From an uncultured Rhodospirillales bacterium (GTDB lineage: Bacteria; Pseudomonadota; Alphaproteobacteria; Azospirillales; Azospirillaceae), in assembly GCA_903856295.1 (NCBI GenBank), contig CAIOBP010000207.1:1-44522 (forward strand): a stretch of 44,522 nucleotides of DNA, read 5' to 3'. The position numbers were made by a program, and so were the translations under genes. Below are positions 1 through 44,522 of the stretch, piece by piece; the stretch's first letter is position 1; each line of letters opens with the position of its first letter. The notes beneath the pieces were generated by a model that worked only from the letters and a program-made list of their open reading frames with translations, did no database searches and was not told where the DNA came from.

Positions 1-115
1 AGGCAGCCAAGGCCAAGGCACGGGGATACCGCTCTACCCGCAACCTGGCCGCGATAATCTACCTCGTCGCCGGAAAGCTAGAACTCAAGCTACCCACGTG
101 AAACAGCGAAGAGCC
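1..115 (+). mobile_element. Right end of an ISL3-like insertion sequence (partial)
   Basis: Read on the minus strand from position 115 inward, the element starts GGCTCTTCGCTGTTTCACGT. ISL3-family terminal inverted repeats typically begin GGCTCTT, which fits the transposase tail directly beside it. I place the boundary at 115/116. ISL3 elements usually duplicate 8 bp of target, so the flank tctttttg (116-123) would be the duplicated target; the other copy is outside the window. The minus-strand reading frame of an apparent host gene runs straight into this boundary. Confidence 0.6.
3..101 (+). CDS. Transposase C-terminus, ISL3-like (partial)
   Basis: Only the last 32 codons are in the window; the gene enters from the left edge and stops at a TGA at 99-101. 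The visible protein reads AAKAKARGYRSTRN, then AAIIYLVAGKLELKLPT. This is the pattern I know from the C-terminus of ISL3 (IS204/IS1001/IS1165) DDE transposases, where an AAK-x-(K/R)ARGYR stretch precedes a hydrophobic IYL-AGKL end. The stop lies 14 bases before a sequence that looks like an ISL3 terminal repeat, as expected for a compact insertion sequence. Family assignment rests on recall of this short motif plus the adjacent terminal repeat; the catalytic domain is outside the window. Confidence 0.7.
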   Translation, partial: AAKAKARGYRSTRNLAAIIYLVAGKLELKLPT

Positions 116-225
116 TCTTTTTGCATTCTACGAATATACTCAATAGCCTCACTACCCGCCCCTCCCCTCATTGGGCAGTTACCAGCTGGGCAATCATTCT
201 CAAGATTCACGGTTGTGTCTGACAT
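116..225 (-). pseudogene. Small gene truncated by the insertion sequence
   Basis: A minus-strand frame starts with ATG at 225-223 and runs 37 codons before it meets the IS boundary. It then continues in frame into IS sequence and stops at 85. The native part begins MSDTTVNLENDCPAGNCPMR and ends in a predicted helix (EAIEYIRRMQKE). An AGAGGA ribosome-binding sequence sits about 9 bases upstream of the ATG, and a perfect palindrome lies 23-43 bases upstream. These start signals argue for a real 5' end. There are two cysteines (CPAGNC). I do not recognise the family. The 3' part must lie beyond the IS. Confidence 0.45.
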
Positions 226-247
226 GCACTCATTTCCTCTTGCTTAT

Positions 248-268
248 GTCACACCAATAAAGTGTGAC
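248..268. promoter_or_regulatory. Operator-like perfect palindrome
   Basis: GTCACAC and GTGTGAC form a perfect 7-bp inverted repeat around the 7-base spacer caataaa. It lies 23-43 bases upstream of the ATG of the truncated minus-strand gene. That position would suit an operator for a dimeric repressor or the stem of a leader hairpin. There is no T-run, so it is not a typical terminator. The binding protein is unknown. Confidence 0.4.
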
Positions 269-723
269 CAGTTTCGAAAATTTACTTTACTTCATTTGCG
301 ATTCTGCAATCGACGCGCACCAGATAGCATACCCCCCGCCGACAAGCGTGCAAATGCAATCAAGGGGTGTCAGTGACAAAAACAGCAAACGATGGCCTCT
401 GACATTCATTGCACCATATCCGGCTATGGAGGTAAACGAACACGCCCAACATATAAATAAAGCAATTCATTGATTCAATAAAATTTCGAAGGCTACCTTA
501 ACAATCTTTAATTGAAATTATTTCTCAAAATACGTCATCCATCCGGCATAAAACTCCGGAGATTAGAGAACAATCATCGACAACAAGTTTTTGGCGATGA
601 ATATAACGCGCAAGCTCCCTCACGTCCCCAGCGCCTCATCCCGAAAAAGGTTCAAGGGGGATCGGCATACGTACGAACTCATTTTTCGGTTGACGGCGCG
701 GCCGGACTCGGCAAATGTAGCCT
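269..723. other. AT-rich intergenic stretch, no gene seen
   Basis: I see no convincing gene here. Short frames exist on both strands, but none has a good start signal, codon pattern or recognisable product. Base composition is clearly lower in GC than the rest of the window, especially around 450-540 where runs such as aataaagcaattcattgattc occur. Together with the neighbouring IS end this suggests foreign or decayed DNA. The dprA promoter must lie here or at its right end, but I cannot pick one with confidence. Confidence 0.6.
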
Positions 724-1860
724 ATGATCATGAATCGACGTCCCCTTTCCGACACCGAGCGACTTGATTGGCTGCGGCTCATCCGGACCGAGAATGTCGG
801 GCCGGTCACGTTCTTTCGCTTGATCGAGCGATTCGGCTCGGCGGCCCAGGCGCTCCAGATGCTACCGGACATGGCCCGGCGCGGCGGGCGCACCAGCCCC
901 TTGCGCATCCCGGGCAAATCCGAGGCCGAACGCGAGATTGCCGCCGGGGTCCGACTCGGCGCCCGGTTGCTGGCGGCCTGCGAGCCCGATTATCCCGAGC
1001 CGCTGGCCGCGATCGACGACGCGCCGCCGCTGATCTCGGTGCTCGGTCACGTCCATTTGTTGAAAAAGCGCGCGGTGGCGCTGGTCGGCGCCCGCAACGC
1101 CTCGCTCAACGGCCGGCGTTTCACCCAGCAGTTGGCGCGAGACCTGGCCGAGTCCGGACTAGTGGTGGTCTCGGGCATGGCGCGCGGCATCGACACCGCC
1201 GCCCATGAAGGCGCACTGGCCAACGGCACCGTGGCGGTGCTGGCCGGCGGCGTCGACGTGGTTTATCCCGAGGAAAACGAGCCTTTGTACCGCCGGCTGA
1301 AAGCCGAGGGCGCGCTCGTCGCCGAGTGCGCGGTCGGCACCCAGCCCCAGGCCCGCCATTTTCCCCGGCGCAACCGCCTGATATCCGGCCTGTCCCTGGG
1401 CGTGGTGGTGGTCGAGGCGGCGCACAAATCAGGCTCGCTGATCACCGCCCGCCTCGCCCTCGAGCAGGGCCGCGAGGTCTTCGCGGTGCCCGGCTCGCCG
1501 ATGGACCCGCGCTGCCAGGGTCCCAACGCCTTGATCCGCCAGGGCGCGACCCTGATAGAATCGGCGACCGACGTCATCGAGGCCCTGGCCCATCTCACCC
1601 GTTCGCCGCTGTCCGAACGCGCCCAGGGCGACCTCTTCGCGGCGCCTCCGCCCGCCGTTCTGGCCCCGCCGCCCGACGAAACCGAGCTGTCTCGCGCCCG
1701 CACCCTTGTTTTGGAATGCCTGTCCCCAACGCCGGTTCCGGTTGACGAACTCATTCGGGGCTGTCAATTGTCTCCGGCGATCGTACACACGGTGGTGCTG
1801 GAGCTTGAACTGGCCGGACGGGTGGAAAGACGGCCGGGCAATCAGGTCAATCTGATCTGA
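724..1860 (+). CDS. dprA: DNA-processing protein DprA (Smf)
   Basis: DprA binds incoming single-stranded DNA in the cytoplasm and loads RecA during natural transformation. The 378-residue protein has the family's three parts. A helical N-terminal region covers about residues 10-70. The Rossmann-like domain covers about 95-300, with VGARNAS (121-127), SGMARGID (150-157), FPRRNRLISGLS (213-224), SGSLITA (236-242) and PGS (256-258). A C-terminal winged helix covers about 325-378. There are ATGs at 724 and 730 and neither has a strong ribosome-binding site, so the start is uncertain by two codons. It is followed 90 bases later by topA in the same direction, a common alphaproteobacterial order. 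Confidence 0.97.
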   Translation: MIMNRRPLSDTERLDWLRLIRTENVGPVTFFRLIERFGSAAQALQMLPDMARRGGRTSPLRIPGKSEAEREIAAGVRLGARLLAACEPDYPEPLAAIDDAPPLISVLGHVHLLKKRAVALVGARNASLNGRRFTQQLARDLAESGLVVVSGMARGIDTAAHEGALANGTVAVLAGGVDVVYPEENEPLYRRLKAEGALVAECAVGTQPQARHFPRRNRLISGLSLGVVVVEAAHKSGSLITARLALEQGREVFAVPGSPMDPRCQGPNALIRQGATLIESATDVIEALAHLTRSPLSERAQGDLFAAPPPAVLAPPPDETELSRARTLVLECLSPTPVPVDELIRGCQLSPAIVHTVVLELELAGRVERRPGNQVNLI

Positions 1861-1950
1861 TTTCCATACCGGGCGTTTCCCCCGCCACTATACCGGCAAG
1901 ATACCGGATCATCCCGGCACCGTGAGATAATACAGGGCGGGGAGAAGCTC

Positions 1951-4797
1951 GTGCCGGGCAACAGCGTCGTCATCGTCGAATCGCCGGCCAAGGCCAAGAC
2001 GATCAACAAATATCTCGGTGCGCGCTATCATGTGCTCGCCTCCTTTGGTCATGTCCGCGATCTGCCCGCCCGCGACGGCTCGGTGCTGCCCGACCAGGAT
2101 TTCGAGATGGCCTGGGAGCTGGGCGAACGCTCCAAGCGCCACATCGACGAGATCATGCGCGCCGTCAAGGACGCCGACCGCGTCTATCTCGCAACCGACC
2201 CGGATCGCGACGGGGAAGCGATCGCTTGGCATGTCGAGGAGTTGCTGCGGGAAAAACGGCTGATCGGCAAGGTCGACGTCCAGCGCGTCACCTTCAATGA
2301 AATCACCAAAAGCGCGGTGCTGGCGGCGATGGCCAAGCCGCGCGCGGTCAACAAAGAGCTGGTCGATGCCTATCTCGCCCGCCGCGCCCTGGATTATCTG
2401 GTCGGCTTCACCCTGTCGCCGGTGCTGTGGCGCAAGCTGCCCGGCTCGAAGTCGGCGGGACGGGTGCAATCGGTGGCGCTGCGGCTGATCTGCCAGCGCG
2501 AAGGCGAGATCGAGGCCTTCCGGCCCCAGGAATTCTGGACCATCGAGATCACCTTCCGCACCAAGGACGGCGCGACCTTCAGCGCCCACCTGATCCAACT
2601 CGACGGCAAGAAGCTCGACAAGTTCGCCCTCGGCGACAAGGGCGCCGCCGAAGCGGTGGTCGAACGCCTGAAGCCGCTGAATTTCGCGGTGTCCTCGGTC
2701 GAGCACAAGCAGGTCAAGCGCAACCCTTGGTCGCCCTTCACCACCTCGACCCTGCAACAGGAGGCCTCGCGCAAGCTCGGCTTCGGCGCCACCCGCACCA
2801 TGCGCATCGCCCAGAAGCTTTATGAGGGCGTCGATATCGGCGGCGAGCATGTCGGCCTGATCACCTACATGCGAACCGACGGCGTGTCGCTGTCCCACGA
2901 GGCGATCGACGCCGCCCGCAAGCTGATCGGCGACGCCTATGGCGACCGTTATGTCCCGGCCAGCCCGCGCGTCTACAAGACCACCGCCAAGAACGCCCAG
3001 GAGGCCCACGAGGCGATCCGCCCGACCGACCTGTTCCGCCGCCCCGAAGACGCCGCGCGCTACCTGGAAAAGGACGAACTGCGGCTTTACGAGCTGATCT
3101 GGAAGCGCACCGTCGCCTCGCAGATGGCCTCGGCGGTGCTGAATCAGGCGACGGTGGATATTGCTTCAGAAGGGGCGGGCTCCGCCAAGGGCGAGGCGGT
3201 GTTCCGCGCCACCGGCTCCATCGTCGTCTTCGACGGTTTCCTGCGGGTCTACAAGGAAGACCGCGACGACGACAGCGACGACGACGCCGAGCGCCGGCTG
3301 CCCGACGTCAAGGAAAAGGACCCGTTGCAGCGCCAGGGCGACATCCGCGCCGAACAGCATTCGACTCAGCCACCGCCGCGCTACACCGAAGCCAGTCTGG
3401 TCAAGCGGCTGGAAGAGCTGGGCATCGGCAGGCCGTCGACCTACGCCAGCATTCTCCAGGTGTTGCAGGACCGCGAATATGTCCGGCTCGACAAGAAGCG
3501 CTTCGTGCCCGAGGATCGCGGCCGGCTGGTCACCGCCTTCCTCGAAAGCTTCTTCGAGCGCTATGTCGAATACAATTTCACCGCCGACCTGGAAAACCAG
3601 CTCGACGACATTTCCGGCGGCCGGATCGACTGGAAAGCGGTGCTGCGCGAATTCTGGGCCGCGTTCCACACCGCCATCGACGGCACCAAGGACCTGACGA
3701 TCACCCAGGTCATCGACACCCTCGACGCCTCGCTGGGCAGCCACTTCTTCCCGTCGGTGAGCGCCACCGGCGGCGATCCCCGGGTCTGCCCGAGTTGCAA
3801 CAAAGGCCGGCTCGGGCTCAAGCTCAGCCGCAACGGCGCCTTCATCGGCTGCTCGGGCTACCCCGAGTGCCGTTACACCCGGCCGCTGTCGGTGGCCAAC
3901 GGCAATGGCGAGGACGCGCCCGAAGCCCTCGAAGGCCCGCGTCTGCTTGGCAGCGATCCCGTCACCGGCATGCCGGTGACGGTGCGGCGCGGCCCCTATG
4001 GCGCCTATGTCCAGCTCGGCCCGGCCGATACGCCGCCAGCCCCGCCGCCGCCGGCCACCTCTCCGGCCACCTCTCCGGCCAAGAGCAAGAAAAAGGCCAA
4101 GGTGGTGGCCGAGAAGCCGAAGCGGGTCTCGATCCCCAAGGGGGTGCCGCCAGCCGAGGTCGATCTCGACATCGGCTTGCGATTGCTGGCCCTGCCCCGC
4201 GAGGTCGGCAAGCATCCCGAAGGCAACGATGTCATCAGCGCCGGCATCGGCCGCTTCGGGCCGTATCTCAAGCACGGCTCGGTCTACAAGTCGCTGGCCG
4301 ATGACGACGACGTGCTGACCATCGGCCTCAACCGCGCCGTGGTCCTGCTCGGCGAGGGCAAGCAGCGCGCCGCCGCCGTTCCCGGCCGCGCCCTCGGCAA
4401 CCACCCCGACGACGGCAAAGCGATCACCATCGGCAGCGGCCGCTTCGGTCCCTACGCCAAGCACGGCAGCCTCTATGCCTCGCTGCCCAAGGCGATCAGT
4501 CCCGATACCGTGACCCTGGAACAGGCGATCGAACTGCTGGCGGCCAAGGCGGCCAAGACCGGGGGAACCGTCAAGGGCAAGGCGCCGGCCGCGAAAAGCC
4601 CGGCGGCCAAAGCCAAAAAGCCCGAAGAGGTGAAAACCGCGAAACCGGCGAAGGCCAAGGCGGCGACAGCGGCCAAACCGGCGGAGGCGGCGGCGACGGC
4701 AGCCAAACCAGCGGCGACGAAAAAAACCGCCAAGGCCAAGCCCGCCGCCAACGACACCGCGCCGCCCAAGCCCAGAAGCCGCAAAGCGGCCCCCTGA
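1951..4797 (+). CDS. topA: DNA topoisomerase I
   Basis: This type IA topoisomerase relaxes negative supercoils through a 5'-phosphotyrosine intermediate. The protein is 948 residues, long for the family. It opens with the TOPRIM domain (VIVESPAKAKTI). The active-site tyrosine is Tyr306 in TYMRTDG. A zinc-finger domain has Cys613, Cys616, Cys634 and Cys640. Further C-terminal repeats follow (about 650-860, with paired RFGPYxKHGS motifs), then a tail of about 80 residues rich in Lys, Ala and Pro that probably contacts DNA. The GTG start at 1951 is supported by GGGGAG a few bases upstream. The gene ends directly against the convergent gene at 4798. Confidence 0.98.
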   Translation: MPGNSVVIVESPAKAKTINKYLGARYHVLASFGHVRDLPARDGSVLPDQDFEMAWELGERSKRHIDEIMRAVKDADRVYLATDPDRDGEAIAWHVEELLREKRLIGKVDVQRVTFNEITKSAVLAAMAKPRAVNKELVDAYLARRALDYLVGFTLSPVLWRKLPGSKSAGRVQSVALRLICQREGEIEAFRPQEFWTIEITFRTKDGATFSAHLIQLDGKKLDKFALGDKGAAEAVVERLKPLNFAVSSVEHKQVKRNPWSPFTTSTLQQEASRKLGFGATRTMRIAQKLYEGVDIGGEHVGLITYMRTDGVSLSHEAIDAARKLIGDAYGDRYVPASPRVYKTTAKNAQEAHEAIRPTDLFRRPEDAARYLEKDELRLYELIWKRTVASQMASAVLNQATVDIASEGAGSAKGEAVFRATGSIVVFDGFLRVYKEDRDDDSDDDAERRLPDVKEKDPLQRQGDIRAEQHSTQPPPRYTEASLVKRLEELGIGRPSTYASILQVLQDREYVRLDKKRFVPEDRGRLVTAFLESFFERYVEYNFTADLENQLDDISGGRIDWKAVLREFWAAFHTAIDGTKDLTITQVIDTLDASLGSHFFPSVSATGGDPRVCPSCNKGRLGLKLSRNGAFIGCSGYPECRYTRPLSVANGNGEDAPEALEGPRLLGSDPVTGMPVTVRRGPYGAYVQLGPADTPPAPPPPATSPATSPAKSKKKAKVVAEKPKRVSIPKGVPPAEVDLDIGLRLLALPREVGKHPEGNDVISAGIGRFGPYLKHGSVYKSLADDDDVLTIGLNRAVVLLGEGKQRAAAVPGRALGNHPDDGKAITIGSGRFGPYAKHGSLYASLPKAISPDTVTLEQAIELLAAKAAKTGGTVKGKAPAAKSPAAKAKKPEEVKTAKPAKAKAATAAKPAEAAATAAKPAATKKTAKAKPAANDTAPPKPRSRKAAP

Positions 4798-5388
4798 TCA
4801 GCCGGCTTTTCTGACCTTGTTGGTGGCGATGTTCGTGGGGACGACCCGAGCCTGTCCGGTCCATTCGGCCAGACTCGGGGCGCTGCTGAAATCATCCAGC
4901 GTCGTCGTGCGATCGGAAACCGCCCGGATCGCGGTCTCGATATCGTCGAGCCCCTCGAAGATACTCTGATCGACCTTGTCGAGATAATGCGGCTGCGACA
5001 ATTGTTCGCGCAGGGTGTCCAAGAACTTCAGCTCGGAATCAAGGACATCGCGGGCGCCCATCGGGACAGCCCGCCGTGACGACAAAGACTGAAAAAAGGT
5101 TTTATTCGACCGGACCAGCATGGTCAGCGCGAGAATATTCAGCTTCAGAAATTGCCGGCTGAGCGCCTCGGTATTGATATCGGAAATTTCCTCGATCCGC
5201 CTCTCGATGATGGCGGAGAACGACATCATTTCATCGACCTTGGCGCGAAACTTCAAGAAGGTCGTGAAGTTTTCCGACTGAATACCTCGCTCGATCATGC
5301 GCGCCATCGCCGCGGCATCGCGAATCTGCCCCTCGAGCGCCAACAACATCTTAATGACTTTAGACCGGCTATTTTGCTCGTTCGCCAC
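4798..5388 (-). CDS. Unrecognised helical protein
   Basis: A 196-residue protein I cannot assign to a family. It begins VANEQNSRSKVIKMLLALEG and is almost entirely amphipathic helix, rich in Glu, Arg, Leu and Met, with no signal peptide, transmembrane segment or metal-binding cluster. The last 30 residues look disordered. I chose the GTG at 5388 because GGAGA precedes it by 7 bases; the frame stays open to 5454 without a better start. It is convergent with topA with no gap between stop codons. A soluble helical-bundle protein is the most that can be said. Confidence 0.7.
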   Translation of the reverse strand: MANEQNSRSKVIKMLLALEGQIRDAAAMARMIERGIQSENFTTFLKFRAKVDEMMSFSAIIERRIEEISDINTEALSRQFLKLNILALTMLVRSNKTFFQSLSSRRAVPMGARDVLDSELKFLDTLREQLSQPHYLDKVDQSIFEGLDDIETAIRAVSDRTTTLDDFSSAPSLAEWTGQARVVPTNIATNKVRKAG

Positions 5389-5573
5389 AATACAGTCTCC
5401 AAAACCCACGGGATCGCCATAGCCGCACGTCCTGACTGTCCACTTTATGTTCAAATAGGCGCCTTGTCCAAGGTCCTCTTAATCGAAAGTCCGATGCGCG
5501 CCGGTCTGTATCAAATCTGCAATCGCCCCAGACCGTTGCGCGCCCAACCGTTACCGCGCCTGCGTCGGAGCTG

Positions 5574-5903
5574 TTGCGCGGAATCGATGGTCTGGCCGAC
5601 ACCCTGATGGCCGATATCCGGCTGCCGCTGTTCGGCGCCGAACGCGACGCGGAAGTCCGGCGCATGCACGCCAACACCGGCGGCTCCAGGGTCTATTTCT
5701 GGGGTCAGGAGATGGTGATCGCCGAGCGCGCCCGCCGCGCCGGCTTGCCGCTGACCACCGAGAGCGTTGGCGGTATCGTCGCCGACATGGCCCTGCCCCT
5801 GATCGGTCCGGCCGAAGCCCCCGATTATCCCAACCTGATCGCCCGGACGGCGGCGAAATGGCTGAAACCAGCCGCGGCGGAACAGGAACCCGGCCCGCCG
5901 TAA
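5574..5903 (+). CDS. Unrecognised small protein
   Basis: The frame encodes about 109 residues with alphaproteobacterial codon usage, including DGLADTLMADIRLPLFGAE and GSRVYFWGQEMVIAERARR. I do not recognise the family. The start is unclear. A TTG at 5574 has GGAG only 3 bases away, and the first ATG in frame is at 5607. The frame is open further upstream without ATG, GTG or TTG for at least 100 bases, so it could be a remnant of a longer gene. No signal peptide is seen. It lies 54 bases before the penicillin-binding protein gene, in the same direction. Confidence 0.5.
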   Translation: MRGIDGLADTLMADIRLPLFGAERDAEVRRMHANTGGSRVYFWGQEMVIAERARRAGLPLTTESVGGIVADMALPLIGPAEAPDYPNLIARTAAKWLKPAAAEQEPGPP

Positions 5904-5957
5904 TTCCGCTTCCCCTATTCCGCCGCCATCGCCATACTCCGCGCGGAGCCACCACCG

Positions 5958-8087
5958 GTGGCGGCTCGCGAAGGAAGGGCATACAGCAGCTTGAAGTCCC
6001 GGGGTTCTTCATCCGATCGTGGCGCGGCCAGGGGCGCGGCTTCGAGGCCGGTCACGCCACCGCCACCGCTGACCGCCGGTTTCCGGCCGTCGTCCCATTC
6101 GGGCGGCGGCGGCGGACGGCACCAGCCGCAGCCGGTCAAGCCACCGAAACCCCATCGTTCGGGCAGCGCCTCCCGCATTCTGCTGTTTCTGCTGAAATGG
6201 AGCTTCGTCGCGGCGATCTGGGGCGGCGTCGCCCTGTCGGTGGTGCTGGTCTATTATTGCTATGATCTTCCCGACGTCCGGCAGGTCGGCCAGCACACAA
6301 GGCGCCCCGGCGTCACCCTGATCGCGGCCGACGGCACCCGCTTCTCGCGGACCGGCGAGCTTCAGGGCGCGATCGTCGAGGTCGACCGCCTGCCCCCACA
6401 CCTGATCAACGCCGTGCTGGCCATCGAGGACCGGCGGTTCTACAGCCATTTCGGCATCGACCTGATCGGCCTTGTCCGCGCGGTGGTGGTCAACCTGCGC
6501 CACCAGCACGTTCAGGGCGGCTCGACCCTGACCCAGCAGCTGGCCAAAAACCTGTTCCTCTCGGGCGAACGCACCCTCAAGCGCAAGGTTCAGGAGGCGC
6601 TGCTGGCGCTATGGCTGGAGCATCTGTACAGCAAGGACCAGATCCTCACCGCCTATCTCAACCGGGTCTATCTCGGCTCGGGCGTGTACGGTGTCGACGC
6701 CGCCGCCCAGACCTATTTCGGCAAGCCCGCGGACCGGATCAGCCTGCGCGAGGCGGCGATTCTGGCGGCGATGCTCAAGGCGCCGTCGCGCTATTCGCCG
6801 CTCAACAATCCGGAAGCCTCCCGCGAGCGCGCCGAACTGGTGCTGCACACCATGGCCGAGTCCGGCTACATCACCCCCGCCGAAGAGGAAGCCGCCAGGA
6901 CCGAGCCGGCACCGCCGCGTCCGGTGATCGCCGACGGCATCGGCCGTTATTTCGCCGACTGGGTATCCGATCACGTCAACGGCTATGTCGGCACCGATCA
7001 CGAGGATCTGGTGGTCAAGACCACGCTGGACCTGCGCCTGCAACAATCGGCCGAGCAAAGGCTTACCGGCCTGCTGGCCACCCAGGGCGGGCAATACCAC
7101 GTCGCCCAGGGCGCCCTGCTCGCACTGTCGCCCGATGGCGCGGTGCGGGCGATGGTCGGCGGTCGCAGCTACGCCGACAGTCCGTTCAACCGCGCCACCC
7201 AGGCGCTGCGCCAGCCGGGGTCCTCGTTCAAGCCCTTCATTTATCTCGCGGCCCTCGGCAACGGCTTCACGCCCGATACCCTGATCGACGATTCGCCGGT
7301 GCGGATCGGCAAATGGTCGCCGTCCAACTACGAGAAAGGCTTCCGGGGTCCGATTCCCATGCGCGAGGCCCTGGCCCACTCGGTCAACACCTGCGCCGTG
7401 CGCATTTTGGAGCGCACCGGCATCGACCGAGTACGCTCGCTCGCCGAACGGCTCGGCATCACCTCGCCGCTGGGCAACGATTACAGCCTCGCCCTCGGCA
7501 CCAGCGAGGTGTCGCTGATCCAACTCACCGCCGCCTATGCCGGCATCGCCAATGGCGGACGCCCGGTGATGCCCCACGCCATCCTTGAGATTCGCGACAC
7601 CGCCGGCCACGTGCTCTACAAACGCCGGGGCTCGAGTTCATCGCCGGTGATCGATGCGGGCGCGGTCTCGGCGCTCACCGGCATGATGACCGGCGTGCTG
7701 GCCTACGGCACCGGCAAGGCCGCCCGCCTCGACCGCCCGGCCGCCGGCAAGACCGGCACCACCAACGATTATCACGACGCCTGGTTCGTCGGCTTCACCG
7801 CCGACTATGTGGCCGGGGTCTGGCTGGGCAACGACGATAACGACGAAATGAAGAAGGTCACCGGCGGCAGCCTGCCGGCCAAGCTGTGGCACGATTTCAT
7901 GATCGACGCCCATGCCGGCCTGCCGCCGCGCGGACTGCCCTACGCGGCGGGCGCCGACCCGACGGCGGTGACCGCGCCCCAGGAGGCCCCGGCGGCGGCG
8001 ATACTGCCGGTGCCGTTGACCCCGGCCGCGCCGGCCGGCGACAGCATCCAGGGCCTGATCGAGCGGTTGTCGGGAGGCGGTCGTTAG
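5958..8087 (+). CDS. Class A penicillin-binding protein (PBP1A type)
   Basis: A bifunctional peptidoglycan glycosyltransferase and transpeptidase, 709 residues, anchored in the inner membrane. A Pro/Gly/Ser-rich cytoplasmic tail (1-70) precedes one transmembrane segment (about 73-101). The family 51 glycosyltransferase domain has EDRRFYSHFG with Glu157, and QGGSTLTQQL (186-195). The transpeptidase domain has SxxK (Ser422 to Lys425), SVN (474-476) and KTG (597-599). A Pro/Ala-rich C-terminal tail follows. The GTG start at 5958 has GCGGAG about 9 bases upstream. The alpha-2-macroglobulin-like protein far downstream is a periplasmic family sometimes linked to PbpC, but this enzyme looks like the 1A group. 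Confidence 0.95.
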   Translation: MAAREGRAYSSLKSRGSSSDRGAARGAASRPVTPPPPLTAGFRPSSHSGGGGGRHQPQPVKPPKPHRSGSASRILLFLLKWSFVAAIWGGVALSVVLVYYCYDLPDVRQVGQHTRRPGVTLIAADGTRFSRTGELQGAIVEVDRLPPHLINAVLAIEDRRFYSHFGIDLIGLVRAVVVNLRHQHVQGGSTLTQQLAKNLFLSGERTLKRKVQEALLALWLEHLYSKDQILTAYLNRVYLGSGVYGVDAAAQTYFGKPADRISLREAAILAAMLKAPSRYSPLNNPEASRERAELVLHTMAESGYITPAEEEAARTEPAPPRPVIADGIGRYFADWVSDHVNGYVGTDHEDLVVKTTLDLRLQQSAEQRLTGLLATQGGQYHVAQGALLALSPDGAVRAMVGGRSYADSPFNRATQALRQPGSSFKPFIYLAALGNGFTPDTLIDDSPVRIGKWSPSNYEKGFRGPIPMREALAHSVNTCAVRILERTGIDRVRSLAERLGITSPLGNDYSLALGTSEVSLIQLTAAYAGIANGGRPVMPHAILEIRDTAGHVLYKRRGSSSSPVIDAGAVSALTGMMTGVLAYGTGKAARLDRPAAGKTGTTNDYHDAWFVGFTADYVAGVWLGNDDNDEMKKVTGGSLPAKLWHDFMIDAHAGLPPRGLPYAAGADPTAVTAPQEAPAAAILPVPLTPAAPAGDSIQGLIERLSGGGR

Positions 8088-8132
8088 GCTACCATGGAAC
8101 CGCCACATGGGCCAAAGCTTCCGGAGACAGCC

Positions 8133-8510
8133 ATGCTCGCCGTGGCAAAGGGGTTCGACCGCAAACAGTTCATGGCCGGGGAATACATCCTTCAGGAAGG
8201 CACCATCGGCACCCGTGCCTATCTGGTGGAATCCGGAACCGTGGAAATTTCCCATGGCCATGGCGACAGCAAACGCACGCTGAGCAGAATCGGCCCCGGC
8301 GGCATCTTCGGCGAACTGGCGCTGATCGATGGACAGGGCCGCAGTGCCGATGCCAAAGCGGTCACCGACACCGTCTGTCTGGTGATCCCCCAGGACGTCT
8401 TCCGGGATAAGCTCGAGAAATCCGACCCGTTCATCCGCGCCCTGATCCGGATCATGTGCCGCAACCTGCGCAGCATGAACGACAAGCTGGATGAAAAGAG
8501 TGAGGATTAG
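8133..8510 (+). CDS. Single-domain cyclic nucleotide-binding protein
   Basis: A 125-residue protein consisting of one CRP-type cyclic nucleotide-binding beta-roll and a short C-terminal helix. The phosphate-binding cassette is visible as FGELALIDGQGRSA, with the Gly-Glu-Leu and Arg-Ser positions that normally hold the cyclic phosphate. There is no helix-turn-helix, kinase or channel domain, so it may act by binding a partner. I chose the ATG at 8133 because GGAG lies 6 bases upstream; an ATG at 8094 in the same frame lacks one. It follows the penicillin-binding protein gene by 45 bases and is probably cotranscribed. Confidence 0.85.
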   Translation: MLAVAKGFDRKQFMAGEYILQEGTIGTRAYLVESGTVEISHGHGDSKRTLSRIGPGGIFGELALIDGQGRSADAKAVTDTVCLVIPQDVFRDKLEKSDPFIRALIRIMCRNLRSMNDKLDEKSED

Positions 8511-8519
8511 CCGGCCGGA

Positions 8520-8582
8520 GGGCCAGGGGCTTTGCCCCTGATACCCCACCAAAGGCCGGCGGTCTTTGGAAACCGGGACCTT
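8520..8582. repeat. Palindromic intergenic repeat, copy R1 (short)
   Basis: Contains the hairpin CAGGGGC-ttt-GCCCCTG (8524-8540), then a block CCAAAGGCCGGCGGTCTTTGG followed by aaaccggga. The last block is also found at 25889-25917, and inverted at 39004-39029. The element fills the space between two convergent genes, so it may act as a two-way transcription terminator. Confidence 0.7.
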
Positions 8583-9056
8583 CTAGCTGCGCTCCCGCTC
8601 CAGCACTTCCAGCAGCCCCCGGCAGCCGACTTCGATCAGGTCGAGCACGCGGGTGAAGCCGCCCGGACCGCCATAATAGGGGTCGGGAACGTCGCGGGCA
8701 CCGGCCCAGGGCGCGTATTCCAGGAACAGCTTGAGCCGCCCCAGCCGCTCCGGCGGGCAAAGGCGCCGGAGTTGCCCGAGATGCCCCTGATCCATGGCCA
8801 GAATCAGGTCGAAGCTCTCGAAATCCCGCGACCGGATCTGCCGCGACCGCAGATCGTCGATCGGATAGCCCCGCGCCCGCGCCACCTCGGCCGAGCGCGG
8901 ATCGGGAGACTCGCCAGCGTGGTAGCCCTCGGTTCCGGCCGAGTCCACGCTGATCCGCCCTTCCAGCCCCGCCTCCTCGACCATGCGCCGGAACACTCCC
9001 TCGGCGGTGGGCGAACGGCAGATGTTGCCGGTACAGACAAAGAGAACCTTGATCAT
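8583..9056 (-). CDS. Low-molecular-weight protein-tyrosine phosphatase
   Basis: A 157-residue cytosolic phosphatase of the LMW-PTP/arsenate-reductase fold. The P-loop signature VCTGNICRSP contains the nucleophile Cys8 and Arg14. The general acid is Asp125 in DPYYGG, and the length is typical. In bacteria these enzymes act on phosphotyrosine, often on kinases that control polysaccharide export, but no such kinase is visible here. The gene is divergent from yggT and ends against palindromic repeat R1. Confidence 0.95.
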   Translation of the reverse strand: MIKVLFVCTGNICRSPTAEGVFRRMVEEAGLEGRISVDSAGTEGYHAGESPDPRSAEVARARGYPIDDLRSRQIRSRDFESFDLILAMDQGHLGQLRRLCPPERLGRLKLFLEYAPWAGARDVPDPYYGGPGGFTRVLDLIEVGCRGLLEVLERERS

Positions 9057-9130
9057 GGGCGAAACGCTTTCCAGGCGCGGGGGAGCGACCGTCCCATAGC
9101 ACGAACAGCGGGGTCATCGCCATCGCCCGC

Positions 9131-9159
9131 TTGCCAGTGTCCGCGCCGGGGGGTATAGC
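9131..9159 (+). promoter_or_regulatory. Candidate sigma-70 promoter for yggT-folD
   Basis: TTGCCA (9131-9136) and TATAGC (9154-9159) are separated by 17 bases, upstream of the ATG at 9193. Nothing else in the divergent spacer between the phosphatase gene and yggT looks as good. This is a consensus match only. Confidence 0.45.
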
Positions 9160-9192
9160 TGCGGCGAGCCTCGGCAATGGGCGGGACCGGCC

Positions 9193-9516
9193 ATGCATTC
9201 GTTGTTTCTCCTGATCGACACCATCATCGGACTCTACATCTGGCTGCTGATCGGATCGGCGGTGCTGAGCTGGCTGGTGGTGTTCAACGTCGTCAACACC
9301 CGCAACCGCGGGGTCATCGCCATCGGCGACTTCCTCTACCGGGTCACCGAACCGGCCCTGCGGCCGATCCGGCGATTGATGCCCCATATGGGCGGCATCG
9401 ACATCTCGCCGGTGATTCTGATTCTGCTGCTGATCTTCGCGCAGAACCTGATCAGGGAGTACGGCTTCGCTTCGTCCCACGGCTTCGGGGCGCTGGCCGG
9501 GTTCCCGGTCGCTTGA
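9193..9516 (+). CDS. YggT family membrane protein
   Basis: A 107-residue inner-membrane protein with two hydrophobic segments (about 3-28 and 70-90). They flank a basic loop with the family pattern [13 protein letters not shown]. YggT proteins are linked to membrane and osmotic functions and their biochemical role is not settled. First gene of an operon: its TGA overlaps the TTG start of the DUF167 gene, which in turn overlaps folD. The yggT-DUF167 pairing is common in proteobacteria. Confidence 0.92.
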
Positions 9517-9845
9517 ACCTTTCACCGTTCGCGCGGGTTGCCGATGGCGTGCGGGTAACGCTGCGGGCGACACCGGGAGGATCGAGAAACGCCGTCACCG
9601 GGTTCGCCGACACCGCGAGTGGCGGCAAGGCGCTGAAGGTTTCGGTGACCGTGGTCGCCGAAGCCGGCAAGGCCAACGAGGCGGTGATCAAACTACTGGC
9701 CAAGTTGTGGCGGCTGCCGAAGTCGAGTTTTACCCTGGTCGCGGGAACCAGCGACCGCAACAAGATCATCCATCTCTCCGGAGACCCGGAGGCGCTGATG
9801 GCCATGCTTACCGGCCATCACCCCGTGGAGGACCGAAAACCATGA
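9513..9845 (+). CDS. DUF167 (YggU) family protein
   Basis: A 110-residue small alpha/beta protein of the YggU/DUF167 family, recognised by the order: [44 protein letters not shown], and [21 protein letters not shown]. Function is unknown in the family. The start is a TTG at 9513 that overlaps the yggT stop (TTGA) and has no ribosome-binding site of its own, so translational coupling is likely. The stop overlaps the folD start (ATGA at 9842-9845). Confidence 0.9.
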
Positions 9846-10747
9846 GCGCACGCATCATCGATGGCAAGGGCTTCGCCGCCGGACTCCGCCAGCGGGTCGC
9901 GGGCTATGCCGCCGACCTCAAGGCCAGAACCGGCACCGTCCCCGGTCTCGCGGTGATCCTGGTCGGCGACGATCCGGCCAGCGCCGTCTACGTCCGCAAC
10001 AAGGAAAAGGCGCTGGAGTCGGCGGGGCTGCACTCCTTCGATCACCGCCTGCCCCACGACACCGCCCAGGCCGATCTGCTCAGGCTGATCGACTCCTGCA
10101 ACCGCGATCCGGCGGTGCACGGCATTCTGGTGCAATTGCCGCTGCCCAAACACATCGACACCCCAACCGTGCTTGCCGCCATCGCCCCCGAGAAGGACGC
10201 CGACGGCTTCCACGTCACCAATGCCGGCCTGCTGGCCACCGGCCGCCCCGGAGTCGTGCCCTGCACTCCCCTCGGCTGCCTGATGCTGCTGCGCGACGTG
10301 CTGGGCCGCAACCTCGCCGGCAAACGGGCCCTGGTCATCGGCCGCTCGACCATCGTCGGCCGACCGATGGCGCAGTTGCTGCTCGGTGCCGACTGCACCG
10401 TCACCATGGCCCACTCGCGCACCCGCGACCTGGATATCGAATGCAGCCATGCCGATATTCTGATCGCCGCCGTCGGCCGCCCCGAAATGGTGCGCGGCGA
10501 CTGGATCAAGCGCGGCGCCACGGTGATCGATGTCGGCATGAACCGCATTCCGCCCGACTGCGGCTCGGCGGGCGGCGGCCGGTTGGTCGGCGACGTTCAC
10601 TATGCCGAAGCCGCCGAGGTGGCGGGCGCGATCACTCCGGTTCCGGGCGGAGTCGGGCCGATGACCATCGCCTGCCTGCTGGTCAACACCCTGGCCGCCG
10701 CCTGCCGTCAGGCCGGACAGCCGGTGCCCGAGGAAGCCCTGCCGTAA
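9842..10747 (+). CDS. folD: Methylenetetrahydrofolate dehydrogenase / cyclohydrolase
   Basis: FolD interconverts 5,10-methylene-, methenyl- and 10-formyl-tetrahydrofolate in the cytoplasm, supplying one-carbon units for purines and formyl-Met-tRNA. The 301-residue protein carries the family signatures: [17 protein letters not shown] with the catalytic Lys, [17 protein letters not shown], the NADP-binding [13 protein letters not shown], and the C-terminal [15 protein letters not shown] lies about 10 bases before the ATG, which overlaps the stop of the DUF167 gene by 4 bases. It is the last gene of the yggT operon. Confidence 0.98.
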
Positions 10748-10755
10748 CGCGCCGC

Positions 10756-11170
10756 TCAGCCCCCGGCGGGCGTCTTCTCCGACTGATACAGCCCGAGCGG
10801 GTCATGGCCGTGACCGTGGTCGGTCATGTGCATGGCCAGCATCGACTCCAGCCCCTTCTGAAGGGCGTCCAGCCCCTTCTGAAGGGTATCCGGCCCCTTC
10901 TGAAGCGCATCCTGACCTTTGCGCAGGTCGGCGACGTCCCTCTGAAGCGAGTCTTGCCCTCTCTGAAGCGCATCCTGACCGTTACGCAGGCCGGCGACGT
11001 CCTTCTGAAGGGCGTCCTGACCCCTCCTGAAAACGATCCTGAACCTTCTGGAAGGTCTCCTGCCCCTTCTGGAGGACGGAGATATCCTTCCTCATCGCCA
11101 CCTGCTCCTCGGCGATCACCTTCACCGTGGAAAGAATTTCACGCAGCAACTCGTCCGACCGGCCATCCAT
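10756..11170 (-). pseudogene. Heptad-repeat coiled-coil protein, frame broken by one base
   Basis: From ATG at 11170, with GGAG 11 bases upstream, the frame reads MDGRSDELLREILSTVKVI and continues as coiled coil. It then meets GAGGGGTCAG, where one surplus G (run at 11021-11024) shifts it to an early TAA. Ignoring that base restores a 137-residue protein ending at TGA 10756-10758. The restored part repeats a seven-residue unit, LQKGQDA with variants, interrupted by LQKDVAGLRN and LQRDVADLRK. It ends in a His-rich tail (HMTDHGHGHDPLG). An assembly error, a true mutation, or a +1 ribosomal shift would all fit. Function unknown. Confidence 0.7.
10850..11065 (-). repeat. Degenerate 21-bp tandem repeat encoding heptads
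   Basis: On the minus strand the unit CTTCAGAAGGGGCTGGACGC and close variants recur about every 21 bases. Each encodes LQKG-x-D-(A/S/T). At least seven copies are seen, some spaced by a longer unit with GGACGTCGCC-GACCTGCG. Repeats of this kind slip easily, and the one-base frame break of the host gene sits at their 5' edge. Confidence 0.75.
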
Positions 11171-11248
11171 GGGGAGATCTCCGACAACTCCAGGGCTTGA
11201 TGATACTCCGTCCCCGGCGATTCCGCCAGTCCGCCGCCGCTGCCTGTC

Positions 11249-12106
11249 TCACCACCATCCGATCTTGCGGCCCAGCAAAAACGCCAAGCCGGCCGCCGCC
11301 GCGACCATCGGCAGCAGGTGGAGATAGAAGGCATAGGAGGCCGCCGGGCGCCAGCGATCGACCAGTTTCTCGCGGCCGCCGGGACCGATCATCGCCTCGA
11401 GTTTCCGGAGTTTAAGGTGAAGGTCCGGACTTTCCGCCAGCTTCAGCCCCTGATCGAGAGCCGCGCGGGCCAGCACCGGATTGCCGACCGACATGAAGTA
11501 GCGAGCCTGATGCCGGAGCAGACCGGCATTGACATCGCGGGGTTGCTCGCCGCCCAGCATGTTGCGTTTCAGAATCACGAAGGTCCAGACCGGCCCCAGC
11601 GGCAGCCCCCACCAGCCAAGCAGCCAGGTCAACCCCGAGGCGCGCAGACCGCTGGCATCGGCGCAACGGCGGCAGAACACGCCCTGAACCGGGCTGCGCA
11701 AGGTCCCCAGCCCATAGCTGACCGCCCGCCAGAACACGACGTAACGGGGTTGCACCGTCACCACCCCACAGCGGGAACAGGCGATCGGCTCCAACAGCGG
11801 CGTCCGGCCCGGGGCGCGAGCCGCCGCCGGTTGCTGCGGCCCCGCCGCCCGCGACGGCGCCGGCTGGGAACGTTCGAGCGTTCCGGCGTCGTAGGCGGCA
11901 CGGGCCTGGGCGTCCATCAGCACGCGGTAGGCCTCGTTTAGGTGCTGAAAAGCGACCTTGGCATCTTCGCTCTGGTTATGGTCGGGGTGGACCAGGAGGG
12001 CCTTTTGGCGAAACGCATGCTTGATCTGGTCGCTCGACGCCGTCACCGGCACCTGGAGCGCCGCGTAGTAGCCTTTCATGTCCCGTTTCATCGGCCGCTC
12101 GGCCAT
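11249..12106 (-). CDS. Membrane-anchored J-domain protein with zinc ribbon
   Basis: A 285-residue protein. Residues 10-75 form a J domain with the HPD triad (His40-Pro41-Asp42), which stimulates Hsp70 ATPase. A Pro/Ala linker follows. Two CxxC pairs (Cys110/113 and Cys145/148) form a likely zinc ribbon. Hydrophobic segments at about 158-180 and near the C-terminus (YAFYLHLLPMVAAAAGLAFLLG) should anchor it in the inner membrane. A region resembling a tetratricopeptide helix pair lies between them. I chose the ATG at 12106 with GAGGCGG upstream; a TTG at 12136 is possible. It is not DnaJ itself, which has four CxxCxGxG repeats. Divergent from accA. Confidence 0.85.
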   Translation of the reverse strand: MAERPMKRDMKGYYAALQVPVTASSDQIKHAFRQKALLVHPDHNQSEDAKVAFQHLNEAYRVLMDAQARAAYDAGTLERSQPAPSRAAGPQQPAAARAPGRTPLLEPIACSRCGVVTVQPRYVVFWRAVSYGLGTLRSPVQGVFCRRCADASGLRASGLTWLLGWWGLPLGPVWTFVILKRNMLGGEQPRDVNAGLLRHQARYFMSVGNPVLARAALDQGLKLAESPDLHLKLRKLEAMIGPGGREKLVDRWRPAASYAFYLHLLPMVAAAAGLAFLLGRKIGWW

Positions 12107-12340
12107 TTCCGCCTCGTCTCCGAATCCTTTTCCCAATCCAAACCCCGGAACCGCCCATCACAGCGCTCCCGGCCATGATAGCAGCGATCCCCGACCGTGA
12201 CACCGCCCCTGTTGGCCGCCCCCAGGCGCGGCAATCTGTCAACACCGGGCCCGGATGAGCGTCCCGCTCCCCTTTTGTATGGCGTGACGCAGCGCAGCGT
12301 GGTAGGAAAAACACCGGCCCTTATCCGGTATTTGGCGATC

Positions 12341-13297
12341 ATGCTGACCTTTCTGGAATTCGAAAAACCAATCGCGGAACTCGAAAGCAAGATCGAGGAG
12401 CTGCGTCATCTCACCCACAACGGCGATATCAACATCGCCGAAGAGGTGAGTAAACTTCAGGTCAAGGTGGACAAGCTGCTGCGGCAAACCTATGCCAAGC
12501 TGCTGCCCTCCCAGAAAGTGCAGGTGGCGCGCCACCCCAACCGGCCGCATTTCAGCGACTATGTCGCGGCCCTGGTCGAAGATTTCACGCCGCTGGCCGG
12601 CGACCGCGGATTCGCCGAGGATCAGGCGATCATCGGCGGCATCGGCCGCTTCCGCGGCTATTCCGTAATGATCATGGGACAGGAAAAGGGCAACGACACC
12701 GAGTCCCGGGTCAAACATAATTTCGGCATGGCCAAGCCCGAGGGCTACCGCAAGGCCCAGCGCCTGATGAACATGGCCGAACGCTTCAAGCTGCCGGTGA
12801 TCACGCTGGTCGATACCGCCGGCGCCTACCCCGGCGTCGGTGCCGAGCAGCGCGGTCAGGCCGAAGCGATCGCCCGCGGCATCGAAGCCTGCCTGCGAAT
12901 CAAGGTGCCGCTGGTCTCGGTGATCATCGGCGAGGGGGGATCGGGCGGCGCCATCGCCGTTGCCGCCGGCGACCGGGTGATGATGCTCGAGCATTCGATC
13001 TATTCGGTGATTTCCCCCGAGGGCTGCGCCTCGATTCTCTGGCGGAACGGCTCGCTGGCCAGCGAGGCCGCGATCGCGTTGCGCCTCACCGCGCAGGACC
13101 TCAAGGAACTGGCGGTGATCGACACCGTGGTGCCCGAGCCGATCGGTGGCGCCCACCGCGACCCGCTGGCCGCCATGACCGCCGTCGGCGACGCCATCGA
13201 GGAAGCCCTGAACGAACTGCGCGACGAGTCGGGTCCGAGCCTGCGCGGCCGGCGCCGGGAGAAATACTTGGCCATGGGTCAAAAAGGGCTGTCCTGA
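12341..13297 (+). CDS. accA: Acetyl-CoA carboxylase carboxyltransferase subunit alpha
   Basis: AccA forms the carboxyltransferase with AccD and transfers the carboxyl group from biotin to acetyl-CoA, giving malonyl-CoA for fatty acid synthesis. The 318-residue protein is full length. It begins MLTFLEFEKPIAELESKI and carries the crotonase-fold motifs GRFRGYSVMIMGQEKG, FGMAKPEGYRKAQRLM, LVDTAGAYPGVGAEQRGQ and IIGEGGSGGAIA. The ATG at 12341 matches the family start. accB and accC lie 26 kb away on the other strand; accD is not in the window. Confidence 0.98.
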   Translation: MLTFLEFEKPIAELESKIEELRHLTHNGDINIAEEVSKLQVKVDKLLRQTYAKLLPSQKVQVARHPNRPHFSDYVAALVEDFTPLAGDRGFAEDQAIIGGIGRFRGYSVMIMGQEKGNDTESRVKHNFGMAKPEGYRKAQRLMNMAERFKLPVITLVDTAGAYPGVGAEQRGQAEAIARGIEACLRIKVPLVSVIIGEGGSGGAIAVAAGDRVMMLEHSIYSVISPEGCASILWRNGSLASEAAIALRLTAQDLKELAVIDTVVPEPIGGAHRDPLAAMTAVGDAIEEALNELRDESGPSLRGRRREKYLAMGQKGLS

Positions 13298-13339
13298 GCG
13301 GCGCGCTCGAGTCGCCCCGCCGGCCGAGGAGCAATGGCG

Positions 13340-13741
13340 ATGCCCGGGTCCCTATGCTCGCGTTTTTGGCTGGGCTTCGCCGGCTTGAACGGTGCGGTTG
13401 CAGTGGCCATGGACGCCCTCGCCCGCCATCATTTCGACCCGGTGACCGGCGCCCACGCCCGCGAGTTGATCCAGATCGCCACGAAATATCAGGGCCTGCA
13501 TGCCCTGGCTCTTTTAGCGTTGGTGCTGCTGGTGGAACGGGCCGGAACCGGCTGGGCGGCATGGGCGCTGCGCATCTCGGGATGGGCGTTCGTCGCCGGC
13601 ACCCTTCTGTTTTGCTTCACTCTTTACGGTCTGGCCTTCGAGTGCCCGCTCGCGCACCCCGCCGTGACGCCCCTGGGCGGCGGCACCTTCATTGCCGGCT
13701 GGCTGGGACTGCTGGTCGCGGCCATCGCCTGGAAACGGTAA
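13340..13741 (+). CDS. DUF423 family membrane protein
   Basis: A 133-residue inner-membrane protein with four hydrophobic segments. It matches the DUF423 (YgdD) pattern: an N-terminal GLNGAVAVAMDALARHHF, YQGLHALALLALVLL in the second helix, and a C-terminal PLGGGTFIAGWLGLL. No biochemical function is established for the family. There are ATGs at 13334 and 13340. AGGAG at 13327-13331 is too close to the first and ideally spaced (8 bases) for the second, so I use 13340. It follows accA by about 40 bases and may be cotranscribed. Confidence 0.88.
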   Translation: MPGSLCSRFWLGFAGLNGAVAVAMDALARHHFDPVTGAHARELIQIATKYQGLHALALLALVLLVERAGTGWAAWALRISGWAFVAGTLLFCFTLYGLAFECPLAHPAVTPLGGGTFIAGWLGLLVAAIAWKR

Positions 13742-13775
13742 CCGGCACGCCCGCCCCGCGACACGGCGTATATTT

Positions 13776-14111
13776 TCAGGCTACCGCCGCCATCGCTCCG
13801 CCGCTGATGCGCGCCCCGGCCAGCGGATACAGCGATCCCAGCGTCGACATCACCTCCACGGCCTGAGTGCCGTTCAGGGAATAATAGATGCTCTGGGCAT
13901 TGCGCCGCGTGCGCACCAGCCGGTCCCGCCGCAATCGGGCCAAATGTTGGGACAGGGCGGACTGGCTGAGGCTGACCAATTCTTCGAGCTGGCCGACAGT
14001 CTTCTCGCCTTTGGCCAGATGACAGAGAATCATCAACCGGCGCTCATTGCCCATCGCCTTGAGCAGTACGCTCGCTTCCCGGGCGTTGACTTGCAACTCA
14101 TCGATTCTCAT
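13776..14111 (-). CDS. ArsR family transcriptional regulator
   Basis: A 111-residue winged-helix repressor. The helix-turn-helix spans about residues 38-66 (TVGQLEELVSLSQSALSQHL), followed by the wing (RTRRNAQSIYYSL). The sequence resembles the NolR/BigR/SqrR branch. BigR and SqrR sense sulfide or persulfide through two cysteines, but here only Cys30 (ILCHLAK) is present. That makes thiol switching within one chain unlikely. It is divergent from a TusA-like gene, so sulfur-related regulation is a reasonable guess. The shared spacer contains an AT-rich ttattaattaat block at 14168-14179. Confidence 0.9.
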   Translation of the reverse strand: MRIDELQVNAREASVLLKAMGNERRLMILCHLAKGEKTVGQLEELVSLSQSALSQHLARLRRDRLVRTRRNAQSIYYSLNGTQAVEVMSTLGSLYPLAGARISGGAMAAVA

Positions 14112-14247
14112 AGTGCCCCGTCCGACATGTTCGGCCGGTCGCCCATGGCGTCCCGGCGGAAGGTGCTTATTAATTAATCGATCTGCCTAATTTTGTCCAC
14201 CCAAGACCGGATTCACGTCACAATTCGCCGTATTCGGCTCGCACCGA

Positions 14248-14508
14248 GTGTCAACCCCCATGGCCCCGACCCACCTCGACGCCAAAGGCCTGCTGTGTCC
14301 GCTGCCGGTGTTGCGCGCACGCAAGGCATTGAAATCTCTGGAAGTTGGCGACATCCTGATTGTCGAGACCACCGATGCCGCCTCGCCTGCCGACTTTACC
14401 GCCTTCTGCACCGCCACCGGGGACCGCCTGCTGCGATCCGAGGCCGATGGCGGGACATACCGATTCGAAATCGAGAAGGCCGCCCCCGCGCAACGCCCGG
14501 AAACCTGA
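14248..14508 (+). CDS. TusA-family sulfur carrier protein
   Basis: An 82-86 residue protein of the TusA/SirA fold. The signature LDAKGLLCPLPVLRARKAL contains the CPxP motif whose cysteine carries a persulfide in sulfur transfer. TusA-family proteins serve tRNA 2-thiouridylation, sulfur oxidation or selenium metabolism, and the sequence alone does not decide among these. A GTG at 14248 and an ATG at 14260 are in frame, and the family start fits the ATG slightly better. It is divergent from the ArsR regulator. Confidence 0.92.
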   Translation: MSTPMAPTHLDAKGLLCPLPVLRARKALKSLEVGDILIVETTDAASPADFTAFCTATGDRLLRSEADGGTYRFEIEKAAPAQRPET

Positions 14509-14603
14509 CCCGCTCCCATCCGATTTCCCATGAACTTTTCCGCGCATTCTGGAAAGATGGGGCTCCGCGCAGGCGGAACCGTCAGTAACCGGCCGCGACT
14601 CCC

Positions 14604-15532
14604 ATGACCACCGCGCTTTACACCCATCCGGCCTGCCTCGAGCACGACACCGGCCTTGGCCATCCGGAATGCCCCGAGCGCCTGCGGGCCGTGCTCGACG
14701 TTCTGGAGACCGAGCCGTTCGCCCCGCTCGTGTGGCGAGTCGCGCCGCCGGCCGAAATCGGGCAGATCGCCCTGGTCCATCACCGGAGCTACATCGACCG
14801 CGTGTTCGCCACGGTGCCGAAGCACGGCCACGCCGGCCTCGACGCCGACACCATCGTCTCGCCCGGTTCCGGAGAGGCGGCCCTGCGCGCCGCCGGAGCC
14901 CTGTGCGCCGCCGTCGACGCCGTGATGAGCGGCGAAATCGGCAACGCCTTCTGCGCCGTGCGCCCGCCGGGTCACCATGCCGAATCCCGCGAGGCCATGG
15001 GCTTTTGCCTGTTCAACAATGTGGCGATCGGCGCCGCCCACGCCCGCGCCGTCCACGGCCTGAAACGGGTGGCGATCATCGATTTCGACGTCCATCACGG
15101 CAACGGCACTCAAGAGTTCTGTGAGCATGAATCCGGACTGTTCTACGCCTCGACCCATCAATGGCCGCTCTATCCCGGCACCGGCAACGTTCGCGAGCGC
15201 GGCGATTTCAACAACATCGTCAACGCGCCGCTCCGGCCGATGTCCGGTTCCCCGGAGTTCCGCCACACCTGACCAAGAGCGTGCTGCCGGCCATGGAAGA
15301 GTTCGAGCCCGAATTGATCTTGATTTCCGCCGGCTTCGACGGCCATTCCCACGACCCGCTGGCCGCCCTGCATCTGGTCGAGGATGATTTCATCTGGGCC
15401 ACCCGCAAGCTTGGCGACCTTGCCCGCCGTCACTGCCGCGGCCGCATCGTCTCGACGCTTGAAGGCGGCTACAATCTGACCGCCCTGGCCAGCAGCTGCG
15501 CCGCTCACGTCCGTGAACTGATGGCCCTTTGA
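14604..15532 (+). pseudogene. Histone deacetylase family protein, frameshifted
   Basis: A class II-type deacetylase (HDAC/AcuC/acetylpolyamine amidohydrolase fold) in two frames. The first frame (14604-15272) carries HPECPERLRAVL, RPPGHHAE, GFCLFNNVA and the zinc-site segment DFDVHHGNGTQ. It then ends SGSPEFRHT-stop. The correct continuation, LTKSVLPAMEEFEPELILIS, then GFDGH and EGGYN, lies one frame over and ends at 15532. One base appears to be missing near 15264-15268 (ttccgccacacctg, where another c would give Phe-Arg-His-His-Leu). Restored length is about 309 residues, normal for the family. Sequencing error or recent mutation cannot be told apart here. Confidence 0.88.
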
Positions 15533-15555
15533 CCCACATCACGGAAGCCCCCCCC

Positions 15556-15810
15556 ATGACCGCCCTCCCCCCACTTCCCGCCGACATCGCCGCCCTCAGT
15601 TTCGAGGATGCGCTGGCCGAGCTTGAACGCATTGTCCGCCAGTTGGAGGACGGCCGCGCCAAGCTCGACGACGCCATCGCCGCTTACGAGCGCGGCACCG
15701 CGCTGAAACAGCACTGCGAGGCCAAGCTGCGGGAAGCCCAGGCCAAAATCGACCGCATCACCGTCGCCGCCGACGGCACCATCGGCAGCGATCCGGCGCG
15801 CGTGGAGTGA
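15556..15810 (+). CDS. xseB: Exodeoxyribonuclease VII small subunit
   Basis: XseB is the small helical subunit that joins XseA in the exonuclease VII complex, which degrades single-stranded DNA. The 84-residue protein shows the family core: SFEDALAELERIVRQLEDG, LDDAIAAYERGTALKQHCEAKL and AQAKIDRI. I chose the ATG at 15556; a TTG at 15529 in the same frame overlaps the deacetylase gene. xseA is not in the window. The stop lies within an 18-bp direct repeat. Confidence 0.95.
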   Translation: MTALPPLPADIAALSFEDALAELERIVRQLEDGRAKLDDAIAAYERGTALKQHCEAKLREAQAKIDRITVAADGTIGSDPARVE

Positions 15811-15834
15811 CACGCGATCCGGGAGTGACACGCG
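15804..15834. repeat. Short tandem duplication across the xseB stop
   Basis: GGAGTGACACGCG occurs at 15804-15816 and again at 15822-15834, an 18-bp period. The first copy contains the xseB stop codon. It looks like a recent replication-slippage duplication. Confidence 0.7.
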
Positions 15835-15985
15835 CGACGCCGCTCGACACTGGACGCCCGGAAACCGGCATGGCATGCTTTCCCCCGTTCGCACATAAGG
15901 GAAATCGCCTACCTGCTTCGGCATTGCTTGCCACGAACGCCGACGACCGGGACAGTCGCCTTGAGCAAAGATACGGAACCGTGTG

Positions 15986-17188
15986 ATGGAAACCGATAAA
16001 AAGAAAAAGACGAAAAAGGCGAGCTTCACACCGATTCTCGATGCCATCCTGCATGGCGGCTCGGGCGTCTCGTTGAACATGATCGACGTCGCCCATCATT
16101 TCGACCGCAGCAAGTGCCTCTTTAAATCCGGTGTCTTGAATGATGCCGTGATCTTTAAATTCCCAAATTTTCTGGAAGAGATCAGCGAAGCGGCCAAGAA
16201 GGCTTTCGGCGGCCCCGGGGCGGCCATGGACAGCAATCCGATCGAAACCGGGATTTACTTCCCTTATTCCACTGACACCCCCGACGAGGGCGGCTGCGCC
16301 GTTTATCTGCGCCAGAAGAACTACAAACAAATATTAATGGATACCATCGGCGTTTCTCTGGCCAATCTGCCCGGAGAAGCGCCTGAATCGGAGTTGCCAC
16401 CGAACATCGCCTACGACTTCAAGCTCTTGAAATTACTGGATTCAATTCCAACTTTAGACCCCTTTCTCCTCAAGGAGTGCCTCGACGCCAACCGTATCGA
16501 GTATGATTCCGCCATTTTGCGCCTGGACCCCGGGGAAGAAGCCGAAATCCGGCGTCTGATCTCCGACAAGATTTCACCGATCATTCAGAAGGCGTTCGAG
16601 GCCGGCGACAAGACCCTCTCCAACCGTGAACGCCTGCTGGAAGCGTTGTGGAACCCGGCGATGCCCGAGGCCAAAGCGTTCGTGCGCGCCTTCGGCATCG
16701 CCGAGTCCGAGGCCACCCCGGTGTTCTCGGCCTGGAAGGGAGTCACGTTCTACCAGCTCCAGGTTCGGGGGGCCGGGCCGAAACTCAAGGAGATGCTGAG
16801 CTGGCTGAAGTCCAAGGACGCCCTGCCGATCGACGCCCCCTCCAACAAATCGTTCATGCCGCAACTTCAGATGTTCAATGTAAAGATTATAACGTTGATC
16901 AACCAGAATATTGCCGAAATGCGCGATATTCTTAAAAAGTATGAAATGGCTTTTGAAACCTTCATTGGCGGCAACCCGAGCGAGCTGACATCGTTCCTGC
17001 GCTCCGCCCGCAAGGTTTACTACGTACTTGGATATTGCATATCATCACTCAACAGTGCCGTGGCGATTTTCAATCATACTGTAAAGCCGCCGGATTTTGT
17101 TCGTCTCACCTTTGACGACACCAACAAGCTTTACACCCGGCTTGATACCACGCTCAGCCGCCGCCGCGAAGTCCCCGCGACCTTCTGA
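15986..17188 (+). CDS. Unrecognised 400-residue protein
   Basis: The protein begins METDKKKKTKKASFTPILDA, with a strongly basic N-terminus, and then is mostly helical. It has no signal peptide, nucleotide-binding loop or cysteine cluster. One moderately hydrophobic stretch (KVYYVLGYCISSLNSAVAIF, near residue 350) could be buried rather than membrane-spanning. Composition is less GC-rich than the neighbours in parts (for example around 16860-17100), which may indicate acquisition. A GTG at 15983 directly precedes the ATG, and the ribosome-binding site is weak. It stands alone between xseB and acs. I cannot assign a function. Confidence 0.75.
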   Translation: METDKKKKTKKASFTPILDAILHGGSGVSLNMIDVAHHFDRSKCLFKSGVLNDAVIFKFPNFLEEISEAAKKAFGGPGAAMDSNPIETGIYFPYSTDTPDEGGCAVYLRQKNYKQILMDTIGVSLANLPGEAPESELPPNIAYDFKLLKLLDSIPTLDPFLLKECLDANRIEYDSAILRLDPGEEAEIRRLISDKISPIIQKAFEAGDKTLSNRERLLEALWNPAMPEAKAFVRAFGIAESEATPVFSAWKGVTFYQLQVRGAGPKLKEMLSWLKSKDALPIDAPSNKSFMPQLQMFNVKIITLINQNIAEMRDILKKYEMAFETFIGGNPSELTSFLRSARKVYYVLGYCISSLNSAVAIFNHTVKPPDFVRLTFDDTNKLYTRLDTTLSRRREVPATF

Positions 17189-17445
17189 TGATCTGACCAC
17201 CGACGCCACCTGGCGCGCGGCCGCACGCAACTGCGGCCGATGCTGGCGCACGCCCCCAGGTTGGCGGAAGATACGGGATTTTACATGGTGCGACATATGG
17301 ACCCTGGTCACGGTTTTCGACCAGATCCCGCTTGTACAGCCATCGCGCCTTTAGGTAAAAGATGTGTCATGATCGGGGCATTCGGCTTTTGTGCGCCGCA
17401 ACAACACCGATCCATAACAAAATCTTAGGGAGGATAAGAATACCC

Positions 17446-19389
17446 ATGAGCGAAGACAATCGATTCTTTCCTGTTCCGGCCGATTTTGCCAAATCCGCCT
17501 GGATCGACAATGACAAATATCTTAAACTGTATGATCAGTCTGTAAAAGACCCAGAAGGTTTCTGGGGAGATCAAGGCAAGCGTATCGACTGGATCAAACC
17601 TTATACCAAAGTGAAAGATGTCGATTATACCGGCGACATCCGTATTCGCTGGTATTACGATGGCACTTTGAACGCTTCGGTCAATTGCCTTGACCGTCAT
17701 CTTACCAAGCGTGGCAATCAGGTCGCGATCATCGCCGAGGGGGACGATCCGTCCGAGAGCCGGACCATCACCTATCGTCAGGCTTATGAAGAAGTCTGCA
17801 AGGTCGCGAACGTCCTCAAGGCCCACGGCGTCAAGAAGGGCGACCGCGTCACCATCTACATGCCGATGGTGCCTGAGACCGCCTTCGCCATGCTGGCCTG
17901 CGCCCGGATCGGCGCCATTCACTCGGTGATTTTCGGCGGTTTCTCGCCCGACAGCATCAAGGACCGCATCATCGACTGCAAGAGCGACTTTGTGATCACC
18001 GCCGATGAAGGTCTGCGCGGCGGCCGCAAGATTCCTCTGAAGGGCAATGTCGACGCGGCTCTCGAATCCTGCCCCGGCGTGCGCAATGTTTTGGTGCTCA
18101 AGCGCACTGGCGGCGCCATCGCCTGGAAGACCGGACGCGACATCTGGTGGCATGAGGAGCTGGCCAAGGTTCCGGCCGAGTGCGCGCCCGAGGAAATGAA
18201 CGCCGAAGACCCGCTGTTCATTCTCTACACCTCGGGGTCGACCGGCAAGCCCAAGGGCGTGCTGCACACCACCGGCGGCTACATGGTCTATACCTCGATC
18301 ACCCACCAGTACATTTTCGACTACAAGGATGGTGATGTCTTCTGGTGTACGGCGGACGTGGGTTGGGTCACCGGTCACAGTTACATCGTCTATGGCCCGA
18401 TGGCCAACGGCGCCATCACCCTGATGTTCGAAGGCGTGCCCAACTATCCGAACTTCTCGCGCTTCTGGGACGTTTGCGACAAGCATCAGGTCAACATTTT
18501 CTACACCGCCCCCACCGCCATCCGGGCGCTGATGCGCGAAGGCGAGGCGCCGGTCAAGCGCACCAGCCGCAAGAGCATCCGCCTGCTCGGCACCGTCGGC
18601 GAGCCGATCAACCCCGAGGCTTGGCTGTGGTATTACAATGTGGTCGGCGACCGGCGCTGCCCGATCGTCGACACCTGGTGGCAGACCGAAACCGGCGGCA
18701 TCCTGATCACGCCGCTGCCCGGCGCCATCGGCCAGAAGCCCGGCTCGGCGACCAAGCCGTTCTTCGGCGTCAAACCGATGATCGTCGATAATGAAGGTGT
18801 GGAACTGACCGGAGCCTGTGAAGGCAATCTCTGCATCACCGACTCCTGGCCCGGCCAGATGCGCACGGTCTATGGCGACCATGACCGGTTCGGCCTGACC
18901 TACTTCTCGACCTTCAAGGGCAAGTACTTCACCGGCGACGGCTGCCGCCGCGACGAGGACGGCTATTACTGGATCACCGGCCGCGTCGACGATGTGATCA
19001 ACGTCTCCGGACACCGTCTCGGCACCGCCGAAGTCGAAAGCGCCCTGGTCGCCCACGCCAAGGTCGCCGAAGCCGCGGTGGTCGGCTTCCCGCACGACAT
19101 CAAGGGCCAGGGCATCTACGCCTATGTCACCCTCAATGCCGGCGAAAATCCCAACGATGACTTGCGCAAGGAACTGGTGCTGTGGGTGCGCAAGCAGATC
19201 GGCGCGCTCGCCGCTCCCGATTTCATCCAGTGGGCGCCCGGCCTGCCCAAGACCCGGTCGGGCAAGATCATGCGCCGCATTCTGCGCAAGATCGCGGCCA
19301 ACGAGCACGACGCCCTCGGCGACACCACGACCCTTGCGGATCCGACCGTGGTCACCAGTCTGGTTGAAAACCGCATGAACCGGGCGTAA
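17446..19389 (+). CDS. acs: Acetyl-CoA synthetase
   Basis: Acs activates acetate with ATP and CoA through an acetyl-AMP intermediate. The 647-residue protein is full length. Motifs include [15 protein letters not shown] (ATP-binding P-loop), [11 protein letters not shown] (adenine and acetate pocket), TGD, and [20 protein letters not shown] (hinge). The C-terminal [11 protein letters not shown] contains Lys607, the residue acetylated to inactivate the enzyme in this family. The ATG at 17446 has a strong AGGGAGGA site 11-18 bases upstream. A strong intrinsic terminator follows at 19427. A deacetylase-fold gene lies 2 kb upstream, but it is frameshifted. Confidence 0.98.
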
Positions 19390-19426
19390 GTACAGGGTTC
19401 CAAGGGCCAAGGCCTTTGGTTTGGGT

Positions 19427-19457
19427 CCAGGGGGCGGCGCCCCCTGGGCTCTTTTTC
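19427..19457 (+). terminator. Intrinsic terminator of acs, repeat-derived (R4)
   Basis: A perfect 9-bp stem, CCAGGGGGC and GCCCCCTGG, closes a 3-base loop and is followed by gctcttttt. It lies 38 bases after the acs stop. Just upstream, ccaagggccaaggcctttgg echoes the CCAAAGGCC palindrome of the other repeats, so this terminator looks like a diverged member of the same family. Confidence 0.85.
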
Positions 19458-19475
19458 ATTTTGCCGTGAGCCCCC

Positions 19476-20159
19476 ATGAACCTGACGCTTCTCTACCGCG
19501 ACGCCATGATGTTGATCATCGACAAGCCGGCCGGGATTCCCGTCCATGCCGGCCCCGGCGGCGGCCCCAATCTGGAAAGTCACTTCGAGTCCCTGCGCTT
19601 CGGCCTGCCCCGCGTCCCCGCCCTCGCCCACCGCCTCGACCGCGACACCAGCGGCTGCCTGATTCTGGGCCGGCACCGGCAGGCGCTGGCGCGGCTGGGC
19701 AAGCTGTTCCAGGCCGGACGGATCGAAAAGACCTACTGGGCGGTGGTGCGCGGTGCGCCGCCGGACGATGAAGGCCGGATCGATCTGGCCCTGGCCAAAC
19801 GCTCCGACGCCAAGCGCGGCTGGTGGATGAAGCCCGATCCCGCGGGCCAGAGCGCGATCACCGACTACCGGGTGCTCGGCCGCGGCGGTGGTCTGGCATG
19901 GCTGGAACTCCACCCGCGCACCGGCCGCACCCACCAGATTCGCGTCCATTGCGCCGAGCTTGGCTGCCCGCTGCTGGGTGAGCCGATCTACGACCGTCCC
20001 GAGGGGGAGCCCCGCACCCAGCCCCCGGCCGAACCGCTGCACCTCCACGCCCGCGCGATCACGGTGCCGCTCTACCCGACCAAACCGCCGGTCACCGCCG
20101 AAGCGCCGGTGCCACCCCACCTCCGGGCGGCGCTGAGCGCCTGCGGCTGGAGCGAGTAA
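19476..20159 (+). CDS. RluA-family pseudouridine synthase
   Basis: A 227-residue RNA pseudouridine synthase. The catalytic motif HRLDRDTSG (52-60) contains the nucleophile Asp55. Further family motifs are DKPAGIPVH near the N-terminus and LHPRTGRTHQIRVH (substrate-binding region). There is no S4 domain, so it belongs to the short RluA/TruC-like group; the RNA target cannot be read from the sequence. It begins about 20 bases after the acs terminator. Confidence 0.93.
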   Translation: MNLTLLYRDAMMLIIDKPAGIPVHAGPGGGPNLESHFESLRFGLPRVPALAHRLDRDTSGCLILGRHRQALARLGKLFQAGRIEKTYWAVVRGAPPDDEGRIDLALAKRSDAKRGWWMKPDPAGQSAITDYRVLGRGGGLAWLELHPRTGRTHQIRVHCAELGCPLLGEPIYDRPEGEPRTQPPAEPLHLHARAITVPLYPTKPPVTAEAPVPPHLRAALSACGWSE

Positions 20160-20202
20160 AAGCGAGGGGCCGGCGCCCCCTTGCCATCACGTCCCCCCCC
20201 CT

Positions 20203-20982
20203 TCACGCCCCGACGAACTCCGGCTTGCGCTTCTCCAAAAAAGCCCCGAGTCCTTCCTGATAATCATGGCTGTCCCAAACCTGCCGGCGCAGCCCCTGAA
20301 GCCGCTCGAAACCCTCGGGCGGAATGGTGTGGGCCGAGGCGAGAATGCGCATCGACTCCTTCATGGCGGTGACGCTGAGCGGGGCGTTGGCCGCGATCTT
20401 GCCGGCGAGATCACGGACGAAGGCGTCGATACCATCGGCCGCCACCACATGATTGAGCACCGAGGCCTCCCGCAACCGCTGGGCCGATACCGGCTGGGCG
20501 CTGAACGCCATCTCCTTGAGCAACGGAAACGGCACCGCATTCATGAAGTTGAGCAGGCCGGTCATGTTGTAGGGAATGCCCAGCTTGGCCGGAGTGATGG
20601 CGAAGGTGACCTCGGGCGTGGCCACCGTGATGTCGCAGGACACCGCCAGCTCGCAGCCGCCGCCCCACACCGTGCCCTCGATCTGGGCGATGATCGGCGC
20701 CGGAAACTCGGTGATCTGACGGATGATCCGGCGCAACGGATCGTTCCAGGCCAGGGGATCGCGCCGGGTCAGCGGCAACTCCTTGACATCGTGACCGGCC
20801 GACCAGATTTTCGCGCCCGGCAACGCCCGCAGAATCACCACCCGCAGGTGTCTGGCCCGAAAATCCTCCAGGACATGGAACATCGCGTCGGTCAGCGCCT
20901 CGCTGAGAATATTGCGCTTGGCGTCGTGGTCGAAAATCAGGGTGCCGATCTGCCCTTCGATCCTGGATTGAACGAGAGTCAT
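20203..20982 (-). CDS. Methylmalonyl-CoA decarboxylase-like crotonase
   Basis: A 259-residue crotonase-fold enzyme. Its sequence follows E. coli ScpB (YgfG) closely: FSAGHD-like WSAGHDVKELP, RRDPLAWNDPLR, EGTVWGGGCE, PAKLGIPYNMTG, LNHVV, and the C-terminal DYQEGLGAFLEKRKPEFVG. Glu111 and Tyr138 match the positions of the catalytic Glu113 and Tyr140 in that enzyme. ScpB decarboxylates methylmalonyl-CoA to propionyl-CoA. The usual partners (mutase, CoA transferase) are not nearby. I chose the ATG at 20982; the frame stays open to 21051. Confidence is high for the fold and moderate for the exact substrate. Confidence 0.85.
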   Translation of the reverse strand: MTLVQSRIEGQIGTLIFDHDAKRNILSEALTDAMFHVLEDFRARHLRVVILRALPGAKIWSAGHDVKELPLTRRDPLAWNDPLRRIIRQITEFPAPIIAQIEGTVWGGGCELAVSCDITVATPEVTFAITPAKLGIPYNMTGLLNFMNAVPFPLLKEMAFSAQPVSAQRLREASVLNHVVAADGIDAFVRDLAGKIAANAPLSVTAMKESMRILASAHTIPPEGFERLQGLRRQVWDSHDYQEGLGAFLEKRKPEFVGA

Positions 20983-21064
20983 GGCCGCTGGCCCTTTCCA
21001 TGAGGAATCCCCCCGCCGGGGTGAAGGGGAAGTATAGCAAAGCTTCAGCACAGGAGGCGCGGGA

Positions 21065-21439
21065 TCACAGCCCCTTGAGATAGGCGATCAGGGCCGCCCG
21101 CTCGGCAGGGTCCTTCAGCCCGGGAAAGCGCATGGAGGTTCCGGGAACCATCGCTTGAGGATCGCCCAGAAACGCATCGAGAATCGCCTCGCTCCAGACC
21201 GAGGAAAAACTCCGCAGCGCCTGCGAATATTCGAAGCTGGAAATCGAGGCCGTCGGGCGGTCGATCACACCGAACAGGCTGGGACCGACCCGGTTCTGCA
21301 TGCGCACAATACTGTGGCAAGCCCGGCAATTCCGCTCGAAAACCGTCTGACCGGCATCCCCGGCGCTCGCCCCCCCGGACATGGCCAGCCCCGCCACCGC
21401 CAACACCACCCCCGCTCCCCGCCGCAGCACGTCGATCAT
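21065..21439 (-). CDS. Class I c-type cytochrome
   Basis: A 124-residue exported monoheme cytochrome. A signal peptide (1-26, ending GGASA) precedes the mature domain. The heme site is CRACH (Cys38, Cys41, His42) and the axial methionine is Met103 in GTSMRFPG. The layout resembles soluble cytochrome c2/c-552 electron carriers of the periplasm. Two ATGs are possible (21445 and 21439); GGGG lies 6 bases before the second. Divergent from fliK and followed by the crotonase gene. Confidence 0.92.
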   Translation of the reverse strand: MIDVLRRGAGVVLAVAGLAMSGGASAGDAGQTVFERNCRACHSIVRMQNRVGPSLFGVIDRPTASISSFEYSQALRSFSSVWSEAILDAFLGDPQAMVPGTSMRFPGLKDPAERAALIAYLKGL

Positions 21440-21690
21440 TGTCATCCCCAGTCTCTGCACTCCCAAGAGTTCTAGGCAGATGCGCGCATCCTTGAAAGAG
21501 CGATTCCCGAACCCCGGCAGGATTTGCCGCCGGCGCTGGGCCGGAACTGCCGGGCAGACGGCCGCACCAAGCCGCCACATCATGGCATCATGAAAAATTA
21601 CACTGATAATACAATGTGTTACCTGATGATCGCCAAGTGGCCCGCCCCTTGCTTTCATTCCGGTCATCACGGGAAATGGGTGCCACCGCC

Positions 21691-23328
21691 ATGGACACAG
21701 CATTGGGAATTCACGCTCGCTCTCCTCAGGGCTCAACGGCCTCGGGACCGAGTTCGACCGCCAGTTCGGCCAAGACCAGCGAAATCTTCGCCTCGCTGTT
21801 CAGCCAGCTCTCCAAAAGCCATGCCCTTCAGGCCAGCAGTCTCGCGCGGTCGACGCCTCTGCCGACCCCGGCGGCCCAGTCGCTGCCCGCCGATCCCCGG
21901 CCGGCGCCCGACCATTCCCCTCCGGCCAGCGCCGCCTCCGACACCAACGCCAGCGCGACGAACAAGACCGACGATCAGCAAACGGCCAAATCGTCCAGCG
22001 ACGACGATGACGACGACCGGCCCCAGGCCGCTCAAAGCGTCAAGCCGGCCGGTCGCGACCAGAGCGCCGGGAAAATGAACAAGGCCGACAAAAGCGGCAA
22101 GCCCGGCAAAGCCGACAAGGCGTCGAAGACCGACAAGACCGACGACACGGCGGACGCCAAAGCCAAGACCAAGGCCGGCGCCACCGACGAGTCCGACCAG
22201 ACCGCCGCCACCGACGCTTCCGCCGACGAACCCGCACCGGCCGATGAGACGGCCACCGACGATCAACCGACCGGCGACCCGATCCTCGCCGTGATGCCGG
22301 TGGCCAGCGCTCAGCCCGCCCTGGTCGCTCAGGCCGCCGGCGGTGACGCCCTCAAAGGCGCCGCCACCGGCGCGGACGCGGCCGGCAAAGGAGCGGCGGT
22401 CAAAGGCGGGCCGGTCGTGAAAGCGGCGGATGCGCACCAGACCACGGCCGGACCAAACGCCAAAGCCGGCGCGGACGCGATCGCCCCCAACGCGGGCGCA
22501 TCCGACAGCCAGGAGCCGACTGATGGCGCCGCGTCTGCCAAAGACGGCACGGCCAAGCTCAACGATTTCGTGGCCGCGCTCACCGGCAACGCCGCCGCGC
22601 CCACCGCCCCGGCCGCGATCGCGCTGCCGCACGGCCTGGGGGAAAGCGGCTCCCAGAACACCGCGACCCAACTGGCCCAGGCGGTGGAAACCGTCGGCGG
22701 TAACGGCTCCGGCGACGGCGCCAACGCCGGATTGGCCGGAGATAACGGCTCGGGCGGCGCCCAAAGCGGCGCCAACGCCCACATGCCCGACGGCACCCAG
22801 ATCACCGGCGGGGTCGAGGGCGCCCGTCAGACCAGCGGCACCGAATTCGCCAACACCCTGGCCTCGGTACGCTCGGCCCGCCCCGGCATGCCCGCCAGCG
22901 CCACCGATCAGGTGGCGGTGCAACTCCAGCACAGCGCCAAGGACGGCACCGGCTCGATCTCGATGCAGTTGCGGCCCGAGGAGTTGGGCCGGATCGACAT
23001 CAAGATGAGCATCGATCAGTCCGGCGTGATCAATGCCACCATCACCGCCGACCGCCCCCAGACCCTGGAACTGCTCCAGCGCGACTCCCACAGCCTGGAG
23101 CGGGCGCTTCAGGATGCCGGCCTTCAGACCGATGGCGGCAGCCTGAACTTCAACCTCAGAGGCGAGAGCGGCCAGGGCTCGAATCAGCAGAACAACCAGG
23201 GCGACGGCAACCGCTCGGGTCACAATGCCCGCCACCAGGCCACGGCCGAAGACACCAGAAGCGCCGACATCGCGGTGGTCACCCGCCGCTATCAGGTGGC
23301 CAATGGCCGGGTCGACGTCCGCATCTGA
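21691..23328 (+). CDS. fliK: Flagellar hook-length control protein
   Basis: FliK is exported by the flagellar secretion system, measures hook length and switches export specificity. The 545-residue protein has a long low-complexity region (about 40-330) of Ala, Asp, Lys, Thr and Ser, including repeated KADK/KTDK units, as expected for the ruler part. The C-terminal Flg_hook domain (about 400-490) shows SMQLRPEELGRIDIKM, then ATITADRPQTLELLQRD, then LERALQDAGL. The N-terminal start is uncertain; ATG 21676 is in frame. It is followed 36 bases later by flgD. Confidence 0.9.
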   Translation: MDTALGIHARSPQGSTASGPSSTASSAKTSEIFASLFSQLSKSHALQASSLARSTPLPTPAAQSLPADPRPAPDHSPPASAASDTNASATNKTDDQQTAKSSSDDDDDDRPQAAQSVKPAGRDQSAGKMNKADKSGKPGKADKASKTDKTDDTADAKAKTKAGATDESDQTAATDASADEPAPADETATDDQPTGDPILAVMPVASAQPALVAQAAGGDALKGAATGADAAGKGAAVKGGPVVKAADAHQTTAGPNAKAGADAIAPNAGASDSQEPTDGAASAKDGTAKLNDFVAALTGNAAAPTAPAAIALPHGLGESGSQNTATQLAQAVETVGGNGSGDGANAGLAGDNGSGGAQSGANAHMPDGTQITGGVEGARQTSGTEFANTLASVRSARPGMPASATDQVAVQLQHSAKDGTGSISMQLRPEELGRIDIKMSIDQSGVINATITADRPQTLELLQRDSHSLERALQDAGLQTDGGSLNFNLRGESGQGSNQQNNQGDGNRSGHNARHQATAEDTRSADIAVVTRRYQVANGRVDVRI

Positions 23329-23364
23329 TTTCCGAGTTCCATCCGCTTACTCGTGGAGACCGTC

Positions 23365-24084
23365 ATGACCAGTTCCCTGTTATCCAGCAGCACCTCCTCT
23401 TCCTCCTCCGTGACGGGCAATCCGCTGATCAACCAGAGTGCGAACGGTAGCGGCACCAGCTCGAGCAGCACCAGCGCCTCGTCGCTGAACAACTACAACT
23501 TCATGGAGTTTCTGACGCTGTTCACGACCCAGCTCAAGAACCAGGACCCGACCAACCCGATGGACACCACCCAGATGACCAATCAGCTGGCGATGTTCTC
23601 CCAAGTCGAACAGCAGGCCGGCACCAACAGCCGTCTCGACAAGCTGATCGCCGCCCAGCCGACCAGCGGCCTCAACTCCGCGGTCGGCTACATCGGCCAG
23701 AAGGTCGAGGCCAGTGGCAACAGCATCTCGCTAGCCGGCGGCAGCGCCCAGATCGCCTACGAAATGCCCCAGTCCGCAACCTCCGTGAGCATCGCGATCA
23801 AGGACAGCAGCGGCTCGCTGGTCAACACCCTGACCGGCGACGGCACCACGGGCATGCAGCGGATCAGTTGGGACGGCAAGGACAGCAACGGCAAGGCGCT
23901 GGCCGATGGCGTCTACACCGTCTCGGCAACCGTCCCGACCACCACCGGCTCGGCGTCCACGATCATTCCGGTGACGCGCAGCACCGGCAAGGTGACCGGC
24001 GTCGAGAGCAACGGCACCACCACCGTCCTCGACCTCGGCAATCAGCAGGTCAAATTGACCGACGTGCTGGCCATCAACTCCTGA
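23365..24084 (+). CDS. flgD: Flagellar hook assembly scaffold protein
   Basis: FlgD caps the growing hook and is required for FlgE assembly. The 239-residue protein has a Ser/Thr-rich N-terminus, the conserved FlgD_N core (FMEFLTLFTTQLKNQDPTNP, then QMTNQLAMFSQVEQ), and a FLIG-like/Tudor C-terminal region with WDGKDSNGKALADGVYTVS. The ATG at 23365 has GTGGAGAC about 7 bases upstream. flgE is not present downstream: the gene overlaps the end of the convergent cinA-like gene by 11 bases. Confidence 0.95.
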   Translation: MTSSLLSSSTSSSSSVTGNPLINQSANGSGTSSSSTSASSLNNYNFMEFLTLFTTQLKNQDPTNPMDTTQMTNQLAMFSQVEQQAGTNSRLDKLIAAQPTSGLNSAVGYIGQKVEASGNSISLAGGSAQIAYEMPQSATSVSIAIKDSSGSLVNTLTGDGTTGMQRISWDGKDSNGKALADGVYTVSATVPTTTGSASTIIPVTRSTGKVTGVESNGTTTVLDLGNQQVKLTDVLAINS

Positions 24085-24571
24085 GCAGCACCTCCAGCCC
24101 CCGCCGGACCGCGGCGCCGCGCACGCCGGCCCGGTCGCCGGGGAAGATGTGACAGTCGACCAATGCCGGGCCGCCATCGCGCCGGGCCAGGCCGAACCAG
24201 ACCAGCCCGACCGGCTTTTCGGCCGAACCGCCACCGGGACCGGCGATGCCAGTGACCGACAGCGCGACGGCGACATCCGCCGGGGCATGGGCGAGCGCGC
24301 CCGCCGCCATCGCCGCCGCCGTCTCGGCGCTGACCGCGCCATGGGCCTCCAGGATCGCGGCGCCGACTCCCAGCTCCTCCTGCTTGGCCAGATTGGAGTA
24401 GGTCACCCAACCGCGTTCCAGCACCATCGATGACCCGGCGACTTCGGTGATCGCGCCGGCGATCAGGCCGCCGGTACAGGATTCCGCCAGCACCAGCCTC
24501 CGCCCCGATGCCCGGAACGCCGCCACCACCGCCGCCGCCAGCTCCTCTGCCGTCCGCCCCTCTAGGGACAT
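24074..24571 (-). CDS. CinA C-terminal domain protein (NMN amidohydrolase)
   Basis: A 165-residue protein of the PncC/CinA-C family, which deamidates nicotinamide mononucleotide to nicotinate mononucleotide in pyridine nucleotide recycling. Family motifs are [13 protein letters not shown] with catalytic Ser31, [16 protein letters not shown] with Tyr58 and Lys63, and [10 protein letters not shown] (105-114). It lacks the N-terminal domain of full CinA. The ATG at 24569-24571 lies inside the 3' end of ispDF, overlapping it by 10 bases, so the two are probably translationally coupled. Confidence 0.93.
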
Positions 24572-25728
24572 GGCAGGACCACGGTGGCAATGGCCTGGGC
24601 GGCGATGCCTTCCTCGCGGCCGGTGAAGCCGAGCTTCTCGGTGGTGGTGGCCTTGACCGAAACCCGGCCGGGCTCGATCTCCAGCACCTCGGCCAGCCGC
24701 GCCGCCATCGCCGGGCGATGCGGCCCGACCTTCGGCCGCTCGCAGATGATCGTCACATCGACATGGTTGATGGCGCCGCCGCGCGCCCGCACCAGTTCGG
24801 CGGCATGGCGCAGGAACACCGTGCTGTCGACACCGCGCCATTTCGGCTCGCTGGGCGGAAAATGACTGCCGATGTCGCCGGCCGCAATCGCGCCGAGCAG
24901 AGCGTCGGTGAGGGCGTGCAGCGCCACGTCGGCATCGGAATGGCCTTCCAGCCGGTGCGTGTGCGGCACCTCGACCCCGCACAGCATCACCCCGTCGCCG
25001 GGGGCGAAGCGATGGACGTCGAAGCCCATGCCGGTGCGGATATCGGGAAGCCCGGCGCCCAGCAGGCGGTGGGCGCGTTCAAGATCGATCGGTGTCGTCA
25101 CTTTGATGTTGTCCGGGCTGCCGGGCACCAGCGCCACCGGCAGACCGGCGGCCTCGGCCACCGCCGCGTCGTCGGTCAAGCCGGCCCCGGCCAGGCGACG
25201 GTGCGCCTCGAGGATGGAAGAAAAACGGAAACCTTGCGGCGTCTGGGCGCGCCACAGACCGGAGCGGTCGACAGTGCCGGCGGTGAAGCCATCCACCCCC
25301 TTCTTGAGGGTATCGATCACCTGAACCGCCGCGACGGCCGCCGGCGCCCGCTCCAGCGCCGCCACCACCCGCGAAATGGTGCCGGCATCGACCAGCGGCC
25401 GGGCGGCATCATGGATCAGCACATAATCGGGGGCGCCGGCCGGCGACTCGGCAAGCCGCTCCAGCCCCAGGCGCCCGGACTCCTGACGGGTGGCGCCGCC
25501 GGGCACCGGCTCGGGCAGCCCCAACCCGGCCACGGCCCGATCATAGAGATCGCGATGGGCCGGCTGGTAGACCACCTGCACCCCGCCAACCGCCGGATGG
25601 CCACGAAACGCCTCGATGGCGCGCCTCAACAAAGGCTGGCCGTCGAGGCTCAGATATTGCTTGGGCAACTCGCCGCCGAAGCGTTCTCCGGAACCGGCGG
25701 CGACGATCAGGGCGATACAGGACGGCAT
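24562..25728 (-). CDS. ispDF: Bifunctional IspD/IspF isoprenoid enzyme
   Basis: Two steps of the methylerythritol phosphate pathway in one 388-residue chain. The N-terminal part (1 to about 225) is the cytidylyltransferase IspD, with [20 protein letters not shown] and HDAARPLV. The C-terminal part (from about 230) is MEcPP synthase IspF, with [39 protein letters not shown] and [17 protein letters not shown]. Fused ispDF is a known alphaproteobacterial trait. The ATG at 25728 has AAAGGA about 9 bases upstream. Confidence 0.97.
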
Positions 25729-25800
25729 GGCTTCAATCCTTTCAGACCCCCTCACCTTGGCCGACAGCGCTCCGAAGGGCAAGCACGATTGCTCGGAATC

Positions 25801-25920
25801 GGGGCCTGGGGCCGCCGGCCCCAGTGGGGTCCAGGGGCGAAGCCCCTTGGCCGTCGGAGACACCAGGGGCGCCGTCCTTGGACCCCGCCAAAGGCCGGCG
25901 GCCTTTGGAAACCGGGACGA
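25801..25920. repeat. Composite palindromic repeat, copy R2
   Basis: Four hairpins in a row: CTGGGGCC-gcc-GGCCCCAG, then CAGGGGC-gaa-GCCCCTTG, then CCAGGGGCGCCGTCCTTGG, then CCAAAGGCC-ggc-GGCCTTTGG, ending aaaccggga. The whole block is nearly the reverse complement of copy R3 at 39002-39115. It lies in the divergent spacer between ispDF and the CcsA-like gene, so here it is not simply a terminator. Confidence 0.85.
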
Positions 25921-25965
25921 AGCCTTTATAAGAGAGTGTCAGTCGCACCAGACCGGAACCCCCGC

Positions 25966-26790
25966 ATGGACGCCTCCTCGACCTCAGCCATCGCGACCGC
26001 GGTCTCCCTGCTGCCGCTGACCGCGGTCGCCTTCCGCCCCCCCGCTCCGGAGGCCGGCCAGCCCGGCCCGACCTTCTGGATGTGCATGGGACTGGCGGCG
26101 TTCGCGCCCGCTCAATGGACCTGTGTTCAAATGGCCGGCGGCTGGCCGACCGGACTGTCGTCGGCGCTGACCGCCACCGTGGCCGCCTGCCTGATCGCCT
26201 TCGCGCTCCTGTGCGCGCTTTCGCCGCCGGCCTGGCGCCTCGCGCGCCTGCTGCTGCCCTATCTGCTGTGTCTGTCGGTACTGGCCGTGGCGGCCTCCCT
26301 CAAGAACCACGGCCATTTCGTCGGCGGCCTGCCGCTGCCGTGGCTCGACTTCCACATCGTGATTTCCGTGACCACCTACGCCCTGGTCACGCTGGCGGCG
26401 GTCGCGGCGCTGGCCGGAACGATCCAGGAGCGCGCGCTCAAAACCAAGCGCCCCAACGGCTTCAGCCGCGCCCTGCCCGCCGTCGCCGAAAGCGAAGTTC
26501 TGGAAATCCGCCTGCTCCGGCTGTCCGAGGCGGTGCTGGGCGCCGGGTTGGTCTCGGGCATGGCGCTGCTCTACCACGAGACCGGCGCCCTTCTGCGCTT
26601 CGATCACAAGACCCTGTTTTCCTTTGCCGCCTTCCTGGTCATCGGCGCCCTGCTGATCGCCCGCGCCCGCAGCGGCGTCCGGGGACGCGCCGCCGCCCGG
26701 CTGGCCTTAGCTGCCTATCTTTTGCTCACACTCGCCTATATTGGCGTCAAGTTTGTCCGAGAAATCCTGCTGTCGGGCACTTCAGTGTGA
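25966..26790 (+). CDS. CcsA/YpjD-like membrane protein
   Basis: A 274-residue inner-membrane protein with about eight hydrophobic segments, matching the cytochrome c assembly (CcsA/HemX/YpjD) layout. The family-type signature is WLDFHIVISVTTYALVTLAAVAALAGTIQERALK, with the conserved His before a long helix. LLYHETGALLRFDHKTLFSF near residue 200 carries further His residues. Members near other genes are annotated as inner-membrane YpjD proteins or cytochrome c biogenesis helpers; the exact role here is open. GGAA lies about 8 bases before the ATG at 25966. Longer upstream frame is antisense to ispDF and not coding. Confidence 0.82.
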   Translation: MDASSTSAIATAVSLLPLTAVAFRPPAPEAGQPGPTFWMCMGLAAFAPAQWTCVQMAGGWPTGLSSALTATVAACLIAFALLCALSPPAWRLARLLLPYLLCLSVLAVAASLKNHGHFVGGLPLPWLDFHIVISVTTYALVTLAAVAALAGTIQERALKTKRPNGFSRALPAVAESEVLEIRLLRLSEAVLGAGLVSGMALLYHETGALLRFDHKTLFSFAAFLVIGALLIARARSGVRGRAAARLALAAYLLLTLAYIGVKFVREILLSGTSV

Positions 26791-26831
26791 CGCCGGACTA
26801 TTTATCACGCACTCGACGCTTGCACATCTCG

Positions 26832-26859
26832 TTGACACTGTGATATTCATGATTAAAAT
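26832..26859 (+). promoter_or_regulatory. Sigma-70 promoter of dusB-ntrB-ntrC
   Basis: TTGACA (26832-26837) is a perfect -35 box, and TAAAAT (26854-26859) is a good -10 box at 16-base spacing. The dusB ATG follows 28 bases downstream. The heptamer ATTCATG occurs twice, at about 26845 and 26858, in direct orientation and may be a binding site. Confidence 0.7.
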
Positions 26860-26887
26860 TCATGCACCAGCAAGATTTGCCTAATAT

Positions 26888-27874
26888 ATGAGCATCAAAC
26901 TTGGTCCGGTTCACATCGATGATCCGGTGATCCTGGCGCCGATGGCCGGCGTTTCCGATTTGCCGTTTCGCCGTCTGGTCAAACGTCACGGCGCCGGCAT
27001 GGTGGTTTCGGAAATGATCGCCAGTCAGGCGATGGTCCGCAACTCGCGCCAGACCCTGCGCATGGCCGCCTCCGAGGCCGAGGAACAGCCGCTGGCGGTG
27101 CAGATCGCCGGCTGCGAGCCCGAGGTGATGGCCGAGGCCGCGCGCATGAACCAGGATTTGGGCGCGGCGGTGATCGACCTGAATTTCGGCTGTCCGGTCA
27201 AGAAGGTGGTCAAGGGCCATGCCGGCTCGTCGCTGATGCGCGACGAGGTGCTGGCCGGACGCATCTTCGAGACCGTGGTCAAGGCGGTCTCGCTGCCGGT
27301 GACCCTGAAAATGCGCACCGGCTGGGACAGCCAGAGCCGCAATGCCCCCCGCCTCGCCCGCATCGCTGAAGAAAGCGGCATCCGCATGGTCACGGTCCAT
27401 GGCCGCACCCGCTGCCAATTCTATCAGGGCGAAGCCGACTGGGCCTTCATCGCCGAGGTCAAGGGCGCGGTGACGATTCCGGTGATCGCCAACGGCGACA
27501 TCGTCGACGCCGAGAGCGCCGCCCGCTGCCTCGCGCTGTCCGGGGCCGATGGCCTGATGATCGGACGCGGCGCCTATGGCCGCCCCTGGCTGCTGGCCCA
27601 GATCGCCGCCAGCCTGCGCGCCGGCCAGCCGGTCGCCGAACCGGCGCTCGAGCGTCAGCTGGAGATCGCCCTCGAGCATTTCGAGGCGATCCTTGAGCAT
27701 TACGGCGCCGAACACGGGCTGCGCATCGCGCGCAAGCATTTGGGCTGGTACAGCAAGGGCCTGCCGGGCTCGGCGGAATTCCGCTCCGATATCAATCGCA
27801 TGACCCTTCCGGAGGCGGTGCGGGCGCGGCTGCGCGCACTGTTCCTGCCGGCGATCGAAAGAAAGGCCGCCTGA
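26888..27874 (+). CDS. dusB: tRNA-dihydrouridine synthase B (NifR3)
   Basis: DusB reduces uridine to dihydrouridine in the D-loop of tRNA, using FMN and NADPH. The 328-residue protein shows the family motifs: LAPMAGVSDLPFR, DLNFGCPVKKVVKGHAGSSLM with catalytic Cys102, TVHGRTRCQFYQGEADW and GLMIGRGAYGRPW. In Rhodospirillales and Rhodobacterales this gene is also called nifR3 and leads the ntrBC operon, as here. Its TGA overlaps the ntrB ATG by one base. The start has no clear ribosome-binding site. Confidence 0.96.
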   Translation: MSIKLGPVHIDDPVILAPMAGVSDLPFRRLVKRHGAGMVVSEMIASQAMVRNSRQTLRMAASEAEEQPLAVQIAGCEPEVMAEAARMNQDLGAAVIDLNFGCPVKKVVKGHAGSSLMRDEVLAGRIFETVVKAVSLPVTLKMRTGWDSQSRNAPRLARIAEESGIRMVTVHGRTRCQFYQGEADWAFIAEVKGAVTIPVIANGDIVDAESAARCLALSGADGLMIGRGAYGRPWLLAQIAASLRAGQPVAEPALERQLEIALEHFEAILEHYGAEHGLRIARKHLGWYSKGLPGSAEFRSDINRMTLPEAVRARLRALFLPAIERKAA

Positions 27875-29031
27875 TGGCGCGCGCCACCGCCCCCTCGTCG
27901 CCCCCCCGCATCGCCCCGCGCAAATCGCGCTCGGGCGCCGGCCATGACGCCACCGCCATTCTTTACGCCCTGGCCCAACCGGTGATCGCCGTCGATGACC
28001 TGCGGATCATCCGCTACGTCAACCAGCAGGCGGAATCCTTCTTCGATTCCAGCGCCGCCCATTTAATAGGCAACGGCCTGTATGAGCTACTGCCTCCCGA
28101 TTGCCCACTGTTCGCGATGGTTGATCAGGTTTTGAGCGGCCGGCACAGCATGGCCCAGGACGGCATCCTGATCGACACCCCACGCACCGGCCGGCAAACC
28201 GTTTCGGCCCAGGTCACCGCCTCGGGCACCCACGCCGACGCCGCGGTGATCCTGCTCCACCAGCGCTCGCTGACCAGCAAGATCGACAACCAGCTGACCC
28301 ACCGCCACGCCGCGCGCTCGGTGACGGCAATGGCGGCGATGCTGGCCCACGAGGTCAAAAATCCGCTGTCGGGCATTCGTGGCGCCGCCCAGTTGCTCGA
28401 GGAAAACGCCACGGAATCCGACCGGGTGCTGACCCGGCTGATCTGCGACGAGGCCGATCGCATCGTGGCCCTGGTCAACCGCATGGAGGTGTTTTCCGAC
28501 AAACGGCCGCTGGAACGCCGCGCCGTCAACATTCACGCGGTGCTGGAGCATGTGCGCAAGATCGCCCAGAACGGCTTCGGCCGGCACATCCGCTTCACCG
28601 AGCGCTACGACCCGTCCCTGCCCGAAGTCATGGGCAATCGCGACCAGCTGATTCAGGTTTTTCTCAACCTGCTTAAAAATGCAGCAGAGGCTGCCCCAGA
28701 AAACGGCGGTGAGGTGGTTCTGTCCACCGCCTACCAGCATGGCGCCCGGCTCGCCCTGCCCGATTCCGACCGGCGGGTGCACCTGCCGCTGGTGGTCAGC
28801 GTCCAGGATAACGGCGGTGGCATTCCCGAAGATCTGCGTCCCCACCTGTTCGACCCCTTCGTCACCACCAAGATCAACGGCACTGGCCTGGGGCTTGCAT
28901 TGGTCGCGAAGATCATCGGCGATCATGGCGGCGTCATCGAGTTCGACAGTTTGCCCCGTCGCACCGTGTTCCGGGTATCGCTGCCCATGCACGCCGATTT
29001 CGATCAGCCCTTTGATCCGACGCGGGAGTGA
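27874..29031 (+). CDS. ntrB: Nitrogen regulation sensor kinase
   Basis: NtrB phosphorylates or dephosphorylates NtrC in response to nitrogen status signalled by PII. The 385-residue cytosolic protein has an N-terminal PAS domain (about 25-130), the phosphoacceptor His159 in MLAHEVKNPLSGIRG, and the ATP-binding domain with LLKNAAEAAPENGG (N box), QDNGGGIPEDL (G1) and GTGLGLALVAKI (G2). There are no transmembrane segments, as usual for NtrB. It overlaps dusB by one base and precedes ntrC by 3 bases. Confidence 0.96.
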   Translation: MARATAPSSPPRIAPRKSRSGAGHDATAILYALAQPVIAVDDLRIIRYVNQQAESFFDSSAAHLIGNGLYELLPPDCPLFAMVDQVLSGRHSMAQDGILIDTPRTGRQTVSAQVTASGTHADAAVILLHQRSLTSKIDNQLTHRHAARSVTAMAAMLAHEVKNPLSGIRGAAQLLEENATESDRVLTRLICDEADRIVALVNRMEVFSDKRPLERRAVNIHAVLEHVRKIAQNGFGRHIRFTERYDPSLPEVMGNRDQLIQVFLNLLKNAAEAAPENGGEVVLSTAYQHGARLALPDSDRRVHLPLVVSVQDNGGGIPEDLRPHLFDPFVTTKINGTGLGLALVAKIIGDHGGVIEFDSLPRRTVFRVSLPMHADFDQPFDPTRE

Positions 29032-29034
29032 CCG

Positions 29035-30480
<1,446 letters not shown>

Positions 30481-30540
30481 CGCGGACAGGGCGCTGCGAG
30501 AGCGGCGCCCTGGCAAGGCGCAAAAGCTCGACTCGAGGGC

Positions 30541-30570
30541 TTGACCACGCCCCCAGCTTTGCCATATATT
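30541..30570 (+). promoter_or_regulatory. Candidate promoter of the 70-residue protein
   Basis: TTGACC (30541-30546) and TATATT (30565-30570) are separated by 18 bases and lie 67 bases upstream of the ATG at 30637. The gene may therefore be transcribed independently of ntrC. Confidence 0.5.
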
Positions 30571-30636
30571 GGTCGAATGGCCTGAAGAATGGGCCAGTAT
30601 CGTTTTTGTGCAACGCCCCAGTTGATGGAGAACGCC

Positions 30637-30849
30637 ATGTCTGTCGGGGGAATCGCGTCAGTTCAATATTTCCAGCAGAGCCAGAAGCTGTCGGCGCAGA
30701 CCGCCCAGCTCCAGCATGACAAGGGCTCCCAGACCACCGAGAGCCTGATCAACCGCAGCTCGACGAACACGATTCGCAATCAGCAGAACAATATCTCCAC
30801 GCTTCAGAACTCCGTCCAGCGCGGACAAGCGATGGATATGTACGTCTAG
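30637..30849 (+). CDS. Unrecognised 70-residue protein
   Basis: The protein begins MSVGGIASVQYFQQSQKLSA and is rich in Gln, Ser, Asn and Thr, with few charged residues. It is predicted to be helical with a heptad-like Gln/Leu pattern, and has no cysteine, signal peptide or membrane segment. A GGAG ribosome-binding site lies 6 bases before the ATG, and a good promoter lies upstream. These features make it a likely real gene. Flagellin- and hook-associated small proteins have similar composition, but I do not recognise a family. Confidence 0.75.
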   Translation: MSVGGIASVQYFQQSQKLSAQTAQLQHDKGSQTTESLINRSSTNTIRNQQNNISTLQNSVQRGQAMDMYV

Positions 30850-31456
30850 ACGCCAGCCGTTTTGGCCGGTGCGGTTGGCGTGGGGGAGCTGCTTGATCTG
30901 GCCGCCCCGCGTGTTGGCTTGTGTGCGTCCGGGGCGGCCCTTTTCGGCTGCGCCTGGATGGTTTCGTGTGCCTGCGGTTCTGGCTGATCAGCGGGCGCGG
31001 CTGGGGTGGTCCGTGGGTGCGGCCGGGCCGGTGTGTCGGCCGTGAGGAGGACGGGTGATGCCCTGCGGTTCCCAAGACTGCGGCGGGCGCGGTCTCCTCT
31101 GCGATGAACGCAGCTCCGACAGAGAATGCGGCTCCGACCGGCAGATGCGGCCCGCGGCAGCCCTGCCCCCGCAACTCTGCCCCCCAATGAGGGGAACCGG
31201 TTGGAGGATGCCGGCGCCTCCCGGCAAGCCGGGGCGTTGACCAACCGATCGCAGGGGCCAACCGATCGTAAGCCGACCGACCAGACAGTTCGGGCAAAAA
31301 ACAAGACGGGCGCCCGCAAGGACGCCCGCCCCGGATCGCTCTTCAAAGCGGATCGCTAAGAGGTGATATCACCCCAAAGCGTGGCTCCGCTCTGAACCGA
31401 CGCGACAGAGCATGATGCGGCTCCGCAGGAGCGCACCATGCCCTAACGGTGATCGC
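30850..31456. other. Intergenic region without a gene, with repeats and palindrome
   Basis: No gene is convincing here; the minus-strand frames at 30749-31346 are Arg/Pro-rich shadows. The region holds the csp terminator (31296-31330), a perfect palindrome GGTGATATCACC (31362-31373), two copies of CCAACCGATCG (near 31243 and 31259), two of GGATCGCT (31333 and 31350), and two diverged copies of GACAGAG-ATG-GCGGCTCCG (31118 and 31404). It could be regulatory or contain a small RNA, but nothing identifies one. Confidence 0.55.
31296..31330 (-). terminator. Intrinsic terminator of the cold-shock gene
   Basis: On the minus strand GGCGGGCGTCC pairs with GGGCGCCCGTC around a TTGC loop (11 base pairs with two G-T wobbles) and is followed by TTGTTTTT. 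It lies about 125 bases beyond the cold-shock gene stop. Confidence 0.8.
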
Positions 31457-31666
31457 TCACAACGTCTTGAGGTTTTCCGCAGAGGTCTTGCCCTTGCGCG
31501 GATCCTTGACCAGTTCGAACGAAAGCTTCTGGCCTTCCTTCAGGTTGCCGATTCCGGCGCGCTCAACCGCCGAAATGTGCACGAACACGTCGGCAGAGCC
31601 GTCGTCCGGCTGAATGAAACCATAACCCTTGGTGCTGTTGAACCACTTCACGGTGCCAGTGGGCAT
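31457..31666 (-). CDS. Cold-shock protein (CspA family)
   Basis: A 69-residue single cold-shock domain that binds single-stranded RNA and DNA and melts RNA structure. RNP1 is KGYGFI and RNP2 is VFVHI; the protein begins [15 protein letters not shown] chose the ATG at 31666 with GGAG 7 bases upstream; an in-frame start at 31678 lies before that site. About 160 bases separate it from the next gene upstream, enough for a structured leader, as known for csp mRNAs. A terminator follows. Confidence 0.96.
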
Positions 31667-31825
31667 CCCAATCTCCAACGTCGCAAGCCGCGCCGGACGG
31701 ACTCGTCCGACGCATCAGTCTGTAGTTCCAGGGACGACACCAAACACGGCACCCATAACGGTGGGGAACGGCAATCCAAGGCAGGCAGAATGATCGCCTG
31801 ACATTGGGGCCGATCAGCGAGACTT

Positions 31826-32458
31826 TCAAGAGCCAATCGTCGCGGCGTCACATTTATCGGGAAAATCTCCCCCGAAAACGTGAACAAACAATCGCGCATC
31901 GTCATTAGGCTCGAAAACAACGCTTCGTCCTGCCGACAGCAAGCGCCTGATCTCACAAAGAACCGGCTCGTCGAGCCCGAAGCCGCCATGAACCACATGC
32001 CGGTACACCAGGGTCTTCAACCCGGTGACGAGATCGGTCACCGTCGCCACCGGCTGGCCCTCCGCCCGCGCCATCGCCACCCGCCGCAAAAGCTGGTGGG
32101 CACGGCTGTCCGGGTCCACCGGCTCCAGGAACAGCTCCAGGCTCCCTCCCCCGGTCAGCCCGGCCTCGCGCATGGCCACCCCGTCGGTCACGGCGTAGCT
32201 GAGCAAGCGCTGCTCGCCATCCTCGATCGCCCGCAGCGCCTGAGGCGCCGCCGAGCCCTCGACGCAGCCGCCCGACAGCGAACCGGCGCTGGCGCCATCC
32301 TCGGCCACCACCAGCAAATTGCCGGTAAAGGCGCCGTGCCACGAAGACATGACGGCGACCAGCGCCACCCGCCGGCCGGACTCGAGCCAGCCCACCGCCT
32401 GGAACAAAGCCGCGTCGACACCGCCGGACACGCTGGACTCGGATGCGGCTTCGGCCAT
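31826..32458 (-). CDS. XdhC/CoxI family protein, N-terminal half only
   Basis: A 210-residue protein matching the first (CoxI) domain of XdhC-type proteins, which help insert molybdenum cofactor into xanthine dehydrogenase-type enzymes. The family pattern is visible: LESGRRVALVAVMSSWHG, GSLSGGCVEGS, and TGLKTLVY. The protein stops right after LFVHVF, where longer members continue into a Rossmann domain (VVVGAVHIA-type). No Rossmann half is found next to it. AGGGGA lies 5-6 bases before the ATG at 32458. It may act with a separate XdhC half elsewhere, or be a truncation. Confidence 0.82.
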   Translation of the reverse strand: MAEAASESSVSGGVDAALFQAVGWLESGRRVALVAVMSSWHGAFTGNLLVVAEDGASAGSLSGGCVEGSAAPQALRAIEDGEQRLLSYAVTDGVAMREAGLTGGGSLELFLEPVDPDSRAHQLLRRVAMARAEGQPVATVTDLVTGLKTLVYRHVVHGGFGLDEPVLCEIRRLLSAGRSVVFEPNDDARLFVHVFGGDFPDKCDAATIGS

Positions 32459-32633
32459 CGGGTTCCCCTGGAAGGATTGTTCGCGCGACACGTCGCTTCG
32501 CGCGATACGTTCGATGAAATGCCGCCCGGGGTCAACCGCTTCGGCAGGCTCCCCGCAGCTCGTGATTGACGGGCGGGGGGGTGCGGCCGTATTCAATGAG
32601 ACACGGCCACCCCAGGACTCACGGAACCCACCC

Positions 32634-32897
32634 ATGAAATGGCTTGCGTCCGTCACCACACTGCCGCAACCGCGCATCCGCCAGCTGGTCTGGATGGGTC
32701 TTGGTGCGGCCCTGATCATTTCGGGTGCGCTGATCGCCCTCACCCCCGTCGTGATGGGGGTGACCCTGGTGCTGGTCGGGTCCGTGATCCTGCTGCGCAA
32801 CTCCTCCGACGCCCGCAAGCTGTTCGTCCGGATCAAGCGGCGCTATCCTGAAACCTTCCTCCCGTTCGATCACTGGCGCCATCGCCGCAGGAAGTGA
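32634..32897 (+). CDS. Small predicted membrane protein
   Basis: An 87-residue protein. One long hydrophobic stretch (about 20-53), probably two closely packed helices, is followed by a basic C-terminus (RKLFVRIKRRYPETFLPFD, then HWRHRRRK). I cannot name a family with confidence; small PGPGW-type transmembrane proteins have a similar layout. The ATG at 32634 has GGA about 9 bases upstream. The aminotransferase gene starts 19 bases later, so the two may be cotranscribed. Divergent from the XdhC-like gene. Confidence 0.7.
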   Translation: MKWLASVTTLPQPRIRQLVWMGLGAALIISGALIALTPVVMGVTLVLVGSVILLRNSSDARKLFVRIKRRYPETFLPFDHWRHRRRK

Positions 32898-32916
32898 CCG
32901 CCGGGGGAGCGTAAAC

Positions 32917-34080
32917 GTGAAGACCGGGAACCGCATCCTCTCCGGCTATGGCACCACGGTGTTCGAGGTGTTCTCCCGGCTCGCCGCCGAGCATGGCTCG
33001 ATCAATCTCGGCCAAGGCTTCCCCGATGATCGCGGACCGCCCGAGGTGCTGGACGAGGCGATCCGGGCGCTGCGCGACGACTCGAACCAATACCCCTCGA
33101 TGATGGGCACCCCGGCGCTGCGTCAGGCCCTGGCCGCCCACGCCCAGCGTTTTTATGGCCTGGACGTCGACTGGCAGCGCGAGGTGATGGTGACCTCCGG
33201 CGCCACCGAGGCGCTGGCCGCCTGCCTGCTCGGCCTGATCGAGCCCGGCGACGAGGTGGTGCTGTTCGAACCGCTTTACGACAGCTATCTGCCGATCATC
33301 CTGCTGGCGGGCGGCATTCCCCGGCTGGTCACCCTGCGCCCCCCGGCCTGGAGCTTCAGCCGCGACGATCTGGCGGCGGCGTTCTCGCCCAAGACCAAGC
33401 TGGTGCTGATCAACGACCCGCTCAATCCGGCGGCCAAGGTCTTCAGCGCCGACGAATTGGCGCTGATCGCCGAGTTCGTGCTCGCCTGCGACGCCTATGC
33501 CATCTGCGACGAGGTTTACGAGCACATTGTGTTCGACGGACGCCGGCACATTCCGCTGATGACGCTGCCGGGGATGCGCGAGCGCTGCCTCAAGATCGGT
33601 TCGGCGGGCAAGACCTTCTCCCTGACCGGATGGAAGGTCGGCTACATCACCGCCGCGCCGGCCCTGCTCCAGCCGGTGGCCAAGGCTCACCAGTTCCTGA
33701 CCTTCACCACCCCGCCCAACCTGCAAAGCGCCGTCGCCTTCGGGCTGGGGCTGGAGACCGGATATTTCACGGGGCTCGCCGCCGCCATGCAGGCCAAGCG
33801 CGACCGGCTGGGCGCCGGGCTCGAACGGGCCGGGCTGACGGTGCTGCCCAGCGCCGGCAGCTATTTCATCATCGCCGACTATGGCGCCACCGGCTTCGAG
33901 GGCGACGACGTCGCCTTTTGCCGCGCCATCACCATCGAGGCCGGGGTCACCGCGATTCCGGTCAGCGCGTTTTACGCCGGCTCGGGTTCCAGCCGCTGCG
34001 TCCGCTTCTGTTTTTGCAAGCGCGATGACATGCTCGACGAAGCCTCGTCCCGGCTCGCGCGCCATTTTTCCCGCCGCTGA
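32917..34080 (+). CDS. PLP-dependent aminotransferase (class I)
   Basis: A fold-type I aminotransferase of 387 residues, closest in pattern to the methionine/kynurenine aminotransferase group (YbdL-like). The PLP lysine is Lys232 in SAGKTFSLTGWKVGY. Other landmarks are INLGQGFPD at the N-terminus, YPSMMGTPALRQALA, VTSGATEAL and DEVYEHIVFDG. The usual NNPHNPTGK segment is INDPLNPAAK here, a small departure. The GTG at 32917 has GGGGGAG about 8 bases upstream. The amino donor cannot be fixed from sequence. Confidence 0.93.
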   Translation: MKTGNRILSGYGTTVFEVFSRLAAEHGSINLGQGFPDDRGPPEVLDEAIRALRDDSNQYPSMMGTPALRQALAAHAQRFYGLDVDWQREVMVTSGATEALAACLLGLIEPGDEVVLFEPLYDSYLPIILLAGGIPRLVTLRPPAWSFSRDDLAAAFSPKTKLVLINDPLNPAAKVFSADELALIAEFVLACDAYAICDEVYEHIVFDGRRHIPLMTLPGMRERCLKIGSAGKTFSLTGWKVGYITAAPALLQPVAKAHQFLTFTTPPNLQSAVAFGLGLETGYFTGLAAAMQAKRDRLGAGLERAGLTVLPSAGSYFIIADYGATGFEGDDVAFCRAITIEAGVTAIPVSAFYAGSGSSRCVRFCFCKRDDMLDEASSRLARHFSRR

Positions 34081-34210
34081 AATCGGCCTTTCGATGAAAT
34101 CCGCGCCAATACCGTGGTGATAATCCGGACGGCACGGCATACTGGTGGGCAGGCTGGTGTTCCCAATGAGCCGTCGCGGCCACGCCAGCGCGAGGGAGCG
34201 TTCGTTCCAC

Positions 34211-37200
34211 ATGCCGTTTCGTTCGTACCGGTTGTTCGCCGTCATGCTTGCCGCCGTGGTTCCGGTTGTTTCCGGCCCGGCATGCGCCGGGCTTTCCGAT
34301 AGCGCCGACCACCGGGAAGGCTTTCGGATCAGCGCCGTCGAGATCGCCGCCGAGCGCGACGCGCCCCAGGCCTGCTTCAGCTTCTCCAGCCGGCTCGGAA
34401 AATCGGGCGGGCGGGACTATGCCGCTTTTGTCGAGGTGACACCGCCGCTGCCGGCGCTCTCGGTGGTGGCGCGCGACCGGACCCTGTGCGTCGAGGGGCT
34501 GGCGCACGGCGCCGCCTACACCGTCACCCTGCGCCAGGGGCTGCCGGGCGCCGACGGCCGGCGGCTGGAAGCGGCGGAAACCCACACGATCGAGGTTCCC
34601 AACCGGGCGCCGGCGCTGGCGTTTCGCGGTGCCGGCATCATCCTGCCCCGAGTCGGCCCCGAGGGGCTGCCGATCCGCAGCCTCAACATCGACCGCGCCC
34701 GTCTGCGGGTGCTGCGCATGACCGACCGCGCCCTGGTTGAAAAAATCTACGCCGGCCGAGTCGGGCAGTCGCTCAGCGACTGGGACATCGGCGAGATGGT
34801 CGACAAGGGCGGAAAGGCGGTGTGGAGCGGCGAACTGCCGATCGCCGCCGCCCACAATGTTCCGACCGCCTCGACCTTTCCGCTGGCGCCCCTGCTGCCC
34901 GGACTGGAGCCGGGAGTCTACCTCGCCACCGCCGAGGCCGGCGCCCCCGGTCCAGACGCTCCCAAGGCCAGCCAGTGGTTCGTGGTCTCCGACCTCGGAC
35001 TGACCAGTTTCTTTGGCGATGACGGCCTGACCGTGTTCGCGCGCTCCCTGACCAGCGCCCTGCCCCTGGCCGGGGTCGAATTGCACCTGCTGGCGCGCAA
35101 CGGCAAGGAGTTGGCCCAGTTGCGCACCGGAACCGACGGCATCGCCCGTTTCAAGCCCGCCGTCACCCACCAGGGCGGAGACACCGCCGCCCAGGCCCTG
35201 TTCGCCTATGGCGGCACCGGCGAATTCAGCTTTCTCGATCTCGCCGCGCCCGGCGTCGACCTCAGCGATCGCGGCGCGGTCGGCAGAACCTCCCCCGGCC
35301 CGCTGGATGTCTTTCTCGCCACCGAGCGGGCCGTCTACCGGCCGGGCGAAACCGTTTCGCTGACCAGCCTGCTGCGCGACAACGCCGCCCGCGCGGTGAT
35401 CGGCCGTTCGTGGCTGCTGACACTGGTGCGGCCCGACGGCATGGTGGTCGACAGCCGCGACGTCGCCGACGCCGGAGCCGGCGGTGGCACCGCCAGTTTC
35501 ACCCTGCTGCCGAACTGCCCTCCCGGCGCCTGGAGCGTCACCGCGCACATCGGGGCCGACGGGCCGGTGATCGGGCACACCGAGTTCGCCGTTCATGAGT
35601 TGCTGCCGCCGCGCCTGGAGTTCGAGGTCACGGCCCCGGGCGCCGCGCTGAGCCCGGGACATGGCGGCTCGCTCGGCATCGCCGCCCGCTCGCTGTTCGG
35701 CGCTCCGGCCGCGCATCTGCCGGGCGAACTCTCGATGACCGTCCGCGTCGCCGAGACGCCCTTTTCCAGCCATGCCGGCTACCGCTTCGGGCTGGCCCAG
35801 GAAAAATTCGCGCCCGTCCACACCGTGCTGCCGGGCTTCACCACCGGTGGCGACGGCCGGGCGGAGGCCGAGTTGCCCGAGCTGAAAGCGCCGGACTCCT
35901 CCCACCCCCTCGAGGCGGTGATCCGCGGCACTATTTTCGACATTGGCGGGCGGGCGATCAGCCGCGACCTGACGCTGCCGATCCGCCACCAGCCCTTCCT
36001 GATCGGCCTGCATCCGCGCTTCGAGGATGACGCCGTGCCCGAGGGCGCCACCGCCGCCTTCGACGTCATCACTCTCGCCGCCGACGGCAGCCCGATCGAC
36101 AAGGCGGACCTCTCCTACGAGTTGTACGAGGAGGAGTCCGAGTTCCGCTGGTTCGAAACCGCCGGTCGCTGGGACTACGAAACCGTGATCCACGACCACC
36201 GCCTGACCGGCGGCACCATCAGCGTCGCCAAGGACAAGCCGGCCGGCATCGAGGAGCCGCTCCACGCCGGCCGCTATCGCCTCGAAGTCTTCGACTCCAA
36301 GAGCGGCGTCGCCTCCAGCATGCGGTTCGCCGCCGGCTGGTGGGCGGCTCCGGGAACCGCGAACCGGCCCGACAAGGTCGATGTCTCGGTCATGCGCGCC
36401 TGGAACCAAGAGGGCGCCCAGAACCAGGAGGGCGCTCTCGCCCGGGTCCACATCCGGCCGCCCTACGACAGTCAGGTGGTGATCGCCATCGCCGACCGCT
36501 CGGTGCGCAAGATCATCACCCGCGCGATCCCCGCCGCCGGCGCGTTTCTCGACATTCCGGTGTCCCCGGACTGGTCGGCGGGCGTAACGATCATCGCGAC
36601 CGCCTACGCCGCCGTCGAGTCCGCGCGCGTGACGGCGCCGCGCCGCGCCATCGGAGTCGGCTGGCTACCGGCGGTGCCGCAGTCGCGCACGCTCAGGGTT
36701 GGCATCGAGACTCCCGCGGCCACCGAACCCCTGCGGACGCTCAAGGTGCCGGTGACGGTCCGGAATGCCGATGGCGCGCTCCTGCCCGGCGGCACCTCCG
36801 CCTTTCTGACCCTGAGCGCCGTCGACGAGGCGGTGCTTCAGGTCGTCGAGCAGCCCGCGCCCGACCCGGTGGCCTACTATCTCGGTCAGCGCCGGCTCGG
36901 AGTCGAGCTGCGCGACGTTTACGGCCGGCTGCTGGATCCGGTGCGCGCCGATACCGCCGCCGCCCATGGCGCACCGCCCGAGAGAAAGCATTTCCACCCG
37001 GTTCCCGGCCTGCCCGAACGCGACGCGCCGGTGGTGACGCTGTTTTCCGGGGTCGTCCAGGTCGGGGCCGATGGCGTCGCCCAGGTGCCGCTCGACATTC
37101 CGGATTTCGACGGCCGGCTGCGGCTGCTGGCGCTGGCCTGGACCGACACCGGCATCGGGCGCGCCGAGGGCACGCTGGCCGTGCAGCCGCGCATCAGGGC

Positions 37201-39001
37201 GGACCTCGCCCTTCCCCGTTTTCTCGCTCCCGGAGACCGGGCTGCCATCGACATCGCGCTGTCCGGCCCGACCGGTGCCGCCGGTGAGTATCAGGTGGCG
37301 CTGAGCACCGAGGGCGGGATCGAGATCACCGATGGCCGCTTCACCGCGAGCGTCAAGAAAGGCCGGCGGGTCGCGGTTTCCCGCCAGCTCGTGGCCACCC
37401 ATCCGGGACCGGCGGCGCTCCGCGTCGAGATTTCCGGCCCCGACGGCTTCCGGATGGTCAGGAACCGGCCGATCCGGATTCGTCCGCCGGACCGCCCGGT
37501 GTGGCGCCATCGCGCGGTGCCCCTTGAGCCGAATCAGACCCTGGCGGCGCCGGACGGGCTGTTCGATGGTCTGCGCCCGGACTCCCTGAACGCCGCCATC
37601 ACGGTCGGCGCCCAGCCGCTGCTTGATCTTCCCGGGTTGGTGATGACCGTCGATCAGCCGCTTCATGGCAACCTTGAGATCGTGGCCTCCGGCATCCTGC
37701 GTTTGATCGCCGGCGGAGACCTGCCGGTCACTCTCGGCTTCGAGACCCCGGAAGTCCTGCGCGCACGGGTTCAAGCCGCGGTCGACCGGGTGGTCGGCCA
37801 GCAGCACGAGGATGGCGGCTTTTCGGCGTGGTCGCTGAAGGAGGATGACGATCCGGTCCTGACCCCGTTCATCGCCGACACGCTGGAGCGGGCCGGCGCC
37901 GCCGGCTACCGGGTGCCCGAGGCCGCGACCAGACGGGTGCGCGACTGGTTGAAACGCCAGATCGAAAATGGCTGGGCGGAAGACCGCGATCTGCCGAGCC
38001 GCGCCTACGCCACCTATCTGCTGGCGCGGGCCAAGGGTCTCGACTCCGGCGCCGTCCACTATTTCCACGAAACCTTCGGCGCGAAGCTGACCGCGCCGCT
38101 GGCGCGCGCGGAGATCGCCGCCGCCTTCGCCCTGGTCGGTGATCCCCAGCACGCCGAAGAGTTGTTCGGACAGGTGGCCGCCGACATGCTGGCCGAAAGC
38201 GCCGCCCGGCCCTCCTTGCGGGATGTCGCCGGCACCGTCGCGCTGGCCGCCGAAAGCGCCGCCCTGCCCCATGACCGCCTCGCCGCCCTGGTCGACCGCG
38301 CGGCCGCCCTCAGCGCCGGTCCCGACCTCTGGTATGGCCCCGGCGATCTGGCCTGGATGGCGCTCGCCGCGCGGGCGGTGATCGCCCATGCCGCGCCCTC
38401 CGACGATGGCGTTCAGATCACCGTCGGCGAAGAAACGGTGGCGGCGCCCCCGCTTTTCAAGCGCTTCACTCCAGCCGCCCCCGCGGACATCCGCAACACC
38501 GGACCGGTGGCGATCACTCAGATTCTCAGCGGCGTTGGTTTGCCGGCCGAACCGCCGGGCGCCACCAGCCAGGGGTTCACCCTCTCCCGCGCCCTGTTTA
38601 ATCTGGAGGGAAAGCCTCTGAAGCCGGATGCCATCCGCCAGAATGAGCTGATCGTGGTGATTCTCGAGGGCCACGCCGCCGAATCGAGCCGTCAGCGCGT
38701 CGTCATCCGCGATCTGCTCCCCGCCGGGCTGGAAGCGGAGACCGTGCGCTTCGCCGACAGCCCCCAACTCGGTGATCTGTCGTGGCTGGGCGGGCTCAGT
38801 CTGGCCCGTCACGCCGACTATCGCCACGACCGCTTCCTGGCGGTCCTGGACCTTGAAGAGGGACATCCCGACTTCCGGGTGGTTTATCTTGCCCGCGCCG
38901 TCTCACAGGGAGATTTCGCCCAGCCGGGCGCAACCGTGGAAGCCGCCGCCGACCCCCGGCGCCTCGCCCGCACCGCCCCCGCACGCTTGCTGATTCATTA
39001 A
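34211..39001 (+). CDS. Alpha-2-macroglobulin family protein, thioester motif lost
   Basis: A 1,596-residue exported protein. Signal peptide at residues 1-26 (MPFRSYRLFAVMLAAVVPVV, then SGPACA). Macroglobulin-type domains follow, with the conserved VYRPGETVSLTSLLRD near residue 375 and DGRLRLLALAWTD near 970. The C-terminal half holds the helical thioester-domain repeats (TYLLARAKG, IENGWAEDRD). Where active members have a CxEQ thioester, this protein has NLEI (Asn1154 to Ile1157) after DQPLHG, so it cannot form the bond. The family traps attacking proteases in the periplasm, and E. coli YfaS also lacks the thioester. GAGGGAG lies about 14 bases before the ATG; starts at 34145 and 34166 are in frame. 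Followed by repeat R3. Confidence 0.9.
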   Translation: MPFRSYRLFAVMLAAVVPVVSGPACAGLSDSADHREGFRISAVEIAAERDAPQACFSFSSRLGKSGGRDYAAFVEVTPPLPALSVVARDRTLCVEGLAHGAAYTVTLRQGLPGADGRRLEAAETHTIEVPNRAPALAFRGAGIILPRVGPEGLPIRSLNIDRARLRVLRMTDRALVEKIYAGRVGQSLSDWDIGEMVDKGGKAVWSGELPIAAAHNVPTASTFPLAPLLPGLEPGVYLATAEAGAPGPDAPKASQWFVVSDLGLTSFFGDDGLTVFARSLTSALPLAGVELHLLARNGKELAQLRTGTDGIARFKPAVTHQGGDTAAQALFAYGGTGEFSFLDLAAPGVDLSDRGAVGRTSPGPLDVFLATERAVYRPGETVSLTSLLRDNAARAVIGRSWLLTLVRPDGMVVDSRDVADAGAGGGTASFTLLPNCPPGAWSVTAHIGADGPVIGHTEFAVHELLPPRLEFEVTAPGAALSPGHGGSLGIAARSLFGAPAAHLPGELSMTVRVAETPFSSHAGYRFGLAQEKFAPVHTVLPGFTTGGDGRAEAELPELKAPDSSHPLEAVIRGTIFDIGGRAISRDLTLPIRHQPFLIGLHPRFEDDAVPEGATAAFDVITLAADGSPIDKADLSYELYEEESEFRWFETAGRWDYETVIHDHRLTGGTISVAKDKPAGIEEPLHAGRYRLEVFDSKSGVASSMRFAAGWWAAPGTANRPDKVDVSVMRAWNQEGAQNQEGALARVHIRPPYDSQVVIAIADRSVRKIITRAIPAAGAFLDIPVSPDWSAGVTIIATAYAAVESARVTAPRRAIGVGWLPAVPQSRTLRVGIETPAATEPLRTLKVPVTVRNADGALLPGGTSAFLTLSAVDEAVLQVVEQPAPDPVAYYLGQRRLGVELRDVYGRLLDPVRADTAAAHGAPPERKHFHPVPGLPERDAPVVTLFSGVVQVGADGVAQVPLDIPDFDGRLRLLALAWTDTGIGRAEGTLAVQPRIRADLALPRFLAPGDRAAIDIALSGPTGAAGEYQVALSTEGGIEITDGRFTASVKKGRRVAVSRQLVATHPGPAALRVEISGPDGFRMVRNRPIRIRPPDRPVWRHRAVPLEPNQTLAAPDGLFDGLRPDSLNAAITVGAQPLLDLPGLVMTVDQPLHGNLEIVASGILRLIAGGDLPVTLGFETPEVLRARVQAAVDRVVGQQHEDGGFSAWSLKEDDDPVLTPFIADTLERAGAAGYRVPEAATRRVRDWLKRQIENGWAEDRDLPSRAYATYLLARAKGLDSGAVHYFHETFGAKLTAPLARAEIAAAFALVGDPQHAEELFGQVAADMLAESAARPSLRDVAGTVALAAESAALPHDRLAALVDRAAALSAGPDLWYGPGDLAWMALAARAVIAHAAPSDDGVQITVGEETVAAPPLFKRFTPAAPADIRNTGPVAITQILSGVGLPAEPPGATSQGFTLSRALFNLEGKPLKPDAIRQNELIVVILEGHAAESSRQRVVIRDLLPAGLEAETVRFADSPQLGDLSWLGGLSLARHADYRHDRFLAVLDLEEGHPDFRVVYLARAVSQGDFAQPGATVEAAADPRRLARTAPARLLIH

Positions 39002-39115
39002 AGGTTTCCAAAGGCCGCCGGCTTTTGGCGGGGCCAGGACAGCGCCCTGGCCTTGTCTCCGACGGCCAAGGGGCTTCGCCCCTGGACCCCACTGGGGCCG
39101 CAGGCCCCAGACCCC
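39002..39115. repeat. Composite palindromic repeat, copy R3 (inverted)
   Basis: Nearly the reverse complement of R2 (25801-25920), with the same order of hairpins: CCAAAGGCC-type, then CCAGGACAGCGCCCTGG, then CAAGGGGC-ttc-GCCCCTGG, then CTGGGGCC-gca-GGCCCCAG. It fills the gap between two convergent genes and could terminate transcription in both directions. Confidence 0.85.
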
Positions 39116-39116
39116 G

Positions 39117-39620
39117 TTACGAGTCGATTGGGACTTCGCCGAGGCCGATTTCGGTGCTGGGGAGTTGGTAGGCGCCGACCATCAGCATCGCCGCGCTGTC
39201 CCCGCCCTTGTTGGCGAGGGGCAGCACCAGCCGCTCCCAGGTTTCCAGGCGCTTGAAGCCGACCTTACGGTTGACGTCCAGTATCTCGAAATCATTGGTG
39301 TAAAGCCTGGACAGCGGCCGCAGCGCCCGCACCACGCCATCGTAATCCTGGCGAATCGCGGCGGACTGCTCGGGTGGCAGATCGTCGACCGTCCGCTTGG
39401 TCATCTCGACCCCGAAGCGGTAAACGAAGTTGCTGCCATAGAGCCGGTAGCGATAGTGACCGTCGCCGCAAACATCGATCAGCAACAGATTGCCGAGCCA
39501 GGGCTTGAGAATTTCCGGAGTGAACTCGGTCCGCTCGGGCAACGGCCGCCCACGGCACATTTCGACCCAGCAATCATAAAGCCGGGACAATCTCCCGTCC
39601 TTCAAGTCAGGTCGGCACAT
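39117..39620 (-). CDS. PAS domain protein (PAS_5 type)
   Basis: A 167-residue stand-alone PAS-fold protein of the PAS_5 family, which is widespread in Rhodospirillales. The pattern RLYDCWVEMCRGRPLPERTEFTPEILKPWLGNLLLIDV begins the family core. It continues with YRYRLYGSNFVYRFGVEMTKRTVDDLP and ETWERLVLPLANKGG. There is no output domain. Role unknown; such proteins probably sense a small ligand. It lies 54 bases beyond the accC end on the same strand and may be cotranscribed. Confidence 0.85.
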   Translation of the reverse strand: MCRPDLKDGRLSRLYDCWVEMCRGRPLPERTEFTPEILKPWLGNLLLIDVCGDGHYRYRLYGSNFVYRFGVEMTKRTVDDLPPEQSAAIRQDYDGVVRALRPLSRLYTNDFEILDVNRKVGFKRLETWERLVLPLANKGGDSAAMLMVGAYQLPSTEIGLGEVPIDS

Positions 39621-39674
39621 GATTCCACCCGCAGACAGTTCCTCACGCGCCTGAAACCGCGCCCGCGTGAGACC

Positions 39675-41018
39675 TCAGCGCTTACCGGCCAACAGGTGCT
39701 CCAGCCAATGGATGTCGTAGTCGCCGTTGATGAAATCACGCTGAACGATCAGGCGATTGTGAAGCTGGATGGTGGTTTCGACGCCGCCGATCACAAACTC
39801 TTCCAAAGCCCGGCGCAACCGCATCAGGCACTCGTTGCGCGAGGAACCATGAACCACCAGCTTGGCGATCAGGCTGTCATAGTGGGACGGCACCCGATAG
39901 CCATCGTAAAGCGCGCTGTCGACCCGCACGCCCAAGCCGCCGGGGGCGTGATAGCCCTCGATTCGCCCCGGTGACGGCGCGAAGGTCTCGGGATGCTCGG
40001 CGTTGATCCGGCACTCGATGGAATGGCCCTGGATGCGCACATCCTCCTGGCCGTAGCCGAGGGGAGCGCCGGTGGCCACCCGGATCTGTTCGCGCACCAG
40101 ATCGATGCCGGTGATCATCTCGGAAATGGTGTGCTCGACCTGAAGCCGGGTGTTCATCTCGATGAAGTAGAACTGCCCGTCCTCGAAGAGGAACTCCATG
40201 GTGCCGACGCCGCGATAACCGAACTGCGAGGCGGTGCGGGCGGCCAGGGTGCCGATGAATTCGCGCTGAAGCGCATTCAGCCCGGGCGACGGCGCTTCCT
40301 CGATCACCTTCTGGTGACGGCGCTGCACCGAGCAGTCGCGCTCGCCAAAATGGACGCAGGTGCCGTGGCTGTCGGCCAGCAACTGGATTTCGATGTGGCG
40401 CGGCTTGACCAGATACCGCTCCATATACACTTCATCGTTGCCGAAAGCGGCGCGCGACTCACTTTTTGCCATCTGGAAGGCTTCGCGCAGCGACTCGGGA
40501 TTGCGCGCCACCTTCATGCCGCGCCCGCCGCCGCCGGCCGCCGCCTTGATCAGAACCGGATAGCCGATCTGGCGCGCCACCTCCTCGGCCTCTTCGAAGG
40601 TCGCAACCGGACCATCGGAGCCGGGCACCACGGGCAGCCCCAAGTCCATCACGGTCTTCTTGGCGGTGACCTTGTCGCCCATGATCCGGATGTGCTCGGG
40701 CGTCGGACCGATGAAGGCGAAGCCGTGCTCCTCGACCATCTGGGCGAACTGGGCGTTCTCCGACAGAAAGCCGATGCCGGGATGAATGGCGTCGGCGCCG
40801 GTGATGGTCGCCGCCGACAGGATCGCCGGAATGTTGAGATAGCTGTCCTTGGCCGCGGGCGGACCAATGCACACGCTCTCATCCGCGAGACGCACATGCA
40901 TGGCGTCGGCGTCAGCGGTGGAATGCACCGCGACGGTATGGATGCCCATCTCGCGGCACGCGCGATGAATGCGCAACGCGATCTCGCCGCGATTGGCGAT
41001 CAATACCTTTTCGAACAT
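39675..41018 (-). CDS. accC: Biotin carboxylase subunit of acetyl-CoA carboxylase
   Basis: AccC carboxylates biotin on AccB with ATP and bicarbonate. The 447-residue ATP-grasp enzyme has MFEKVLIANRGEIALRI at the N-terminus, the glycine-rich ATP loop AAAGGGGRGMKV, the ERDCSVQRRHQKVIEEAP segment, EMNTRLQVEHTISE, and DSLIAKLVVHG. I chose the ATG at 41018, which matches the family start; one at 41030 is also in frame, and neither has a clear ribosome-binding site. It is 24 bases after accB, in the same operon. Confidence 0.97.
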   Translation of the reverse strand: MFEKVLIANRGEIALRIHRACREMGIHTVAVHSTADADAMHVRLADESVCIGPPAAKDSYLNIPAILSAATITGADAIHPGIGFLSENAQFAQMVEEHGFAFIGPTPEHIRIMGDKVTAKKTVMDLGLPVVPGSDGPVATFEEAEEVARQIGYPVLIKAAAGGGGRGMKVARNPESLREAFQMAKSESRAAFGNDEVYMERYLVKPRHIEIQLLADSHGTCVHFGERDCSVQRRHQKVIEEAPSPGLNALQREFIGTLAARTASQFGYRGVGTMEFLFEDGQFYFIEMNTRLQVEHTISEMITGIDLVREQIRVATGAPLGYGQEDVRIQGHSIECRINAEHPETFAPSPGRIEGYHAPGGLGVRVDSALYDGYRVPSHYDSLIAKLVVHGSSRNECLMRLRRALEEFVIGGVETTIQLHNRLIVQRDFINGDYDIHWLEHLLAGKR

Positions 41019-41042
41019 GCCACCGGCCATCTGAAAGACCGC

Positions 41043-41492
41043 CTATTCGATGATCAGGAGAACTTCGCCGAACTCAACCGGCTGAGCGTCGGTCACCAGG
41101 ACCTGGGTCACGGTGCCGCTTCTCGGGGCCTTGATCGGGTTCATCACCTTCATGGCCTCGATAATCATCACCGTCTGCCCGGCCTTGACCGTCTCGCCGA
41201 CCCGGGCGTAGGACGGAGCCCCCGGCTCCGGCGCGACATAGGCGGTGCCGACCATGGGCGAGGTCACGGCGCCCGGAGGCACCGCGGCCGCTCCCGAACC
41301 GGGCCGCGCGGCATTGGGGGGCGGAGCGGCCACCGCGACCGGCGCCGCGACGCTGACCGCCGCGACGGCGGTCTGGCGGGTGACGCGGATCCGCCGCTCA
41401 CCCTCCGCAAACTCCACTTCGGTCAACCCGGTTTCACGCAACAGATCCGCAAGCTTGCGGATCAGATCGCCGTCGATGTCGAAACTCGCCAT
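41043..41492 (-). CDS. accB: Biotin carboxyl carrier protein
   Basis: A 149-residue carrier that shuttles the carboxyl group between AccC and the AccA-AccD transferase. The N-terminal region, a Pro/Ala-rich linker (about 45-75) and the C-terminal biotinyl domain are all present. Lys115 in EAMKVMN is biotinylated. It lies between aroQ and accC in the usual order. The linker is strongly alanine- and proline-rich. Confidence 0.97.
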   Translation of the reverse strand: MASFDIDGDLIRKLADLLRETGLTEVEFAEGERRIRVTRQTAVAAVSVAAPVAVAAPPPNAARPGSGAAAVPPGAVTSPMVGTAYVAPEPGAPSYARVGETVKAGQTVMIIEAMKVMNPIKAPRSGTVTQVLVTDAQPVEFGEVLLIIE

Positions 41493-41508
41493 TCTCTAAT
41501 CCTGCCCT

Positions 41509-41991
41509 CTAAACCCGATCGAGAATCGATGCCATGGCGTCAAGCGCCAACAAATACCCGTTCACACCGAGACCACAGATCACACCCTTGGCAACAGACG
41601 AAATGTACGAATGGTGCCGGAACGATTCGCGCTTGAAAATGTTCGAGAGATGGACCTCGACCACCGGCAGCTCGGCCAGGGTCAGAGCATCCATGATCGC
41701 GACCGAGGTATGAGTGTATGCCCCGGCATTGATGATAATGCCGTCGTTGCCGGTTCTGGCCTGCTGAATCCAGCCAACGAGTTCACCCTCGCTGTTGGAC
41801 TGCCGAAAGTCAATGACCAAACCCAGCGACTCCGCCCGGTCCTGACACATCGCCTCAAGATCGTCGATGGTCTGCGCCCCGTAGATCGCCGGCTCCCGAA
41901 CACCAAGCATGTTCAGGTTGGGACCGTTCAGGATCAGGACTGAGGTATCGTTGGTCAAGACTGACGTCACCCGCTGCTTGCGCCGCTGCAC
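41509..41991 (-). CDS. aroQ: 3-dehydroquinate dehydratase, type II
   Basis: AroQ removes water from 3-dehydroquinate in the shikimate pathway. The family motifs are [20 protein letters not shown] with the catalytic Tyr, [26 protein letters not shown] and [19 protein letters not shown]. The GTG at 41991 is the furthest start; a GTG at 41970 (TSVLTNDTS) fits the family length better, and neither has a strong ribosome-binding site. First gene of the aroQ-accB-accC operon. Confidence 0.95.
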
Positions 41992-42244
41992 CGCACCACG
42001 CTCACCAGCGCACGCCCCAGGGGTTACCGGCTCGTGCGATCTGACAGGGCGCAGTATGGATCAAATGTTATCGACTGAAAATAGTCTTGTGCGTCGCACA
42101 ACAGGATTTATCCGGATCGGCATCAGACTCGCCACATAAGACCGGATGAGCTACCATTGCGCGTCCCGTTCATCCGGGTCCGACCATCACCGATAATCCG
42201 CCGATCCCGCGCGACTCCAGCCCCGTCCCGCCCTGCGAGGCACG

Positions 42245-44522
42245 ATGCGACACTCCGGCCCTCCCGAGACAGCGAAACCACCGGCGGCAGGCGACGATGG
42301 CCGTCACGAACCGGCGCTCGCGGCCGGCGACGTCGGCGTCTGGGACTGGGACCTCGGCACCGACAGCATTTATTTCTCGCCGACCTGGTTCCGGATACTC
42401 GGCTACGAGCCGGGCGAACTGCCGAGCACCGCCACCAGCTGGACCGACAACATCCACCCCGACGACCTGATGGAGGCCTACCGGCGCATTCAGGAGCATC
42501 TGGAGGGAAAAACCGAGCGCTACGTTCATCCGCACCGGCTGCGCCACAAGCGTGGCCATCACCTGTGGGTCGAGGCGCGGGGCAGAGCGGTGCGGGATGG
42601 CGCGGGCAAGGCCAGCCGTCTGGTCGGCACCCTCACCGGCATCGAGCAGGTCAAGCGCCTCGAGGCCGAACTGCGCGGCGCGCGGGCCGAGGCCGAAGCC
42701 GCCATCCGCGCCAAAGCCGAGTTTCTGGCCGCGGTCAGTCACGAAATCCGCACGCCGATGAACGGCATCATCGGCATCACCCAGCTGCTGCTCGACTCCG
42801 GGCTGGAGAAAAACCAGCACCATTACGCCGAAGCGGTCATGGGCTCGGCCAACGAGCTGATGACGATCATCAACGACATCCTCGACATTTCGAAGCTCGA
42901 GGCCGGACGGCTGGAGATCGAGGCGACACCGCTGGCGCTGGCGGACCTGGTGTCGGACGTGGTCGAGCAACTGGCGCCGAGGGCGCGGGAAAAGGCCCTC
43001 GAGATCAGCGAGTTCGTCGCCCCCGAGCTTGATCAGCCGCTGCTCGGCGATCCCAGGCGGTTGCGCCAGATTCTGCTTAATCTCACCGCCAACGCCGTCA
43101 AATTCACCGAGGCCGGGGAAATCGCCATCGAGGCGCTGGCCGGCGAGCGGAGCGCTTCCGGCCTCACCCTGATCCTCGAGGTCAGCGACACCGGCATCGG
43201 CATCCCGCCTGACGCCAGCGAAAGCCTGTTTGCCAGATTCGTCCAGGGCGACGGCTCGACGGCCCGGCGCTATGGCGGCACCGGACTGGGACTTGCCATC
43301 TCCAGGGAACTGGCCGAACTGATGGGCGGGACCATCTCGGTCGACAGCGCCCCCGGCTCCGGCAGCCGCTTCACCGTCACCCTGCCGATGACGTTCGCCG
43401 GCACGCCCGAGCCCCACCGCGCGGCGGCGCCGGCCCTGCTCGCCGGCAGGCGGGCGCTGCTGGTCGACGCCCGCCCCCTGCGCCGCCGGGTGCTATCGCG
43501 GCATCTGGAAGCCTTTGGCATCACCTGCGAGGTCACCGAGGATGGCGACCGAGCCCTCGCCTCGCTCCGCGCCGAAAACGCCGGCTCCTTCGAACTGGTG
43601 GTGCTTGGGGAAACGATGGCCGGCCGCCGCGATCCCTGGGACATCCTGGCCCCCGCGCTGGCCGCCCGGCCGGATGTTCCGGTGTTGCGCCTGGTTTCGC
43701 CGGCCGACGGACGCTCCGCCGGCCCCTGCGAAAGCTGCGCCCACCCCTGCCACGCGGCCTCCCTGACGCTGCCGGTCCGCAGACAGGGGCTGATCGCCTG
43801 CCTGGCCAAGCTGTTCGAAGCGGCGGCCCGCCAGCCGAGGCCGGTGAACACGCCGCCCGACCTCTGCTCCGACGCCCGCGCGGCGCTCGCGCAGGCCGGC
43901 GCGCCCCCCCGGACGGAGCCCCCGGCGGCCGGGGACGACACCCCACCGCCGGCAACCGGCCCGCGCCTGCTGCTCGCCGAGGACAACCGGACCAACCAGC
44001 TGTTCGCGGTCACCCTGCTCAACCATGCCGGCTACCGGGTCGATGTCGCCGAGGATGGCGTCCAGGCCGCCGCCGCCGCCGGCCGGCAGGACTACGCCGC
44101 CGTGCTGATGGATGTGCAGATGCCGACCATGGACGGCATCGAGGCGACCCGGCGCATCCGGGCGCTGCCGGGACCGCGCGGCGGCGTGCCGATCATCGCC
44201 ATGACCGCTCACGCCATGCCCCAGGCCCGGGCCAGCTGTCTGGCCGCCGGCATGAACGATTATCTGGCCAAACCAGTGAGCCACGCCGACCTGCTGGCGA
44301 TGGTCGCGCACTGGACCGCGGCGCCTCCCGAGGCCGCGCCCCCCGAGACCGCACCCGGCGGCGCATCGGTTTTGGCCGCGCCCGGCGGCGCATCGGTTCC
44401 GGCCGCCCCCGGCGGCGCATCGATTCCGGCCGCCCCCGGCGGCGCATCGATTCCGGCCGCCCCCGGCGGCGCATCGATTCCGGCCGCCCCCGGCGGCGCA
44501 TCGATTCCGGCCGCCCCCGGCG
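42245..44522 (+). CDS. Hybrid sensor histidine kinase (partial)
   Basis: The gene runs off the right edge; 759 codons are visible. It has no transmembrane segment. Domains in order: a PAS domain with PAC (about 25-140, [20 protein letters not shown]), a short coiled coil, HisKA with His166 ([16 protein letters not shown]), and HATPase with Asn283 and DTGIGIP at 315. A degenerate receiver (about 400-515) lacks the phosphorylatable Asp and holds Cys495, Cys498 and Cys502-His503. A complete receiver follows (EDN at 579-581, Asp623, Lys676), then a tandem repeat [10 protein letters not shown] histidine phosphotransfer domain may follow outside. GAGG lies 5 bases before the ATG. Confidence 0.93.
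44357..44522 (+). repeat. 27-bp tandem repeat at the kinase C-terminus
   Basis: Six full units (44357-44383, -44410, -44437, -44464, -44491 and -44518) plus the start of a seventh. Units 1 and 2 encode GGASVLAAP and GGASVPAAP, and the rest encode GGASIPAAP and are identical in DNA. Identity of the later units indicates recent expansion. The number of copies beyond the window edge is unknown, and an assembler could collapse the array. Confidence 0.92.

Follow-up and report, generated by a model that had tools for sequence, protein, structure and literature searches.

A lineage-specific coiled-coil gene beside folD in an uncultured Rhodospirillales bacterium, very probably broken by an ordinary single-base indel

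Results

The stretch of DNA analysed here, called the window throughout, comprises 44,522 nucleotides of one contig from an uncultured Rhodospirillales bacterium, whose draft genome totals 4.02 Mb in 255 contigs. Between folD (9842-10747, plus strand) and a DnaJ-domain gene (12136-11249, minus strand; Pfam DnaJ, E 9.5e-20) lies a minus-strand coiled-coil gene that is split over two overlapping frames (Table 1). The ATG at 11170 opens a frame of 62 codons that ends at a stop at 10982, and codons 1 to 49-50 of this frame encode genuine protein sequence of the gene. In its assembled form, the gene would yield a truncated peptide of 62 residues. When one base of the G4 run (C4 on the plus strand) is skipped, so that GGGT is read as a single step at codon 50, translation extends to 137 residues and terminates with the TGA at 10756-10758, reproducing exactly the coordinates and the length given in an earlier sequence-only reading of this DNA. 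From the G run onward the downstream frame continues the heptad protein for 88 codons without a stop, and neither ATG, GTG nor TTG occurs in it from the preceding stop (11094) as far as 10842. A perfect palindrome, GGAGATCTCC, is found at 11173-11182 directly 5' of the start codon, where it overlaps the Shine-Dalgarno-like GGAG.

Table 1. Positions of the elements that make up the coiled-coil gene and its break.
Feature	Coordinates	Strand	Basis
Shine-Dalgarno-like GGAG, 8 bases 5' of the ATG	11179..11182	-	sequence
Upstream frame of the coiled-coil gene	10982..11170	-	ORF scan; codon-model preference down to 11022
G4 run with one surplus base, breaking the frame and the 21-base register	11021..11024	-	sequence, register shift, best switch point
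Downstream open frame, 111 codons plus stop	10756..11091	-	ORF scan
Best-kept 21-base tandem repeats, 3.1 copies, 88% match	10847..10912	-	Tandem Repeats Finder; periodicity
His-containing tail HMTDHGHGHD, predicted disordered	10801..10830	-	translation; low pLDDT

Judged by their sequence, the upstream and downstream frames look like parts of one gene, and the pattern exceeds what chance would give. DNA identity at a lag of 21 bases is 0.53, compared to 0.20-0.33 at the remaining lags from 15 to 26. When the upstream repeats are aligned with those downstream, each of the top seven offsets equals 1 modulo 21, and there is therefore one surplus base at the junction; the 21-base register runs unbroken across the G4 run only with one base omitted. 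A codon-based model, whose training set was long frames of the own genome, was scanned over 370 switch positions and places the best two-frame switch at 11022, 51 and 63 log units above either single frame; its frame preference also holds beyond the strict repeats, e.g. over 11026-11170. In the heptad frame, the six downstream repeat units differ 9, 17 and 37 times at first, second and third codon positions, respectively, counts that are sums over pairs and hence not independent. However, the codon model scores non-coding sequence 5.3 log units higher than the two-frame path, and a gene-finding HMM with frame switches labels 10748-11248 entirely non-coding. The codon usage of the gene is atypical. 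Nevertheless, what is broken here is probably a genuine coiled-coil gene.

An AlphaFold2 single-sequence model of the read-through predicts one helix from residue 3 to 116 (mean pLDDT 87). Block means of pLDDT around the junction are 97-98, and values are low after about residue 110, that is in the tail. This predicted helix and the lag-21 periodicity of the DNA give the product the long helix with seven-residue periodicity that defines a coiled-coil repeat protein. The histidine-rich end described in the sequence-only reading does contain histidines, although they amount to 4 in 9 residues. The same reading had placed the break beside slippage-prone repeats, which is overstated, since the repeats do exist but their best-kept copies lie more than 100 bases from the break.

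Searches for relatives returned the gene itself and repeats similar to its own. With the N-terminal 50 residues, the own genome is the sole match among 82 family genomes, and the read-through likewise finds its own genome only among 385 class genomes (E <= 1e-6), with three matches there, namely the two halves of the gene and a repeat paralog encoded on contig C74. Repeats similar to those of the downstream half are present in 10 of the 82 family genomes, the own included. Among the matches listed, 14 of 14 similar repeat proteins are without an internal stop, and those that were inspected have heptads in common, while their ends differ and, where mapped, their neighbours also. These GQ-x-x-L-Q-type coiled-coil proteins of the family (such as the paralog G000:C74 L013, and G050 L004) resemble the gene studied here in their heptads with leucine in register, with 34-49% identity over the repeats among the matches listed, but they have other ends, other neighbours (in the inspected ones) and open frames. 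The likeness may be a matter of repeat convergence. Plasmids and phages searched with the downstream half gave no match, and although 21 stretches of viral contigs fit the read-through pattern, none encodes a relative. In Pfam, the first 50 residues have no match and the downstream half has a single one, MukF_M, below the cut-off. Nine NCBIfam matches of the read-through are all under their cut-offs, PHROGs gave two weak matches only, and no match was found among PDB sequences. We read the weak matches in family databases as coiled-coil similarity.

The content of the junction between folD and dnaJ (10748-11248) varies among the congeners. Three of the four (G047, G048, G049) have a different gene in this interval, which from its sequence we take to be methyltransferase-like (FkbM-type). 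In the fourth, G050, folD is followed by another gene, presumably CorA-like, and folD and dnaJ lie on separate contigs, so that the junction is not whole. Because the congeners, as far as their contigs can be read, carry other genes beside folD, and the N-terminal part and the read-through match the own genome only, the coiled-coil gene is lineage-specific, with no ortholog showing the ancestral frame.

A second broken frame is present on the same contig about 4 kb away, where a histone-deacetylase-domain gene (14604-15532, plus strand; Pfam E 2e-61) is frame-broken near 15267. It stops after 222 codons and the rest resumes in another frame from about 15269. Its best matches are open in all four congeners, in frames of 330-397 codons, and G047, G048, G049 and G050 (L070) all supply proteins that span the break. 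The own genome also encodes a second, intact deacetylase homolog (G000:C226, 57% identity). The HMM with frame switches called no break in either the coiled-coil gene or the deacetylase gene and labelled the opposite strand across 14187-15266, in the deacetylase region. It was not useful as a break counter, and breaks were then counted in a comparison with congener proteins.

This comparison covered 538 kb of the own genome and yielded one accepted break per 91 conserved gene places, or 93 kb, with 26 of the 91 places lying within the window. It returned 6 rows at 4 places in the own genome, of which the deacetylase place (3 rows) was kept. Set aside were the L051 row, which has an over-extended query start, and the rows at 9268-9769 and 40969-41423, because their queries lie on the strand opposite to the mapped genes. 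The rate refers to the own genome, with 4 rows from G050 and 2 from G049 falling outside it; L049 and L120, inside the window, are excluded from the counts, and L075 belongs to a smaller initial comparison only. Two breaks within about 4.2 kb exceed the clustering expected from this rate, which hints mildly at a poor consensus in this region.

Discussion

Our preferred explanation is that a lineage-specific coiled-coil gene has been broken by an ordinary single-base indel, either an error or a recent mutation, and we regard this as very probable. The gene would encode one long helix of seven-residue repeats followed by a short histidine-containing tail, and a single-base indel at the G4 run would have broken its frame in the assembly. 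Such an indel could be a consensus or assembly error or a recent loss-of-function mutation, and the two are about equally likely. Thus, the assembly error proposed in the sequence-only reading stays in play, but it now shares the field with a genuine recent indel. Decay of the downstream sequence, which that reading had named as the sign of a dead gene, was looked for and is absent. Since the downstream half is undecayed, the break should be recent or not real, and we infer that the ancestor was in frame. The gene shows a one-base break in otherwise coding-like sequence and no independent downstream start, the pattern of an indel pseudogene or a sequencing error. PMC3711429 attributes singleton frame breaks, orphan genes apart, chiefly to indel mutation or to errors in sequencing, and allows that some unclustered cases may be orphans with a programmed frameshift. 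The coiled-coil gene is similar to these singletons in that a one-base break lies in a coding-like gene and a conserved cluster of split homologs is lacking. However, the same statement excepts orphans, and the coiled-coil gene is an orphan, so the indel call rests on less comparison. It also counts against an indel that one break per 93 kb is a low rate, which makes a break in a given gene of 415 bases unexpected a priori. Nothing indicates a device that exploits the break, and a switch or recoding has little behind it. The histone-deacetylase-like gene is a reminder that draft genomes show frame breaks even in conserved genes; on its own, therefore, a split orphan frame says little in favour of a switch or of recoding.

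One rival explanation holds that there is no gene at all and that the interval is a non-coding repeat stretch, open by chance in several frames. This is in line with the non-coding label given by the HMM, with a plus-strand frame of 324 codons that spans the interval too and with the ortholog searches, which found none. However, differences between the downstream units concentrate at the third positions of one minus-strand frame, the frame preference holds outside the strict repeats, a start codon with a Shine-Dalgarno-like sequence exists and similar repeat proteins are encoded elsewhere in the family, all of which argues for a coding sequence. We therefore consider a chance-open stretch to be very unlikely.

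In prfB and other genes with a programmed +1 frameshift, a Shine-Dalgarno-like sequence lies within the gene close to the shift, and the coiled-coil gene has one as well. Here, an AGGAGG overlaps the GGG and is followed by the uncommon TCA codon, and some ribosomes might skip one base to give a short and a long product. The combined sequence AGGAGGGG is found once on both strands of the window, namely at the break, TCA is used 2.7 times per 1000 codons and the downstream half is intact. Against this stands that the window, both strands counted, has 22 copies of AGGAGG alone and that the end of the short product is scrambled. In contrast to prfB-type genes, there is no stop codon and no known slippery heptamer at the shift, and no homologs were found in which a conserved site would show. 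A split-frame ortholog was not found with the N-terminal 50 residues in the 82 family genomes nor with the read-through in the 385 class genomes, and the similar repeat proteins among the matches listed are open throughout. According to PMC3711429, some programmed frameshifts carry Shine-Dalgarno-type stimulators, and a conserved site is required; because orphan programmed frameshifts are allowed there, the scheme does not strictly exclude the coiled-coil orphan. Of the ribosomal frameshift raised in the sequence-only reading, there remain local letters that are suggestive at most, with no other positive support. We judge such a shift to be highly improbable, and the specific version, in which the orphan gene shifts +1 at GGG-TCA via AGGAGG and makes coiled-coil products of 62 and 137 residues from one message, to be a shade less probable again. 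Were the +1 shift real, the recoding site would be both new and simple.

Phase variation, in which a change in length of the G run or of the 21-base repeats toggles the gene, had been suggested by the G run at the break and the tandem repeats nearby. The survey of poly-G phase-variable genes in PMC6321876 sets its cut-off at runs of at least seven G or C. The coiled-coil gene shares with those genes a G run inside the reading frame, but differs in having only four Gs, a tract below hypermutable length, and a repeat unit that is a multiple of three. Runs of exactly four G or C are ordinary, with 261 in the window, and the gene's four other GGGG runs and one GGGGG keep the frame. As 21 is a multiple of three, a change in repeat number would leave the frame intact. 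Thus, the phase variation proposed earlier finds no support and has only the slimmest of chances. Translational coupling of two genes was rejected because no ATG, GTG or TTG of the downstream frame lies near the first stop.

Elsewhere in the window lies a 27-base tandem array at 44349-44522 (6.4 copies, 96% match) that reaches the contig end, where the assembly stops.
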